From Nitrospirae bacterium JdFR-86 (GTDB lineage Bacteria > Nitrospirota > Thermodesulfovibrionia > Thermodesulfovibrionales > JdFR-86): 64,000 nt of DNA. Below, piece after piece: positions 1 to 64,000 of the stretch; the first letter of the stretch is position 1; each line of letters opens with the position of its first letter. The stretch is from contig MTOV01000015.1 of assembly GCA_002011815.1 (NCBI GenBank), positions 197,785 through 261,784 on the forward strand. The letters are read 5' to 3'. The translations under genes were made by a program, and so were the position numbers. The notes below the pieces were generated by a model. The model worked only from the letters and a program-made list of their open reading frames with translations. It ran no database searches and was not told the DNA's origin.

Positions 1-459
1 GCTGAGATTACGCATGCTCCGCCGGCTTTGATAAAAGAGCTTGTAAAAGAGGCGAGAAGCCTTGGTGCAGCGATTGTTGTTGTCCACGGCGAGACTATTG
101 TAGAGCCTGTGGAAACAGGCACAAACAGGGCAGCTATAGAGGCAGGCGCTGATATAATTGCTCATCCCGGACTCATTGAGACCGAGGATATACTTTTTGC
201 AAAAGAAAAAGGTATCGCCCTTGAGATTACATCCAGAAAAGGTCATTCGCTTTCAAACGGATATGTTGCAAAAGAGGCTGTGAAGTTCGGTGTCCCCCTT
301 ACGATAAACACTGATACGCATTCACCTTCTGACCTTATTACAAAGGAGACAGCAAGGAAGATACTGCTTTCAGCAGGCATAGAGGAAAACCGTATAGAGT
401 CTGTTTTTGAAACATCGGTATCAATTCTTGAAAAAGCATTGAGCAGAAGCAATGCCTAA
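1..459 (+). CDS. PHP-domain metal-dependent hydrolase, 5'-truncated by window edge
   Basis: The reading frame is open from base 1, so the N-terminus lies outside the window; 152 codons remain. The visible part starts AEITHAPP and includes HGE, AHPGLIETED, EITSRKG and NTDTHSPSD. The spaced His/Asp/Glu metal ligands are typical of PHP (polymerase and histidinol phosphatase) TIM-barrel proteins annotated as histidinol-phosphatase-like. The substrate cannot be deduced, since many standalone PHP proteins are phosphoesterases without a known target. The next gene overlaps its 3' end by 8 bases, so the two are probably translationally coupled. Confidence 0.8.
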   Translation, partial: AEITHAPPALIKELVKEARSLGAAIVVVHGETIVEPVETGTNRAAIEAGADIIAHPGLIETEDILFAKEKGIALEITSRKGHSLSNGYVAKEAVKFGVPLTINTDTHSPSDLITKETARKILLSAGIEENRIESVFETSVSILEKALSRSNA

Positions 460-1144
460 GCCTATTAAGAAAAGAATAAAAAAGCCAGCAGCCCCTGAAG
501 AAGAGGTAAAGACTCTGGTATCAAAGGCGCGGGAGCGCATCGCCAGAAATCAGAGGCGCATCCTCGTAGCCGTTCTGGTCTTTGCTGTAGTGGTTGTGTC
601 TGTTCTGGGAATTTATTTTTATAGGGGCAGTGTTCAGAGCCGTGCAGAGAGGCTGGAGTACGAGGGCTACAAACTCTACTTCGGACTTTACGAAAGCCAG
701 CCAATGATAGAGGTAGAAAGGCTCACAAAGGCGCTTGAAAGCTTTGAAAAAGCTAACAAGCTCAGAGAGTCTCCGTTTGCACTTTTCTACATTGCAAGTT
801 GTTATTATGAACTCGGCAAATACAAAGAGGCTGTTTCAGCGCTTGAGGAGTTAATACGGAAATTCCCAAGAGACAAGATGTTCATACCGCTTGCATATTA
901 TAAGATGGCAATGGCAGAGGTAAAGGCTGGGGATTCTGCAAAGGCGCTGGAGGTTCTTAATTCGCTTTATACTTACAAGACAGATACATATAAAGACTTT
1001 GCCCTGATAGAGGCGGCAAGACTGCTTGAAAGCATGGGAAGAACAGAAGAGGCAAAGGTGAAATACAAGACCATCGTAGAGCGTTTTCCTCAGTCACCTT
1101 TCTTTGAAGAAGCCAAGTTTAGACTGGAAAAAGAAGAAAGCTAA
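452..1144 (+). CDS. Membrane-anchored TPR protein
   Basis: A 230-aa protein with a basic cytoplasmic N-terminus (about residues 1-35), one hydrophobic helix (about 39-56) and a periplasmic region of tetratricopeptide-like helix pairs (about 65-225, for example FYIASCYYELGKYKEAVSAL). This is the topology of YfgM-like proteins that help periplasmic chaperone networks; that role is family knowledge and is not proven here. The start overlaps the upstream PHP gene by 8 bases. It converges on the MltD-like gene with a 4-base overlap, and no terminator hairpin is visible between them. Confidence 0.75.
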   Translation: MPKPIKKRIKKPAAPEEEVKTLVSKARERIARNQRRILVAVLVFAVVVVSVLGIYFYRGSVQSRAERLEYEGYKLYFGLYESQPMIEVERLTKALESFEKANKLRESPFALFYIASCYYELGKYKEAVSALEELIRKFPRDKMFIPLAYYKMAMAEVKAGDSAKALEVLNSLYTYKTDTYKDFALIEAARLLESMGRTEEAKVKYKTIVERFPQSPFFEEAKFRLEKEES

Positions 1145-2463
1145 TTTCTTCTCAGACTTTTTACCGTTGGCAGGTAAAGTTTCTGTCCGATTCTTATAAG
1201 AGCCTTCTTGTTAATCTTATTAAGACTCATGATTACGCTTGCAGGCACGCCTGTCCGCATGGATATTTTTCCGACTGTGTCCCCTTTCTTGACAGTGTAT
1301 ACCCTGAGTCCAAAGCGTTTTTCAGGCGGAATCTTCGAGAGGTTTTCAAAAAAGATTTCTTTTTTGCCTTTGGGTATCCGGATTGTGTATTTTGGGACAT
1401 TCGGCGGTGTGCTCCATCTTCTCAGTTCAGGGTTCAGGTCTTTTATCCGCTCTGTGGTTGTTTCTGCGCACTTGGCGATTATGTCAAGGGTAAGGGGGCT
1501 GTCGAGCGTAACCTCGTCGTAGACGAAATCCTGCTGGTATTTTAAGCCGTAAAAGCCGTATTTTTCAGGGTTTGCAGCGATAAGCCTTGCGGCTATGAAT
1601 TTCGGAACGTAATTTTTCGTTTCTCTTCTGATATATCTTGTTCTGAGCAGACTCCAGTAATCATTGCTTCTTGTTCTTCTGAGTGCTTTTTTTATTCTTG
1701 CCTCACCGGCGTTGTATGCAGCCATTGCAAGGCTCCATGAGCCGAACATCTCATAAAGCCGCTTGAGATAACTTGCAGCGGCTCTTGTGGATTTCACAGG
1801 GTCTCGTCTTTCGTCCACCCACCAGTCTATTTTCAGTCCGTAGCGTCTTGCAGTAGCCGGGATAAACTGCCACGGACCAGCAGCCTTGCGCCGGGAGTAT
1901 GCACGGGGATTAAAACCGCTTTCTACAAGAGGCAGGTATGCAAGGTCTTCAGGAAGTCCTTCCTCCCTTAGTATGTCTTTCATCATCGGTATGTATCTGC
2001 GGGAACGGCTGAGCCAGTTCGCAAAGCTCTCTTTCATGTTCTTCGTGAATATGGTTATGTAGCGCTTTACAGCCCTGTTTGCTCTGGGTTTTACACTGTA
2101 GGATGCCAGATCAAGTCCTGCCATTATGGGCTTTGCAGGACCAAAAACAGGTTCTTCGGACAGCAATATCTGCGGTTCGTTAAGTCTGCACATTTCGACG
2201 TCTTTGGGACTGAATACCCCTAACGGTCTGAAAGTGCATATCTCATTAAGTTCAAGGTTGAACATTTCTACGTACTTAAAGTCAGGGGGGTTCTGTTCTG
2301 TGCCAGTGCATATCTCCGGAGATTCAGGTATGAGCATTTCTGCCGGCTCAACAGGTATTAGCGTATGCTGAAAAGTTGAGGAATCTGTCAGTATGGAGGC
2401 AAAAACAGGTGTGGTGTATGTCAGAAGTAGTGCTAAAAGCAATAAAAATAATTGTTTTTTCAT
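1141..2463 (-). CDS. MltD-like lytic murein transglycosylase with LysM domain
   Basis: A 440-aa exported enzyme expected to cleave the MurNAc-GlcNAc bond of peptidoglycan. A Sec signal peptide (MKKQLFLLLLALLLTYTTPVFA) opens the protein. An SLT/MltD catalytic domain follows, with ESGFNPRAYS (catalytic Glu), AAGPWQFIPATARRYGL and MAAYNAGEARI. One LysM repeat (VYTVKKGDTVGKIS...) binds the wall near the C-terminus. I chose the ATG at 2463 because the signal peptide begins there; the open frame runs to 2784 but that stretch lies over the bamA start. It is divergent from bamA with about 100 bases between the starts. Confidence 0.88.
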   Translation of the reverse strand: MKKQLFLLLLALLLTYTTPVFASILTDSSTFQHTLIPVEPAEMLIPESPEICTGTEQNPPDFKYVEMFNLELNEICTFRPLGVFSPKDVEMCRLNEPQILLSEEPVFGPAKPIMAGLDLASYSVKPRANRAVKRYITIFTKNMKESFANWLSRSRRYIPMMKDILREEGLPEDLAYLPLVESGFNPRAYSRRKAAGPWQFIPATARRYGLKIDWWVDERRDPVKSTRAAASYLKRLYEMFGSWSLAMAAYNAGEARIKKALRRTRSNDYWSLLRTRYIRRETKNYVPKFIAARLIAANPEKYGFYGLKYQQDFVYDEVTLDSPLTLDIIAKCAETTTERIKDLNPELRRWSTPPNVPKYTIRIPKGKKEIFFENLSKIPPEKRFGLRVYTVKKGDTVGKISMRTGVPASVIMSLNKINKKALIRIGQKLYLPTVKSLRRN

Positions 2464-2563
2464 GCCATTATTTTCACCAAGGCTTAAAAGATTGTCAAGT
2501 TTGGCGCTGGATGATTCTTTGACAGAACAGAGTTCAGAAAGATATACTACAAGCCGACGTAAG

Positions 2564-4813
2564 ATGCAAAACTCCACGTCAGTAAGAACCCTTATTGCTG
2601 TTATTACCATCCTGTTAGCCTTGATGTTTTCGGAAGCTGCCGGGGCCCAGGATATGCCCTTGGTGAATGCGATAGAGGTCAAGGGGCTAAAAAGGATAGG
2701 AGAGGGAGTAGTCCGTGGAAAGATAACGCAGCAAGCCGGTGAACTACTCTCGGATGAAAAAGTCTCTGATGACATAAAAGCCATCTATAAGCTTGGTTAT
2801 TTCGAAGATGTGAGAGCCGAAGTAGAGCCTTTTGAAGGCGGGGTTAAACTCATTTATGTCGTCAGGGAAAAACCTGCCATCGTGTCGGTGGACTTTCAGG
2901 GCAATGACAAGATTGAAGACTCCAAGCTAAGAGAGGCAGTGACAATAACCCCCGGCTCTATATCCGACACTGTGCTTATACAGCGCAACGCGGATAAACT
3001 GCGTGCCCTTTACGAAGAAAAAGGATATGCACTTGCACTGGTTGTGCCTGTGTTAAGGCGGGTGGGTGAAGACCGCCTCTCCCTGACCTATCAGATACAG
3101 GAAGGCCCAAGAGTCAAGATAAAGAGCATAAAGATACTGGGAAACAAGGCAATATCCGCACGCAAGATAAAAAAGGTCATGAAGACCTCCAGAAGATGGT
3201 TTCTGTCCTTTCTGACAGGAAGCGGCTATTATGAAAAAACCAAATTATCTGCTGACATCGAAAAAATAAGAGACCTTTATTATGACAAGGGATTTGTAAA
3301 GGTAGTGGTCTCTGAGCCGACTATTGAACTCACAGAGGACAGAAAATGGATGACAATAACTATCCAGATTTCTGAAGGTGAGCAATTCAGGATATCTGCG
3401 ATAGAGTTCTCAGGCAATACGGTGTTTACTGATGAGCAGTTAAGGGAAAAGATAGAGTCTGCCGAAGGTAATTTTCTCAGCAGAAGGCTTTTAGGGGCTG
3501 ACGTGGCTTCATTGACTGAGATGTATTCTGACAAAGGGTATGCAATGGTTAGCATTTATCCTGATATAATGCTTGATGAGGGCAGGAATCAGGCTAAGGT
3601 GATTTTTAGAATTTCAGAAGGTGACATTTACCGGGTCGGAAGGATAGAGATTTTCGGCAACCAGAGGACAAGAGACAAGGTCATAAGAAGGGAAATGAAG
3701 CTTAACGAAGGGGATGTCTTCAGCGGTAGTCTTCTCAGAAAGAGCTATCGAAGGATTAACAACCTGAACTTTTTTGAAGAAGTGGTTCTTGAACCCAAAC
3801 CCGATCCTGAGAGAAAGACCCTCGACATAGACATAAAGGTCAAGGAGAGGCAAACCGGCTTTTTAAGCGTAGGCGGTGGATACAGTTCTGTTGACAGGTT
3901 TATAGGTATGATTGATTTAACACAGGGGAATCTCGGTGGAAGAGGACAATACATAAAACTCAAATCAGAGTTTGGCAGCAGGTCTTCTTTTTATGAGTTT
4001 TCCTTTACTGACCCCTGGTTTCTGGACAAGCCCGTGTCGTTCACTACAAGTATTTTCAACACAAGAAGGGAATACACCAATTACAACAAGCGAGCCAGCG
4101 GCTTTATGTTCGGATTCGGCAAGGAGTTTCGTGAATACTGGAAGGCTAATATCTCGTATAGTTTTGAAAAGGCTACCATATTCGATGTAGAAGAGACAGC
4201 ATCTGATATCATAAAAGAACAGGAGGGTTCAAGAACGACAAGCAGTGTGTCGGCATCTCTTGCAAGGGACTCAAGGGATAACTTTCTTGACCCGCACACA
4301 GGTTCAAGAAATGTCCTGTCTGTAAAGTATGCAGGTATAGGCGGGGATAATAAGTTTTTCAGGGGGGGAGTGGATTCTACATGGTTTGTGCCGATTGGCA
4401 CTACAACACTTGCATTCAGAGGTCGTTATGGTTATGCCACCGGACTTTTCGGCGAAAAACTCCCTCTTTATGAACGTTTCTATGTCGGAGGCATATACAC
4501 TGTAAGAGGACTTGGTTTTGGACAAGCCGGTCCAAAGGCTGAGGACGGCGCTCCCATAGGCGGCACCAAAAGGATTATATTCAACGTGGACTATACTTTC
4601 CCGCTGATATCCGCAGTCAGGCTTAAAGGAGTTGTCTTCTTCGATGCAGGAACTGCATATGACGACCATGTAAAACTGAGGTATACCACAGGTTTCGGCG
4701 TAAGATGGATATCCCCGATAGGACCCTTAAGGCTGGAATGGGGTAAGAATCTTGAACCTCAACCAGGAGAAGCGGACAGCAGATGGGAGTTTGCCATCGG
4801 AACGTTCTTCTGA
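2564..4813 (+). CDS. bamA: Outer membrane protein assembly factor BamA
   Basis: A 749-aa Omp85 protein that inserts beta-barrel proteins into the outer membrane. A signal peptide ending near SEAAGAQ is followed by POTRA repeats (first begins NAIEVKGLKRIGEG; others near ILGNKAISARKIKK, FSGNTVFTDEQL and IFGNQRTRDKVI). The C-terminal barrel has the conserved VRGLGFG loop motif and ends in aromatic FAIGTFF. The ATG at 2564 begins the signal peptide; the open frame upstream to 2393 would destroy it. It heads the envelope operon with ompH, lpxD, fabZ and lpxA, the standard arrangement in Gram-negatives. Confidence 0.95.
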   Translation: MQNSTSVRTLIAVITILLALMFSEAAGAQDMPLVNAIEVKGLKRIGEGVVRGKITQQAGELLSDEKVSDDIKAIYKLGYFEDVRAEVEPFEGGVKLIYVVREKPAIVSVDFQGNDKIEDSKLREAVTITPGSISDTVLIQRNADKLRALYEEKGYALALVVPVLRRVGEDRLSLTYQIQEGPRVKIKSIKILGNKAISARKIKKVMKTSRRWFLSFLTGSGYYEKTKLSADIEKIRDLYYDKGFVKVVVSEPTIELTEDRKWMTITIQISEGEQFRISAIEFSGNTVFTDEQLREKIESAEGNFLSRRLLGADVASLTEMYSDKGYAMVSIYPDIMLDEGRNQAKVIFRISEGDIYRVGRIEIFGNQRTRDKVIRREMKLNEGDVFSGSLLRKSYRRINNLNFFEEVVLEPKPDPERKTLDIDIKVKERQTGFLSVGGGYSSVDRFIGMIDLTQGNLGGRGQYIKLKSEFGSRSSFYEFSFTDPWFLDKPVSFTTSIFNTRREYTNYNKRASGFMFGFGKEFREYWKANISYSFEKATIFDVEETASDIIKEQEGSRTTSSVSASLARDSRDNFLDPHTGSRNVLSVKYAGIGGDNKFFRGGVDSTWFVPIGTTTLAFRGRYGYATGLFGEKLPLYERFYVGGIYTVRGLGFGQAGPKAEDGAPIGGTKRIIFNVDYTFPLISAVRLKGVVFFDAGTAYDDHVKLRYTTGFGVRWISPIGPLRLEWGKNLEPQPGEADSRWEFAIGTFF

Positions 4814-4836
4814 TTTGAAATTTAAAAGGAGGGGAA

Positions 4837-5418
4837 ATGAAAAAGCTGCTGGTCTTATTTTTTGTGCTCTTTGTTATTCCCTCTTATGCGGTCTCAGCAC
4901 AAGAGGTGAAGATTGGGTTTGTTGATCTGCAACGTGCCCTTAATGAGTCGGAAGCTGGAAAGAAGGCAAAAGCTGAACTTGAAACGATTATAAAAGAGAA
5001 ACAGTCCCAGATAGATGAAAAAATAATGCGTAAGGAGAAAATCAGGAAAGAGCTGGAAATGCAGGCAACCGTGCTTTCTGAAAATGCTATAAGACAGAGA
5101 CAGGATGAACTGGATAGAATGGAACGCGATATTCAAAGGCTCATAGACGACTCCAATGCAGAAATCCAGAGACGGCAGAGACAGATGGAGCTGTCTATAC
5201 TTAAGGAATTGGATGCTATAATAACCGAACTTGGAAAGGAAGAAGGATATACCATCATTCTGCCGGCAGAGGTGATATTGTATTCCGGGGAAGGGACAGA
5301 TATTACAGACCGTGTGATTGAAAAATACGACAAGTCAAAAAGCAGTTCGCACAAACAGAATACGACTTCAGAGGAATCAAATAATCCAGCCGGCAAGCCT
5401 GAAGAGACAGGGAAATGA
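4837..5418 (+). CDS. OmpH/Skp family periplasmic chaperone
   Basis: A 193-aa protein with a signal peptide (MKKLLVLFFVLFVIPSYAVSA). The core begins EVKIGFVDLQRALNESEAG, the Skp signature, followed by a long charged coiled coil (about residues 45-120) expected to form the tentacles that hold unfolded outer-membrane proteins. After the closing beta region it carries a Ser/Asn/Glu-rich tail of about 30 residues that is longer than in classic Skp. It sits between bamA and lpxD, the usual position. Its end overlaps the lpxD start by 4 bases and a good GGAGG site precedes it. Confidence 0.9.
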   Translation: MKKLLVLFFVLFVIPSYAVSAQEVKIGFVDLQRALNESEAGKKAKAELETIIKEKQSQIDEKIMRKEKIRKELEMQATVLSENAIRQRQDELDRMERDIQRLIDDSNAEIQRRQRQMELSILKELDAIITELGKEEGYTIILPAEVILYSGEGTDITDRVIEKYDKSKSSSHKQNTTSEESNNPAGKPEETGK

Positions 5419-6440
5419 AGCTAAAGGACATAGCTGCATTGCTTGAAGGCGAAATAATCGGCACTTCTGATGTGGACATAAAAGGTGTTGCAGGGCTTGA
5501 AGACGCCGAAGAAGGCGATATAACTTTTATTGCTGACAAAAAACACATAGCCCAGGCATTAAAGACCAAAGCGTCCTGCATAATGGTTAAGGATGTGATA
5601 CCCGATACCGACAAGGTGCAGCTTAAGGTCTCAGACCCTTATTTTGCGTTTGTAAGACTGCTCGAGCACTTCTATGTTAAGCCTCAGGAGCCAGCAGGTA
5701 TAAGCAAGCTTGCGTTTGTAGGGGAAGATGTGTCATTCGGAGACAATGTCTCTGTGTATGCATTTGCTTATATCTCGGACGGTGTTTCAGTCGGCAGGAA
5801 TACTGTAGTCTCTCCAGGTGTGTTTTTGGGCAGGGGTGTAAAGGTTGGCGAAGACTGTTTAATCTATCCGAATGTTGTTATAAGAGAGGGAGTAACGATT
5901 GGAAACCGGGTTATAATTCATGCGGGTGCGGTTGTCGGCTCTGATGGTTTCGGTTATGTCCAGCGTGAGGGCAGGCATCATAAGATACCTCAGGTTGGAG
6001 GCGTTGTGATAGGGGATGACGTGGAGATAGGAGCCAATGTTACGATTGACCGTGCGACAACCGGCACTACTGAGATAGGCAAAGGCACCAAGATAGACAA
6101 TCTTGTGCAGGTTGCACACAACGTAAAAATAGGTGATAACTCGGTTATTGTTGCACAGGTAGGCATTGGCGGAAGCACGCGCATAGGAGGCTCGGTAATG
6201 GTGGGTGGTCAGGTGGGTATTGCCGACCACGTGAACATAGAGAGCGGTTCAATGATAGGGGCACAGTCAGGTGTGATGAGCAACCTCCCCAGAGGAGTTT
6301 ATTCAGGCACACCTGTAATTCCCCACAGGGATTGGCTTAAATCTGTAAGTCTGTTTGCAAGGCTTCCTGAACTCAACAGGAGGATAAAAGCACTCGAGGA
6401 AAAGCTTGAGGAATTTGAAAGGAGGCAGGGCAATGATTGA
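5415..6440 (+). CDS. lpxD: UDP-3-O-acylglucosamine N-acyltransferase LpxD
   Basis: A 341-aa enzyme that adds the second hydroxyacyl chain in lipid A synthesis. The N-terminal UDP-binding domain (about 1-100) is followed by a left-handed parallel beta helix of hexapeptide repeats (about 100-290, for example [14 protein letters not shown]) and a C-terminal helix. The [17 protein letters not shown] segment and the [10 protein letters not shown] catalytic-His region are diagnostic. It overlaps ompH by 4 bases (ATGA) and the following fabZ by 8 bases. Confidence 0.95.
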
Positions 6441-6867
6441 TATTAAGCAGATAATGGACATTCTGCCGCACAGATACCCTTTCTTGCTTGTAGACAGAGT
6501 GATATCAGTGGAAAAAGGCGTAAAGATAGTCGGCATAAAAAACGTAACTTTTAATGAGCCTTTTTTCCAGGGGCACTTTCCGGGAAACCCGATTATGCCC
6601 GGTGTCCTGATAGTCGAGGCTATGGCGCAAGCAGCAGGCATCCTTGCCTTTCGCTCTTCAGAGACGGAATCCAAAGGGGTTTATTTTATGAGCATCGAGA
6701 AGGCAAAATTCAGAAAGCCTGTCGTGCCCGGAGACCAGATGATTCTTGAGGTATCTCTGCTTCAGCGCCGGAGCAACGTCTGGAGGTTTTCAGGCATCGC
6801 TAAAGTTGACGACAAGGTCGTCTCTGAAGCCGAATTTACAGCAATGACAACAGACAAGGAGATATAA
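6433..6867 (+). CDS. fabZ: 3-hydroxyacyl-ACP dehydratase FabZ
   Basis: A 144-aa hot-dog-fold dehydratase of type II fatty acid synthesis. [14 protein letters not shown] opens the fold, and [20 protein letters not shown] contains the catalytic His and Glu. The ATG at 6433 follows a GGAGG at 6421 and gives the normal FabZ length; an upstream in-frame start at 6406 would add nine residues inside lpxD. The lpxD-fabZ-lpxA order links fatty acid and lipid A synthesis from shared hydroxyacyl-ACP. Confidence 0.95.
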
Positions 6868-7649
6868 TGGCAACAGAGATACATCCGACTGCAATTGTAC
6901 ACGAAGGCGCTTCCCTGGACGAAGATGTGACCATAGGCCCTTACTGTATTGTCGGCAAAGGCGTTAAAATCGGCAAATCAAGCAGGCTTATATCGAACGT
7001 CGTTATAGAGGGCAATACAGAGGTAGGGGAGAACTGCAGTATATATCCGTTTGCAACGATAGGTCTGCCTCCTCAGGACTTGAAATACAAGGGTGAGGAT
7101 ACGGCTGTCAGAATCGGCAACAACAACATAATAAGGGAGTATGTCTCGATACACAGGGCATCTGTGAGCGGCGACGGTTCAACAGCCATAGGGGATGACA
7201 ATTTCATCATGGCATATGTCCACATTGCCCATGACTGCAAGATAGGAAGCCATGTCATCATGGCAAACAGTGTGGGGCTTTCAGGACATACAACTGTTGA
7301 AGACTATGTAGTTATAGGCGGAATGGTTGGAGTGCACCAGCACACAAGAATCGGAGCATATGCAATGGTAGGCGGTTTCAGCCGTATAGTGCAGGACATC
7401 CCGCCATACATGATTGCCGCAGGAACTGAAAAGGCAAAGCTCTACGGACTGAATACCATAGGGCTCAAGAGAAACGGCTTCTCTGATGAGACAATAAACG
7501 AGCTTAAGAAGGCGTATAAGATACTCTTCAGGGAAAAACTCTCTCTTAAAGACGCAATCAAGAAGGTTCAGGAAGAACTCCCCTACACGGACGAGATAAA
7601 GCGGCTTATCGAATTCATCCTGAAGAACAAACGCGGTATATGCAGATAA
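6867..7649 (+). CDS. lpxA: UDP-N-acetylglucosamine acyltransferase LpxA
   Basis: A 260-aa enzyme catalysing the first acylation of lipid A synthesis. It has hexapeptide-repeat beta-helix turns from the N-terminus (IHPTAIVHEGASLDEDVTIGPYCIVG), then AYVHIAHDCKIGSHVIMAN with the catalytic His. The C-terminal helical domain (GLNTIGLKRNGFSDETI) is diagnostic for LpxA. Its start codon overlaps the fabZ stop by one base. Confidence 0.95.
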   Translation: MATEIHPTAIVHEGASLDEDVTIGPYCIVGKGVKIGKSSRLISNVVIEGNTEVGENCSIYPFATIGLPPQDLKYKGEDTAVRIGNNNIIREYVSIHRASVSGDGSTAIGDDNFIMAYVHIAHDCKIGSHVIMANSVGLSGHTTVEDYVVIGGMVGVHQHTRIGAYAMVGGFSRIVQDIPPYMIAAGTEKAKLYGLNTIGLKRNGFSDETINELKKAYKILFREKLSLKDAIKKVQEELPYTDEIKRLIEFILKNKRGICR

Positions 7650-7691
7650 CTGAAAGGTTGCCTTCCGCCTGCCGCCGGTGTTTATGATGCA

Positions 7692-8501
7692 ATGAAGGTG
7701 CTAGGACTTATCGCAGGACAGGGCGAACTGCCAAGGGCTGTTGCAATGGATGCAAGGGCAAAGGGCTACAAGGTGGTGGCTGTGGCTCTGGATTCTCTTG
7801 CAGATGACTCCCTTGAGTCCTGCGTGGATGTAATGGGCAGGTTTAACGTCGGCAAGGTCGGCAAGATAATCGAATTTCTCAAGAAGAACAACGTCAAAGA
7901 AACAGTAATGGCAGGCAAGGTTCCAAAAAGCCTGCTTTATAAAGGGGATATTAAACTTGACCTTAAGGCGATAAAGCTTCTTTTTTCTCTTAAAGACAGA
8001 AGAGACGACTCAATACTGCTTGCCGCATCAAAAGAGCTTGAAAAGCACGGCATAAGGCTTCTTGACATGACGGATTTTTGCTCCGGGCTTCTCACACCAG
8101 AAGGTGTCCTTACTTCTACCAAACCGAGCAGAAGCGAGTGGAAGGACATAAAGTTCGGCTTCAAGATGGCAAAAGAAATCGGAAGGCTTGACATCGGACA
8201 GACAGTGGTCGTAAAAGAGCAGGCTGTAATGGCTGTCGAAGCCATAGAGGGCACGGACGAGGCTATAAGGAGGGGAGGCAGGCTTGCAAACGGAGGAGCG
8301 ACTGTGGTGAAAGTCAGTAAGCCAGAGCAGGATATGAGGTTCGATGTGCCTGTCGTAGGTATGAAAACGCTTCAGACGATGATAGAGGCGAAAATCAGAG
8401 TATTGGCAGTGGAGGCAGGCAAAAGCATATTCCTTCAGAGGGATGAGTTCATAAAAGAGGCTGAAGAGGCAGGTATAACAGTCGTCGGCTACAGGGGTTA
8501 A
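7692..8501 (+). CDS. lpxI: UDP-2,3-diacylglucosamine pyrophosphatase LpxI
   Basis: A 269-aa protein of the LpxI family (formerly DUF1009), which makes lipid X in organisms that lack LpxH. It opens LGLIAGQGELPRAVA and carries GTDEAIRRGG and KVSKPEQDMRFDVPVVG, both family hallmarks. It continues the lipid A operon 42 bases after lpxA. The following DUF488 gene starts on its stop codon (TAATG). Confidence 0.9.
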   Translation: MKVLGLIAGQGELPRAVAMDARAKGYKVVAVALDSLADDSLESCVDVMGRFNVGKVGKIIEFLKKNNVKETVMAGKVPKSLLYKGDIKLDLKAIKLLFSLKDRRDDSILLAASKELEKHGIRLLDMTDFCSGLLTPEGVLTSTKPSRSEWKDIKFGFKMAKEIGRLDIGQTVVVKEQAVMAVEAIEGTDEAIRRGGRLANGGATVVKVSKPEQDMRFDVPVVGMKTLQTMIEAKIRVLAVEAGKSIFLQRDEFIKEAEEAGITVVGYRG

Positions 8502-8947
8502 TGGCCCTTAAAAGAATCTATACACTTGGCACTAACAGACGCACTGAAGAGGACTTCATCGAGATACTCCTTTCTTACGGCATCGAATGCCTCATTGATG
8601 TAAGAAGCTTTCCAAAAAGCAAGATTGAGACGTTCTCAAAAGAAAACCTTGCCCCTTTGCTTGAGGTAAACGGTATTGAATACGTATGGCTCGGCAGGGA
8701 ACTCGGCGGCTTCAGAAAAGGCGGATATCTTGCTTATACAGAAACAGAGGAATTTAAGAGCGGCATTAGTAAGGTGGAGTCCATTGCCGGGAAGAAAGTT
8801 TCTGTATTGGTGTGTGCTGAGCGGTTTCCGTGGAAGTGCCACAGAAGGTGGATAGCAAGAGAACTTCAGTCAAGAGACTGGCTTGTGGAGCACATCATTG
8901 ACAAGGGAAAGGTATGGATTCCCAGGGAGGCACAGCCCCTTTTTTAA
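8501..8947 (+). CDS. DUF488 domain protein
   Basis: A 148-aa protein of the DUF488 family. It opens IYTLGTNRRTEEDFIEIL and has the conserved LIDVRSFPKSK segment and the CAERFPWKCHRRWIA cysteine/basic motif near the C-terminus. The family has no well-established biochemical role. Its start overlaps the lpxI stop by one base, so it is co-transcribed with the lipid A genes, which may be coincidental. It converges on the phosphorylase gene 15 bases away. Confidence 0.8.
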   Translation: MALKRIYTLGTNRRTEEDFIEILLSYGIECLIDVRSFPKSKIETFSKENLAPLLEVNGIEYVWLGRELGGFRKGGYLAYTETEEFKSGISKVESIAGKKVSVLVCAERFPWKCHRRWIARELQSRDWLVEHIIDKGKVWIPREAQPLF

Positions 8948-8962
8948 ATGCCGGCGGTTTTC

Positions 8963-10303
8963 TTAAGACATGATTACTTCGTGTATGAGTTTTCTTTTTG
9001 CGATTTCCCTGTCGCCTATCTCAAGACCTGAGCGGAATACTTCCTCTGCGTCTTTAAACAGGTTTTCGTCGTTGTAGTAGAACATGGCGATAGGCTCTCC
9101 TGCCTTTACGTATTCGCCTACTTTTTTATGCAGGATGATACCGGCGCTGTAGTCTATGCTGTCCTCGGCTTTTTTCCTGCCTGCACCCAGGAGCATGGCT
9201 GCAGTGCCTACGGCTTCGGCATCGAGCCTGCGGATATAGCCCTCCCTGTCTGCGGTTATTTGTTTTGTAGCCGATGCCGAGGGAAGCAGGTTTGGTTTGA
9301 ATGCGACTTCAGCATCTCCGTATTGGGCATCAATGAACTCTACAAATTTTTTGAATGCATCGCCTTTTTCAAGGAAGTCCATTGCCTCGTCCTTGTATTT
9401 TTTGAGTGTGAATTCTTTCAGGGGTTTGAGTTCTGTTTCCTCGCTTATTGAGTCTGCCATATTGAGCATCCATGCAGTAAGTGTGAGGGTGACCTCCATG
9501 AGGTCTTCTGCGCCCCTGCCCCTTAGTGCAGAGATGCATTCTTTTATCTCAAGGCTGTTTCCTACGGTCTTTCCAAGCGGCTGGTCCATGTCTGTTATGA
9601 GTGCGACTGTTCTTACGCCCATGGAGTTGCCTATCTTTACCATTGTCTTTGCAAGTCTTCTGGCGTCCTCAAGGGTTTTCATGAATGCTCCTGAACCGGT
9701 TTTTACGTCAAGGACAAGACCGTTTATACCCTCGGCAAGTTTTTTTGACATAATGCTCGATGCAATAAGGGGTATGGAGTCCACAGTAGCGGTGACGTCT
9801 CTTAGGGCATAGAGCTTTCTGTCAGCAGGGACAAAATCCTGTGATTGACCTATTATGGAAAGTCCAAAGTTTTTTATATTGTCTTTAAACTCCTCGACCG
9901 GTATGTCGGTTTTAAATCCCGGTATGGATTGGAGCTTGTCCAGAGTGCCGCCTGTGTGCCCAAGCCCCCTGCCTGATATCATCGGCACTTTGACTCCCAT
10001 TGCTGCCACAAGCGGGGCAAGTATCAGGCTTACCTTGTCGCCTACACCACCGGTTGAGTGCTTGTCCACTTTCGGCCCGGTTATGTCGCTGAGGTCAATG
10101 GTCTTGCCTGAATGCATCATAACCTCGGTGAGTGCGATGGTCTCCTCGTCAGTCATGCCGTTTAAAAACACTGCCATGAGCAGTGCAGAAACCTGATAGT
10201 CAGGAACATCGCCCTTTAGCGAGCCGTTTATAAGAAAAGAGATTTCTTCTTTTGTCAGGGAACCGCCGTCCCGCTTTTTCTTTATGATGTCATATGCACG
10301 CAT
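8963..10303 (-). CDS. Pyrimidine-nucleoside (thymidine) phosphorylase
   Basis: A 446-aa enzyme splitting thymidine or uridine with phosphate into base and (deoxy)ribose-1-phosphate. The nucleoside phosphorylase signature SGRGLGHTGGTLDKLQ and the phosphate-binding KHSTGGVGDKVSL are intact. The C-terminal domain (ILHKKVGEYVKAGEPIA) is present, giving the usual full length for Pdp/DeoA. The sequence does not separate thymidine-specific from broad pyrimidine specificity. It appears monocistronic. Confidence 0.9.
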   Translation of the reverse strand: MRAYDIIKKKRDGGSLTKEEISFLINGSLKGDVPDYQVSALLMAVFLNGMTDEETIALTEVMMHSGKTIDLSDITGPKVDKHSTGGVGDKVSLILAPLVAAMGVKVPMISGRGLGHTGGTLDKLQSIPGFKTDIPVEEFKDNIKNFGLSIIGQSQDFVPADRKLYALRDVTATVDSIPLIASSIMSKKLAEGINGLVLDVKTGSGAFMKTLEDARRLAKTMVKIGNSMGVRTVALITDMDQPLGKTVGNSLEIKECISALRGRGAEDLMEVTLTLTAWMLNMADSISEETELKPLKEFTLKKYKDEAMDFLEKGDAFKKFVEFIDAQYGDAEVAFKPNLLPSASATKQITADREGYIRRLDAEAVGTAAMLLGAGRKKAEDSIDYSAGIILHKKVGEYVKAGEPIAMFYYNDENLFKDAEEVFRSGLEIGDREIAKRKLIHEVIMS

Positions 10304-10614
10304 AGGGCAATCTCCGCAATCTCAGTTTGTTCAGCAAAAAAATAGTATACATTCAGGTAATATCCTTTTCAAGAAGATAGACATTTAATTTTTGCTGAAG
10401 GTGGGATTCAAGGGTTTGCGTGTCTTGTCGATAAGTCCTTTCTTGGGGCAGGTATTGCCGGGTAAGATGTATGCTCCTTCAGGAGCAGGGTGCAGTGCTG
10501 AATATTGAGGTGTCCGGCATTCTTGCTTTTTCCTGCATATGCTATTTGTTATAATGGTGGGAAATACGATATATTCCGGCTTTGATGACCCACGGGTTTT
10601 GCCGGGAAAGAATT
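10304..10614 (+). promoter_or_regulatory. Intergenic region with extended -10 promoter for the GGDEF gene
   Basis: This 311-base divergent spacer has no convincing gene. A TGTTATAAT sequence (extended -10 element, TATAAT at 10550-10555) lies about 60 bases before the GGDEF start on the plus strand; no good -35 is visible, as expected for extended -10 promoters. A 7-bp inverted repeat (TGCTCCT...AGGAGCA, 10472-10487) lies upstream and could be an operator or hairpin. No known riboswitch consensus was recognised. Confidence 0.45.
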
Positions 10615-12525
10615 ATGAAAAGATTTAAAAGCCTTCTGGTTGTTCTCCCGCTGTTTGTGTTTTTCCTCGGACTTGTGTTCCGGATTCCTTCGAGGGTGCC
10701 TGTCTTGTGGTTTTCCTTGCTGGTGGCAGCCATCTTGTTCTACGCCATTGCCTCTAGAGTAAAGAAAAGGAAGTTTTTTACAATATTGACGCTTCTCTCA
10801 ACAGGGCTGTTTATAGCCGGATTTATAGAGTTCTCAGGCCTGACATGGCTGCATATGGCATACATCCCGTATGTACTTTTAGTTGCAGTGTTTTTCCCTC
10901 CTTTGACATTACTCATAGTATCGCTTTCGATACCTTTTCTTGAGGTGAGACATCTTTTTTATGAGGGAAGATTGCATGAGGAACTTTCGCTGCTCGGATT
11001 TGTTGCAATCACTTCGGCAGTGGCGTTTCTCTGGCGGCAAAAAAGCAGTATACAAATGACACGTGCAAAGACCGCAGACAGTGTCAGCGACCTAAAAGGC
11101 AAGGGACTGGATAAAGAACCTGACGACGAGATAAAGGATATTCTCAAGACAGTGATGTTCACTGTAATGCCTGATGCAGTAAGCCTTTTTCTCTTCTCCG
11201 GTGGTGAGCTTTCTGTCCGGTGCTCTACGGATGACAGTGTGGAGCTTCTTGCAGACGGTATTCCGCAGGAGGCAATTGCCAGAAGACAGACCGTCGTTTT
11301 AAACAGCGTGAGAAAGAGGAATTCTCCTCTGGGTTATATAAGGCGGGGGAGGGTGTCTTCAGTAGTGGCATCCCCTGTGATGGATGGAAGGTTTGTCCTC
11401 GGTGTCCTTGTTGCAGACAGCAGAAGAACAGGTGCTTTCACCGGTGCGGATGTCAAGGCAGTTGAGTTGTTTTCGAATCAGATAGCAAGGGTGCTCCAGA
11501 GACAGAGAATACACGCAGAGATAGAAAGGTCCCATACCGGACTCAAGGTGCTCCATGATGAAAGCTCAAGACTGATTACATCACTTGACCTCGACTCTGT
11601 CGTGCAGAACACCATAGAGGGCGTGCGAAGAATAGCACCACTGAGCATTGCATTTTTTTTGAAATCAGATAGGTCTTATGAGCTAATGGGCACGCACGGG
11701 TTCGACCCGCCTGATAAGAGAAAATTCAGCCTTAGGAACACTGTGGCAGAGGTGGCTTTGAAGAACAGGCAGCAGATGTATGTCTCCAACACGAGAGGGT
11801 ATAAACTGCCGATACTGCCTTTCGATGCCGGCAGTGTAGCCTCGACCCTTATACTCCCTCTGTTTTATGAGGAGGAGATACTCGGAGTTGTGGTCCTGTT
11901 GTCCGGGGAGATAAACCCTCTTAGCTCTTACCAGATAGAGCTTCTGGAGGTCTTGTGCAATCAGGCAACGATATCACTTAAAAACGCAATGCTGCATGCT
12001 GAGATAAAGAGAAAGGCTATTACCGACGGACTTACAGGGCTTTTCAATCACAGGCACTTTCAGGAGAAATTCAACAAGGAACTGAACAGGTTCAAAAGGT
12101 TTCCCAGACCCTTCAGCCTGCTTCTCATAGACATTGACTATTTTAAGAAGATAAACGACACTTACGGTCATCCAGCAGGCGACGCTGTTCTTAAGGGTGT
12201 GGCTCGTATAATCAAAAAGACCTTAAGGGACATAGATGTGCCTGCAAGATACGGTGGAGAAGAGTTTGCGACTATTCTGGTCGGTGCGGATAAACAAGAG
12301 GCAGTCCGGACGGCAGAAAGACTGAGAACAAATATCATGACAGCAGAGTTTGACGCAGAGGGCAATAAAATCAGCGTCACCGTAAGCGTAGGTATAGCCA
12401 CCTGCCCTGAGGATGCAAAAGTGAAAGAAGACATTATAGACAGGGCAGATAAAGCACTCTATCACGCTAAGGAAACAGGAAGAAACAAGGTCGTGGCATG
12501 GACAGAGACATTGGGAAAGGCTTAG
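10615..12525 (+). CDS. Membrane GAF-GGDEF diguanylate cyclase
   Basis: A 636-aa protein predicted to make c-di-GMP. Several hydrophobic helices occupy about residues 5-150. Two GAF-like regions follow (about 180-300 and 325-460), then a GGDEF domain (about 470-636). The active-site motif is GGEEF (residues 547-551), and an inhibitory I-site RDID lies exactly five residues upstream, so the enzyme should be active and product-inhibited. I chose ATG 10615 because GGGAAAG precedes it; an in-frame ATG at 10582 would add 11 residues. Confidence 0.88.
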   Translation: MKRFKSLLVVLPLFVFFLGLVFRIPSRVPVLWFSLLVAAILFYAIASRVKKRKFFTILTLLSTGLFIAGFIEFSGLTWLHMAYIPYVLLVAVFFPPLTLLIVSLSIPFLEVRHLFYEGRLHEELSLLGFVAITSAVAFLWRQKSSIQMTRAKTADSVSDLKGKGLDKEPDDEIKDILKTVMFTVMPDAVSLFLFSGGELSVRCSTDDSVELLADGIPQEAIARRQTVVLNSVRKRNSPLGYIRRGRVSSVVASPVMDGRFVLGVLVADSRRTGAFTGADVKAVELFSNQIARVLQRQRIHAEIERSHTGLKVLHDESSRLITSLDLDSVVQNTIEGVRRIAPLSIAFFLKSDRSYELMGTHGFDPPDKRKFSLRNTVAEVALKNRQQMYVSNTRGYKLPILPFDAGSVASTLILPLFYEEEILGVVVLLSGEINPLSSYQIELLEVLCNQATISLKNAMLHAEIKRKAITDGLTGLFNHRHFQEKFNKELNRFKRFPRPFSLLLIDIDYFKKINDTYGHPAGDAVLKGVARIIKKTLRDIDVPARYGGEEFATILVGADKQEAVRTAERLRTNIMTAEFDAEGNKISVTVSVGIATCPEDAKVKEDIIDRADKALYHAKETGRNKVVAWTETLGKA

Positions 12526-12702
12526 ATTTAGTAAAGAAATAGGGTAATAAAATTTTTTTATTTGACCATAGGTGTAGCAGTATATTACCTTCTATTGCTG
12601 ATTCGATTTCTCAGGGGCGCATGAAAGACAATTCAGCATGCAGATATTTTACAGGTGGAGACTTTCCATCCGTAAAAAATAAAGACAAGGAGGAGGAATA
12701 AA

Positions 12703-13038
12703 ATGCCACATATTGAATTTCAGGGAAAACAAATCGAGGTTGACGATGATGGTTACATCGTAAACCTTGACGACTGGAGTCCCGAACTCGCAGAGCATCT
12801 TGCATCTCAGGACGGTATAACCTTGACCGATGCTCACTGGGAAGTGATTAACTTTTTGAGGGACTACTATCAGAAGTATCAGATAGCTCCGATGATCAAG
12901 ATTCTGGTCAAGGAAATCGGCAAGGCAATGGGTCCTGAGAAGGGCAACACGAAGTATCTCTATGAGCTTTATCCGGCTGGTCCTGCAAAGCAGGCATGTC
13001 GCTATGCAGGTCTGCCAAAGCCGACCGGCTGCGTATAA
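12703..13038 (+). CDS. dsrC: Dissimilatory sulfite reductase-associated protein DsrC
   Basis: A 111-aa DsrC/TusE-family sulfur carrier. The C-terminal arm contains both catalytic cysteines in CRYAGLPKPTGCV (ten residues between them), the arrangement needed to form the trisulfide product of DsrAB and to be reduced by DsrMKJOP. A strong AAGGAGGAGG ribosome site precedes the ATG. The 177-base upstream gap contains a small inverted repeat (GGTGGA...TCCATC, about 12655-12671). dsrAB is not in this window. DsrC occurs in sulfate/sulfite reducers and in Dsr-type sulfur oxidisers. Confidence 0.95.
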   Translation: MPHIEFQGKQIEVDDDGYIVNLDDWSPELAEHLASQDGITLTDAHWEVINFLRDYYQKYQIAPMIKILVKEIGKAMGPEKGNTKYLYELYPAGPAKQACRYAGLPKPTGCV

Positions 13039-13039
13039 G

Positions 13040-13096
13040 ACGTTTTGAAAGAACGAGTGCGAGTAACGAGTGTTTTGCTCGTTACTCGTAAAACGT
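13040..13096 (+). other. Nested stem-loop 3' of dsrC
   Basis: Immediately after the dsrC stop codon, an 11-bp perfect stem CGAGTAACGAG/CTCGTTACTCG (13060-13088, 7-nt loop) sits inside a second stem ACGTTTT/AAAACGT (13040-13046 with 13090-13096). A run of six T follows at 13105-13110, about 9 bases too far away for a textbook intrinsic terminator. The element may stabilise the dsrC 3' end or partially attenuate read-through into dsrM; both are inference. Confidence 0.6.
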
Positions 13097-13167
13097 TCAG
13101 ACAAGTTTTTTGATAACAAAAATAAAATTTCTTTTATAAATAAAGCCTTAAAGGAATAGTTTAAAAT

Positions 13168-13707
13168 TTGAAAATGGAGCTGAAGAATATCCTGTCAGCA
13201 AAAAGAACCGCAGTACTGAAAAAGTGGTTCGATGTGATACTGGAGAGTTATCCTCCGAACACTGCAGAGTTTTTAAGAACACAAAAAGACCCGTTTGCCA
13301 ATCCAGTGGGACACACGATATTTGAAGGCATGGAGGGAATTTTTGACGAGCTTCTTGAGGGTGTTGACTCGCACAAGGCTTCCGTATTCCTTGATAACAT
13401 TATCAGGGTCAGAGCGATTCAGGATTTTACTCCTTCACAGGCTGTGCTTTTTGTTTTCCTGCTGAAGAAGGTTATTGAGGAAGAAGTGGGAGAGGAGCTT
13501 CGTAAGGAAGGGCTTTCTGAGGAACTGACGTTGCTTAACTCACGGATAGACAAGCTGGCTCTTCTGGCTTTTGACATATATATGAAGTGCAGAGAGAAGC
13601 TTTACGAACTCAGGGCAAAGGAATTAGAAAACAGGACTTTCAGACTGCTGAAAAAAGCAAATTTAGTATATGAGATTCAGGAACAAGAAGCTGAATCTCG
13701 AAATTAA
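13168..13707 (+). CDS. RsbRD N-terminal-domain-like protein in dsr operon
   Basis: A 179-aa, mainly helical protein without membrane segment or signal peptide. The pattern LSAKRTAVLKKWFDVILESYP followed by a long helical domain resembles the globin-like RsbRD N-terminal domain, which often lies just before dsrM in sulfate reducers. It lacks the STAS domain of true RsbR stressosome proteins. A regulatory or assembly role for the Dsr membrane complex is only suggested by position. It lies 24 bases upstream of dsrM and probably shares its transcript. Confidence 0.7.
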   Translation: MKMELKNILSAKRTAVLKKWFDVILESYPPNTAEFLRTQKDPFANPVGHTIFEGMEGIFDELLEGVDSHKASVFLDNIIRVRAIQDFTPSQAVLFVFLLKKVIEEEVGEELRKEGLSEELTLLNSRIDKLALLAFDIYMKCREKLYELRAKELENRTFRLLKKANLVYEIQEQEAESRN

Positions 13708-13731
13708 CATAAAAAGAAAAGAGGTAACCAA

Positions 13732-14724
13732 ATGAGAGCCTTATTTTCGTTTATTGTTGTTATAGCACTTGTTGCAATTGTCTTTGTTGGGGTAAAAGGG
13801 GCAAACTTAGAGTTCCTTTTCGGAGTGATTATTCCATATGCGGCTCTTGCGACGTTTATCATTGGGTTCATTTACCGGGTTGTGAAGTGGGGTCGCTCAC
13901 CTGTTCCGTTCCATATTCCTACGACGTGCGGACAGCAGAAGACACTGCCGTGGATTAAGGACAGTAAGATTGAAAACCCTTCTACTACAGCCGGTGTCAT
14001 AGCACGTATGGCGCTTGAAGTGCTTGTTTTCCGCTCCCTGTTCAGGAATCTGAAGACTGACCTGAGGGAAGGACCGCGGCTTGCTTACGGTTCGGACAAA
14101 TGGCTGTGGCTGGCAGGACTGGCTTTTCATTGGTCATTCCTTATTATTGCATTCAGGCATCTGAGGTTCTTTATGCAGGATGTGCCTGTTGTGGTGCAGT
14201 GGGTTGAGGGGCTGGACAGCTTCCTCCAGATAGGCGCACCGTTGCTCTATATTACAGATGTGATTATTATCACGGCTGTAACCTATCTGTTCCTGAGAAG
14301 GGTGTATATCCCGCAGGTGCGTTACATATCACTTGCTGCTGATTATTTCCCTCTCTTTCTGATACTGGGTATCGCTATTTCAGGTGTTCTGATGAGGTAT
14401 TTCATCAAGGTGCATGTTGTAGGGGTCAAGGAGCTGGCTATGGGACTGGTCAGTTTTAACCCGACGATTCCGGAAGGCATCGGGGTTATCTTTTATATTC
14501 ATCTGTTCCTTATCTGTGTTTTGTTTGCGTACTTCCCGTTCAGCAAGCTGATGCACATGGGCGGAGTGTTTTTGAGTCCGACGAGGAATCTTGCAAACAA
14601 CAGCCGTATGGTCAGGCATGTGAATCCGTGGAATTATCCAGTTAAGGTTCATACATATGAAGAATATGAAGAAGAATTCAGGGAAAAAATGAAAATGGCT
14701 GGATTACCAGTCGAGAAGGAGTAG
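13732..14724 (+). CDS. dsrM: DsrM, membrane cytochrome b subunit of DsrMKJOP
   Basis: A 330-aa membrane protein of the NarI-like cytochrome b family. Two N-terminal helices (about residues 1-50) are followed by a soluble segment and four or more further helices (about 115-290). Candidate haem-ligand histidines are in GLAFHWSFLIIAFRHLRFF and YIHLFLICVLF/KLMHMGG. It is expected to exchange electrons with the menaquinone pool and pass them to DsrK. GAGGTAA precedes the ATG, and dsrK follows after 6 bases. Confidence 0.93.
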   Translation: MRALFSFIVVIALVAIVFVGVKGANLEFLFGVIIPYAALATFIIGFIYRVVKWGRSPVPFHIPTTCGQQKTLPWIKDSKIENPSTTAGVIARMALEVLVFRSLFRNLKTDLREGPRLAYGSDKWLWLAGLAFHWSFLIIAFRHLRFFMQDVPVVVQWVEGLDSFLQIGAPLLYITDVIIITAVTYLFLRRVYIPQVRYISLAADYFPLFLILGIAISGVLMRYFIKVHVVGVKELAMGLVSFNPTIPEGIGVIFYIHLFLICVLFAYFPFSKLMHMGGVFLSPTRNLANNSRMVRHVNPWNYPVKVHTYEEYEEEFREKMKMAGLPVEKE

Positions 14725-14730
14725 TGAAGT

Positions 14731-16380
14731 ATGGCAAAAGGTACGCCAAAACCTGATGAACTGTCGAGGATAGACTACACACCACCTCAGAAGGAGTGGA
14801 TGGACACTCCTGTAAAGCTTAAGCCAGGCATGTATTGTTGGGGTGCCAAGGCTAAGAATCTGCAAGCAGTCGGCTTCCCTAATGCACGGGACTGGACGCC
14901 GGCTGACGAGGACTGGAAACTGCCGGAAAACTGGGAGTGGACAGTCCTTGAGGGAATTTATGACAGGCTTAAGAAATACCGTTCTTTCCAGCTCTTTCTT
15001 GACATATGTGTAAGGTGCGGAGCCTGTGCTGACAAGTGCCACTTCTATATCGGCTCTGGCGACCCAAAGAATATGCCTGTCTTAAGGGCAGAGCTCTTAA
15101 GGTCTGTATACAGGAGGCATTTCACCTTTGGTGGAAAGCTTCTCGGCAGGATCGCCGGAGCAAGAAAGCTCACTCTCGATGTGCTTAAGGAGTGGTGGTA
15201 CTATTTCTTCCAGTGCACGGAATGCCGTCGTTGTTCAGTCTTCTGCCCGTACGGCATAGACCAGGCAGAGATTACGATGATGGGCAGGGAGCTTTTGAAT
15301 CTGCTCGGACTGAACATTGACTGGATTCAGGGCCCGGTAGCGAACTGCTATAAGAAAGGCAACCATCTCGGTCTTGAGCCTCATACGATAATGAGCAACA
15401 TCGAGTTCATGCTCGATGACATAGAGAGCATAACAGGCATCAGGATTGAGCCTTCTTTCAACAGAAAGGGTGCTGAGATACTCTTTGTCACGCCGTCAGG
15501 AGACCTTTTTGCCGACCCTGGCACTTACACCTGTATGGGCTATCTGATGCTTTTCCACGAACTTGGGCTTGACTACACATGGAGCACTTATGCTTCCGAG
15601 GGCGGAAACTTCGGTTTCTTTACCACCAACGAGATGGCAAAGCGTCTTAACGCAAAGATATATGCTGAGGCAAAAAGGTTGGGTGTGAAGTGGATACTCG
15701 GAGGAGAATGCGGTCACATGTGGAGGGTAGTCCACCAGTATATGGACACGTGGAACGGACCTGCTGATTTCCTTGAAGAGCCTGTTTCTCCGATAACCGG
15801 CACGAAATTCGAGAATGCAAAGACCACAAAGATGGTGCATATTGCAGAGTTTACTGCTGACCTTATCAGGCACGGCAAGCTGAATCTCGACCCGAGCAGA
15901 AACGACCATCTGAAGGTCACCTTCCATGACTCATGTAACACCTCAAGGGGTATGGGTATCTTTGAGGAGCCGCGCTATATCATCAAGAATGTGTGTAACA
16001 ATTTCTACGAGATGCCTGAAAACACAATCAGGGAGAAGACTTTCTGCTGTGGAAGCGGCTCTGGTCTGAATGCAGGCGAGAATATGGAGTTGAGGATGAG
16101 GGGCGGCTTGCCAAGGGCAAATGCAGTGAAATACGTGCATGAAAAGTACGGAGTGAATATGCTTGCCAATATCTGTGCGATTGACAGGGCTGCCCTTTCA
16201 ACGTTGATGGATTATTGGGTTCCGGGGGTGGGAGTAACCGGCGTTCACGAACTCGTGGCTAATGCCTTGGTTATGAAAGGTGAAAAGAAGAGGACAACCA
16301 ACCTGCGTGGTGAACCCCTTCCGGGAGTAGAAGAAGAGGAAGAAGAAGGTAAAGAGGAAAAGGAAGAACAAGGAGGATAA
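14731..16380 (+). CDS. dsrK: DsrK, iron-sulfur HdrD-like subunit of DsrMKJOP
   Basis: A 549-aa cytoplasmic subunit related to HdrD. Two [4Fe-4S] motifs (CVRCGACADKCHF and CTECRRCSVFCPYG) precede CCG-type segments (FHDSCNTSRG and FCCGSGSG) that hold the noncubane catalytic cluster proposed to reduce the DsrC trisulfide. The C-terminal 20 residues are an unusual Glu-rich tail. The gene sits directly between dsrM and dsrJ with 6-base gaps on each side. Confidence 0.95.
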   Translation: MAKGTPKPDELSRIDYTPPQKEWMDTPVKLKPGMYCWGAKAKNLQAVGFPNARDWTPADEDWKLPENWEWTVLEGIYDRLKKYRSFQLFLDICVRCGACADKCHFYIGSGDPKNMPVLRAELLRSVYRRHFTFGGKLLGRIAGARKLTLDVLKEWWYYFFQCTECRRCSVFCPYGIDQAEITMMGRELLNLLGLNIDWIQGPVANCYKKGNHLGLEPHTIMSNIEFMLDDIESITGIRIEPSFNRKGAEILFVTPSGDLFADPGTYTCMGYLMLFHELGLDYTWSTYASEGGNFGFFTTNEMAKRLNAKIYAEAKRLGVKWILGGECGHMWRVVHQYMDTWNGPADFLEEPVSPITGTKFENAKTTKMVHIAEFTADLIRHGKLNLDPSRNDHLKVTFHDSCNTSRGMGIFEEPRYIIKNVCNNFYEMPENTIREKTFCCGSGSGLNAGENMELRMRGGLPRANAVKYVHEKYGVNMLANICAIDRAALSTLMDYWVPGVGVTGVHELVANALVMKGEKKRTTNLRGEPLPGVEEEEEEGKEEKEEQGG

Positions 16381-16386
16381 ACAAGG

Positions 16387-16785
16387 ATGTATGACGGAAG
16401 CAAAATAATTGCTGGACTTATTGTCTTTGTCGGTTTGTTCACATTTCCTTTCCTCTATAATATGGGGAAAGCCAGCGCTAAGCCTGAACCGAAGATTGAT
16501 ACGCCGGTTATCCAGCAATTGGCGGAAAAGAAATGTGTAGAGCCCAAGTCCTTTATGAGAGCCGAACACATGAAGCTCCTGAATGAGTGGAGGGATTCGG
16601 CTATCCGCAAGGCTAAAAGAGTTTATGTGGGTGCAGAAGGGAAAGAATATACTATCAGTCTCCAGAATACTTGTATGAAGTGTCATTCCAATAAGAAAAA
16701 GTTTTGCGATGAATGCCATAATTACATGGCAGTAAAACCCTATTGCTGGGATTGTCATCTTGAGCCGAAGGAGAAAAAACTATGA
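16387..16785 (+). CDS. dsrJ: DsrJ, periplasmic trihaem cytochrome c
   Basis: A 132-aa protein with an uncleaved-looking N-terminal hydrophobic helix (about residues 7-25) and exactly three CXXCH motifs (CMKCH, CDECH, CWDCH) in the last 40 residues. The conserved Cys50 in KKCVEPKSFMRAEHM matches the position of the unusual haem-ligating Cys of the DsrJ family. It is the periplasmic electron entry or exit point of the complex. An AGGAGGATAAACAAGG site precedes the ATG; the stop overlaps the dsrO start (ATGA). Confidence 0.94.
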   Translation: MYDGSKIIAGLIVFVGLFTFPFLYNMGKASAKPEPKIDTPVIQQLAEKKCVEPKSFMRAEHMKLLNEWRDSAIRKAKRVYVGAEGKEYTISLQNTCMKCHSNKKKFCDECHNYMAVKPYCWDCHLEPKEKKL

Positions 16786-17570
16786 GTATAAACAGGAGAG
16801 AATTCTTAAAGATAGCAGGTATTTCCCTACTCGGGTTTGGAGGAGCCTCTGCTGTTAAGAAACATCTCATGGGGGACAACTGGGTTGAGGCGTCAGAGGT
16901 CTTGCGCAGTCCAGATGCCTTGACTGCACAGCAATGGGCGATGGTCGTTGATGTCAGAAAAATCACAACAATGAACGACTATAAAAAGATTGTGGAGGCG
17001 TGCCACAGCATTCATAATGTTCCTGATTTTCGCAATCCAAAGGATGAGATTAAATGGATATGGAAAGATACCTTTGAGCACACCTTCCCGACATCAGGAC
17101 ACCCATATATGGAAGAAGGCATCGAAGAGAAGCCGTTCCTCCTGCTGTGCAATCACTGTGAAAATCCTCCATGCGTGAGAGTCTGCCCCACAAAGGCTAC
17201 GTTTAAGAGCAAAGACGGGATAACTATGGTGGACTTTCATCGCTGTATCGGATGCAGGTTCTGCATGGCTGCTTGTCCTTATGGTGCGAGAAGCTTTAAC
17301 TGGAGAGACCCTCGTCCGTTTATCAAAAAGACGAATCCAGAGTTTCCAACGAGGACAAAGGGTGTTGTGGAGAAATGCAATTTCTGCGCTGAAAGGCTTG
17401 CCAAAGGACTTGAGCCTGCCTGTGTAGAGGCATCCAATGGTGCAATGGTCTTTGGCGATCTGAAAGACCCTGATTCAGAGGTCAGAAGGATTCTCAGGAC
17501 ACATTATACGATTGTCCGCAAACCAGAACTTGGAACACGTCCCAGTGTTTACTATGTGATAGGAGGTTAA
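16782..17570 (+). CDS. dsrO: DsrO, periplasmic ferredoxin-like subunit with Tat signal
   Basis: A 262-aa subunit. The N-terminus MSINRREFLKIAGISLLGFG is a twin-arginine signal (RREFLK). Cysteine clusters CNHCENPPCVRVCP, CIGCRFCMAACP and CNFCAERLAKGLEPACVEA are those of multi-cluster NrfC/DsrO proteins. It should relay electrons between DsrJ and the membrane subunit DsrP. It overlaps dsrJ by 4 bases and is followed by dsrP after 4 bases. Confidence 0.94.
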   Translation: MSINRREFLKIAGISLLGFGGASAVKKHLMGDNWVEASEVLRSPDALTAQQWAMVVDVRKITTMNDYKKIVEACHSIHNVPDFRNPKDEIKWIWKDTFEHTFPTSGHPYMEEGIEEKPFLLLCNHCENPPCVRVCPTKATFKSKDGITMVDFHRCIGCRFCMAACPYGARSFNWRDPRPFIKKTNPEFPTRTKGVVEKCNFCAERLAKGLEPACVEASNGAMVFGDLKDPDSEVRRILRTHYTIVRKPELGTRPSVYYVIGG

Positions 17571-17574
17571 GACA

Positions 17575-18729
17575 ATGCTTGAAAAGGCACTAACCGGCAG
17601 TCGAAGATACTGGTTATGGATATGCGTGCTACTTGCCCTTAGCGGGATTGGTTTTATAGCCTACCTCCGGCAGTTTACTTACGGGTTAGGAATAACCGGC
17701 ATGAGCAGAGACGTTACATGGGGACTTTATATAGGTCAGTTTACCTTTTTGGTTGGTGTTGCTGCCTCTGGCGTCATGCTTGTGCTTCCTTATTATCTGC
17801 ATAATTACAAGAAGTTCGGCAAGATTACGATTCTTGGTGAGTTCATGGCGGTTGCTGCAGTTACGATGTGCGTGCTGTTCATCTTCGTGGACATGGGACA
17901 GCCTATGAGGATTATGAATGTGATGCTTCATCCTACACCGAACTCGATTATGTTTTGGGACAGCGTTGTGTTGTTGGGCTATCTAATGCTTAACATAATA
18001 ATCGGCTGGACTGTTCTTGGTGCAGAGCGTAAAGAGGTGCCGCCGCCTTCATGGGTGAAGCCTCTTATATATCTTTCAATTGCATGGGCACCCAGCATTC
18101 ATACAGTTACGGCGTTTCTTTACGCTGGTCTTCCGGGAAGGCATTTCTGGCTGACTGCTATTATGGCTGCCCGATTCTTGGCTTCGGCGTTTGCCTCAGG
18201 TCCGGCGCTTCTTATCCTCCTGTGCTTTATTATAAGAAGGACGACCAGATTCGACCCGGGAAAGGAAGCCATACAGACTCTCGGAAAGATAGTAACTTAC
18301 TTTATGATTACAAATGTATTCTTCTTCGGCCTTGAAGTCTTTACCGCCTTCTATAGCCAGATACCCGGACATATGCACAGCTTCGAGTATCTGTATGCAG
18401 GCCTGGAAGAGCACAGGGTGCTTGTCCCTCTGATGTGGACTTCAGCAGTTCTTGCGATAGTGGCTGTTATTCTTCTGATAAACCCTGCTACACGCAAGAA
18501 CGAGATAACACTTGGACTTGCCTCTGTGGCAGTGTTTCTCTCCCTGTGGATAGACAAAGGGTTTGGTCTGGTTATAGGCGGTTTTGTGCCCAACCCGTTT
18601 GAGACAGTAACCGAATATTGGCCTACATTGCCCGAGACTCTGATTACAATCGGAGTATGGGCGGCTGGGTTCCTGATACTTACCGTCCTTTACAAAGTGG
18701 CAATCTCGGTCAAAGAAGAGCTGGCGTAA
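17575..18729 (+). CDS. dsrP: DsrP, NrfD-like membrane subunit
   Basis: A 384-aa polytopic protein with about ten predicted transmembrane helices and no signal peptide, of the NrfD/PsrC family. It is expected to carry a quinone site and pair with DsrO. Together with dsrM it gives the complex two membrane modules. An AGGAGG sequence at the end of dsrO serves as its ribosome site. The operon seems to end here or continue into the ferredoxin 76 bases downstream. Confidence 0.93.
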   Translation: MLEKALTGSRRYWLWICVLLALSGIGFIAYLRQFTYGLGITGMSRDVTWGLYIGQFTFLVGVAASGVMLVLPYYLHNYKKFGKITILGEFMAVAAVTMCVLFIFVDMGQPMRIMNVMLHPTPNSIMFWDSVVLLGYLMLNIIIGWTVLGAERKEVPPPSWVKPLIYLSIAWAPSIHTVTAFLYAGLPGRHFWLTAIMAARFLASAFASGPALLILLCFIIRRTTRFDPGKEAIQTLGKIVTYFMITNVFFFGLEVFTAFYSQIPGHMHSFEYLYAGLEEHRVLVPLMWTSAVLAIVAVILLINPATRKNEITLGLASVAVFLSLWIDKGFGLVIGGFVPNPFETVTEYWPTLPETLITIGVWAAGFLILTVLYKVAISVKEELA

Positions 18730-18805
18730 GGCTTTAGCAACAACATTTAAAGCACCGCCAAAAGAGTTAGCTTTATATAAAGTTTTAAGGAGGTGAGAAC
18801 GTAGA

Positions 18806-18991
18806 ATGTTTCAGGTAACGGTTGACAAGGATAAGTGTGAAGGCTGCGAGGAGTGCGTCAACGTCTGTCCCAATGAGGTGTTGGCAATGGTTGATGGAAA
18901 AGCCGACCCGTCAGGCGGGGGAGAATGTGAAAACTGCGAGAGCTGCGTGGGTGTCTGCCCAAGCGGCGCTATAACAATAACTGAGATGTAG
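18806..18991 (+). CDS. Small 2[4Fe-4S] ferredoxin (first copy)
   Basis: A 61-aa protein with two complete cluster motifs, CEGCEECVNVCP and CENCESCVGVCP, an acidic clostridial-type ferredoxin. It probably donates or accepts low-potential electrons in the cytoplasm near the Dsr complex. AAGGAGGTGA precedes the ATG with a rather long spacing. A strong terminator follows. It is a close paralogue of the next gene, sharing CEGCEECVNVCPN and the ITI(T/N)EM terminus. Confidence 0.93.
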   Translation: MFQVTVDKDKCEGCEECVNVCPNEVLAMVDGKADPSGGGECENCESCVGVCPSGAITITEM

Positions 18992-19021
18992 TATCGCAGA
19001 GCAAAATACAATATTCGCAAT

Positions 19022-19050
19022 AAAAAAGGGGGATTTATTCCCCCTTTTTT
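19022..19050 (+). terminator. Intrinsic terminator after first ferredoxin
   Basis: The sequence AAAAAAGGGGG, loop ATTTATT, CCCCCTTTTTT forms a strong hairpin with a flanking U-tract. It lies 30 bases after the ferredoxin stop codon and ends the dsr/ferredoxin transcript. Confidence 0.9.
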
Positions 19051-19164
19051 ATTGCATAGAAACGGATGCCTGCCTTGTTATAAACTTCAGGGAATTTGAG
19101 CCAGTTGGATTTTTTAAAGTTTTTATTATAAAATTAATAAAAAAGATATTTAGGAGGTGGACTC

Positions 19165-19350
19165 GTGTATATAGTCAATGTGGATGCAGAAAAGTGTGAG
19201 GGCTGTGAGGAGTGTGTGAATGTCTGTCCTAATAGTGTGTTTCAGATGGCTGATGGAAAGTCTGATCCATATCAGTCCTCGGAGTGTGTTTTCTGCGAAA
19301 GCTGTTTAGGAGTATGTCCTACAACGGCAATAACGATAAACGAGATGTAA
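19165..19350 (+). CDS. Small 2[4Fe-4S] ferredoxin (second copy)
   Basis: A 61-aa protein with CEGCEECVNVCP and CVFCESCLGVCP motifs, paralogous to the preceding ferredoxin but isolated from it by a terminator. It starts with GTG, supported by an AGGAGGTGG site 6 bases upstream. An AT-rich segment with TTGGAT and TATAAA-like boxes (about 19106-19134) suggests its own promoter. The two copies differ mainly in the loop between clusters, so they may serve different partners. Confidence 0.92.
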   Translation: MYIVNVDAEKCEGCEECVNVCPNSVFQMADGKSDPYQSSECVFCESCLGVCPTTAITINEM

Positions 19351-19362
19351 ATTCCGGACATT

Positions 19363-19398
19363 AAAAAAAGGGTATGCCTTCTGGCATACCCTTTTTTT
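19363..19398. terminator. Bidirectional terminator between ferredoxin and tusA
   Basis: AAAAAAAGGGTATGCC, loop TTCT, GGCATACCCTTTTTTT is a perfect hairpin with A- and T-tracts on both sides. It can terminate the plus-strand ferredoxin and the minus-strand sulfur-relay operon. Confidence 0.92.
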
Positions 19399-19410
19399 AA
19401 TGCGTGCTGG

Positions 19411-19662
19411 CTAAGCTTTCTGGATGTAGAGTTCCCAGTAGCCTTTGTCTTCCAGTTTTACTGCTTCGAATTTGTGACCCTGTTTTTCAGCCCATTTTGG
19501 AATTGAGTCTTCTGCTGAGGCAGGTGCATCGCAGAGGACTTTTAATATTTGGCCACTGGACATCTTTTCAATTGTCTTTTTAGACAACACGAGCGGGTAA
19601 GGACATACCCTGCCTAAAACATCCAGAGTCTGGTCAGGTGTCTTACTGCTGAGTTCACCCAT
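19411..19662 (-). CDS. tusA: TusA-family sulfurtransferase
   Basis: An 83-aa TusA/SirA protein. The sulfur-accepting Cys20 lies in the family motif CPYPL. TusA passes persulfide sulfur to DsrEFH/TusBCD proteins and then to DsrC/TusE. It is the last gene of a minus-strand operon dsrH-like, dsrE, dsrF-like, tusA, placed tail-to-tail with the dsrMKJOP/ferredoxin block. An AGGAGG site precedes its ATG. Confidence 0.93.
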   Translation of the reverse strand: MGELSSKTPDQTLDVLGRVCPYPLVLSKKTIEKMSSGQILKVLCDAPASAEDSIPKWAEKQGHKFEAVKLEDKGYWELYIQKA

Positions 19663-19690
19663 ATCTATAAACCTCCTTCAAATTGTATTC

Positions 19691-20101
19691 TTAGAAAAAG
19701 AGCACATGTTTTGCGTCTTCAATAGCTTTCTGGATTTCTGAGAACGGGACAACCCTTATGGTTTTGTCTGCGCCCATTTCCTCTGCATCCGGTATGCTGT
19801 CTTCTGGTATTCCGTATTTTTCGAGGTCTTCCTTGCATACGAGCACGTCGAGGTCAACGAGGAGTGCGTTTTTCAGGTGGGTTTCCGTGCTTGTTATACC
19901 GTATGTATCCATGGCTTTCTGTCCTTTTTGAAGACCCAGCACTCCTTCGCCTATAAAGCATAATGTTGGAGTTACTGTATCGCCGTCCTCAAGCAGTATC
20001 TCAACGGTCTGATAGGCTATTGCGTGGGTTATTGCCAGTCTTGAGGTTTCCCCTTTATATTGAGGTCTTTGGACTACGAAGGCAAGTTTTACGTCACCCA
20101 T
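19691..20101 (-). CDS. DsrE/DsrF-family sulfur-relay protein (TusC-like)
   Basis: A 136-aa DsrE-superfamily protein. FIGEGVLGLQKGQ and DTYGITSTETHLKNA resemble the DsrF/TusC branch. Cys48 and Cys89 are present. The start is decided by AGGAGGTG at 20108-20115: ATG at 20101 has proper spacing, while an in-frame GTG at 20110 lies inside the ribosome site itself. It is one of three adjacent DsrE-superfamily genes, so a DsrEFH-like heterohexamer is plausible. Confidence 0.82.
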   Translation of the reverse strand: MGDVKLAFVVQRPQYKGETSRLAITHAIAYQTVEILLEDGDTVTPTLCFIGEGVLGLQKGQKAMDTYGITSTETHLKNALLVDLDVLVCKEDLEKYGIPEDSIPDAEEMGADKTIRVVPFSEIQKAIEDAKHVLFF

Positions 20102-20102
20102 A

Positions 20103-20462
20103 TTATTCACCTCCTATATGAAGTACCCTGTCTGCGCCGTGTATCTTTGCGAGATACCAGTGCATTGCGTTCCACTGAATACCCTCGATCCCTTCTGGTT
20201 TCTGGATGCCTCTTGCCACTGTGCATGCCTCGCATGTACACATCTCCACGCCTTTTTCAAGAAGTGCCTTCAGGTGTTTTTCTCCGGTAGAGTAGTCTTT
20301 CAGGTGTTTCTGGTTGGCTTTGACAGAGCCGGTAGCATTTCCTGAGAACCAGATGCTTACCTTATGACCTTTATCTACAGCAGCAGCTGCAAGTTTTAAG
20401 GCGAAGTCGTAAGCCATATTGCCTACAAGGCCAGGAAAAACGCCTATAGTTAGAGTCGCCAT
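20103..20462 (-). CDS. DsrE-family sulfur-relay protein (TusD-like)
   Basis: A 119-aa DsrE-superfamily protein. It opens TIGVFPGLVGNMAYDFALKLA and carries a cysteine cluster MCTCEACTVARG (Cys75, Cys77, Cys80) at the position of the active Cys of DsrE/TusD. ATG 20462 is spaced 8 bases from AGGAGG; an in-frame TTG at 20468 is too close to it. Its stop codon falls just before the next gene's start. Confidence 0.85.
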   Translation of the reverse strand: MATLTIGVFPGLVGNMAYDFALKLAAAAVDKGHKVSIWFSGNATGSVKANQKHLKDYSTGEKHLKALLEKGVEMCTCEACTVARGIQKPEGIEGIQWNAMHWYLAKIHGADRVLHIGGE

Positions 20463-20474
20463 ATTCAATACCTC

Positions 20475-20771
20475 CTAAAGCCAAGCTGTTTTTTCATATT
20501 CATTAAATATGAGATCTACCACATCACCGTAATTTACGACCTTCACCCGTTTGTCCACGTCAGACTCTGCAATGCCTCTTGTCTGTAAATCCTCGGATAA
20601 GACATAGAGATTTGGTGTTTTATCCAGAAGAGGCGAGGTCTTGCCGTTTTCTTTAATCGTTGCGTGATAAACACCGTTTGCTACAAGGATAATGCCTAAT
20701 TTTTCGGCTTTGAGTCTGTCCAGCGTGTCAACGGTGATCGTGTAGTCGCTGACGAAAACGCCTAATTTCAT
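20475..20771 (-). CDS. DsrH/TusB-like protein
   Basis: A 98-aa DsrE/DsrH-superfamily protein with no cysteine, consistent with a structural rather than sulfur-carrying subunit. It ends EYEKTAWL, as DsrH/TusB proteins commonly end in aromatic residues. It is the first gene of the four-gene sulfur-relay operon. Its stop codon TAG overlaps the AGGAGG ribosome site of the dsrE-like gene. Confidence 0.75.
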   Translation of the reverse strand: MKLGVFVSDYTITVDTLDRLKAEKLGIILVANGVYHATIKENGKTSPLLDKTPNLYVLSEDLQTRGIAESDVDKRVKVVNYGDVVDLIFNEYEKTAWL

Positions 20772-20811
20772 ATTACCACCCCCTTAATTGGATTAAATTA
20801 TGAAGTGCATT

Positions 20812-20841
20812 TTTATACCAGTTAGCAAGCTGATTTGTCAA
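20812..20841 (-). promoter_or_regulatory. Promoter of the sulfur-relay operon
   Basis: On the minus strand, TTGACA (20836-20841) and TATAAA (20812-20817) are separated by 18 bases and lie 40 bases before the dsrH-like start. This is a near-consensus sigma-70-type promoter. Confidence 0.75.
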
Positions 20842-20942
20842 CAGAAAAATCTTTTTCAGAGATGCTGAAGACTCTAGTAAGTCAATAGAGATTTATGTGC
20901 CTGGACTACACATACCATGAGAAATATTTGTATAATACCTAA

Positions 20943-21956
20943 GTGCGAAGTTTGTTGAATATCATTAAGGTTGTTTTACTGACTGTATTTGTATTTTTCA
21001 CAGCCTGCGCCCAGATACCTGAGGAGAAACCGCCTGAACTTTACTGGCCTCTTCCGCCTGAACGACCCAGAATTAAATTCGTAGACCTTGTGCTCGGAAG
21101 TATTGATGTTACTGGTGTAAAATCCGGTAAGTTCAAACAACTGCTGTTTGGTGAAGAAGGGGAAGTAAGGTTTGTAAAACCCCTGTTTGTTGCCGTTAAA
21201 AACAATGTCATGTATGTCACAGATGTTATCGGTATTCATGTGTATGATTACAACAAAAAGGAGTTTATGATTTTAGGCAGCGGGCTTTTGAGAAATCCGA
21301 CTGGTATTGATGTGGCTTCTGACGGAAGGATATTTGTTGGGGATTCTGCAATAAGGCAGGTGTTTATCTTTAATCCGAGCCCCAGACGTGTAACGATGGT
21401 TGCAAAGCCCGGAACATTTGGTTCTCTTGGCGGAATTGCAGTGGATGAACCCCGCGGAAGATTTATAGTCGTCGATGCCAAAAAGCACAGGGTAAGTGTT
21501 TACAGTCTCGATGGAAAGTTCTTATTCTCTTTTGGTAAAAGAGGGATTAACCCGGGCGAATTTAATTTCCCTTATGATGTTGCAGTTGATGCTGAGGGAA
21601 GAATGTATGTTGTGGACTCTGGAAATTTCAGGGTTCAGATATTTGACAAAGAGGGGAAGTTTTTGAGGGCATTTGGTAAGGTTGGAACCTTCCCTGGCTT
21701 TTTTGCAAGGCCAAAGGGTATTGCCCTTGACTCAGAGGGACATATATATGTAGTTGATGCTGCTTTCGGAAACTTCCAGATATTTGATTCAAAAGGCGTT
21801 GTCTTGCTCTCCGTGGGTGCGAACGGCTCTGAACCAGGTAAGTTCTCTCTCCCTGTAGGTATAGATATAGACGAAAACGACAGGATCTATGTGGTTGACC
21901 AGATGAACCAGCGAGTTCAGATACTACAGTATTTAAAGTACCCTGATGAGAAATAA
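20943..21956 (+). CDS. NHL-repeat beta-propeller lipoprotein
   Basis: A 337-aa exported protein. The N-terminal helix ends in a lipobox-like FFTAC, predicting lipid attachment. The rest is NHL-type propeller blades (for example GIAVDEPRGRFIVVDAKKHRVSVYS and PYDVAVDAEGRMYVVDSGNFRVQIF). Such proteins often neighbour multihaem cytochrome genes in metal-reducing bacteria, where they may act as scaffolds; this is contextual. A TATAAT at 20931-20936 would start transcription almost at the GTG, so the mRNA may be leaderless or the true start is TTG at 20952/20955. Confidence 0.8.
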   Translation: MRSLLNIIKVVLLTVFVFFTACAQIPEEKPPELYWPLPPERPRIKFVDLVLGSIDVTGVKSGKFKQLLFGEEGEVRFVKPLFVAVKNNVMYVTDVIGIHVYDYNKKEFMILGSGLLRNPTGIDVASDGRIFVGDSAIRQVFIFNPSPRRVTMVAKPGTFGSLGGIAVDEPRGRFIVVDAKKHRVSVYSLDGKFLFSFGKRGINPGEFNFPYDVAVDAEGRMYVVDSGNFRVQIFDKEGKFLRAFGKVGTFPGFFARPKGIALDSEGHIYVVDAAFGNFQIFDSKGVVLLSVGANGSEPGKFSLPVGIDIDENDRIYVVDQMNQRVQILQYLKYPDEK

Positions 21957-22067
21957 ATCATGCCTTTGTATCTCTCTGACAATGAGAGGTATCAAGTTTT
22001 GACTTGAGTTATTGTTATATATTTATGTATTATAGTCCTCAAAAAAACTTTTTATAAGGAGGCTTTT

Positions 22068-22583
22068 ATGCGGTTAGTATGTTTGTTAGTGGCTATTCTT
22101 ATTGTTATACCTGCTGTGAGTTTTGCAGCAGGTGCGCATGAGTCTCTTAATTGCACAGGGTGCCATGGCATCCATACGGCAAAAGGGGATTTGATATTTG
22201 CGATTGCACCCAACCAGAAGAGTCTTAACCCGAGGACAAAGAAGCCTTATACCGGTGTAACTGCGCTTTGCCTGGGCTGTCATGAGAGTGCAGAAAAGGG
22301 CGGAATGGGGATTATGCCTATTTCTGCAGCAATGAGTCACCCTTACGGTATTGCTCCTAATCCAAAGGTAGCTTCTGTGCCGGCAGTAGCCCTGAGAGAT
22401 GGAAAGCTTGGGTGTGTAGGCTGTCATGACCCCCATCCATCCAACCCGAATTACAAGTATCTTAGGGTTGATACAAAAGGTGGTGTGCAGATGCAGAAGT
22501 TCTGCAGTATGTGTCATCCGTCCAAGTCAGGAAAGAAAATATTGCGTAAAGAGATATTTAACAGCATGGACGAGCGTAAATAA
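22068..22583 (+). CDS. Periplasmic tetrahaem cytochrome c
   Basis: A 171-aa exported protein. The signal peptide ends at VSFAAGA. Four CXXCH motifs (CTGCH, CLGCH, CVGCH, CSMCH) are spread over the mature chain, with CHDPHPSN resembling the paired-CXXCH family of the following giant genes. AAGGAGGC precedes the ATG. A possible promoter, TTGAGT-18-TATTAT, lies just upstream. It may shuttle electrons to the larger cytochromes encoded next. Confidence 0.92.
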   Translation: MRLVCLLVAILIVIPAVSFAAGAHESLNCTGCHGIHTAKGDLIFAIAPNQKSLNPRTKKPYTGVTALCLGCHESAEKGGMGIMPISAAMSHPYGIAPNPKVASVPAVALRDGKLGCVGCHDPHPSNPNYKYLRVDTKGGVQMQKFCSMCHPSKSGKKILRKEIFNSMDERK

Positions 22584-22659
22584 AGGCTGAACGAAGATTA
22601 GGCAGGAAGACAACAAAGGATTGTTTTTCATTTAAACGTAGGAAATAGGAAAGGCTAGG

Positions 22660-25600
22660 GTGAAGAAGGCTTTTTGTATCTTCATAGCCGTTGCGTGTTT
22701 TGTTATAACCTTCACTGTTGCTGTTAAAGATACTTTTTCCCTGCAAGTTGAGGGTTGTGTCACCTGTCACGGAGACAAGGACAAGGGAAAGATTCTTCAC
22801 CCGGCTTTAAACATGGGTTGTGAGTCCTGCCATACCGAGGCACACCAGAGAGAGAGAAGATTCCCTAAAGGTCTGGCAGCAGAAGGCAGCCAGTTATGCT
22901 GGATGTGCCATGACAGTTCAAAGTTTTCAAAGAAGGCTACACATCCGCCTGTTGAGGCAGGCATGTGCACAAGCTGTCATGACCCGCATGTCTCTGAAAA
23001 CCCGAAACTTCTTATCTCAGAGTCTCCGACGATATGCTATAACTGCCATGACAGCGCTGAATTTAGCAAAAAGACGACTCATATGCCTGTGGCAGGCGGG
23101 ATGTGCACAGGCTGTCATGACCCGCATGCAAGTGACTCTGACAGGTTACTCCTTTCTGATGATATCTGCTATAACTGCCATGACAAGACTAAATTTGAGA
23201 ATAAGACAGTGCACATGCCTGTGGCAGGCGGGATGTGCACAAGCTGTCACAATCCACATGCAAGCGACTCTAGCAAGTTACTTGTTTCTGATGATGTCTG
23301 CTATAACTGCCATGACAAGGCAGGTTTTGAGGGCAGGACAGTGCATATGCCTGTGGCAGGCGGGATGTGCACAGGCTGTCATGACCCGCATGCAAGTGAC
23401 TCTGACAAGTTACTTGTTTCTGCTGATATCTGCTATAACTGTCATGACAAGACTGCATTTGAGAATAAAACAGTGCATATGCCTGTAGCAGGCGGGATGT
23501 GCACAAGCTGCCACAATCCACATGCAACCGAGGCTGATAAGTTACTTGTTTCGGCTGATATCTGCTATAGCTGTCATGACAAGACTAAATTTGAGAATAA
23601 GACAGTGCATATGCCTGTGGCAGGCGGGATGTGCACAAGCTGCCACAATCCACATGCAACCGAGGCTGATAAGTTACTCCTTTCAGACAATATATGCTAT
23701 AACTGCCATGACAAGACTGCATTTGAGAATAAGACAGTGCATATGCCTGTAGCAGGTGGGATGTGCACAAGCTGTCACAATCCACATGCAAGTGAGGCTG
23801 CCAAACTGCTTGTTTCAGACGGGATATGTTTTAACTGCCATGACAGCACTGCGTTTGAGGATAAGACGGTGCACATGCCTGTGGCAGGTGGGATGTGCAC
23901 GAGCTGTCATACTCCACATGCAAGCGATTCTGCCAAGTTACTCCTTTCTGATGATGTCTGCTATAACTGTCATGACAAGGCGGCATTTGAAAAGCAGACA
24001 GTGCATATGCCTGTAGCAGGCGGGATGTGTACAAGCTGCCACAATCCGCATGCAAGCGGGACTGAGAAATTACTCCTTTCGGATAATGTATGTTTTAACT
24101 GCCATGACAGCACTGTGTTTGAAAAGAAAATAACGCATGCTCCGGTGCTGGCAGGGATGTGCACAGGGTGTCACAGTCCGCATGCAAGTGATTCTGCCAG
24201 CTTGCTCCTTTCGGATAATGTATGTTTTAACTGTCATGACAGCACTGTGTTTGAAAAGAAGACAGTGCATGTACCTGTGGCAGCAGGGATGTGCACCGGA
24301 TGTCATACTCCACATGCAAGCGAGACCGAGAAATTACTCCTTTCGCCTGAAGTGTGTTTTAATTGTCATGACAAGGGATCGTTTTCAGGCAAAAAGCTGA
24401 TACATGCGCCTGTGGCAGCAGGGATGTGCACGAGCTGCCACAATCCACATGCAACCGAAGCCGACAAGTTACTCCTTTCAGACAACATCTGCTATAACTG
24501 CCATGACAAGGCAGGTTTTGAGGGCAGGACAGTGCATATGCCTGTGGCAGGTGGGATGTGCACAAGCTGCCATACCCCGCATGTAAGTGACGCTAACAAG
24601 TTACTCCTTTCGGATGATGTCTGCTATAACTGTCATGACAAGTCAGCGTTCGAGAAAAAGACGGTGCACATGCCTGTAGCAGCAGGGATGTGTACTGGAT
24701 GTCACAGCCCGCATGCGGCCGAGGCTGACAAGTTACTCCTTTCAGACAACATCTGCTATAACTGCCATGACAAGACTGCATTTGAGAATAAGACAGTGCA
24801 TATGCCTGTAGCAGGTGGGATGTGCACGAGCTGTCACACCCCGCATGCAAGTGACGCTAACAAATTACTCCTTTCGGATGATGTCTGCTATAACTGTCAT
24901 GACAAGTCAGCGTTCGAGAAAAAGACGGTGCACATGCCTGTGGCAGCAGGAATGTGTACGAGCTGTCATCTGCCGCATGCAAGCAAAATGGAGAAGTTAC
25001 TCCTTACAGCTGATATCTGCTATAACTGCCATGAAAAGGCAGGTTTTGAGGGCAAGACAGTGCACATGCCTGTGACAGCAGGGATGTGCCTGGGGTGTCA
25101 TCTGCCGCATGCAAGTGACTCTAACAAGTTACTCCTTTCTGATGATGTGTGCTATAACTGTCATGACAAAGGAATGTTTTCAGGTAAAGAGCAGGTTCAT
25201 GCACCTGTGGCAGCAGGAATGTGTACAAGCTGTCATCGTCCTCATAAATCCAGCGTTAAGAAACTGCTGCGTCGGGATATGCCTTTCCTGTGTGTGACGT
25301 GTCATGAAAAAGAAGAGTTTACAAAGAGGGACAAACACGGTCCTGTTTATATAGGCATGTGTATGGGTTGCCATGAACCGCATCAGGCTTCAGAGGAGAA
25401 ACTCCTTGTGAATTCTCTGCCTGACCTTTGTTTCGAGTGCCATAGAGAGTCACCGTTTACAAGGGACAATATTCATCCTCCTGTGGAGGCGGGTCTGTGC
25501 ATGGACTGTCATCTTCCTCATTCATCCAGATACAGAAATCTGCTTAAAGCGAGAGATAATTCTGTTTGTAGGGAGTGTCACTCCAACGTATTTGCAGAGC

Positions 25601-25788
25601 CTCATGCTGTCCAGGGATTAAAAAACAAAGGACATGTCTTAAGGGCAAGGAGAGACCCAAAAAGAAGAGGCAGACCTTTTACATGTACGAGCTGTCATAA
25701 CCCGCATAGTTCGGAATGGATAAGACTTTTTAGATATAAAGCAAATAGTCCTTTTGAGCTTTGCGGGCACTGTCATCCAAAGAAATAA
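22660..25788 (+). CDS. Giant 45-haem c-type cytochrome (paired CXXCH repeats)
   Basis: A 1042-aa exported cytochrome. I counted 45 CXXCH motifs and no other obvious domain after the signal peptide (MKKAFCIFIAVACFVITFTV). The chain is a repeat of about 44 residues carrying two haem sites each (CYNCHDK...HMPVAGGMCTSCHNPHAS...KLLLSD), the doubled-CXXCH fold. Units near both ends are more diverged and the C-terminus adds basic RARRDPKRRGR. The start is GTG. It is expected to be a long periplasmic or extracellular electron conductor; location is inferred. Confidence 0.95.
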   Translation: MKKAFCIFIAVACFVITFTVAVKDTFSLQVEGCVTCHGDKDKGKILHPALNMGCESCHTEAHQRERRFPKGLAAEGSQLCWMCHDSSKFSKKATHPPVEAGMCTSCHDPHVSENPKLLISESPTICYNCHDSAEFSKKTTHMPVAGGMCTGCHDPHASDSDRLLLSDDICYNCHDKTKFENKTVHMPVAGGMCTSCHNPHASDSSKLLVSDDVCYNCHDKAGFEGRTVHMPVAGGMCTGCHDPHASDSDKLLVSADICYNCHDKTAFENKTVHMPVAGGMCTSCHNPHATEADKLLVSADICYSCHDKTKFENKTVHMPVAGGMCTSCHNPHATEADKLLLSDNICYNCHDKTAFENKTVHMPVAGGMCTSCHNPHASEAAKLLVSDGICFNCHDSTAFEDKTVHMPVAGGMCTSCHTPHASDSAKLLLSDDVCYNCHDKAAFEKQTVHMPVAGGMCTSCHNPHASGTEKLLLSDNVCFNCHDSTVFEKKITHAPVLAGMCTGCHSPHASDSASLLLSDNVCFNCHDSTVFEKKTVHVPVAAGMCTGCHTPHASETEKLLLSPEVCFNCHDKGSFSGKKLIHAPVAAGMCTSCHNPHATEADKLLLSDNICYNCHDKAGFEGRTVHMPVAGGMCTSCHTPHVSDANKLLLSDDVCYNCHDKSAFEKKTVHMPVAAGMCTGCHSPHAAEADKLLLSDNICYNCHDKTAFENKTVHMPVAGGMCTSCHTPHASDANKLLLSDDVCYNCHDKSAFEKKTVHMPVAAGMCTSCHLPHASKMEKLLLTADICYNCHEKAGFEGKTVHMPVTAGMCLGCHLPHASDSNKLLLSDDVCYNCHDKGMFSGKEQVHAPVAAGMCTSCHRPHKSSVKKLLRRDMPFLCVTCHEKEEFTKRDKHGPVYIGMCMGCHEPHQASEEKLLVNSLPDLCFECHRESPFTRDNIHPPVEAGLCMDCHLPHSSRYRNLLKARDNSVCRECHSNVFAEPHAVQGLKNKGHVLRARRDPKRRGRPFTCTSCHNPHSSEWIRLFRYKANSPFELCGHCHPKK
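23035..25149 (+). repeat. 132-bp coding tandem repeats inside the 45-haem gene
   Basis: Sixteen consecutive units run from one CYNCH-type codon block to the next. Each is 132 bp (44 codons) except one of 135 bp around 24355. Nucleotide identity is high even at third positions between non-adjacent units (for example the units starting near 23431 and 23695), which implies recent duplication or gene conversion. Confidence 0.92.
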
Positions 25789-25865
25789 ACAATTGATTGA
25801 GAGTTCCGTTTTTGATATAGTTGCCTTTGAACAGGAAGATTGTCTCTGATGCAGGGAGGTATTGG

Positions 25866-27152
25866 ATGAAGATACAGGGCTTTGTTATTACACTGCTGTT
25901 GATTGTTTTCTGTTGTGCTGTAACAAATGCATTAGCGGCAGATGTTGATTGTCTTATGTGCCATCCAGACCTTTCCGAAGGCAAATCAGTGCATCCTGCC
26001 GTGAGTATGGGATGTCTCTCCTGCCATACAGGGGTTGATGCAACAGACATTCCTCACAAGATGACCAGCGGGATAAATAAAGGACTTTCTGCTGAGCCGC
26101 CTGAGCTTTGCTTTGGATGTCATGACAAAGGAATGTTCTCAGGTAAAAAGACGGTTCATATGCCTGTGGCAGGTGGAATGTGCACAGGATGTCACAGCCC
26201 CCACGCAAGCAGTTCGGATAAACTGCTTCTTTCAGATGAAATATGCTTTAATTGTCACGATAGATCATTGGTTGAGAAGAAGAACGTTCATCCTCCAGTA
26301 GCCGGCGGTATGTGTGTCATGTGTCACAGTCCTCACCAGTCGGATAATGAAAAGCTTCTTGTTGCAACCTCATCTGATTTGTGTTTTAGATGCCACGATA
26401 AGACGAAGTTTGAAGGGAAAACAGTGCATATGCCTGTAGGAATGGGCATGTGCACCAGTTGTCATTATCCGCATGGTTCTGATAATGAAAAACTGTTGAT
26501 TACGGACAAAGCAGAGCTGTGCTTTAATTGTCACGACAGGTCACTGGTTGAGAAAAAGAATGTTCATCCACCTGTAGTCGGTGGCATGTGTGTCTTATGT
26601 CATAGTCCTCACCAGTCGGACAATGAGAAGCTTCTTGTTGCTGCTTCTTCTGAGTTGTGCTTCAACTGCCACGACAAGACAAGGTTTTACGGACCAACGA
26701 TACATGCACCTGTAGGAATAGGCATGTGCACGTCCTGCCATGATCCGCATGGAGCAGAGAATAAAAGATTATTGATTACGGGCGAATCAGAGCTGTGTTT
26801 TAATTGTCATGATAAATCTGAGTTTTTCAAGAAGTCTGTACATAAACCTGTGGAAAGCGGCGAATGTCTTAAATGTCATGTGCCACATGCAAGCCAGAAC
26901 GAGACATTGCTTGTCAGAAAGGGCAGTGTGCTGTGCAGAAAGTGTCATCCGCAGGTAGGTAGACGGCCTCATGCAATAGCAGGGTTTGACAGACCAGGAC
27001 ACCCTATAAGGGGAAGAAAAGACCCGAACAGGCCGGGTAAAACCTTTGGCTGCTTAAGTTGTCATCTGCCGCATACATCCGAGTGGCCTACACTTTTCAG
27101 ATACAAGGCAAATAATGTATTCGACTTGTGTATATACTGTCATGAGATGTAG
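25866..27152 (+). CDS. 17-haem c-type cytochrome (paired CXXCH)
   Basis: A 428-aa exported cytochrome with 17 CXXCH motifs after a signal peptide ending NALAADVDC. It is homologous to the preceding 45-haem protein in both end regions (for example PHAIAGFDRPGHPIRGRKDP and SEW...LFRYKAN..FDLC) but has a shorter middle. ATG 25866 is chosen because GGGAGGT precedes it; an in-frame codon at 25821 would add 15 residues before the signal peptide. It is likely a partner or shorter version of the giant cytochrome. Confidence 0.94.
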   Translation: MKIQGFVITLLLIVFCCAVTNALAADVDCLMCHPDLSEGKSVHPAVSMGCLSCHTGVDATDIPHKMTSGINKGLSAEPPELCFGCHDKGMFSGKKTVHMPVAGGMCTGCHSPHASSSDKLLLSDEICFNCHDRSLVEKKNVHPPVAGGMCVMCHSPHQSDNEKLLVATSSDLCFRCHDKTKFEGKTVHMPVGMGMCTSCHYPHGSDNEKLLITDKAELCFNCHDRSLVEKKNVHPPVVGGMCVLCHSPHQSDNEKLLVAASSELCFNCHDKTRFYGPTIHAPVGIGMCTSCHDPHGAENKRLLITGESELCFNCHDKSEFFKKSVHKPVESGECLKCHVPHASQNETLLVRKGSVLCRKCHPQVGRRPHAIAGFDRPGHPIRGRKDPNRPGKTFGCLSCHLPHTSEWPTLFRYKANNVFDLCIYCHEM

Positions 27153-27175
27153 CAGGAATTGAATGGTAGTGGGCC

Positions 27176-28048
27176 TTATTTCTCAGACTTGACCTTTTTA
27201 ATAGTGTCCTGCACTCTTGAGTGGTAGAAGTCTTGCAGACTGTCGAGAATCTGTGGATTCTTTTCTATTGCTTCCTGAAGGGTAATTCTGTTTATTTCAA
27301 ACACCTCAAGCTCGCCTTCTGCAATAACTGATGCAGTTCTGGGTCTTCCGGTAAGGAAGGCTACCTCACCAAACACGTCGTTTTCCGAGAGCATGGCAAG
27401 CTCGATAACCTTTCCTAATAAATGTGCTATAACCCGTGCCTTGCCCCTCCTTATAATAAACATGGAGTCTCCGGCATCTCCCTCTTCGATTATAGTCTCA
27501 CCGTGTTTGAACGACTTGACTTCAGCCGTTCTGAGCAGTTCTCCGTATTCTTCGTTGGTAAGAGAGGAGAATATAGAGGGCACTGGTTTGGTCTCTTCTG
27601 TATAAGGTGGCTCGGAGAGCCCGGTGGATTCTTCAGAGAGAGGCTCTTCGGATGCAGGTATCTCTTCAACGCCAGATACTATGGCAGGAGAAAGCAGCAG
27701 TGATGTTTTGGATGTCTCCATCTCTTTGAAGATAGCTTCTGATTTGTTTATTGCCTCTTCATTGTTTGGTTCAAGCCTGAGGATTATTTTGTAGATTGCA
27801 AGTGCTTTTTGTCCGAATCCTGCATTGACAAGACAAGACGCAGACTGATGATAAGCTGCAACAGCCCCTTGAATGTCTCCGATTCTCTGGAGCGTGTCGC
27901 CTATCTTCAGGTACACTTGGGAATTTTCAGGTTCTAATTCTTTCAGCGAGTTTAACGAGCTTAATGCTTTCTGCCAGTCCTGTTTCGTTAATGCCTTGAA
28001 ATATTTTTCCCAGAGTTTTTTGGGCTTCATAGCGGGAGTCTCCGGCAC
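27176..28048 (-). CDS. TPR plus cyclic-nucleotide-binding domain protein
   Basis: A 290-aa soluble protein. The N-terminal half has TPR-like helices (LNSLKELEPENSQVYLKIGDTLQRIG and AIYKIILRLEPNNEEA). A Ser/Glu-rich linker (about 125-160) follows, then a Crp-type cNMP-binding barrel (EEGDAGDSMFIIRRGKARV and NDVFGEVAFLTGRPRTASV). There is no DNA-binding helix-turn-helix, so it is not a transcription factor of the Crp type. It converges on the 17-haem gene. Confidence 0.8.
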   Translation of the reverse strand: MPETPAMKPKKLWEKYFKALTKQDWQKALSSLNSLKELEPENSQVYLKIGDTLQRIGDIQGAVAAYHQSASCLVNAGFGQKALAIYKIILRLEPNNEEAINKSEAIFKEMETSKTSLLLSPAIVSGVEEIPASEEPLSEESTGLSEPPYTEETKPVPSIFSSLTNEEYGELLRTAEVKSFKHGETIIEEGDAGDSMFIIRRGKARVIAHLLGKVIELAMLSENDVFGEVAFLTGRPRTASVIAEGELEVFEINRITLQEAIEKNPQILDSLQDFYHSRVQDTIKKVKSEK

Positions 28049-28123
28049 AAAGTATATAGTATCGTAAAATTAGATGTCAAACATTCTGAAGTCTTCAAAA
28101 TTACCGGTGAAAAAAGCCAATTT

Positions 28124-28153
28124 TTGGCTGTAAAAGCTTTATTAAGTTATAAT
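28124..28153 (+). promoter_or_regulatory. Promoter of dapL
   Basis: TTGGCT (28124-28129) and TATAAT (28148-28153) are 18 bases apart and 25 bases before dapL. A small inverted repeat AGCCAA/TTGGCT (about 28115-28129) overlaps the -35 box and could be an operator. Confidence 0.65.
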
Positions 28154-28178
28154 AGCTAGAAAAACCCAAGGAGGAGAC

Positions 28179-29336
28179 ATGGAGCTTGCTGAGCGTGTAA
28201 AGAACCTGCCACCTTATTTATTTGCCCGGATAGATGCAATGAAAGAAGAAGCCCTTAAGAAAGGGGTTGACCTTATAGACCTGAGCATTGGCGACCCTGA
28301 TATCCCAACGCCAGAACACATAGTGGAGGCGATGAAAAAGGCTGTGGAAAACCCTGCGCATCACCGCTATCCGTCTTATAAAGGTATGCTCAGCTACAGG
28401 GAGGCTGTCTCAAGATGGTATAAAAAAAGGTTCGATGTTACGCTTGACCCAAACACAGAAGTTATTTCTCTTATAGGCTCCAAGGAAGGCATCGGACATA
28501 TCCCGCTTGCATTTGTAAATCCCGGAGATATCGTTTTAGTTCCCACTCCGGGTTATCCTGTTTACTCTATTGGAACGCTCTTTGCCGGCGGTGAAAATTA
28601 TTTCATGCCGCTTAAAGAAGAAAACAATTATCTGCCTGACCTTAAATCAATAAGCGAAAATGTGCTTAAAAAAGCCAAGCTTATGTTCATAAATTATCCG
28701 AACAATCCTACGTCTGCGGTTGCAAGCAGGCAGTTTTTTGAAGAGGTCATAAACATTGCAAGCAAGTATGACATAATCGTGTGCCATGATGCAGCATACT
28801 CGGAGATATATTACGATGACGAAAAGCCTTTGAGCTTTCTTGAGATCGAAGGCGCAAAAGAAGTAGGCATTGAGATGCATTCCCTTTCAAAGACGTATAA
28901 CATGACCGGCTGGAGAATAGGCTATGCCGTCGGCAACAAGGACGTGATAGCAGGACTTGGAAAGATAAAGACTAATCTTGATTCAGGCGTGTTTCAGGCA
29001 ATACAGGAAGCCTCTATTGCTGCACTTGAGACCGATGAAAACGTGCTTTCAGCCTTAAGAAAGACCTATCAGGAAAGAAGGGATACACTCTATGAAGGGC
29101 TGAAAGAAGCAGGTATAAGCGCAGAAAAGCCGAAAGCGACTTTTTATCTCTGGGTAAAGACACCGGAAGGGTTCGACTCCACAAGCTTTACTGCACACCT
29201 TCTTGAAAAGGCAGGCGTGCTTACAACTCCAGGAAATGGCTTTGGTGACCCTGGTGAAGGATATGTGAGATTTGCCCTCACTGTCCCCGTCGAGAGAATA
29301 AAAGAGGCAGTGGAAAGAATTAAAAAATCATTGTGA
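28179..29336 (+). CDS. dapL: LL-diaminopimelate aminotransferase
   Basis: A 385-aa class I/II PLP aminotransferase that makes LL-diaminopimelate from tetrahydrodipicolinate in one step. It has [40 protein letters not shown] and the PLP lysine in [18 protein letters not shown], close to DapL proteins. dapA, dapF and lysA occur in the same window, supporting the DapL lysine route. A strong AAGGAGGAG site precedes ATG. A different aminotransferase specificity is possible but less likely. Confidence 0.85.
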
Positions 29337-29357
29337 GGGCATGCCTGCTGTAATTAA

Positions 29358-29819
29358 ATGCCTGTTGTTTATATAGGTATCGGCTCAAACCTTGGAGACA
29401 GGAAACATAACTGTCTGAAGGCAATAGAGCTTCTTGGCGAAAACGGCATCGTTGTCAAAAAACGTTCATCCATGTATGAGACAAAGCCATGGGGTATTGA
29501 GGATCAACCTCGCTTCATAAACATGGCTGTAGAGACTGAAACAGACATAGAACCGCAAAGACTTCTAAGAATCCTTAAAGACATAGAAAAACAACTCGGA
29601 AGAACCGAAACCCAAAGATGGGGACCCCGTATAATTGACCTTGACATCCTGCTTTACGGCTCTCTTGTCCTTAAAGAGAATGGACTTGAAATACCACATC
29701 CCCTGATGCACGAAAGGGACTTTGTGCTGAAGCCGCTTTCAGAGATAGCACCAGAGGTAAGGCATCCTGTAATAGGGAAGACAGTTAAAGAGCTAATGGA
29801 GAGCCTGCTTCGTAAGTAG
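29358..29819 (+). CDS. folK: 2-amino-4-hydroxy-6-hydroxymethyldihydropteridine pyrophosphokinase
   Basis: A 153-aa HPPK of folate synthesis, transferring pyrophosphate from ATP to the pterin. Signatures include YIGIGSNLGDR, TKPWGIEDQPRFINMAVE and RWGPRIIDLDILLYG, followed by PHPLMHERDFVLKPL. Length is normal for a single-domain HPPK. It lies 21 bases after dapL and is probably co-transcribed. Confidence 0.95.
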   Translation: MPVVYIGIGSNLGDRKHNCLKAIELLGENGIVVKKRSSMYETKPWGIEDQPRFINMAVETETDIEPQRLLRILKDIEKQLGRTETQRWGPRIIDLDILLYGSLVLKENGLEIPHPLMHERDFVLKPLSEIAPEVRHPVIGKTVKELMESLLRK

Positions 29820-29837
29820 TGGCGAAGCGTAAGGGAG

Positions 29838-30452
29838 CTATGCCTTCTTTACGAATTCCCCGAAGGCTTTGAGTATTCTGAGCCCGAGTGTTTGGCTTTT
29901 TTCAGGGTGAAACTGTGTGGCAAAGACATTGTCTTTCCATATCATCGAGGTGAACTCAACCCCATAGTCTGTTACTGTTGCGTTTATGTCCTTGTCCTCA
30001 GGAGCAACATAGAAGGAGTGTACGAAATAGAAATATCCGCCATCGGGTATGTCATCGAGTATTGGAGGACGTCTTAATATTTTTAAGCTGTTCCAGCCCA
30101 TGTGCGGTACTTTAAGGTCGCTTTCTGGAAACCGCAAGACTTTCCCTTTGAAGATATCGAGTCCTTTGCATCTTCCGAATTCCTCTGATTCGCTGAAAAG
30201 CACCTGAAGACCGAGACATATGCCGAGATAGGGTTTGCCTTTTTCTATGGCTCTTATTATGGATTCTGTGAGATTCAGGTCTTTAAGGTTTCTTATGCAG
30301 TCTCTGAATGCACCTACACCGGGAAGCACTACGCCTTTTGCGTTATCAACTGCCTTAGGGTCTGAGACGATTTTCGCCTCGACTCCTACCTTGAGGAAGC
30401 CTTTCTCAACGCTTCTCAGATTCCCCATCCCATAATCTACGATGGCTATCAT
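29838..30452 (-). CDS. hisH: Imidazole glycerol phosphate synthase glutaminase subunit HisH
   Basis: A 204-aa class I glutamine amidotransferase that feeds ammonia to HisF in histidine synthesis. The nucleophile Cys is in YLGICLGLQVLF, and the His-Glu pair is in TQFHPEKSQTLG. LPGVGAFRDC is also typical. hisF is not adjacent. It converges on folK. Confidence 0.94.
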   Translation of the reverse strand: MIAIVDYGMGNLRSVEKGFLKVGVEAKIVSDPKAVDNAKGVVLPGVGAFRDCIRNLKDLNLTESIIRAIEKGKPYLGICLGLQVLFSESEEFGRCKGLDIFKGKVLRFPESDLKVPHMGWNSLKILRRPPILDDIPDGGYFYFVHSFYVAPEDKDINATVTDYGVEFTSMIWKDNVFATQFHPEKSQTLGLRILKAFGEFVKKA

Positions 30453-30517
30453 AGCCTTCTATTATAACTTATCGAGGCTCATACTGGCTGAATTATCGAA
30501 GAGCAAAAGACATTGTG

Positions 30518-31411
30518 TTATTTTTTCGATATGTGAATCCATGCAAGCCAGAAGGCACCAATTAGGATTACAAAGCCTCCAGTGAGTTCTCTCTCCGAAG
30601 GGAGTTCACCAAGTGCCAGATATGCCATAGGAAGGACGAATAAAGGCTGTGCGGTCAGAACAAGGGTGGAACGCGACAAATCCCAATAGCGGTATGCCCG
30701 AAAGGTCATAAGGAAACTCGCGCACGGACCTAAAAACGCCCCTAAAAAAGTAACAAGCCAGTAGGATGTTTCGACATTGAAATCGGCTTTGCCTGTAATA
30801 AACACCCAGAGTGCAATAACCAACGTGGCTATTCCAACCCTGTAAAAGACAAGGATGTTTGGATGTATCTCGGTTACCTTCATTTTCGCTATCAACATCT
30901 GCACAGATGCAGCAAGGCATGCAAGGAGTGTCAGGACAGTGCCGGTGCCTACGATGTGCCATTCCCCGATGACGCTTATAAGACCGCCTAAAAGCATGAC
31001 CGAAGCAGATGCAAGCTCTTTGACCGTCAGTCTTTCACCTAAAACGATAGCACTTAGGATGATAGTTATTACCGGATAAAACCTCCAGAGGAATGATGAG
31101 AATGTCGGGTCGAGCAGGGCAAGCCCTGACCACGAAAGTATCATACCTGCGCCTGTGGCAATCCCCATTAAGATTATCCTGTTTATTGTATGCGGAGGTA
31201 GAGTTAGTTGTCTTCTGTGTCCTGTGGCGAGCACTATGACAAAAGAATAAACAGCCGCGGCTGACGTCCAGACCAGACTGAACGTCTCAGGGTTAAAACC
31301 CTTAAGCCCGTATTTTGCCGTGATGTAGTTCGTGGACAGTAAAACCGCACCTGCAAGCGCGTAGAAAAAACCCTTAAGAGGGTTTCTATGAATGTGGATG
31401 TCTGATTTCAT
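30518..31411 (-). CDS. EamA/DMT-superfamily transporter
   Basis: A 297-aa membrane protein with about ten helices in two EamA repeats (GFFYALAGAVLLSTNYITAK... and later AWHIHISKK-side repeat starting near ASVQMLIAK). It is a drug/metabolite exporter family member with unknown substrate. I took ATG 31411; an in-frame TTG at 31456 would add 15 residues, and neither has a clear ribosome site. Confidence 0.75.
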   Translation of the reverse strand: MKSDIHIHRNPLKGFFYALAGAVLLSTNYITAKYGLKGFNPETFSLVWTSAAAVYSFVIVLATGHRRQLTLPPHTINRIILMGIATGAGMILSWSGLALLDPTFSSFLWRFYPVITIILSAIVLGERLTVKELASASVMLLGGLISVIGEWHIVGTGTVLTLLACLAASVQMLIAKMKVTEIHPNILVFYRVGIATLVIALWVFITGKADFNVETSYWLVTFLGAFLGPCASFLMTFRAYRYWDLSRSTLVLTAQPLFVLPMAYLALGELPSERELTGGFVILIGAFWLAWIHISKK

Positions 31412-31463
31412 TTGTTTAGAAATCTGATTGTATAGGGTTTCAGTATTAAATGACAAGAGCTGT

Positions 31464-31498
31464 AAGCCTTAAGTCTCTTGAGAAATAAGGCTTTTTTT
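31464..31498 (+). terminator. Hairpin with U-tract in the leader of the ABC cluster
   Basis: AAGCCTTA (31464-31471) pairs with TAAGGCTT (31486-31493), with an inner TCTC/GAGA stem, followed by seven T (31492-31498). Because the upstream gene points the other way, this plus-strand terminator-like hairpin lies in the 5' leader of the ABC operon and could be an attenuator. Confidence 0.6.
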
Positions 31499-32774
31499 GA
31501 CCCCCCTAATTCCACTATGGTATTATTTTTTAGTGCTTTTAAGTCTTCTTAAACAGTCGTTTTCCAACCAGAAGAAGGCAATGGTTTTGATGGTAGTGTC
31601 TGTTGCAATGGGAACAGCCATTGCAACCTCGCTTATAACCCTCTCGCTTGATATCAAAGGCAAGGTCTCAAGAGAATTAAGGGCATTCGGAGCGAATATA
31701 ACTATTGAGCCTAAGGTCGAAGGGTTTGCTGATATCGCCGGACAGAAGCGGTATCTCAGAGAAAAGGACATCATTAAGGCAAAGACCATATTCTGGAGAC
31801 ATAATATTTTAGGCATTGCACCGTTTCTGGAGGAAAAAGCAAAGATAAGCTTTCAGGACAGGAAAAAGGATGTGACAATTGTAGGCACATGGTTTGAGAA
31901 GGAGCTTCCTCTTCCAGGTGAGAAAACTACATTCAGAGCAGGTGTAAGCACTGTCTCGCCATGGTGGGATATTAAAGGCAGAACACCTGATAAGTCTTCA
32001 GTGGTTCTTGGTGTGTCTTTGGCAGAGGAGCTTGGAATAAAGCAGGGTGAAGAGGTCTTGCTGGACGGGAAACCTTATGTCGTATCCGGTATACTCTCTA
32101 CTGGAGGAAAAGAAGACGAGCAGGTCTTTCTTGATCTTGATGTTGCACAGGAATTAAAAGGGCTTGAAGGAGCGGTCTCAAGGGTTCTGGTCTCTGCCCT
32201 TACGACCCCGATGGATGACTTCGCCTATAAAGACCCTGCAACAATGAGCAGAAAGGAATACGAAAAATGGTATTGCACAGGCTATGTCACATCCATTGCA
32301 AAACAACTCGAAGAGGTGTTTAAAGGCTCAAGGGCAAAGCCGATATGGCACGTGGCTGAAACAGAAGGCAATGTGCTCGAAAGACTGAGCATTCTTGTGT
32401 ATCTTCTTACTGCAGCTTCACTGCTTGCAGCGGCGCTAAGCATGTCAACCACAATGGCGGCAAGCCTTCTGAGAAGGCTTGATGAAATAGGACTTATGAA
32501 ATCCATAGGGGCTGACAGTTTTAAGATAAGCATTATATTTCTGTCAGAGGCGTTTATCATAGGCTGTGTGGGCGGTCTTGTCGGTTATGCCATATCAGTA
32601 GGAGTGGTTAAGTTTATAGGGCTTAAGGTCTTTGGTGCGGTGCTTGAAGAGAGGGTTCTGCTTTTGCCTGTTGCGCTTGTAAGCGCTCTTTTGATAGCCG
32701 CTTTGGGAAGCCTGCTTCCGATAAGAAGGGCTTTGAGGGTAAAACCTGCGGTCGTGCTTAAGGAGGCGCGGTGA
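31497..32774 (+). CDS. FtsX/MacB-like ABC permease 1
   Basis: An integral membrane subunit of up to 425 aa. One N-terminal helix (near MVLMVVSVAMGTAIATSLITL) is followed by a large periplasmic domain and three C-terminal helices with the FtsX-type ASLLRRLDEIGLMKSIGA. The start is uncertain: TTG 31497 lies in the U-tract of the preceding hairpin, and a downstream GTG or ATG could be used. It overlaps the second permease by 4 bases. The gene order matches the Campylobacter Cj1660-Cj1663 neighbours of P19/Ftr1. Confidence 0.78.
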   Translation: MTPLIPLWYYFLVLLSLLKQSFSNQKKAMVLMVVSVAMGTAIATSLITLSLDIKGKVSRELRAFGANITIEPKVEGFADIAGQKRYLREKDIIKAKTIFWRHNILGIAPFLEEKAKISFQDRKKDVTIVGTWFEKELPLPGEKTTFRAGVSTVSPWWDIKGRTPDKSSVVLGVSLAEELGIKQGEEVLLDGKPYVVSGILSTGGKEDEQVFLDLDVAQELKGLEGAVSRVLVSALTTPMDDFAYKDPATMSRKEYEKWYCTGYVTSIAKQLEEVFKGSRAKPIWHVAETEGNVLERLSILVYLLTAASLLAAALSMSTTMAASLLRRLDEIGLMKSIGADSFKISIIFLSEAFIIGCVGGLVGYAISVGVVKFIGLKVFGAVLEERVLLLPVALVSALLIAALGSLLPIRRALRVKPAVVLKEAR

Positions 32775-33859
32775 ACAAAAGGAAATGGTTTTTGCATTTC
32801 CTCTGGAGGTCTCTCAGCCAGCGCAAGGGCAGGGTGGCTGTGGCTTCAGCTTCAGTTATGATAGCAGCAGCCATTGTGGTCAGTGCGCTGGGTATTTCCC
32901 TTGGAATAAGACAAAAACTCGGCGGAGAACTCAGGTCATACGGAGCAAATGTAATTATCACTCCGAAGGAAGAAAAATATCTCAGCGATGAGGTCTTTAG
33001 TTTTTTGTCCTCTGACGTCGAGGTCGAGGATTTTTCAGGACAGCTCTATGCAAGGGTGTCTGTAAACGGTGCTGATGTAGAGATGATAGGACTTGATTTT
33101 AAGAAACTTCAAGGCTGGAGGATTGAAGGCAGAACCCCTGCGGAAGGAGAAATTCTCATCGGCACAAATATAAGAGACGCCCTCGGCTTAAAACTGAATG
33201 ACGCTGTTAAAGTAACCGTTGGTGACAGGGACATCCTGATGAAAGTTTCGGGTTTTGTTGAAAGAGGAGGTCCTGAAGACAATGCCGTTATGCTTGACCT
33301 TGCACAAAGCCAGAGGCTTACAGGTCTTGTTGGAAAACTCAGCGCAGTGTTTGTGAGAGTAAAAAGCAGAAACATCGGTGAGACTGTAAAGGCACTCAGA
33401 GACCACATGCCCTATGTGAATGTAAAGACACTTCGACAGGTTGCCTTTGCCGAAGAGTCTTTTCTTAAAAAGATAGAGCTTCTTATGGCGCTTGTAACAC
33501 TGGTTGTGCTTGTTGCCTCAGGCATAAGCGTTTCAAGCACGATGAGCGCTACTGTGCTTGAAAGGCTGAAAGAAATAGGTCTTATGAAAGCCATCGGAGG
33601 AACGAAAAACAGTATAAGACGGTTTTACCTTGCAGAGGGATGCATAATCGGAATCATCGGCGGGCTTTCAGGCTATGTGCTTGGGTTTTTGTCTGCACAG
33701 GCTGTGTCAAAGGGTGCTTTCGGGTCTTTTATAAGCATTCCGTTTTATGTCTTTTTCATATCCCTCGGTATGGGAGTTTTAATAGCAGTATCCTCAAGCA
33801 TACTGCCTGTAACTGATGCATTAAGATATAAGCCTTCCTCTATACTAAGAGGTGAATGA
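32771..33859 (+). CDS. FtsX/MacB-like ABC permease 2
   Basis: A 362-aa paralogue of the preceding permease with the same topology: N-terminal helix (ASASVMIAAAIVVSALGISLGI), periplasmic domain with YGANVIITPKEE, and C-terminal helices with ATVLERLKEIGLMKAIGGT. The start is GTG, overlapping the previous stop. The stop overlaps the ATPase gene by 4 bases. With the ATPase it should form a heterodimeric MacB-type mechanotransmission transporter rather than a simple importer. Confidence 0.82.
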   Translation: MNKRKWFLHFLWRSLSQRKGRVAVASASVMIAAAIVVSALGISLGIRQKLGGELRSYGANVIITPKEEKYLSDEVFSFLSSDVEVEDFSGQLYARVSVNGADVEMIGLDFKKLQGWRIEGRTPAEGEILIGTNIRDALGLKLNDAVKVTVGDRDILMKVSGFVERGGPEDNAVMLDLAQSQRLTGLVGKLSAVFVRVKSRNIGETVKALRDHMPYVNVKTLRQVAFAEESFLKKIELLMALVTLVVLVASGISVSSTMSATVLERLKEIGLMKAIGGTKNSIRRFYLAEGCIIGIIGGLSGYVLGFLSAQAVSKGAFGSFISIPFYVFFISLGMGVLIAVSSSILPVTDALRYKPSSILRGE

Positions 33860-34527
33860 TGGAATTTATCAGTGTTAAAGATGTGGTCAAGGAGTATGAG
33901 ACAGCAGTTGCTCTTAGAGGAGTGGACATGGATGTGGAAAAGGGCAGGTGGGTTTCGATAGTCGGTCCTTCAGGCTCTGGGAAGAGCACCCTTCTTAATA
34001 TAATCGGAGGGCTTGACAGCCCGACAAAAGGCAGTGTTTTTATAGACGGCGTGGACCTTGGCTCTCTTAGTGAAGACGCCATGGCTCGCTTCAGGCGTGA
34101 AAACATAGGGTTTGTTTTTCAGCAGTCGCATCTTGTGCCCTATCTTACAAGCGTTGAGAACGTCATGCTGGCGCAGTATTTTCACAGTATAACAGATGAG
34201 GCAGAGGCTGTGGAGGCACTGAACAGAGTCGGACTTGGACACAGACTTCATCACCGACCCTCTCAGCTTAGCGGAGGCGAGCAGCAACGAGTCTGTATAG
34301 CAAGGGCACTGATAAACAGCCCAAAGATACTCCTTGCTGATGAGCCTACAGGCAACCTCGACAGAGAAAACACAAGGCTTATTCTTGAACTCCTGAAAAA
34401 ACTGCACTCGGAAGAGCACTTCACTATAATCCTCGTGACCCATGACCCCTTCGTCTCAAAATGGGCAGAACGCCTGCTGACCATGGAGGACGGAAGGATT
34501 ATAAAAGATGAGCCTCTTTATTGTTGA
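33856..34527 (+). CDS. LolD/MacB-type ABC transporter ATPase
   Basis: A 223-aa ATP-binding subunit. It has Walker A GPSGSGKST, Q-loop FVFQQSHLVPYLT, signature LSGGEQQRVCIARAL, Walker B ILLADEPTGNLD and the switch His in LVTHDP. It couples to the two upstream permeases (4-base overlap with the second) and overlaps the DUF2318 gene by 20 bases, so all four genes form one translational unit. Confidence 0.92.
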   Translation: MMEFISVKDVVKEYETAVALRGVDMDVEKGRWVSIVGPSGSGKSTLLNIIGGLDSPTKGSVFIDGVDLGSLSEDAMARFRRENIGFVFQQSHLVPYLTSVENVMLAQYFHSITDEAEAVEALNRVGLGHRLHHRPSQLSGGEQQRVCIARALINSPKILLADEPTGNLDRENTRLILELLKKLHSEEHFTIILVTHDPFVSKWAERLLTMEDGRIIKDEPLYC

Positions 34528-35884
34528 AGCAGTTGTCATCGGCTTCAAAGAGGCTTTGAAGCTCGCTCTGGTGTGGCTTGTCTTTTCAGCCTTCCTCCTG
34601 GAGCAAAACAGACAAAAACTCATAATCCCGTTTTACTGGGGCGTTTTCCTGACATTTCTTCTTTCGCTGGTTTCGTTTTTTATACATCCTGACCTTTTTG
34701 TCAAGGATGTGTTTGCAAGGCTTATAGGCTATACATTTTTCGTATTCTTCATAGGAAGTGTTGCTGCTCTTTATCAGTCCTCAGGTGTAAGGCTCTTCAG
34801 GTTCAGGCTTAATGATACGATTTTGCGCCCTGTGGTCCTGTTGCTTACGGTCTTTTATTTTCTGCCTGATATTGTCGGGTCATCCCTCTTTATAAGAGAG
34901 CTTTCGCTTATGAAAGAAAGCTACGCACCTGTTTATGTATCGGCATTGACCGGGTTTGTGGTTACTCTTGCGGCTGTGGTAGCTGTAGCCGGAAGATTCA
35001 GGAGGACGTTGGGCAAGTTTTTCGGTATTGCCCAGTTTTTGCTTTTTCTTTCAGTGGTGAAGCTTCTGGGTGGAGGTATTAAAGGGTTTGCAGAGCTGTC
35101 GTTGATTCCGTCTGTAGAACGCGGGGTGATAAAATTCGTCCATGATGTAGTGCACCAGACATTTGTCTTTTTGATGGTGCCTGACCATCCGCTCTTAAGA
35201 GTGACTGTCTGGAATTTTATAGGCATATTATTCAGCTCAAGCTTTGCCTTATGGATTGTGCTGCTTGTCGTTCTTACCCCGCCGGTTATGTTCCTCTACC
35301 GCAGTTTCACTGCACGGATTCCAGAGCCTGAAGGAGTGCTGACAGGAGCAGAAAAAAGAAAAATCAAGGCATCGATAAAAAGGGACAGGCTGAGAAAGGC
35401 GGTGCCTGTAGCCTTCTTTGTCTGCATTATACTTGTCTCATGGTTTTCAGGGAGAGGAGAGCAGGTCTCAAGGTTTTATAACCCGAAACCAAAGCCCGTA
35501 GTCGAAGACAAAGGTGTAGTCATAATCCCTCTTACAGACCCTGCAATGGATCTCATGGATGGAAAACTTCATAAGTTCTCGCTCCTGCGGGGCGAGGACA
35601 CTGTGGTAATTATCGTGATTAAAAAACCGGACGGCAAACTTGCCGTCTGCCTTGATGCCTGCGAGATATGCCCGCCTGAAGGATATGGGCAGATAGAAGA
35701 CAACGTCGTCTGTATTTATTGCAGGACTCCTATACCTATAGAAACCCTTGGACAGAAAGGCGGTTGCAATCCCATACCACTTAAGGCAACGATGACCGAC
35801 AGGGATATAAGAATAGATGTCAGCGAAATAGACAGGTTGTGGCAGGACGTCAGAGCCGGAAAGACAAAAGAAATAGTCAAATGA
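34508..35884 (+). CDS. Membrane protein with C-terminal DUF2318 Fe-S-type domain
   Basis: A 458-aa protein. The first part has several membrane helices; its first helix, VIGFKEALKLALVWLVF, is reminiscent of the Ftr1 REGLE helix but lacks that motif. A further helix occurs near residue 305. The C-terminal domain (about 340-450) contains CLDACEICPPEGYG and CIYCRTPIPIETLGQKGGC, the DUF2318 cysteine pattern. Family members accompany periplasmic iron uptake systems (P19/Ftr1). No P19 or Ftr1 gene is next to it here. Confidence 0.75.
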   Translation: MSLFIVEAVVIGFKEALKLALVWLVFSAFLLEQNRQKLIIPFYWGVFLTFLLSLVSFFIHPDLFVKDVFARLIGYTFFVFFIGSVAALYQSSGVRLFRFRLNDTILRPVVLLLTVFYFLPDIVGSSLFIRELSLMKESYAPVYVSALTGFVVTLAAVVAVAGRFRRTLGKFFGIAQFLLFLSVVKLLGGGIKGFAELSLIPSVERGVIKFVHDVVHQTFVFLMVPDHPLLRVTVWNFIGILFSSSFALWIVLLVVLTPPVMFLYRSFTARIPEPEGVLTGAEKRKIKASIKRDRLRKAVPVAFFVCIILVSWFSGRGEQVSRFYNPKPKPVVEDKGVVIIPLTDPAMDLMDGKLHKFSLLRGEDTVVIIVIKKPDGKLAVCLDACEICPPEGYGQIEDNVVCIYCRTPIPIETLGQKGGCNPIPLKATMTDRDIRIDVSEIDRLWQDVRAGKTKEIVK

Positions 35885-36876
35885 ACAGGATTAGAGCTTT
35901 TATAAGGATTGTCTCGTCAAAGGAGTTTCTCCTCTGGCTCATAGGCGGCTGGATTGTTTATTATGTCACTCTGGCTGTCTGGTCCAAAGAGGCGTTCGCT
36001 ACGTTTGTTGTAAGTTTAGATAACAACCTGCTGGTACAGGTTCTTTTCATAGTCTTCCTGTTAAGTGCGGTTTTAAATCTTATCAGGGCTGGGGTTTCCA
36101 GGTATAAAAGAGGGCGGTGGGCTGTTGCGTTCTGGGTGCTTCTGCCTCTTGGAGTTTTCGTTTTTATGCTCGGTTTTTTCATAAGTGTGAACTTCAGACA
36201 GATGGAACAGTCACTTGTAGGCGAAGGAGATATCGTAAAAACACGCTGGCAGGAAAAGGTTTACACAGTTAGACAGATAGAGTCTGCGCTGAAAGAAGAG
36301 TTGTTTTATATTGACTCTGATACAGGGATATTTCAGTATGAGCCAAGGATTGTGCTTGACGATGGTAAAGAAAGATTTGAAGTTGGGGTTTTCCCACCGA
36401 AGAAGATACATGGGACGTATTATCATATCCTGAATTTTGGTCTGGCACCCGGTGTAAGGCTCTCACAGGGCGAAAAGGTGCTCAGCGAAGGATATATGGC
36501 TCTGAGAATACTTCCGCCTGGTGCTGAGGACAGTTTCGAGATTCCTTTTTACCCATACAGGTTTTCAGTAAGAATCGTCCCTGAAAAGACTGTTGAAAAG
36601 GGGACAGTAAAGGCAAAAACCTATAATCTCAAGTCTCCCCTCTATGAGGTGACTGTCCGCAAGGGCGAAGACATCCTGTTTGCGGGCGTCTCTACCGACG
36701 GCGTGGAGTTTGACGGCTTTACCCTTTCATTCTTTGAGCCTACATACTGGGTGCTCCTTGAGACTGCAAAGAACCCAGGACTTGCCGTAATGGTTTCAGG
36801 CATCTTCCTTATCGCTGCAGGAGTGCCATTGAGAATGCTCCTGATAATCTATAAGATTATTAAAAGGCAGCGGTAG
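35881..36876 (+). CDS. ResB-like membrane protein
   Basis: A 331-aa protein with about four membrane helices: two or three in the first 110 residues and one near residues 300-320. The periplasmic beta-rich middle ends in DGFTLSFFEPTYWVLLETAKNPG, like the ResB component of cytochrome c maturation. No ResC partner is present, so a haem-handling role is uncertain. ATG 35881 overlaps the preceding stop (ATGA); an in-frame start at 35839 would sit inside the upstream gene. Confidence 0.65.
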   Translation: MNRIRAFIRIVSSKEFLLWLIGGWIVYYVTLAVWSKEAFATFVVSLDNNLLVQVLFIVFLLSAVLNLIRAGVSRYKRGRWAVAFWVLLPLGVFVFMLGFFISVNFRQMEQSLVGEGDIVKTRWQEKVYTVRQIESALKEELFYIDSDTGIFQYEPRIVLDDGKERFEVGVFPPKKIHGTYYHILNFGLAPGVRLSQGEKVLSEGYMALRILPPGAEDSFEIPFYPYRFSVRIVPEKTVEKGTVKAKTYNLKSPLYEVTVRKGEDILFAGVSTDGVEFDGFTLSFFEPTYWVLLETAKNPGLAVMVSGIFLIAAGVPLRMLLIIYKIIKRQR

Positions 36877-36941
36877 AGCAGGTGTCAAAAATCCGAAATA
36901 TGTTTTATAATTTCAGCCTGGATTTAAAGAGGCAGGAATAA

Positions 36942-38108
36942 ATGAAACCACGTATCTTTAAAGTAGAGAAGTTTCATGCTGAGATAGTCTCAAAGGCAAC
37001 GATGCTGAAGGTCTTGAAATACCTTGACAGGCAGAAGGTCGAGACCCCGGTGCTGCTTCTTGACGGAGACAAGATAAAAGAGAAGGCATCCCTGATAGGC
37101 TCTAATATCAGAAATTCAAAGGTTTTCTATGCTGTCAAGGCGAACCCTGATATCGAGACCCTGAAGCTTATCGACAGCCTGAACCTTGGCTTTGAGATAG
37201 CGTCCGAAGGAGAGCTGAAAATGCTGTCTCTTATCGGGGTTAAGCCTGAAAGGATTATATCCAGCAATCCTGTGAAATCAGAGAAGTTTCTCAGAATGGC
37301 TGCGTCATACGGTGTAAAATACTTTGCATATGATTCAAAAGAAGAGGTGGATAAGCTTGCTCAAATAGTTCCGGATGCAAATGTGTATATAAGGCTTTCT
37401 GTCCCGAACGAGGGAAGCGAGTGGCCTCTTAGCAGAAAATTCGGTGTTGAACCGGATTACGCCATGACGCTCCTTGCCTATGCCCAGAGCAAGGGGCTTA
37501 ACCCCGTGGGCATCACTTTCCATGTGGGTTCACAATGTGTAAATATATATAACTGGAACACCGCGCTTTATAAAGTAAAGGCACTCTGGGATACGGCAGA
37601 AAAAAACGGTATAAAGATGAATATGCTGAACATCGGCGGAGGTTACCCGATTAAATATACAAAGAACGTAGTCAGCATTGAAGCCATAGAGAAAAACGTG
37701 GATCGTCTTATCCATGAGAACTTTCCTGAGTCTGTGGAGATATTTATTGAACCCGGAAGGGCAATAGTCGGCGATGCCGGAGTGTTCGTCACCTCTGTTA
37801 TAGGCAAGGCGAAGAGGGCTGATGAAAACTGGATTTACATTGATGTAGGTGTCTTCAACGGGCTGATGGAGAGCCTTGGAGGCATAAAATACAGTTATGT
37901 TGTTGAGAGCACAGGGGAGAGAATGCGCAACAAGAAATACACGATTGCAGGACCGAGCTGTGATAGTTTTGATGTCATAGCCAAGGAGGTATCGCTTCCT
38001 GAGCCTCAGGTCGGCAGTCTGATGCTGATACTGTCAAGCGGTGCATATACAATATCTTATGCATCGGAGTTTAACGGCTTCTCAATTCCGAAAACAATCT
38101 TAATATAG
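36942..38108 (+). CDS. Ornithine/lysine-type PLP decarboxylase (alanine-racemase fold)
   Basis: A 388-aa fold-III PLP enzyme. The PLP lysine is in FYAVKANPD; GGGYP and EPGRAIVGDAG bind phosphate; GPSCDSFDV carries the catalytic Cys of eukaryote-type ornithine decarboxylases. The spermidine synthase gene follows after 12 bases, so ornithine decarboxylation to putrescine is the best guess. Lysine or carboxynorspermidine decarboxylation is possible. Confidence 0.82.
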   Translation: MKPRIFKVEKFHAEIVSKATMLKVLKYLDRQKVETPVLLLDGDKIKEKASLIGSNIRNSKVFYAVKANPDIETLKLIDSLNLGFEIASEGELKMLSLIGVKPERIISSNPVKSEKFLRMAASYGVKYFAYDSKEEVDKLAQIVPDANVYIRLSVPNEGSEWPLSRKFGVEPDYAMTLLAYAQSKGLNPVGITFHVGSQCVNIYNWNTALYKVKALWDTAEKNGIKMNMLNIGGGYPIKYTKNVVSIEAIEKNVDRLIHENFPESVEIFIEPGRAIVGDAGVFVTSVIGKAKRADENWIYIDVGVFNGLMESLGGIKYSYVVESTGERMRNKKYTIAGPSCDSFDVIAKEVSLPEPQVGSLMLILSSGAYTISYASEFNGFSIPKTILI

Positions 38109-38120
38109 GTGGAGGAGAAA

Positions 38121-38954
38121 ATGATCAAGTTTTTTGAAAATGCTCCGTTTGTAGCAGTGGAGTACGGCTACGAAGTGGAAAAAATTCTCTACAAGGGGAA
38201 GAGCAAGTTTCAGGAAATCATGGTTTTTGAAAACCCTTATTTTGGCAGGATGCTTATACTTGACGGAGTCGTCCAGTTGACAGAGAGGGATGAGTTTTTC
38301 TATCACGAGATGCTTACCCATGTGCCGATGCATGCCCATCCTGAGCCCAAAAAGGTCGTGGTCGTGGGCGGAGGCGACGGCGGAACAGTCAGAGAAGTAC
38401 TGAAACACAAGTCCGTTGAGAAAGTGTATTTTATAGAAATCGACGAAGAGGTAATTAATATATCAAAACAGTTTTTCCCTACACTGTCCTGTTCTATAGA
38501 CGACCCGCGTGTAGAGATTAAAAACATGGACGGAGCAGAGTTTATCAAAAAGGCTTCGGGAATAGACATCGTTATTGTGGATTCGACAGACCCAATAGGG
38601 TTTGCAAGAAGCCTTTATTCAGAGGAATTTTTTAAATCCGTAAGCAATGCCCTTACAGATGAAGGCATGTGCGTTATACAGTCGGAATCCCTCCTTCTTC
38701 ACCCTGATGTGGTAGGTGAAGTCCAGCATACTATTAAAAGTGCTTTTCCTGTAGTGGATGTTTATACTGCCCCGATTGCCACATACCCGGGCAACTGGTG
38801 GACATTCTCAATAGGTTCAAAGAAACTGGACCCGCGGCAGATGCGGCGCAAGTGCGAACTCGATACCAAATACTACAGTGATGAGATTCATCAGTATGCA
38901 TTTGTGCCAAAAGGCTTGTATGAGAAACTCATGCAGGGAAAGCTCAAATGGTAA
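38121..38954 (+). CDS. speE: Spermidine synthase
   Basis: A 277-aa aminopropyltransferase making spermidine from putrescine and decarboxylated SAM. VVVVGGGDGGTVREVLKH is the SAM-binding motif, IEIDEEVI and IVDSTDPIG are active-site segments. ATG 38121 follows GGAGGAG. Paired with the upstream decarboxylase gene. No SAM decarboxylase is in the window. Confidence 0.93.
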   Translation: MIKFFENAPFVAVEYGYEVEKILYKGKSKFQEIMVFENPYFGRMLILDGVVQLTERDEFFYHEMLTHVPMHAHPEPKKVVVVGGGDGGTVREVLKHKSVEKVYFIEIDEEVINISKQFFPTLSCSIDDPRVEIKNMDGAEFIKKASGIDIVIVDSTDPIGFARSLYSEEFFKSVSNALTDEGMCVIQSESLLLHPDVVGEVQHTIKSAFPVVDVYTAPIATYPGNWWTFSIGSKKLDPRQMRRKCELDTKYYSDEIHQYAFVPKGLYEKLMQGKLKW

Positions 38955-39024
38955 GGGTTTGATAGTCTGTTTTTGCCTGCCGAGGCGGTTTTTCCTGTTG
39001 CCGCCAGAGGGTGATTATGTCCCC

Positions 39025-39084
39025 TTGACACAAGTGTAAAGCAAGTGCTAAATTATTTTAGCACTCTAACCGTTAGAGTGCTAA
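39025..39084 (+). promoter_or_regulatory. CIRCE operator and heat-shock promoter
   Basis: TTGACA (39025-39030) and TAAATT (39049-39054, 18-base spacer) form a housekeeping promoter. Directly after it lies a perfect CIRCE inverted repeat TTAGCACTC-N9-GAGTGCTAA (39058-39084), the HrcA binding site. It predicts autoregulated, heat-inducible expression of hrcA-grpE-dnaK-dnaJ. Confidence 0.97.
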
Positions 39085-39093
39085 AAGAGGAGT

Positions 39094-40113
39094 ATGCTTA
39101 GCGAACGAAACAGGAAAGTCCTGTGTGCAGTTGTCCAGAGCTATATTAACAAACCTGACCCTGTGGGCTCAAGGTTTGTTACCAAGAAGTATGCGTTTAA
39201 TCTTTCTCCTGCGACCATAAGGAACATAATGGCTGACCTTGAGGAAATGGGTTTCCTGAGTCAGCCACATACTTCTGCAGGAAGGATTCCTACGGACAAA
39301 GGATACAGGTTCTATGTGGATTCCCTGTGCAGGGAAAAGCCTACCGTGGATGCTAAATTCAGCAATATTCTCAAAAGCAAGTTGGAGTCGATTAAAAGTG
39401 ATATATACACTCTGCTTAAAGAGGCAACAGAGACCCTTGCTGCAATGTCTCATTATCTCGTGTTTGCTGTTCCTCTTAAGACCGACAGTACGACTCTTAA
39501 CAGGATTCAGCTGTTCCGCTACAGGAACAAGCAGACGGTGGCAGTGCTTCTTACCAATGAAGGGCTGGTAAGAAGCAAGATGCTTGACACGAACTTCGGG
39601 CTTTCGCAGAAAGACCTTAACAGAATTTCCGATTACCTGAACTCTGAATTCTCCGGCTGCACGATAGATGAGATTCGCTCTGCACTGATAAAACAAATGT
39701 CGAAAGAAAAGGCTTTATGTGATATCCTTATATCTAAGGCTATAGCTATATGCAAGGAAGCGTTGTTCTTCCCGAGCACGGATTTGATTGTATCCGGATT
39801 CTCGGAGCTCATTGGACTGCCTGATTTTTCAGGCAGGATAAAGGAGATTGCCAAGGCTATAGAAGACAAACATACGATTCTGAAGCTTCTTGACAGGCTG
39901 TCAGCCAGTACTGACGGAGTGAAGGTTGTGATAGGTTCTGAAAATCCAATGGAAGAGTTGAAAAAGCTGAGCATAGTAATGGCTACGTATAAGCAGGGAG
40001 ACAGGTCTTTGGGCAGCGTAGGCGTTATCGGACCTACGAGAATGGATTACTCAAAGACTATACCTATGGTCGAGCTGACGGCCAAGTCCATAAGTGCGGT
40101 AATCTCAAGATAA
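39094..40113 (+). CDS. hrcA: Heat-inducible transcription repressor HrcA
   Basis: A 339-aa repressor. The N-terminal winged helix (residues about 1-75) includes YINKPDPVGSRFVTKKY and SPATIRNIMADLEEMGFLSQPHTSAGRIPTD-type segments typical of HrcA. The C-terminal part ends GVIGPTRMDYSKTIPMVE. It binds the CIRCE site just upstream of its own start. GAGGAG precedes ATG. Confidence 0.96.
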   Translation: MLSERNRKVLCAVVQSYINKPDPVGSRFVTKKYAFNLSPATIRNIMADLEEMGFLSQPHTSAGRIPTDKGYRFYVDSLCREKPTVDAKFSNILKSKLESIKSDIYTLLKEATETLAAMSHYLVFAVPLKTDSTTLNRIQLFRYRNKQTVAVLLTNEGLVRSKMLDTNFGLSQKDLNRISDYLNSEFSGCTIDEIRSALIKQMSKEKALCDILISKAIAICKEALFFPSTDLIVSGFSELIGLPDFSGRIKEIAKAIEDKHTILKLLDRLSASTDGVKVVIGSENPMEELKKLSIVMATYKQGDRSLGSVGVIGPTRMDYSKTIPMVELTAKSISAVISR

Positions 40114-40130
40114 GTTTAAGGAGAAGAACC

Positions 40131-40802
40131 TTGGAAGACAACAGAGAAGAGGTTTTTGAAATAGAGGAACAAGAGGCTGAAGAGGCAAGTAAAAACCTTG
40201 AGGAGCTGGTTGCAGGGGTAGGGAAGTCTGCCGAGGAAGGAGAACAACCGGCTCCAGAAGAGAAAAAAGAAGAGAAAGAGGAGGGAAAGCCTCCAGAGCA
40301 GGAGATTGCTGAGCTTAATGAGAAGTATCTCAGACTTTATGCTGACTTTGAAAACTACCGGAAGAGGGTAGCAAAAGACAAGGAGGAACTCGTAAAGTAT
40401 GCAAACGAGTCACTCCTTTATGAGCTGCTGCCTTCTCTGGATAACCTTGAAATAGCCTTAAAGCATGCAGACAAGGAAACATCCAAGGGTCTTATAGAAG
40501 GCGTTGAGATTACCTTAAGGGAACTTTACAGAACGCTTGAGAAATTCGGACTTAAGCCTATAGAAGCACTTGGCAAACCTTTTGACCCTGAATTCCACCA
40601 TGCAATGTCGCAGGTTGAAAGGGACGATGTCGAGGAAAAGACAGTTGTAGAGGAGTTCAGGAAAGGGTATATGTATAGGGATAAGGTTCTCAGAGCGTCG
40701 CTTGTAGCTGTCTCGCAGAAGCCGCAGGAGAAGAAAGAAGAGACTGAAGCGCAGGAGACAGAGGAAATAGAAATAAATAACAGTAATGCAAAGGAGGAGT
40801 GA
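40131..40802 (+). CDS. grpE: Nucleotide exchange factor GrpE
   Basis: A 223-aa DnaK cochaperone. An acidic disordered N-terminus (about 1-60) precedes the long helix with RLYADFENYRKRVAKDKEEL and the beta domain with PFDPEFHHAMSQVE and GYMYRDKVLRASLVAVS. The start is a TTG preceded by AAGGAGAAG, 17 bases after hrcA. The C-terminus is also Glu/Lys-rich. dnaK follows after 3 bases. Confidence 0.95.
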   Translation: MEDNREEVFEIEEQEAEEASKNLEELVAGVGKSAEEGEQPAPEEKKEEKEEGKPPEQEIAELNEKYLRLYADFENYRKRVAKDKEELVKYANESLLYELLPSLDNLEIALKHADKETSKGLIEGVEITLRELYRTLEKFGLKPIEALGKPFDPEFHHAMSQVERDDVEEKTVVEEFRKGYMYRDKVLRASLVAVSQKPQEKKEETEAQETEEIEINNSNAKEE

Positions 40803-40805
40803 TAG

Positions 40806-42722
40806 ATGGGCAAAGCTATTGGAATAGACCTTGGTACTACGAACTCGGTTGTAGCTGTTGTGCAGGGAGGAGAACCTGTTGTCATTCCGAATCAGGAGGG
40901 CAGCAGAACTACTCCATCAGTGGTGGCTTTTACTGAAAAAGGTGAAAGACTCGTTGGACAGATTGCAAAAAGGCAGGCGATAACCAATCCGGAAAATACG
41001 GTGTTTTCGATAAAAAGGCTTATGGGCAGGAAGTATAACTCTCCGGAGGTGGAGCATGCAAAAAAGCGTCTGCCTTATAAGATAGTTGAAGCTCCTAATG
41101 GCGATGCGCACGTGGAGATAAGAGGAAAAAGGTATTCTCCACCTGAAATATCAGCAATGATACTGCAGAAGCTCAAGCAGGCGGCTGAGGACTATCTCGG
41201 TGAGTCGGTTACAGACGCTGTTATTACAGTGCCCGCTTATTTCGATGACAGCCAGAGACAGGCTACAAAGGACGCAGGAAGAATTGCAGGTCTTAATGTC
41301 CTGAGGATAATAAACGAGCCTACGGCTGCCTCTCTGGCCTATGGAATGGACAAGAAAAAAGAAGAGAAAATCGCTGTTTATGACCTTGGAGGCGGAACAT
41401 TCGATATCTCCATACTGGAGATAGGAGAAGGAGTTATAGAAGTAAAGGCAACTAACGGTGATACTTATCTCGGCGGTGACGATTTCGACCTCAGGATAAT
41501 TGACTGGATGGTCGAGGAGTTTAAACAGGAGCAGGGTATAGACCTTAAGCAGGACAAGATGGCGCTTCAGAGGCTTAAGGAGGCTGCCGAGAGGGCAAAA
41601 GTAGAGCTTTCAACAGCGATGGAGACAGAGATAAATCTTCCGTTCATAACTGCGGATGCTACAGGTCCAAAGCATCTGCTTATGAAGCTTACAAGGGCGA
41701 AGTTCGAGCAGCTTGTCTCTGACCTTGTGGAACGCTCCATCGGACCGTGCAAGGATGCCCTTCGTGACGCTTCGCTTTCTACCAGTGACGTGGATGAGGT
41801 CTTGCTTGTCGGCGGACAGACAAGAACCCCTAAGGTTGTGCAGACAGTGCAGAATTTCTTTGGCAAGGAGCCTAATAAGTCAGTGAACCCTGATGAGGTT
41901 GTTGCCGTAGGTGCTGCAATACAGGCAGCGGTTCTTAAGGGTGAAGTCAAGGAAGTGCTCCTGCTTGATGTTACACCGCTTTCCCTCGGTATAGAGACTC
42001 TTGGCGGTATATTTACAAAGATAATCGAGAGAAATACGACTATACCGACAAGGAAAAGCCAGATATTCTCTACTGCTACTGACAATCAGCCTGCGGTTAC
42101 CATTAAAGTGTATCAGGGCGAAAGAGAAATGGCGGCTGACAACAAGCTTCTGGGCATATTTGAGCTTGTCGGCATACCTCCGGCTCCAAGAGGTGTTCCG
42201 CAGATAGAGGTCTCTTTTGACATAGATGCAAACGGCATTCTGCATGTGTCTGCTAAAGACCTCGGAACCGGCAAAGAACAGTCCATAAAGATAACTGCTT
42301 CAAGCGGTCTGTCCGAGGAAGAAGTCCAGAGAATGATGAGGGATGCAGAAGCACATGCAGAAGAGGACAGGAGAAAGAAACAGCTTGCAGAAGCCAGAAA
42401 CGAGGCGGATACCCTTGTTTATACGGTTGAAAAATCCCTTACGGATTATGGTGACAAACTCACAGAGGCTGAAAAGAAAGAGATACAGGATGCCCTTGAG
42501 GAGTGCAAGAGACTGAAAGATACAACCTCTGATGCCTCTGAACTGAAGGCTGCTATAGAAAGGCTTGCAAAGGCATCCCACAAGATGGCAGAGCATATAT
42601 ACAAAGAGGCGGCAGCAGCACAGCAGCAGCAAGCCGCAGCACAGGGCGAAGAAAAACCCGGCGCTGAAGAGGAAAAGGTCGTTGAAGCAGAATTTGAAGA
42701 GGTGGACAAAAAAGACAACTAA
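40806..42722 (+). CDS. dnaK: Molecular chaperone DnaK (Hsp70)
   Basis: A 638-aa Hsp70. It begins [16 protein letters not shown], with [15 protein letters not shown], the [12 protein letters not shown] nucleotide-binding segment and [14 protein letters not shown] at the interdomain linker. The substrate domain ends in a Gln/Ala- and Glu-rich tail ([10 protein letters not shown]). Normal length. It lies between grpE and dnaJ under CIRCE control. Confidence 0.98.
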
Positions 42723-42743
42723 ACAATACAATAACAGGAGGCA

Positions 42744-43838
42744 ATGAAGGATTATTATCAGATACTTGGCGTAGATAGAAATGCCACAGAGGCAGAGATA
42801 AAAAAGGCATTCAGAAAACTTGCCCTCGAGTGTCATCCTGACCGGAATCCAAGCAAAGAGGCTGAAGAGAGATTCAAGGAGATAAACGAAGCGTATTCCT
42901 GTCTTATAGACCCTGAAAAAAGGGCACAGTATGACCGGTATGGTACGGCTGAAGGCGTGGGCGTAGGTGCCGGCTTCAGCCAGTTTACAGGCGGCTTCAG
43001 TGATATATTCGAGGATATATTCGGAGACTTCTTCAGTGCGTTTACAGGGCGAAGGGCTACACGGCCTGTAAAGGGCAGTGACCTGAGATATGACCTTGAG
43101 ATAACGCTTGAAGAGTCTGCCTTTGGTACGGAAAAGACAATCGAAATACTGAGGTGGGAGGATTGCACTGCATGTGGTGGGACAGGCTCAAGGTCAAAGA
43201 TGCCCAGCATGTGCCCTGATTGCAGGGGCTCAGGACAGATAAGGTTTCAGCAAGGGTTCTTCAGTGTATCCAAAACCTGTTCACGTTGCAAGGGCTACGG
43301 TAAGGTCATTTTAGACCCCTGCTCGGTATGTAAAGGTGAGGGGAAAACAAAGATACCGAGAAAAATACACGTTAAGGTTCCACCAGGTGTTGATGTGGGT
43401 TCAAGACTGAAAATGTCACGTGAGGGTGAGCCAGGACTATATGGTGGTCCACCAGGCGACCTTTATATAGTAATAAATATTAAACCGCATGAGTTCTTCA
43501 GAAGAGAAGGCACTGATATCTACTGCGATATAAACGTGACATTTCCTCAGGCAGTTCTTGGTGCAGAAGTAGAGGTGCCTACTCTTAACGGAGTGCGTAA
43601 ACTGAAGATACCGCCTGGAACTCAGCCTGGCACAACCTTTCGCCTGAAGAACGAGGGAATCCCCAGACTCGGAAGCCGCATGAAAGGCGACCAGATAGTA
43701 ACCGTTAATGTGGTCATCCCCAAGCACGTAAACCAGAGACAGAGGGAATTAATCGAGGAGCTCGCAAGAATAAGCGGGGATGAAAACCATATGAGCCTGA
43801 AAGACAGGCTTAAAAACATCTTTGCAGGGACAGCATGA
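42744..43838 (+). CDS. dnaJ: Chaperone DnaJ
   Basis: A 364-aa type I Hsp40. The J domain contains the HPD tripeptide (CHPDRNP), a G/F-rich region follows, then four zinc-binding CXXCXGXG repeats ([32 protein letters not shown]) and C-terminal substrate domains. An AGGAGGC site precedes ATG. Its stop overlaps the DUF4388 gene start by 4 bases. Confidence 0.96.
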
Positions 43839-44341
43839 AAGGCATAAAAGGTCAGCTTAGTTCCCTCCCGTTGACCGACCTGATGCAATGGATAGAAATG
43901 AATAAAAAAACAGGTGTCCTGTTTGTCTCAAAGGACGATTCAAGTAAGTGCTTTTGCTTTGAGGATGGAAGACTCCTTCTGGCTGCTTCAAAAAGCGAAG
44001 GCAAAAGGTTCGGAGATTTGTTGACAAAAGAAGGGTATATAAGCTACGACGAGCTTGAAAAAGCCATTTCTGAAAGCAGGAAAGAGAAGACCTCGTTCAT
44101 AGGCTATCTGACTGAGAATAAGATAGTTCCCAAAGAGTTTGTAACTGCAGCCTTACAGCAACTTGCAGAGGAAAATATTACTGAGATTCTTGGGTGGCAG
44201 GACGGCTATTTCGAGTTTGTGGAGGAGCTTCCGAAAGTTATTGCCGAAAGTCCGGTACAGCTCAGTGCAAGCTTCCTCGTCTTTGAGTCCGTAAGAAAAC
44301 ACGATGAACTCTTAAGACAGAGGAGCCAGTCAGAGGCTTGA
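43835..44341 (+). CDS. DUF4388 domain protein
   Basis: A 168-aa soluble protein. It begins [21 protein letters not shown] and continues [21 protein letters not shown], matching the DUF4388 (PATAN-like) domain that often accompanies signalling and motility proteins. The remainder is helical. It is coupled to dnaJ (ATGA overlap) and to rsmE (TGATG overlap), so it is co-expressed with the heat-shock operon; its function is unknown. Confidence 0.75.
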
Positions 44342-45057
44342 TGCCTCGGATATACCTTCCATCAATACTCGCCGGAAAGCCCGATGTAAAGATAACAGGG
44401 GAAAATGCGCGGTATCTTCTGTCAGTCCTCAGATGCAGGGTGGGCGATAAGCTTATTGTGTTTGACTCAGAAGGCTGTCACTACAAAGCTGAGATAATAA
44501 AGACAGGCAAGAATAATCTTTATATAGAGTTAAAAGAGACCCTGCCGCCTGTGCCTGAGCCTAAAACAGGCATTATCCTTCTTCAGGGGATACTGAAAGG
44601 GCAGAAGATGGATATGGTCATCCAGAAGGCTACAGAGCTCGGCGTAAAAGAGATAGTTCCCCTTATTACGGAGAGAACCCAGATAAAAGAAACAAGGAAG
44701 CTTCAGAGATGGCAAAAAATAGCAGTTGAGGCGGCAAGACAGTCAGGAAGAGGCATGGTGCCTGAGGTGCAAAAGCCGGTTGAAGTTCAAAAATTCTTTG
44801 ACTCTGAAAATGCATTTACCGGCTTTATATTCTGGGAAGAAGGCGGTGTAAGTCTGAGAGACAGAACAATTTCCTGTTCAGACAAACCGATTGTTGTTGC
44901 TGTGGGTCCTGAAGGTGGTTTTACAGAGGAGGAAGTTCGTCTGGCAGAAAAAAAAGGACTCATAGTGGCTACGCTCGGAAACCGCATACTCCGTGCTGAG
45001 ACAGCCGCTATATCTGCAATTACACTCATACAGTTTTTGCTTGGAGAAATGGGATAG
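44341..45057 (+). CDS. rsmE: 16S rRNA (uracil(1498)-N(3))-methyltransferase RsmE
   Basis: A 238-aa SPOUT methyltransferase. It has VLRCRVGDKLIVFD in the N-terminal PUA-like domain, and QKATELGVKEIVPLITERT, AVGPEGGFTEEEV and LGNRILRAETAAI in the knotted SAM-binding domain. ATG 44341 overlaps the previous stop codon by one base. RsmE genes commonly follow dnaJ in many bacteria. Confidence 0.94.
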   Translation: MPRIYLPSILAGKPDVKITGENARYLLSVLRCRVGDKLIVFDSEGCHYKAEIIKTGKNNLYIELKETLPPVPEPKTGIILLQGILKGQKMDMVIQKATELGVKEIVPLITERTQIKETRKLQRWQKIAVEAARQSGRGMVPEVQKPVEVQKFFDSENAFTGFIFWEEGGVSLRDRTISCSDKPIVVAVGPEGGFTEEEVRLAEKKGLIVATLGNRILRAETAAISAITLIQFLLGEMG

Positions 45058-45061
45058 AGAC

Positions 45062-45883
45062 CTAAAAATACCTTCGCGACTTTTCCCCCAGATTGTGCAC
45101 AATCTCACCACCTATCAGAAATATAATTGAGGAGTAATACACCCACAGCAGAAATAATACGAATGCTGTCAGCGATCCATAGATAGTACCCAGTTTTGTT
45201 ACAGAGCCTACATACCACGTAAACAGGTGTTTGGCTATCTCAAGCATTACTGCCGTGAAAAGCCCTCCCCAGAAGGCATGGAAAAACTTTACCTTCTTCT
45301 TGGGAAGAATTATATACACTGACACCGCTATAAACTGCACAAGCAGCAAAGGCACAATGAACTTTATGAAGACGGCTGTTATCGTGCCTATTTTTAACCA
45401 TGGGAAATGCACTTGGAGTGGTTTTATAAGAAGCATTGCAGAGCTCAGGAGAAACGAAATAAAAAGGAATAACACTATCAGTGTTACAACAATAAATGAA
45501 AGTAGCACAGAGCCTAAAAATGTACGTTTCTGGTCGACCTTAAATACAGTATTCATTGCTGACTGCATGGTTGAAAAAAACTCAAAAGACAGAAACCCAT
45601 AAAGTATAAGGCTCAGCTTTCCGATACCCTTGAACGTTATTATCTTTCTGAGTTCCTCTGTTATGTCTTTTGTGATTTCAGGGAAGAAGCCGGTGAGTTT
45701 TTCAAGGAAGAAATTAAAAAACGCCTGATGTTCTCCGAGGATATATCCGAGGATTGTTATGATGATTAGACAGAAAGGCACAATAGCCAGCATTGAAAAA
45801 TACGAAAGCGATGCAGCAAGCATTACACCGCCGTCTTTGAAAAAGTCATAAATGCTGTTAAATAAAACGCGCAGCAGACGCAT
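45062..45883 (-). CDS. YihY/virulence factor BrkB family membrane protein
   Basis: A 273-aa protein with six predicted helices. DGGVMLAASLSYFSMLAIVPF and the closing YGSLTAFVLFLLWVYYSSIIFLIGGEI are diagnostic for the YihY family, once misnamed ribonuclease BN. Function is not established; a transport role has been proposed. It converges on rsmE and lies 25 bases downstream of der. Confidence 0.88.
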   Translation of the reverse strand: MRLLRVLFNSIYDFFKDGGVMLAASLSYFSMLAIVPFCLIIITILGYILGEHQAFFNFFLEKLTGFFPEITKDITEELRKIITFKGIGKLSLILYGFLSFEFFSTMQSAMNTVFKVDQKRTFLGSVLLSFIVVTLIVLFLFISFLLSSAMLLIKPLQVHFPWLKIGTITAVFIKFIVPLLLVQFIAVSVYIILPKKKVKFFHAFWGGLFTAVMLEIAKHLFTWYVGSVTKLGTIYGSLTAFVLFLLWVYYSSIIFLIGGEIVHNLGEKSRRYF

Positions 45884-45908
45884 ATGAATTCACGTTGTAT
45901 TTTGCAAT

Positions 45909-47204
45909 TTATTTTTTCTGCCTGATGTAAATCTTTATGGGTGTCCCTTTGAAGGAATATTTTTCCCTGAGCCGGGTCTCTATATACCTTATGTGAGCGT
46001 CTTTGATGCCTTCCGGAAGGTTTGTAAATATAGAGAATGCTGGTGGTTCTGTGCCGACTTGTGTCATGTAGTAGAGTTTTACAGTTTTACCTTTGTAAGT
46101 AGGCAGGGTAATGTCTTTCAGGAATCTATTGAGCTCTGCCGTGCTGATTCTTTTCCGTCTCTCTTTTATTACCTCGTCAATAAGAGGAAAGAGTTTTGTT
46201 ATTCTTTTTTTCTTAAGTCCTGATGTTGTAAGCACAGGTGCATGGTCAAGGAACCAGAGCTTTCTTTTTATATCCGCAAGTAGCTGTTTGTAGGCTTTAT
46301 CCGGCTCCTGAACGAGGTCCCATTTATTTATAAGGAATATAATTCCTTTTTCATATCTGTGAGCCATGCCTGCAATTTTCTGGTCTTCAGCCACTACACC
46401 TTCGGAGGCGTCAATCAGAAGAAGTGAGACGTCACATCTTTCGATGCTTCTCATCGCCCTGAGCATTGCGAACCTTTCCAAAGAGTATCCTGCTTTTGCC
46501 TTCCTGCGTATGCCTGCTGTATCAATGAGAAGGTATTTTTTTCCGTAGTAGGTACAGATTGAATCTATGGAGTCTCTTGTAGTGCCGGGTATGGGGCTTA
46601 CGAGGAGCCTTTTTTTCCCGATAAGGGCGTTTATCAGTGTGGATTTCCCCACGTTTGGTCTACCGATGACTGCGATCTTCGGATAGTCCGTTGTTTCCTT
46701 TGGGGCTGGCGGCAGTAGGGAGATGACTTTATGCATCAGTTCATCGAAGTTATAGCCTGTGGTGGCGGATACAGGTATGAGTTCATCCACTCCAAGGTCG
46801 TAGAACTCATAAAGCCTTGTTTCCTTTGTCGGGGCATCTATCTTATTAACAGCCCAGAGCACTTTTTTCCCTGACGCCCTTAGTAGTGCTGAAAGTTCTT
46901 TATCGTACGGGTTCATGCCTTCTTTTCCGTCGAGAAGATGTATTATCAGGTCAGCCTCATCAACCGCAAAAAGCGCCTGCTCTTTTATCTGTCCGAATAT
47001 GTCGTCCTCAGGCTGGGGATAGAAGCCGCCGGTGTCCACAACGACAAAAGTGTTGCCTTCCCATTCGGCGTCCATGTAGTTTCTGTCTCTTGTTACTCCT
47101 GGGATGTCCTCTACTATGGCGGCTCTGGAGCCTACAATACGGTTGAAGAGCGTAGATTTTCCAACATTCGGTCTGCCGATTATAACCACTACTGGTTTTG
47201 CCAT
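45909..47204 (-). CDS. der: Ribosome-associated GTPase Der (EngA)
   Basis: A 431-aa double GTPase needed for 50S subunit assembly. There are two Walker A motifs (GRPNVGKSTLFN at about residue 8 and GRPNVGKSTLIN at about 182), two G3/G4 sets (DTGGF, DTAGI; NKID, NKWD) and a C-terminal KH-like domain. Length and order are canonical. Confidence 0.97.
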   Translation of the reverse strand: MAKPVVVIIGRPNVGKSTLFNRIVGSRAAIVEDIPGVTRDRNYMDAEWEGNTFVVVDTGGFYPQPEDDIFGQIKEQALFAVDEADLIIHLLDGKEGMNPYDKELSALLRASGKKVLWAVNKIDAPTKETRLYEFYDLGVDELIPVSATTGYNFDELMHKVISLLPPAPKETTDYPKIAVIGRPNVGKSTLINALIGKKRLLVSPIPGTTRDSIDSICTYYGKKYLLIDTAGIRRKAKAGYSLERFAMLRAMRSIERCDVSLLLIDASEGVVAEDQKIAGMAHRYEKGIIFLINKWDLVQEPDKAYKQLLADIKRKLWFLDHAPVLTTSGLKKKRITKLFPLIDEVIKERRKRISTAELNRFLKDITLPTYKGKTVKLYYMTQVGTEPPAFSIFTNLPEGIKDAHIRYIETRLREKYSFKGTPIKIYIRQKK

Positions 47205-47356
47205 GCTATGAGTTTATCAGATTTGTGTGTTTTCAAGCAAAATGAGTGAAAACACCAAGTCTAAAATTATAGGATTGGAAAAAGCACGAAAAACCAAAGG
47301 GTTTTGCCTGAATTTTGGGCATAGAAATTGCTTTTGTTAAAGCAGGTTATAGTGCT

Positions 47357-49342
47357 ATGGTTCTTAAAACAAGGATTATCAGTGTAATAGTAGTAGTCCT
47401 GATCATTTCGGTTGGGATATCCACCGTCATAACGCTCAATGTGCAGAGCAAGAGGGTGATATCCGAAAAGCTCTCAAACATAGAGGTTCTGAGCAACATC
47501 ATCCTCAGAAGCATTGAGAATGCGATGTCAAAGGGCAAGACCGAAGATGTCCAGAAGACCCTCGAGAACATAGGCAAGAACAGTGAAATAATAAACCTCA
47601 GAATAATCTCAAGTGAAGGCTACATATTGAAGTCGAAGAACCCCGAGGAAATAGGGCTTAAGTCAAAGGAATATTCCCTGTTTAATTTCAAGGAAGACAG
47701 ATACAAGCCAATTATACAGGAGAACACGATAAGCCATCTGACTCCGGTTTTTAACAAGGAGCAATGTTATGGCTGTCACAGCAGGAATATAAAAGTAAAC
47801 GGGCTGATAGAGATAAAGTATGACATCTCACGCTACAAGGCCAACCTGATGGCTATGAAGAGGTTTCTGATAATGTCCAATGTTCTTACGGTTCTGGCTG
47901 TAGCCATCATTTTAGGCATCATGTTTACAAGGCTGATAACGAATCCGCTGAAGGGGTTCCTGAAGACTATAAAGGCGGTTGAAAACGGGGACTGGAATGC
48001 AAGGGTCAATATAAACAGCAATGATGAACTGGGTGCTATAGGTGCAGCTTTCAATAAGATGCTTCATGAGATAAGGGTTCTTTATGACAAAAACATTAAG
48101 AAAGAAAAAGAGATATCGAGGGTAAAGGTTGAGCTTGACCACAAGAGGATTCTCGAGGAGTTGAACGCCCAGTTGCAGTATAAGGTGAAAGAAGTTGAGA
48201 CTGCAAATAAAGCGGTGTTGAGTCTTTCCAAGGAAGTAAAGGCAAAGAACATAGAGCTGGAAAAGATGGTTGAAAGGCTCAAGCGTATAAACGAAGTAGG
48301 CAGGATGCTGACATCCATAATAGAGACTGACGAGCTTATGAAGCTGATTATAAAGACTACTGCTGAGCTTCTTCGCGCAGAGAAGGGTACTATTTATCTG
48401 GCGAAGGATGAGCGGAGCAAGCTGATGTTGCAATACCAGCGTGGCATGGGTGTAGAAAGTGCAACAGGCATATCTATGGAATTTCATCCTCTTTATAAAG
48501 ACATTCTCAAGGAAGGCAAGCCTGTTTTTATAAGCGGGGACAATCCTATGTCGAATGCTAGGACGGATTCTGTTGTGCCTACCATTGGAGTGCCTTTGAA
48601 GATGAAAGGGCAGATAATAGGAGGCATGCTTCTTGAGGAAAAGGTAGATGGCACGCAGTTTACGTCTGATGAGCTGGAGCTGCTTGGAACGCTGGCAAAT
48701 CAGGCAATGGTTGCCATCGAGAACGCATGGCTTTATGAGACCGTCAAGAGCAATTATTTCGGCACGATTCAATCGCTGGTGAATGCCCTTGAAGCCAGCG
48801 ACAGATATACAAAGGGTCATTCCGAGCGGGTTAAATTCCTGTCTCTTGAGCTTGCAAAGTATCTTGGTCTTGACTACAGGGAGCTGGAGTTGCTTGAGCA
48901 TGCGGCTATTCTGCATGACATCGGCAAGATAGGAATAGATTCCGTTGTGCTCAACAAGGCTGGTAAACTCACGAACACGGAGTTCAGTCTTATAAGGGCG
49001 CATCCTATCATCGGCGATGAGATACTTGGACCCATAGGCACACTCGAGGGCATAAGAACGACGATACTTCAACACCATGAGAGATACGATGGTCTAGGCT
49101 ATCCTTACGGCATCGCAGGGGATGAGATTGCACTCAAGGCGCGAATACTGGCTGTGGTTGACACATTCGATGCAATGCTTACAGACAGACCTTACAGAAA
49201 GGCACTGCCTCTTGAAAAAGCGATAGAGGAGCTCAAAGAGGGAGCTGGCACACAATTCGACCCTGTTATAGTAAATGCATTTATTGAGTTGATTGAAAAG
49301 AACGAAGACCTTCTCAAGGCTGCAGGCTACAATATTAACTAA
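47357..49342 (+). CDS. HD-GYP c-di-GMP phosphodiesterase with periplasmic haem c motif
   Basis: A 661-aa membrane signalling protein. TM1 (about 5-27) and TM2 (about 170-192) bracket a periplasmic sensor with a single CYGCH (137-141), a likely covalent haem c site. HAMP (193-245), coiled coil, GAF (about 310-455) and HD-GYP (about 470-650, with HDIGKIG and HHERYDGLGYP) follow. It should degrade c-di-GMP in response to a periplasmic redox or gas signal. I chose ATG 47357 over an in-frame TTG at 47315 because it directly precedes TM1. Confidence 0.87.
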   Translation: MVLKTRIISVIVVVLIISVGISTVITLNVQSKRVISEKLSNIEVLSNIILRSIENAMSKGKTEDVQKTLENIGKNSEIINLRIISSEGYILKSKNPEEIGLKSKEYSLFNFKEDRYKPIIQENTISHLTPVFNKEQCYGCHSRNIKVNGLIEIKYDISRYKANLMAMKRFLIMSNVLTVLAVAIILGIMFTRLITNPLKGFLKTIKAVENGDWNARVNINSNDELGAIGAAFNKMLHEIRVLYDKNIKKEKEISRVKVELDHKRILEELNAQLQYKVKEVETANKAVLSLSKEVKAKNIELEKMVERLKRINEVGRMLTSIIETDELMKLIIKTTAELLRAEKGTIYLAKDERSKLMLQYQRGMGVESATGISMEFHPLYKDILKEGKPVFISGDNPMSNARTDSVVPTIGVPLKMKGQIIGGMLLEEKVDGTQFTSDELELLGTLANQAMVAIENAWLYETVKSNYFGTIQSLVNALEASDRYTKGHSERVKFLSLELAKYLGLDYRELELLEHAAILHDIGKIGIDSVVLNKAGKLTNTEFSLIRAHPIIGDEILGPIGTLEGIRTTILQHHERYDGLGYPYGIAGDEIALKARILAVVDTFDAMLTDRPYRKALPLEKAIEELKEGAGTQFDPVIVNAFIELIEKNEDLLKAAGYNIN

Positions 49343-49800
49343 TCTCTGACCTCGAAAATAAACTCTATTTCAACCGGTGAATTAAGCGGAAGCACAGGCA
49401 CGCCAAGTGCTGCCCTTGCGTGTCTGCCTGTCTCTCCGAAGACCTCGGTCATAAAGTCTGACGCTCCGTTTAGAACCTTCGGCTGTTCTGTAAAGTCAGG
49501 GGCGGATGCGATATAACCTGTAATCTTTACACATCTTGTTATTCTGTCGAGGCTTCCAAGATAAGACTTCAGGATTGCCAGGGCATTCACAGCAGCTACA
49601 GTTGCTTCTTCTTTAGCTTCCTCGACGCTTAAGTCTTTTCCCACGATGCCCTGCCTTGTGAGTTTTCCGTTTCTAAGGGGTAGTATTCCGCTGAGGAACA
49701 GGAGGTTTCCTGTTCTTACTGCCGGCACATAGCTGCCAAGCGGTTCTGGTGCTGGTGGAAGCTCTATACCGAGTGCTTTTAGTCTTTCTTCAGGAGACAT
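49339..49800 (-). CDS. RidA family protein
   Basis: A 153-aa RidA/YjgF-type protein expected to hydrolyse reactive enamines/imines from PLP enzymes. It has PEPLGSYVPAVRTGNLLFLSG and the closing RAALGVPVLPLNSPVEIEFIFE. Start ATG 49800 gives the standard SPEERLKALGIELP beginning; an ATG at 49821 would overlap leuC by 17 bases. It follows leuC and likely protects the amino acid pathway. Confidence 0.88.
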   Translation of the reverse strand: MSPEERLKALGIELPPAPEPLGSYVPAVRTGNLLFLSGILPLRNGKLTRQGIVGKDLSVEEAKEEATVAAVNALAILKSYLGSLDRITRCVKITGYIASAPDFTEQPKVLNGASDFMTEVFGETGRHARAALGVPVLPLNSPVEIEFIFEVRD

Positions 49801-49804
49801 CCTT

Positions 49805-51064
49805 TTATAATCCGAGTTCATCCGGCACGGCGATTCTTCCCATCACTGCCGAAGCTGCGGCCACAGCCGGGTTGCTGAGGTATACCTCGCTTTCAGGGTG
49901 TCCCATTCTTCCCACGAAGTTTCTGTTTGTAGTCGCCAGTGCTCTTTCACCTTTTGCAAGGATTCCCATGTGTCCTCCAAGGCAGGGACCACAGGTAGGT
50001 GTTGACACAACCGCACCAGCGTCTATGAATATCTCGACAAGCCCTTCTTTAACAGCCCCCAGATAGATTCTCTGTGTTGCAGGGATTACTATCATTCTCA
50101 CGTCAGGGTGGACTTTCCTGCCCTTTATCACTGCTGCTGCTTCCCTCAGGTCTTCGAGTCTTCCGTTTGTGCATGAGCCTATGACCACCTGGTCAATTCT
50201 TACATCCTGAAGCTCTGCTGCTGGCTTTGTATTCGACGGCAGATGAGGGCATGAGACCGTAGGCGGAATCTTTGAGCAGTCGTATTCTTTTATCTCGACA
50301 TAGGTTGCGTCTTTGTCAGATGTATAAAACTTATACGGTCTTTTTGCCCTTTCTTTTACATATGCTTCTGTGATTTCGTCAGGCACGATGATGCCGCTTT
50401 TTCCGCCTGCCTCTATTGCCATATTGCACATTGTCAGGCGGGCGTGCATTGGAAGGGCTCTGATGGTCTCTCCCTCGAATTCCATTGCCCTGTAGAGTGC
50501 GCCGTCCACTCCGATGTCTCCGATTGTATAGAGTATGAGGTCTTTGCCTGTCACCCATTTATTGAGTTTTCCGAAGTATATGAACTTCATGGACTCAGGC
50601 ACTTTAAACCAGCACTCTCCAGTTGCCATTGCAGCTGCTACGTCGGTTGAGCCAACGCCTGTTGAGAATGCGCCGAGCGCACCGTATGTGCATGTGTGGC
50701 TGTCTGCCCCTATGATAAGGTCTCCCGGAAGGACAAGCCCTTGCTCAGGCAGAAGGGCGTGTTCTATGCCCATCCTTCCAATCTCGAAGTAATGGCTAAG
50801 CTGGTATTCCTTTGAGAAGTCTTTAAGCAGCTTACACTGCTCTGCTGCCTTTATGTCCTTCTGTGGTGCGAAGTGGTCAGGGATGAGTGCGATTCTTTCT
50901 CTGTCGAACACGTCTTTTGCACCGATTTTTTTGAACTCTGAAATAGCTATCGGTGCAGTGATGTCATTTGCCAGCAGGAAGTCGACTTTTGCATTGATGA
51001 GTTCTCCGGGTGCGACCTCTTTCTTGCCGGCATGCGCTGCAAGTATTTTTTCGGTAATAGTCAT
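49805..51064 (-). CDS. leuC: 3-isopropylmalate dehydratase large subunit (LeuC/HacA type)
   Basis: A 419-aa aconitase-family protein isomerising isopropylmalate in leucine synthesis. It contains [14 protein letters not shown] and [13 protein letters not shown], supplying [4Fe-4S] cysteines. The short length and sequence match the LeuC/homoaconitase-like group, so the substrate is inferred from leuA nearby. ATG 51064 has GGAG 8 bases upstream. leuD is not in the window. An accessory island separates it from leuA. Confidence 0.9.
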
Positions 51065-51522
51065 ATTCGTCATCTCCATTATAGAGTTATGATTGTGGGC
51101 TCTGCGTCCCTTTGCTCAAGCAGAGTATATTTTACCAGAAACGGCAAGGGCAGGCAGGACGCGAACAACGCGAACAGGGTCAACCGACCCTAACTATTTG
51201 AAATCAAAAGCAAAAACCGTGGTTGGCATTTCAGGACGCGAACATAAAAAACAGGCTCCGTCTTCTAAGCCATTTATCCTATGACCGTCTTTTGTAGTAA
51301 GGCACCACCCCGCCGGACAAGTCCAAAATCCCCATAGACAATCACAACTCAGAATTTAGTCAAAACTCACAATTCGAGAAAGTATATAGCTACTGCTTTA
51401 CAATCTCGTCAAGAAGCAAACTCACAACGCATAGTACCCTTAAGGTAAAAATAGGGCTTATACTAGTTGCATTTTCCACGTGAAGCTATTAATATTTTCT
51501 AGAAAATTAGGAGGTTGAGAAC
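51065..51522 (+). other. Non-coding left flank of accessory island
   Basis: This 458-base gap holds no convincing gene. It includes the leuC leader with a TATAAT-like box on the minus strand near 51078. A 13-base direct repeat CAGGACGCGAACA occurs at 51155-51167 and 51232-51244. A short hairpin AGGGTC-AACC-GACCCT lies near 51176-51191. The composition turns AT-rich toward the right, where the QueC-unit promoter lies. Confidence 0.6.
51467..51507 (+). promoter_or_regulatory. Promoter and palindromic operator candidate of the QueC-like unit
   Basis: TTGCAT (51467-51472) and TAATAT (51490-51495) have an optimal 17-base spacing. A perfect 14-base palindrome ATTTTCTAGAAAAT (51494-51507) overlaps the -10 box and predicted transcription start, placed where a repressor could block it. 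AGGAGG follows 2 bases later. Confidence 0.6.
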
Positions 51523-52293
51523 TTGGGTCATATTAGATTAGGACGATTGCCTAAACGAAAGAACTGGATACAGGTCTGCGAACTCTTATCTTCAGAATCT
51601 ATAAATTCACAAGCTTTAGCTGTTTCTATATCCAAAGCGGCTCAGAATAGTCTTTTACGGGATGAAAATCAGAGAGGTCTCTTTCAGACTGTTAGATATC
51701 TTATTAGACTTGTACAAGCATCTCGAACTGAAGACTTTAGCGGGGCTCTTAAAGATATAGGTATAGTTTTTGACCAGGAAGAATCGGGAATGGTTCTGCT
51801 CGGTCACATTTTAGAAAAAATAAAAGATGATATCCACCAAAATAAAGGGAACTCCCATCTTGATAGTATTGCATCTACAGCATTTCAAGAGACTCTTACA
51901 AAAACTATCCACCAATACGCTCAAACGCTTTTCGGCTGTTCAATTGAAGATGTAAGAAGTGCTTTTAAACGTTATTCTTCCAAAAATAAATTTGGAGAGA
52001 TAGCTCGTTTGCTTTTCAGTACTTACCTCACAAGAATATTCCAATATACAATTGACCGAGCAATTTCTGAGAATGTTGGAGTAGGTAAGAAATTTAATGA
52101 TGTTAACAGTGTTTTAGAGTTTCAAAAAGCTATCAAAACTTATTGTTGGGATATAAGCAAAATAGTCGAAGAATACTCAGGAGGGTGGTATTCAAAACAT
52201 GAATGGGAGGGAACCCTTTCGGATGCTGAAATAAAACGGTTCACCAGTTACGCCTTAAAAAAGCTATTAAGTGAAATCAACGAAGATAGATGA
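51523..52293 (+). CDS. Uncharacterised Met-Gly protein partnered with QueC-like enzyme
   Basis: A 256-aa protein I do not recognise. It begins MGHIRLGRLPKRKNW, giving an N-terminal glycine after Met removal. The rest is mostly helical with no signal peptide, membrane helix, or enzyme motif seen. The start is TTG, well supported by AGGAGG 8 bases upstream. It overlaps the QueC-like gene by 4 bases (ATGA), so both products are made together. QueC-like enzymes in some defence systems act on a Gly-starting partner, which makes this a plausible substrate (inference). The DNA is AT-richer than the surroundings. Confidence 0.75.
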   Translation: MGHIRLGRLPKRKNWIQVCELLSSESINSQALAVSISKAAQNSLLRDENQRGLFQTVRYLIRLVQASRTEDFSGALKDIGIVFDQEESGMVLLGHILEKIKDDIHQNKGNSHLDSIASTAFQETLTKTIHQYAQTLFGCSIEDVRSAFKRYSSKNKFGEIARLLFSTYLTRIFQYTIDRAISENVGVGKKFNDVNSVLEFQKAIKTYCWDISKIVEEYSGGWYSKHEWEGTLSDAEIKRFTSYALKKLLSEINEDR

Positions 52294-54140
52294 GTAATAC
52301 ATTGCTATGCATATGTGAAGGCGCTCCACAGCCTAACATTGTATTCGATAAAACTATTCATTTATCTCATCTTGGTACTAATGCGAATATTCGGCTTGGA
52401 ATAGAAGACTATTACAATAATCTTGCAGGTAAACTTGATGATATATCTAAAGACCTTTTGAGAATTGCAGCATATATTTATGTAGCAGATACATCAGTGA
52501 GCAGGGGGGGTGATGCAGATATTTGGGGGAAAAATTGGCGGAGACAATTTCACTTAGCTATTCCTGTGTTGCTACCAGATATTTGGAACGATTCGACAGT
52601 TAAAGACCTATTGAAAAGTGTAGTTGATTTTTTAACTGAAGACTCTTTTGAATTCACTTTTACACAATGGCAGGATCCAATACGACAAACATTTCTAAAT
52701 TTATTTAAAACACCTAATGAAGGAATTGGAGCTGATTCAGTTGTTTTATTTTCTGGAGGATTAGATTCATTATATGCTGTTGGTAAGCTTACCGTTACTG
52801 AAAAAAGAAGGCCTCTCCTAATAAGTCATCTAAGTACCAATAAAGTAGTATCTCGACAGCGTTCTATTATTCAGGCAATCAAGAACCATCATAAGTCTAG
52901 TACTGACTGGTCTTTTCCTCATTGGGCAGTACGTATTAGTCGTATGAGAAGTGAGGGGAAAGAAAGAACTCAAAGAAGTCGCTCATTCCTTTATGCAACA
53001 CTTGGGGTTACAGCGGCTCATGCTTTAAATGTTTCCGATGTATTTCTTAGTGATAATGGTATTGTAAGTATTAATCTTCCGCCTTCTTCTCAAACTGTTG
53101 GGGCTATGGCTTCGAGAACTACCCACCCAAAATTTATATCAAATTTTAACACTCTAATGGAAAAAATAGGCTTACCAAAGGTGAAGAATAGCCTATTGCA
53201 TTTAACAAAGGCTGAGGTTGTAAGCGGCTTACGTAACATTGGGTTTGATAATCTTATTCCATTAACTGTATCCTGTGCACGAATACATGGTATGTCGAAA
53301 TTCCAACCGCATTGTGGTACTTGTACACAATGTCTTGATAGACGATTTGCCACTATTTATGCAAATTTAGAAGCTCAAGACCCTCCGGAACAATATGTAA
53401 AGGATATTTTCAAAGATTCTATAGATACTCTATATGACAGAATGCATGCTGAAAATTTAATCCGTCATTGCATCAATTTGCGAACCTTGTCTATTGAATC
53501 TTTTCTTGAGATATTTCCAATGGTGTGGGATTGTGTGGATTTATTTGATAATCCAGAAGAAAAAATTCAAGAGCTTTATGATCTTCATCAACGTTATTCA
53601 GAACAGGTCTTACAGGCAATTAAAATAAAGCAAGGTGAGCTTTTTAATGATTTTGTGAGTGGGATAATATCAAGGGAGAGCATATTAGGTCTTATTGGGA
53701 GCGGTGACCACCTGAAAACATCTATTGATAGAATCGCTACAGAGCTGGGTGATTTGTTTGCAAGAAGACTCCCGATTGTCTTCCAGACAAAGAAACCAGC
53801 AAGAGAAAGAGATGTTCAAGATGCAGCACAGGCACTTTTATCTGAGTTTAGCGAAAATATTCAACGTGAAGCTCCACAAGTCAGCTATAGTGTTGTAAAC
53901 AGACGACCTGACTTTTCAAAAGATAGATCTCAACTATTTATCGAAATGAAGTTAGTTAAAGCTAAAAAAGATGTTAGCAAAGTGATAGATGAAATATCTG
54001 CTGATATAAGACCATACTTAGATCATAGTAGAGGTATTCTTTTTTGTATCTACGATACTGACCGCAATATTGTTGATGATGATAAGTTTAAAGAACCATT
54101 TAAGAATGACACGAATGTGTTTATAAAAATAATAAGATGA
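52290..54140 (+). CDS. QueC-like PP-loop enzyme fused to PD-(D/E)XK-like domain
   Basis: A 616-aa protein. An N-terminal domain of unknown type (1-145) precedes a PP-loop ATPase core with SGGLDS (155-160), and the QueC zinc site Cys329, Cys342, Cys345, Cys348 (CGTCTQC). A helical linker leads to a C-terminal region with RRPD541 and IE552MK554, matching a PD-x10-ExK nuclease core. True QueC (about 220 aa) makes preQ0 for queuosine; this protein is far larger, sits in an accessory island and has no queuosine neighbours, so it resembles defence-associated QueC homologues (QatC, CBASS Cap9). Whether the C-terminal domain cuts DNA is unknown. Confidence 0.82.
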   Translation: MSNTLLCICEGAPQPNIVFDKTIHLSHLGTNANIRLGIEDYYNNLAGKLDDISKDLLRIAAYIYVADTSVSRGGDADIWGKNWRRQFHLAIPVLLPDIWNDSTVKDLLKSVVDFLTEDSFEFTFTQWQDPIRQTFLNLFKTPNEGIGADSVVLFSGGLDSLYAVGKLTVTEKRRPLLISHLSTNKVVSRQRSIIQAIKNHHKSSTDWSFPHWAVRISRMRSEGKERTQRSRSFLYATLGVTAAHALNVSDVFLSDNGIVSINLPPSSQTVGAMASRTTHPKFISNFNTLMEKIGLPKVKNSLLHLTKAEVVSGLRNIGFDNLIPLTVSCARIHGMSKFQPHCGTCTQCLDRRFATIYANLEAQDPPEQYVKDIFKDSIDTLYDRMHAENLIRHCINLRTLSIESFLEIFPMVWDCVDLFDNPEEKIQELYDLHQRYSEQVLQAIKIKQGELFNDFVSGIISRESILGLIGSGDHLKTSIDRIATELGDLFARRLPIVFQTKKPARERDVQDAAQALLSEFSENIQREAPQVSYSVVNRRPDFSKDRSQLFIEMKLVKAKKDVSKVIDEISADIRPYLDHSRGILFCIYDTDRNIVDDDKFKEPFKNDTNVFIKIIR

Positions 54141-54327
54141 ATTTCTAACATATAATTTGATTAGGCTTCGGTGAAGACTTCCCATGCAAAAATTTAAAGC
54201 CTCTATTATCCGTACATTAAGCCTCTTAGAAGATGGATACTTTGAAAGGCAAAAAACACTCTTCTCCTATCCCCCAATAAAATCCTAAACAAATCCAAAT
54301 ACTCAAAATCCTGTAACCCCTCATCGA
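54141..54327. other. Short AT-rich spacer in accessory island
   Basis: The 187 bases between the QueC-like gene and the toxin gene hold no supported gene. One 34-codon open frame (54184-54288) has no ribosome site or recognisable product and is probably chance or a remnant. Confidence 0.5.
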
Positions 54328-54597
54328 CTATGGATACCGTCTGTAAGCTTCTTTGCGATGTCGTATGTGATAGACCGTTACCGTTTTATTTTGCACATCA
54401 ACCTGATAAATTACCCGGTATTCCCCAATGCGAATACGGTAGCTCAGTTCAGAGCCTTGAAGTTTTCTGCATTGAGCAGGAAAGGGGTTTTCTGAAAGGG
54501 CTTCTATCGCAGTCAGGATTTGCGGTATATGTTGACGGTCAAGTTTTTTGAGGTCGCGTTCAGCCGATGTTTTCCAGAGAAGATTAAATGATACCAT
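54328..54597 (-). CDS. RelE/ParE-family toxin
   Basis: An 89-aa RelE-fold protein expected to cleave mRNA at the ribosome or inhibit gyrase. Typical motifs are LLWKTSAERDLKKLD, CRKLQGSELSYRIRIGEYRVIYQVD and the C-terminal TVYHIRHRKEAYRR with basic catalytic residues. Length is normal and no key region is missing. It overlaps the antitoxin gene by 14 bases, the usual antitoxin-first order. Confidence 0.9.
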   Translation of the reverse strand: MVSFNLLWKTSAERDLKKLDRQHIPQILTAIEALSENPFPAQCRKLQGSELSYRIRIGEYRVIYQVDVQNKTVTVYHIRHRKEAYRRYP

Positions 54598-54775
54598 CTG
54601 CCTGGAGTTTCTTTTTTAACTCGTCAAGGCTGATGGTTGGCTCGTCTTTACGTTCAGCTATAACGGCGAGGTCGTGTAGGTCTTCGAGAAGTTCTTCATA
54701 TTCGTCAAGTGGCAGGACTACGGCAATTTTTTTGCCAGAATCATCTATCATATATCTTTCATGTAATTTCTCCAT
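54584..54775 (-). CDS. Phd/YefM-like antitoxin
   Basis: A 63-aa acidic protein upstream of and overlapping the RelE-like toxin. VVLPLDEYEELLEDLHDLAVIAERKDEPTISL-type composition (positions about 20-50) matches toxin-binding tails of Phd/RelB antitoxins; the N-terminal DNA-binding part is short. GGAGGAATGCA precedes the ATG. It may autoregulate the pair. Confidence 0.85.
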   Translation of the reverse strand: MEKLHERYMIDDSGKKIAVVLPLDEYEELLEDLHDLAVIAERKDEPTISLDELKKKLQADGII

Positions 54776-54851
54776 TGCATTCCTCCTGATTTCTGTAGCT
54801 TATTTTATCACATATAGTAATTCACGGAAAAGAAATGTACTAGGCAGCCCC

Positions 54852-56375
54852 TTATCTTCCCGCAAGTTTATTAAGTGCGTTTATATACGCCTTTGCTGCT
54901 GCTACTATTATGTCTGTGTCGGCTCCGTGTCCCCTGACGGTTCTCCCGCCTTCTTCAAGCGCAACTGTCACTTCTCCGAGTGCATCAGTGCCGCCTGTGA
55001 TGCTTTTTACGTCGAATTTCAAAAGACTGCTCTTTGTGCCTGTAAGTGCTGAAATCGCCTTGTATGTTGCATCCACAGGACCGTCACCGTGCTCTGTCAT
55101 CTCGACTTCTTTCCCCTCGATTTTCAGTTTCACAGATGCAGTGGGTTTCTGATTCAGACCGCTTGTTATGCTGAGGCCAACAAGGCTATAGACTTCAGGA
55201 GTCTTCTCTATCTCTTCAGAGATAAGAGCCTCGATGTCCTCGTCAAAGATGTCCTTTTTCTGGTCTGCAAGGTGCTTGAATTTCTGGAATGCGCTTTCTA
55301 TTTCCTCCGGGGTCAGTTCATATCCCAGTTCTTTAAGCCTTGTCTTAAACGCATGTCTTCCTGAGTGTTTTCCAAGCACAAGTCTGGTGCTGCTTAATCC
55401 GATGCTTTCAGGGCGGATTATCTCGTAAGTGGTTTTTTCTTTCAGAAGTCCGTCCTGATGGATTCCTGCCTCATGGGCAAAGGCATTTGCCCCGACTATG
55501 GCTTTGTTAGGCTGCACAGGAATGCCTGTTATCTTTGTGACGAGCCTGCTTGAACGGATAATCTCTTCTGTGTTTATCGTGGTGTCAGCGCGGAAGAAGT
55601 CCCTGCGGGTTCTTAATGCCATTACGACTTCTTCAAGCGAGCAGTTGCCTGCGCGCTCGCCTATGCCGTTGATGGTGCATTCCACCTGTCCGGCACCGTT
55701 AAAGACTGCTGAGAGGGAGTTTGCAACAGCCAGTCCAAGGTCGTTATGGCAATGGACTGAAATCACCGCCTTGTCGATGTTTTTAACTTTTTCTTTTATT
55801 GTTTTTATCAGTTTTCCGAACTCTTCAGGAGTGGTATAGCCCACAGTGTCAGGTATATTCACCGTGGATGCGCCTGCCTCGATGACAGCCTCGATGACCT
55901 CTGTAAGGTATACCGGGTCTGTTCTGGTGGCATCCATTGGAGAAAATTCCACGTCATCCACAAAGCTCTTTGCAAGCTTTACCATCTCGACGGATCTTTT
56001 AAGCGCTTCTTCTCTGCTTACCCTGAACTGGTATTTTAGGTGTATATCGGATGTGGAATGGAATGTATGTATCCGTTTTTTAGGGACGTCTTTTAATGCC
56101 TCCCATGCCTTTTTGATGTCTTCTTCTTTGGCTCTTGCGAGGCTGCATATAACAGGTCCTTCGACTTCAGCGCCGATTCTTCTGATTGCCTCAAAATCTC
56201 CGGGTGAGCTTATGGCAAAGCCTGCCTCTATTATGTCAACGCCCAGGCGGGCGAGTTGTTTTGCAACCTGAAGCTTTTCATCCACAGTCATAGACGCACC
56301 CGGGGATTGCTCACCGTCCCTCAGGGTGGTATCGAATATCCTTATTGTCCTGACTTCTGCCTCAGATGCCGACAT
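54852..56375 (-). CDS. leuA: 2-isopropylmalate synthase LeuA
   Basis: A 507-aa enzyme starting the leucine branch from 2-oxoisovalerate and acetyl-CoA. It has [32 protein letters not shown] and [16 protein letters not shown] in the barrel, plus a complete C-terminal LeuA regulatory domain for leucine feedback. ATG 56375 follows AGGAGGG; an in-frame ATG at 56411 falls in the terminator hairpin. An sRNA-like cassette with a terminator lies immediately upstream. The neighbouring ilvC fits branched-chain synthesis. Confidence 0.94.
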
Positions 56376-56409
56376 AATACCCTCCTTTTTATACCACAAT
56401 TTCCACGCC

Positions 56410-56446
56410 AAAAAAAAGCCACGGGGTTTTTCCGTGGCTTTTTCTG
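56410..56446 (-). terminator. Intrinsic terminator upstream of leuA
   Basis: On the minus strand, AAGCCACGG pairs with CCGTGGCTT (56432-56440 with 56416-56424), followed by a run of eight U. It ends the transcript of the candidate small RNA, or attenuates leuA, whose start is 35 bases further on. A-tracts on the other side make it potentially bidirectional. Confidence 0.88.
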
Positions 56447-56555
56447 TGCTTTTTTGTTTGTGTCCGACTAACGGTTAGTGCGCAGACTCCACAGCCACGG
56501 CCCCCAGGTGCCCGGCTGTCCTGCTAAGTCGCTCTGCCGTTGTCGGATAAAACAT
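56410..56555 (-). ncRNA. Candidate structured small RNA between pssA and leuA
   Basis: A consensus promoter begins a transcript near 56555. An 85-nt element follows with closing stem TCCGAC-AACGG / CCGTT-A-GTCGGA (56537-56547 with 56463-56474) and an inner ACAGCC/GGCTGT stem. A strong terminator ends it after about 145 nt. It fits no tRNA, SRP RNA, T-box or riboswitch consensus known to me. A 26-codon frame beginning MFYPTTAERL (56475-56555) also spans it, lacks a ribosome site and is not leucine-rich. Confidence 0.5.
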
Positions 56556-56560
56556 AGTCT

Positions 56561-56591
56561 ATTATATACATTGATTTGCTTTTTGTGTCAA
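56561..56591 (-). promoter_or_regulatory. Strong promoter of the candidate small RNA
   Basis: TTGACA (56586-56591) and TATATAAT (56561-56568) with 17 bases to TATATA (19 to TATAAT) form a near-perfect sigma-70 promoter on the minus strand. The TGA inside TTGACA is the stop codon of pssA. Confidence 0.78.
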
Positions 56592-57313
56592 GAGACGTTC
56601 CGGGGGCGAATTTCCTTTGCCCGCTTGAAATATATATATGCGTTTTCTGCTATCCCGCCTATGAGGTAGAGCATTGCAAACGTGAACAATGCAGTCTCAG
56701 GATGCATTATCACAAAAACGAATATTATGACGAGTGCAACGAGAATCCAGAATGGTTTTCTCCTGCTGAGGTCAAGCTCTTTTGCACTGTGAAACCTGAG
56801 TGTGCTGACCATGAGAATAGAAATCAAAAACGTTGTAAATAGGATAAGCAGGCTTTTTTGGGGATTCCATCCGACTTCAGTGTAGAAGAGCACCATGGTT
56901 GCCGCCACGAATGCCGCACCTGGTATCGGCATGCCTGTAAAGGATTTTTTCTCGGTAGAGCCCATCTGTATGTTGTACCTTGCAAGTCTTAATGCCCCGC
57001 ATGCAACGAACAGGAATACTGCTGCCCATCCGACCCTTCCGAAGGGCATTAAAGACCACTTAAAGAGCAGTGCCGCAGGGGCAACGCCGAAGGCGATTAC
57101 GTCAGACAGGGAATCAAGCTCTATGCCGAACCTTGTTGTGCTGTGTGTAAGGCGTGCCACCCAGCCGTCAAGACCGTCAAAGACCGCTGCTATAAGTATT
57201 GCCCATGCAGAATGCACATAGTTGCCTTCTAGAACTGCGATTATTGCATAAAAACCGGCGAACATTCCGCAGAGTGTAAGACTGTTCGGAAGTATGTATA
57301 TACCTTTTCTCAT
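56588..57313 (-). CDS. pssA: CDP-diacylglycerol-serine O-phosphatidyltransferase
   Basis: A 241-aa integral membrane enzyme making phosphatidylserine. The CDP-alcohol phosphotransferase motif DGLDGWVARLTHSTTRFGIE followed by LDSLSD is intact, and six or more helices are predicted. It lies directly after psd (9-base gap), pairing phosphatidylserine synthesis with its decarboxylation to phosphatidylethanolamine. Confidence 0.94.
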   Translation of the reverse strand: MRKGIYILPNSLTLCGMFAGFYAIIAVLEGNYVHSAWAILIAAVFDGLDGWVARLTHSTTRFGIELDSLSDVIAFGVAPAALLFKWSLMPFGRVGWAAVFLFVACGALRLARYNIQMGSTEKKSFTGMPIPGAAFVAATMVLFYTEVGWNPQKSLLILFTTFLISILMVSTLRFHSAKELDLSRRKPFWILVALVIIFVFVIMHPETALFTFAMLYLIGGIAENAYIYFKRAKEIRPRNVS

Positions 57314-57322
57314 AAACTAAAA

Positions 57323-57946
57323 TTACAGGCTTGCAAGGACTGTCTCCCCTGCCCTTACTTTTTCATTCAATTTCACCTTGACCTGAACGTTTTCAGGCAG
57401 GTACACATCGAGTCTTGAACTGAATTTAATCATACCGAATCTATCTCCGCGTTTCAGGCGACTGCCCGGCTCTACCTTACATACTACTCTTCTTGCCAGA
57501 AACCCTGCAACCTGTCTTACGAGCACCGAGACTTCTCCGCATCTGATTAGCATGGCTGTGTTTTCGTTCTTAAGGGATGCATCGTCCTGATATGCGGCTT
57601 TAAAACTACCAGGGGTGTGTTTTACCTCCACTACCTCGCCGTTACATGGCGAGCGGTTTACGTGAACGTCAAAAGGCGACATGAATATGCTTATCATCAG
57701 GGCGTTGGATTTCAGGTATTCGCCTTCATAAATAGGCTTGATTGCAATCACCCTTCCGTCTGCAGGGCAGAGGAAGCCCTCGGTCTCAGGCGGTTGTCTT
57801 TCCGGGTCTCTGAAAAAATAGACCATGAACAGAGTGCCGCATAACGGCAGTAGTGCTATCCAGAGTCCGAATATAAAATATGCAAGCACTGTCAGAGCAG
57901 AAAATGTCCCTATAAAGGGGTAGCCTTCAGAGGCGATTTTAATCAT
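57323..57946 (-). CDS. psd: Phosphatidylserine decarboxylase, small type, with Ser-Ser at cleavage site
   Basis: A 207-aa pyruvoyl-dependent enzyme converting phosphatidylserine to phosphatidylethanolamine. Two N-terminal helices precede FFRDPERQPP, SPFDVHVNRSP and RQVAGFLARRVV. The self-cleavage site normally reads GS; here it is FSS (residues 175-177), with Ser176 replacing Gly. The rest is intact and pssA is next to it, so it is probably functional. It lies 6 bases after ilvC. Confidence 0.92.
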   Translation of the reverse strand: MIKIASEGYPFIGTFSALTVLAYFIFGLWIALLPLCGTLFMVYFFRDPERQPPETEGFLCPADGRVIAIKPIYEGEYLKSNALMISIFMSPFDVHVNRSPCNGEVVEVKHTPGSFKAAYQDDASLKNENTAMLIRCGEVSVLVRQVAGFLARRVVCKVEPGSRLKRGDRFGMIKFSSRLDVYLPENVQVKVKLNEKVRAGETVLASL

Positions 57947-57952
57947 AAAAGC

Positions 57953-58981
<1,029 letters not shown>

Positions 58982-59086
58982 CTAATAATTAAGGATAGAG
59001 CTATTATATTATAAAAAACGTGATTTTTCACTAAATGCTTCTTTTTATTATCAAACCGGCAAAGTTGTGTTAAAATCATAGGCACT

Positions 59087-60052
59087 ATGAAGAAATACAG
59101 ACCGTTGTCTCTTACGAGGATAAAGACCTATCCGCTTTCCAACAGAAAGAGCAAAGTAAAAAAAGACTCTCTGGCGGCGATTTATAAGAAAGGAGATTCT
59201 CTTAAGAATTTTGTAAAGGGTTTGCCTGATATACTGGCTGCCAGGGACTTTAAGGCTATTGTCAAGGCGGTAGCTACGGCGAGGGCGAACAAAAGACCTG
59301 TTGTGCTTGGTATGGGTGCTCATCCGATAAAAGTAGGGCTTTCCCCTGTCATCATAGACCTTATGGAAAAAGGGATTATAACTGCAGTGGCTACAAACGG
59401 TGCTTCCATCATACATGACTTTGAGCTTTCTTTTGTAGGCAGGACGTCTGAAGACGTTGCAGAGCAGCTCTGCAGCGGCAAGTTCGGCATGGCAAAAGAG
59501 ACAGGAAACTATCTTAATGCTGCAATAAAAAAAGGCGTAAGAAAGGGGCTTGGCATCGGGCAGAGCATTGGTGAGTTCATACACAACAGCAATTTCAAAT
59601 ACAAGGATTTAAGCATTTTTGCAGCAGGCTACAGGCTTGGTCTTCCCATGAGCGTGCATATCGCCCTTGGTGCGGATATAATACACATGCATCCTCAGGC
59701 AGACGGCTCGGCTATAGGCGAAGGCAGTATAAGAGACTTCAGGCTTTTTGCCTCAGTGGTCTCTGACCTTGAAGGCGGGGTGTATATCAATCTGGGGTCT
59801 GCTGTCATAATGCCTGAGGTGTTTTTAAAGGCACTTACAGTTGCACGAAACCTTGGAAACAAGGTCGAGGACATCACCACTGTAAACATGGACTTTATAC
59901 AGCATTACAGGGCTAAAGAGAATGTTCTCAGGAGACCGACGTTGATGAAGGGCGCTTCATATGCAATCACAGGGCATCATGAAATAATGTTTCCGCTTCT
60001 GGCAGCAACTGTAATAGAGGAGATGGAGACCGATGGACGTCATAATAGATGA
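59087..60052 (+). CDS. Deoxyhypusine-synthase-like protein
   Basis: A 321-aa soluble protein. VVLGMGAHPIKVGLSPVIIDLMEKG, VATNGASIIHDFELSFVGRTSEDV and INLGSAVIMPEVFLKAL resemble bacterial proteins grouped with deoxyhypusine synthases. Bacteria lack eIF5A, so the actual reaction is unknown; an NAD-dependent spermidine- or homospermidine-type chemistry would be consistent with the polyamine genes elsewhere in the window. A promoter TTATCA-17-TAAAAT lies just upstream. It overlaps the ferredoxin gene by 20 bases. Confidence 0.6.
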   Translation: MKKYRPLSLTRIKTYPLSNRKSKVKKDSLAAIYKKGDSLKNFVKGLPDILAARDFKAIVKAVATARANKRPVVLGMGAHPIKVGLSPVIIDLMEKGIITAVATNGASIIHDFELSFVGRTSEDVAEQLCSGKFGMAKETGNYLNAAIKKGVRKGLGIGQSIGEFIHNSNFKYKDLSIFAAGYRLGLPMSVHIALGADIIHMHPQADGSAIGEGSIRDFRLFASVVSDLEGGVYINLGSAVIMPEVFLKALTVARNLGNKVEDITTVNMDFIQHYRAKENVLRRPTLMKGASYAITGHHEIMFPLLAATVIEEMETDGRHNR

Positions 60053-60224
60053 GGAACTCTGCATCGGCTGCGGGACATGCGAGGAGATATGTCCTGCAGT
60101 GTTTCATCTGAATGAAGACGAGGGGAAAGCAGAGGTAATAGACCCTGAAGCCTGCGAGTTCGTAGGTTGCTGTGAGGCTGCAGAGGAAAACTGTCCTGTC
60201 GAGGCGATATCGCTTAAAGAATGA
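60033..60224 (+). CDS. Single-cluster [4Fe-4S] ferredoxin
   Basis: A 63-aa protein. The motif CIGCGTCEEICP with a later CPVEAI supplies four ligands for one cluster; a second cysteine group (CEFVGCCEAAEENCP) is not a standard second-cluster motif. It overlaps the preceding DHS-like gene by 20 bases, so the two are tightly coupled, hinting at a redox step in that gene's function. Confidence 0.88.
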   Translation: MDVIIDEELCIGCGTCEEICPAVFHLNEDEGKAEVIDPEACEFVGCCEAAEENCPVEAISLKE

Positions 60225-60241
60225 AAAAAAGGGGAGGGAAG

Positions 60242-60904
60242 ATGGACATAGGGGAGATTCTCACTGAAGGCGGCAGTGTCTTGAGAAAAAACCAGATTCT
60301 AATGCTGCCTACAATAATTTCAATATTTGTTGCCTTTTCTCTTTTTCTTTTGGTTATACAGACGGCTGGCATGGAGGCAGGAGCTGGTTTTATGAAGGCT
60401 GCAGGTATTGTAATCAATCTTTTTGCTCACGGTGTGACTCTGGCGATGGCTAAAGAGGCACTACAGACAGGCACTACCTCATTAGGCACAGGAGTGCATA
60501 CTGCAGTCAGGTATTTCGCGTCCTTTCTGATAGCCTCCATTATCATGGGGATTATTATAAGCATAGGCACGATGCTTTTTGTTATTCCCGGATTCATAGC
60601 GGCTTTCTTTTTGCTGTTCACCTTTTCTTCGATTGTGGTTGACGATATAGGTCCTGTAAAGGCTATAGCAAGGAGCTTCAGTGTCGTTAGGTTGAACCTG
60701 AAGAGTTCCCTGTTGTTATTCGTCATTGTAGTGGCAACAGGTTTTCTGTTCTGGGTAGTAAATATGTTTGTTAGTATTATTCCTGTGCTCGGGCAGCTTA
60801 TTGGGATTGTCCTTGCTGGAGTATTCGGCGCATATATTTCCCTAGTGATTGTAAGGGCATACATGACCCTTACTGAAAAACAAGCCCGAACTCTGAGAAT
60901 ATAA
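60242..60904 (+). CDS. Polytopic membrane protein, unknown function
   Basis: A 220-aa protein with about five or six hydrophobic helices (for example IISIFVAFSLFLLVI and LLLFVIVVATGFLFWVV) and a conserved-looking VVDDIGPVKAIARSFSVVRLN segment. This pattern resembles the glycerophosphodiester phosphodiesterase membrane-domain family and similar uncharacterised proteins. ATG 60242 has GGGGAGGG upstream; an in-frame ATG at 60221 is less well placed. It converges on dapA. Confidence 0.65.
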   Translation: MDIGEILTEGGSVLRKNQILMLPTIISIFVAFSLFLLVIQTAGMEAGAGFMKAAGIVINLFAHGVTLAMAKEALQTGTTSLGTGVHTAVRYFASFLIASIIMGIIISIGTMLFVIPGFIAAFFLLFTFSSIVVDDIGPVKAIARSFSVVRLNLKSSLLLFVIVVATGFLFWVVNMFVSIIPVLGQLIGIVLAGVFGAYISLVIVRAYMTLTEKQARTLRI

Positions 60905-60910
60905 AAAGTC

Positions 60911-61786
60911 TTATATCAATTTGTGGTCTTTTAGTATCTTTTTCAGTTTCTTTCTGTTTGCATCGGACATTTCACAGAGTGGCAGTCGGAATTCTTCTCT
61001 AATTTTTCCCATGAGTGCGAGTGCTGTTTTTACGGGTATCGGGTTGGTCTCGATGAACATGGCGTAATTCAAGGGCTCGAGTTTGTAATGAATCTCTCTT
61101 GCTTTTTGTATATCGCCTGCCTTCCATGCTTCCCACATGGCGGCTGACTCCCGCGGAGCTATGTTTGCAGTGACTGATATTGTTCCTCTGCCTCCAAGGG
61201 CATACATCGGGAATGTAGTGAAGTCGTCTCCTGAAAGCACTGTAATTCTGTCACCGCAAAGCCGTATAAGTTCACTTGTCTGTTTCATATCGCCTGTGGC
61301 TTCTTTTATGCCTACGATGTTTTTAATCTCTGCAAGTCTTGCCACTGTAGACGGCAGGATGTTTACGCCTGTTCTGCCCGGAACGTTATAGAGTATAAGA
61401 GGCATGTCTTTTACGGCTTCTGCGATTTTTTTATAGTGCTGATACAGTCCTTCCTGTGTGGGTTTGTTGTAGTAGGGTGCCACAAGCAGTGCGGCGTCCG
61501 CACCGAGCTGTTTTGCCTTCTTTGTAATCATTATGGCTTCGTCTGTGGAGTTTGCGCCTGTGCCTGCAATGACCGGAATACGCCCGTTCACCACATCGAC
61601 GGTTATCTCAATAACCCTGTAGTGTTCTTCGTAATCCAGTGTTGCGGACTCACCAGTAGTGCCGCAGGGGACAATTGCGTGCGTGCCTTCTTTTATATGC
61701 CATTCTATGAGTTTTGAGAGCGCTTTTTCATCCACTTTGCCTTTCTTAAATGGTGTGACTATCGGAACCATCGAACCCTCAAACAT
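60911..61786 (-). CDS. dapA: 4-hydroxy-tetrahydrodipicolinate synthase
   Basis: A 291-aa TIM-barrel aldolase condensing pyruvate with aspartate semialdehyde. GTTGESATLDYEEH, the tyrosine in YNVPGRTGVN and the Schiff-base lysine in VGIKEATGD are present. AGGAGG precedes ATG. It is third in the lysA-dapF-dapA minus-strand operon and completes the lysine pathway with dapL. Confidence 0.96.
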   Translation of the reverse strand: MFEGSMVPIVTPFKKGKVDEKALSKLIEWHIKEGTHAIVPCGTTGESATLDYEEHYRVIEITVDVVNGRIPVIAGTGANSTDEAIMITKKAKQLGADAALLVAPYYNKPTQEGLYQHYKKIAEAVKDMPLILYNVPGRTGVNILPSTVARLAEIKNIVGIKEATGDMKQTSELIRLCGDRITVLSGDDFTTFPMYALGGRGTISVTANIAPRESAAMWEAWKAGDIQKAREIHYKLEPLNYAMFIETNPIPVKTALALMGKIREEFRLPLCEMSDANRKKLKKILKDHKLI

Positions 61787-61800
61787 ACCGTCCTCCTGAA

Positions 61801-62619
61801 TTAAATTTTTATTTCTCCCTCAAAGACCTCTTCTGCAGGTCCTGTCATATATACATGATTATCGTTTGCCCATTCAATATAAAGGTCTCCGCCTTCAAGA
61901 TGCACTGTGATTTTTCTGTTTGTAAGATTCTTTATCATACAGGCTACTGCTGAGGCAGAGGCTCCTGTGCCGCATGCCAGTGTTTCTCCAGAGCCTCTTT
62001 CCCATACCCGCATCCTTATCTCCTGAGGGTTTATAACCTCTATAAATTCCACGTTTGTTCTTCTTGGAAACATCGAATGGGTTTCAATCTTTGCCCCGTA
62101 GTAACTTACAGGGAAGTCCCTGACATTGTCAACAAAAATCACTGCATGAGGATTGCCCATCGAGACACATGTTATGTGGAATGTTCTGTCTTCTATTTCA
62201 AGCGGATAATCAGTGACTGTTCCGTCCAGATTTACCGGAATCTTTCTGCCTTCAAGCACAGGCTCCCCCATGTCCACTTTAACCATATCACCTGCTCTTT
62301 CGGGTTTTATTATACCTGCAAGGGTTTCTATATTGAGAATATTTTTTGTTGAGAGCCCCCTGTCCCATATATACTTTGCCAGGCATCTTATACCGTTTCC
62401 GCACATCTCGACTTCAGAGCCGTCTGCATTGAATATCTGCATCCTGAAGTCAGCGGTGGTGGATTCAGAAAGCAGGAGCATCTGGTCTGCTCCGACTCCG
62501 AAGCGTCTTCTGCAAAGCCTTCTTGAGAGTTCTTCAGGGTTGTCAACAGTTGAATTCCTTGTGTCTATCAGGATGAAGTCGTTTCCGAGTGCATGCATTT
62601 TTGTAAACCGCATAATCAT
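61801..62619 (-). CDS. dapF: Diaminopimelate epimerase
   Basis: A 272-aa epimerase converting LL- to meso-diaminopimelate. The two catalytic cysteines occur in MCGNGIRCLAKY and LACGTGASASAVA. It begins FTKMHALGNDFILID. The start overlaps the lysA stop (ATGA). It links DapL product to LysA substrate. Confidence 0.96.
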   Translation of the reverse strand: MIMRFTKMHALGNDFILIDTRNSTVDNPEELSRRLCRRRFGVGADQMLLLSESTTADFRMQIFNADGSEVEMCGNGIRCLAKYIWDRGLSTKNILNIETLAGIIKPERAGDMVKVDMGEPVLEGRKIPVNLDGTVTDYPLEIEDRTFHITCVSMGNPHAVIFVDNVRDFPVSYYGAKIETHSMFPRRTNVEFIEVINPQEIRMRVWERGSGETLACGTGASASAVACMIKNLTNRKITVHLEGGDLYIEWANDNHVYMTGPAEEVFEGEIKI

Positions 62620-63866
62620 TTTGAGGGGATGGTTTCTCCTCTGATGAGGTCTTCGTAGGTTTCTCGCTTGCGGATGAGAAAGTGTCTCTTACCTTTAACC
62701 ATTACCTCTGCGGCTTTGGGTCTGCTGTTGTAATTGGAGCTCATGGAAAACCCGTAGGCTCCTGCACTCATCACGGCAAGGTAGTCGCCAGGGGAGACCT
62801 GCTGAAGCAGTCTATCCTTTGCAAGGAAGTCTCCGGACTCGCATATAGGACCCACAACATCCGAGACGACTTTTTTCTTTCTTCTTTTCACTACAGGAAG
62901 TATTTCATGGTATGCATTATAAAGGGACGGTCTCATAAGGTCGTTCATACCCGCATCCACTATCACGAACTCTTTTTCAGGACCTTTTTTCAGATAGAGT
63001 GTTTTGGTCAGGAGTATGCCTGCATTTCCTGCAATGGAGCGACCCGGCTCAAGTATAAGGGTTAATTCTCTGCCTTTGACAAGAGGGATGAGGTTTTTAG
63101 CCAGCTCTTTCGGGTAGGGAGTGGCTTCATCCCTGTATGGAATTCCAAGTCCTCCTCCTATGTCGAGGTATCTGATGTCCACACCCTGTTTATTCACCTC
63201 ATCCACGAGCATGAGGATTCTTTTTAATGCGTCCACAAAAGGTGCGACCTTTGTAATCTGCGAGCCGATGTGTTTGTGAATTCCGATTACCTTTATGTTT
63301 TTCAGGCTGTTTGCAAGTTTGTAGAATTCAAGGGCGTTTTCTATGGGTATACCGAATTTGTGTTTTTTAAGTCCTGTGGCTATGTAGGAGTGGGTCTGAG
63401 GGTCTATATCCGGATTGACCCTGAGTGCGATAGGAGCTTTTGTTTTCATTTTCCCTGCGACCCTGTTTATTTCCATGAGTTCGTTTTCGGATTCGACATT
63501 GAACATGAGTATTTTTGATTTAAGCGCGTATCTGATTTCGTTTTCTGTTTTTCCGACTCCGGCATAGACTATTTTTGATGGGGGGATGCCTGCGGTCAGT
63601 GCTCTGTAGAGTTCGCCTCCTGAGACGATGTCTGCACCTGCGCCGTGTTCAGCGAGAACCCTGAGTATTGCCAGATTGGAGTTCGCCTTAAGGGCAAAAC
63701 ATATGATATGGGGAAATGTTCTGAATGCTTTTTTATAAGCCTCGATGTGTCTTACGAGTGTGTTGTAACTGTAAACATAAAGGGGCGTGCCGTATTTTTC
63801 GGCAAGGAGTTTTAAGGGGACATCCTCAGCATACAGTTCATTTTTTCTGTATTTAAACAGATGCAT
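62616..63866 (-). CDS. lysA: Diaminopimelate decarboxylase
   Basis: A 416-aa fold-III PLP enzyme forming lysine. The PLP lysine is in CFALKANSN, with HIGSQI, DIGGGLGIPY, EPGRSIAGNAG and GPICESGDFLAKDR all matching LysA. ATG 63866 gives the normal MHLFKYRKNELYAEDVPL start; the open frame to 63905 adds an unlikely extension. First gene of the lysA-dapF-dapA operon. Confidence 0.96.
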   Translation of the reverse strand: MHLFKYRKNELYAEDVPLKLLAEKYGTPLYVYSYNTLVRHIEAYKKAFRTFPHIICFALKANSNLAILRVLAEHGAGADIVSGGELYRALTAGIPPSKIVYAGVGKTENEIRYALKSKILMFNVESENELMEINRVAGKMKTKAPIALRVNPDIDPQTHSYIATGLKKHKFGIPIENALEFYKLANSLKNIKVIGIHKHIGSQITKVAPFVDALKRILMLVDEVNKQGVDIRYLDIGGGLGIPYRDEATPYPKELAKNLIPLVKGRELTLILEPGRSIAGNAGILLTKTLYLKKGPEKEFVIVDAGMNDLMRPSLYNAYHEILPVVKRRKKKVVSDVVGPICESGDFLAKDRLLQQVSPGDYLAVMSAGAYGFSMSSNYNSRPKAAEVMVKGKRHFLIRKRETYEDLIRGETIPSK

Positions 63867-63908
63867 AAGAGATTTAATTTTACATTGTGGGAAATACAAA
63901 GTCAAAAA

Positions 63909-63997
63909 CCCCTGTTACTTTTTTTGCTTGCCTAAGAACCAAAGGAAGAGGTGTCCCAAAATCCCCTGTTACTTTTTTGCTTGCCCAAAAAAGTAAC
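63909..63997. repeat. Two copies of a GTTACTTTTTTGCTTGCC repeat, one an inverted repeat
   Basis: CCCCTGTTACTTTTTTTGCTTGCC at 63909-63932 recurs at 63963-63985 with one T fewer. The second copy continues so that GTTACTTTTTT and AAAAAAGTAAC form an 11-bp stem around GCTTGCCC (63968-63997). This is the form of dispersed extragenic repeats seen in many proteobacterial genomes. The window ends here. Confidence 0.7.
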
Positions 63998-64000
63998 CAA

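Follow-up and report, generated by a model that had tools for sequence, protein, structure and literature searches.

In type IV CBASS, the enzyme Cap9 joins 7-carboxy-7-deazaguanine to the N-terminal glycine of its partner protein (PMC11996544). In Qat defense, P. aeruginosa QatB pairs 1:1 with QatC, and the resulting complex protects against lambda without a further gene (PMC13279940; PDB 9y01/9y02). The N-terminal Gly of QatB is modeled inside the QatC active site, and defense is abolished by the QatB G2D substitution and lost upon mutation of the Pa-QatC ATP loop (PMC13279940). Within the PaQatB tail, residues 16-22 are required and residues 34-40 are dispensable (PMC13279940). QatC carries T278/T280 in place of the CDG-reading Tyr/Asp, and restoring Tyr/Asp abolished defense (PMC13279940). 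The same authors could not reconstitute the QatC reaction and reported no QatB modification; they name as open questions both how QatC acts on QatB and by what means the phage is subsequently stopped (PMC13279940). Deazaguanine attachment has been demonstrated for type IV CBASS Cap9 only (PMC11996544) and is inferred for Qat.

Here, we describe a gene pair from Nitrospirae bacterium JdFR-86 that resembles QatBC and carries a nuclease domain on the enzyme itself. We interpret the two genes as an immune module that moves horizontally and has a QatBC-like complex at its core, a reading to which, taken as a whole, we assign a probability of about 0.55.

Genomic setting of the gene pair

The window, a 64,000-nucleotide stretch of contig MTOV01000015.1, encodes on its forward strand a partner of 256 aa, predicted to be a QatB-like helical protein (51523..52293, +; TTG start), followed by a 616-aa QatC-like enzyme with a fused nuclease (52290..54140, +; ATG start). 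The partner stop codon and the enzyme start codon share a 4-base ATGA overlap at 52290. Among homologous loci, a start at such an overlap is available in 74/236 pairs, and in genome G418 the two genes abut; the strict coupling to which the first-pass annotation had appealed is therefore real in the window and not general.

Both genes reside in an AT-rich segment inserted between leuC and leuA (51080..54851), together with a toxin-antitoxin pair on the opposite strand (54328..54775, -) comprising a ParE-type toxin (54328-54597; PF05016, 6e-14) and a RelB-like antitoxin (54584-54775; PF18506, 1e-8). The GC content is 0.35-0.39 within the insertion versus 0.44-0.50 outside. In the relatives G396 and G162, leuA and leuC are adjacent, whereas the insertion splits them in the window. 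The partner occurs in 2 of the 177 genomes of the order, and no other genome of the host's family carries the module. Based on these sequence features, the segment is most plausibly an insertion acquired by horizontal transfer. Given that the host genome encodes its own canonical QueC, QueD, and a QueE-like protein, it probably makes a 7-deazaguanine precursor.

The partner and its N-terminal glycine

The first-pass annotation had called a Met-Gly start for the partner, and positions 51523-51567 (+) indeed read MGHIRLGRLPKRKNW from a TTG codon with a good Shine-Dalgarno sequence (AGGAGG, 51509..51514, +) 8 bases upstream. This stretch constitutes the N-terminal tail, with the family motif MGHxRLGxLPxxxxW and Gly2 as the proposed acceptor. 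An earlier start is excluded by an in-frame TAG at 51508-51510. The partner homologue at locus L333 of G418, another genome of the same order, is 67% identical, has ATG where the window has TTG, and matches 14 of the first 15 residues. A false TTG start was considered and ruled out by the Shine-Dalgarno sequence, the upstream stop, the L333 ATG, and the presence of a start codon at position 1 in all 167 distinct partners (153 ATG, 7 TTG, 6 GTG, 1 CTG); by these sequence criteria, the start is real. Comparison of the whole gene between the window and L333 gave pS 0.79, with synonymous sites saturated, and pN 0.19. Within codons 2-18, there were 10.5 synonymous versus 2.5 non-synonymous changes, a pattern indicating that the tail is under selection at the protein level.

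Of the 167 distinct partners, 104 come from viral contigs and 61 from genomes, the others being those of the window and Leptospira. Apart from a few loci found by a partner motif, loci were selected through motifs of the QueC-like gene, with the partner not used, and a partner was present at 171 of the 173 distinct enzyme loci with sufficient upstream DNA. The first-pass annotation had looked to homologues for an invariant Met-Gly start and stated that an unconserved Gly2 would refute modification; Gly2 proved to be retained in 167/167 partners, and no other column of the protein is as conserved. In a 70%-dereplicated alignment of 52 sequences, only G2, W222, and K247 are invariant (the Leptospira row was left out of the dereplicated alignments used for structure prediction). 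Conservation also extends along the tail, with Pro10 at 95%, Leu9 at 92%, and a mean of 0.68 over residues 1-16 versus 0.47 over the remainder. The same two genes are found on a Leptospira noguchii plasmid, where the partner is 28% identical to that of the window and shares MGHxRLGxLPK and Trp15. Judged from these alignments, Gly2 conservation is not a matter of chance, and it reaches well past QatB of the MGTS type.

His3 is nearly as constant (165/167), and QatB has Thr at this position, as would suit a mature Gly-His N-terminus that binds Cu or Zn and is conserved for reasons unrelated to modification. However, L088 (with Thr3) and L058 (with Asn3) both keep Gly2, which is the stricter residue, and QatB, although it has no His3, depends on this Gly. 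We therefore regard metal binding as very improbable.

The partner matched no family in Pfam, NCBIfam, PADLOC, or PHROG. Searches with its family members returned scattered single weak matches in PADLOC, taken as chance, and none in PHROGs, and the sequence profile gave only chance matches in the PDB, with QatB absent. The AlphaFold2 (AF2) model is all helical (pLDDT 88, pTM 0.86), with residues 1-6 disordered (pLDDT <50) and the first helix beginning at residue 13. Foldseek comparison with the PDB returned QatB (9y01_A) with a TM-score of 0.52 on the query and 0.60 on the target (probability 0.99, E 0.31), the only PDB match listed with a TM-score >0.5. We take the partner to be a QatB homologue on this one AF2 fold comparison, whose E value of 0.31 is non-significant and which is without sequence support. 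Like QatB, it would have a flexible tail that presents the N-terminal Gly and includes conserved Pro and Trp residues. The tails differ in motif, with MGTS at the start of canonical QatB from this data set and MGHxRLGxLP here, and in length (~12 residues versus 30-90 in QatB). By analogy, the short tail looks like the required part of the QatB tail minus the variable linker.

As a separate observation, three loci (L009, L010, and L011) encode QatC-like proteins with the zinc motif CGICAAC[IT]LRR, and their upstream partner open reading frames have no Met-Gly start candidate. Judging from sequence, they may represent a further QatC subfamily, one that lacks the glycine.

A QatC-like enzyme with a remodeled substrate site

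Sequence and structure both place the enzyme near QatC. It matched QatC in PADLOC (4e-62) and, by sequence, in the PDB (2e-35); against the NCBIfam QatC model NF041925, it scored 216 bits (E 7.5e-64), under the cut-off of 280. The best fold match of its AF2 model was QatC 9y01_B (E 4e-23, TM-score 0.79 on the target), followed by Cap9 with its NDG-bearing partner CdnD. The ATP-pyrophosphate loop SGGLDS (residues 155-160; 52752..52769, +) has S155, G156, G157, D159, and S160 invariant in alignment A6. A QatC-type substrate site, SRTTHP (residues 275-280; 53112..53129, +; R276-P280 invariant), stands where QueC and Cap9 have Tyr/Asp. The zinc-binding motif HCGTCTQCLDRR (residues 341-352; 53310..53345, +) conforms to the signature CGxCxQCxDRR, which distinguishes a clade of such enzymes from QatC (CGxCxPCLIR), the canonical zinc motif position being C[LV]PCLIR. 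The enzyme thus combines the QatC fold, SGGxDS, the [ST]RTTHP loop, and the zinc cysteines, and it adjoins a partner with an N-terminal Met-Gly and a QatB fold by the single comparison above (E 0.31). A QatBC-like complex is accordingly the part of our reading that we hold most firmly and regard as very likely.

Canonical QueC (preQ0 synthase, TIGR00364) shares the PP-loop SGGxDS, zinc cysteines, and fold, whereas the present enzyme has N- and C-terminal extensions and a remodeled substrate site; a plain preQ0 synthase was rejected because the host has its own canonical QueC. In Cap9-CdnD (PDB 9nto), a QueC-fold enzyme likewise adjoins a partner with N-terminal Met-Gly. That partner is a CD-NTase, unlike the helical QatB-like protein found here, and the present enzyme has no CDG-recognition Tyr/Asp. 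No Cap10-like gene was seen adjoining the window pair.

Given that QatB Gly2 is essential and is modeled in the QatC site, the partner N-terminus is best read as an enzyme substrate, and by analogy Gly2 is likely the residue presented. The proposal that the QueC-like enzyme modifies the N-terminus of its partner therefore stands in part: a QatB-like partner of a QatC-like enzyme with an absolute Gly2 accords with it, whereas deazaguanine as the group does not follow. The Tyr and Asp that bind deazaguanine (YPDC motif) are absent from the window enzyme, and 198 of 202 enzymes carry [ST]R[ST]THP at this site (167 TRTTHP, 30 SRTTHP, 1 SRSTHP). The first-pass annotation had extended deazaguanine attachment to Qat; with CDG-reading Tyr/Asp replaced and the reaction demonstrated for Cap9 only (PMC11996544), that extension is not supported as it stands, and we consider deazaguanine doubtful as the group added. 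As a variant of our best explanation, an ATP-activated carboxylic acid other than deazaguanine may be joined to Gly2. The replacement of Tyr/Asp by [ST] and T, as in QatC, and the loss of defense when Tyr/Asp were restored in QatC (PMC13279940) would agree with this variant. It comes with no candidate substrate, however, and the host probably makes 7-deazaguanine precursors; we hold it to be conceivable, at appreciably less than even odds.

Recognition of the tail by the enzyme would account for the conservation data equally well. The Gly2 tail might then serve as a non-covalent plug or sensor in the QatC site, perhaps with ATP, that keeps the fused nuclease inactive with nothing attached. His3 and RLGxLP are nearly as conserved as Gly2, as expected for a bound peptide, and for QatBC itself neither a reconstituted activity nor a QatB modification has been reported (PMC13279940). 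A passive plug would nevertheless need no ATP-pyrophosphate loop, which is retained here and whose mutation kills Pa-QatC defense (PMC13279940), and the absolute Gly2 suits an amine acceptor, compare Cap9-CdnD (PMC11996544). Non-covalent occupancy thus appears unlikely to us. By analogy with QatBC, N-terminal modification is well supported, and we consider covalent modification of Gly2 reasonably probable.

Fused C-terminal modules

Clade enzymes diverge after residue 445. In the window, the C-terminal extension contains a DpnII/MboI-type PD-(D/E)xK nuclease domain (residues 506-609; 53805..54116, +; PF18742, 5.4e-15, above the gathering score) with P540 D541 ... E552 x K554. The fused nuclease and the wider family were absent from the first-pass annotation. 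AF2 modeled the nuclease part with low confidence. Between the window and L333, protein-level divergence is lower in the nuclease part (pN 0.11, pS 0.82) than in the QatC core (pN 0.15, pS 0.69). Nuclease carriers are the window, Leptospira, Chitinophaga, a verrucomicrobium, a Muribaculaceae genome, Brocadia, and L333; PD and ExK are retained in Leptospira L017, Chitinophaga L244, Verrucomicrobia L259, Brocadia L292, and L333.

Other modules occupy the same position. A winged-helix-like module is found in most enzymes, with ~160 of ~185 tails forming one group with an OmpR-type signature (Trans_reg_C significant in 5 of 56, up to 1e-9). TIR_2 is fused to the QatC-like enzyme in L269 and L291, and the trypsin-like protease Trypsin_2 in L284 and L287. 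Nuclease member L267, just under the Pfam cut-off, groups with both protease members with 100% support; modules have thus been exchanged among related cores. DpnII/MboI-type REase, TIR_2, and Trypsin_2 domains in cis to a conserved core recall immune proteins with exchangeable effectors, although the core here is a QatC-like ligase and not an NTPase, Argonaute, or nucleotidyltransferase.

The prevalence of winged helices, a DNA-binding module, and the frequency of the pair in viral contigs could also reflect maintenance or regulation of the mobile element itself, with no immune function. Nuclease, TIR, and trypsin-like modules on the same core are nonetheless typical immune effectors, and the homology is to QatBC, a demonstrated defense complex. 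We judge a non-immune role quite unlikely; by the same analogies, an anti-phage or anti-element role is highly probable, and the nuclease is probably the output.

Proposed mechanism

In the immune module that we favor, methionine aminopeptidase would expose Gly2 of the partner, and the tail would enter the QatC active site. The enzyme would adenylate a carboxylic acid, either 7-carboxy-7-deazaguanine or a different one, and join it to the Gly2 amine. The modified partner, bound to the enzyme next to the effector, would then license or gate the fused effector, and the nuclease would cut DNA after phage infection.

The pair resembles QatBC of qatABCD in its adjacent partner and enzyme genes, the QatC fold and active-site signature, and the QatB-like fold. 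QatA (KAP NTPase) and QatD (TatD nuclease) are absent beside the window pair, in contrast to qatABCD. A QatA-like match was found in 1 of 145 well-flanked clade loci, compared with QatA and QatD in 13 of 14 well-flanked canonical loci. A canonical Qat operon was rejected, as the pair is without QatA/QatD and belongs to a separate clade. QatA and QatD are perhaps missing because the effector would act in cis.

Somewhat short of even odds, we extend this proposal to the clade: N-terminal modification of a small helical partner by a QatC-like ligase may gate an exchangeable effector fused to that ligase, defining a distinct, widespread, and unannotated immune class. In that class, the group added would perhaps not be deazaguanine, and the effector could be a DNA nuclease, TIR, protease, or winged helix, with many copies on viral contigs. 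In this clade, the QatBC core comes with a recognizable effector on the enzyme and a shorter, more evenly conserved tail, so that any coupling of N-terminal modification to effector activation can be tested directly. Natural swaps among nuclease, TIR, and protease make the readout selectable: DNA cutting, NAD loss, or proteolysis.

Distribution of the clade

A DNA pattern for the enzyme zinc motif CGxCxQCxDRR, which leaves the partner gene untouched, retrieved at least 120 viral-contig stretches, and the enzyme profile (A6), run against bacterial genomes, added 80 further loci, most of them from the CGxCxQCxDRR clade. Single-protein scans of viral contigs with the partner or the enzyme returned no match, nor did a 2-row alignment search of viral contigs or a search of phage records. 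In the enzyme-core tree, the branch dividing CGxCxQCxDRR sequences from canonical QatC, which has no such fused C-terminal effector, received 100% support. Hosts include Pseudomonadota, Verrucomicrobiota, Planctomycetota, Acidobacteriota, Bacteroidota, Bacillota, Ignavibacteriota, and others, and members are frequent in viral contigs.

In earlier work, only about one third of the QatC cluster adjoins qatA/qatD, and the fusions seen here are not described (PMC13329287). Our literature search, which covered the main texts of largely open-access papers, found no description of a clade defined by MGHxRLGxLP and CGxCxQCxDRR. By sequence, the clade is apparently an undescribed sister of QatBC. Co-occurrence of the two motifs in neighboring genes would allow annotation tools to find such loci.

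Several loci have distinctive neighbors or features. Clade members adjoin DNA methyltransferase genes in three viral contigs (L146, L180, and L213) and at L333 of G418, and serine recombinases at L173 and L205. On a Natrinema plasmid (L020, ~3354-5215), an archaeal QatC-like gene without the TRTTHP loop is preceded by short upstream genes; its sequence makes a further QatC-like branch possible.
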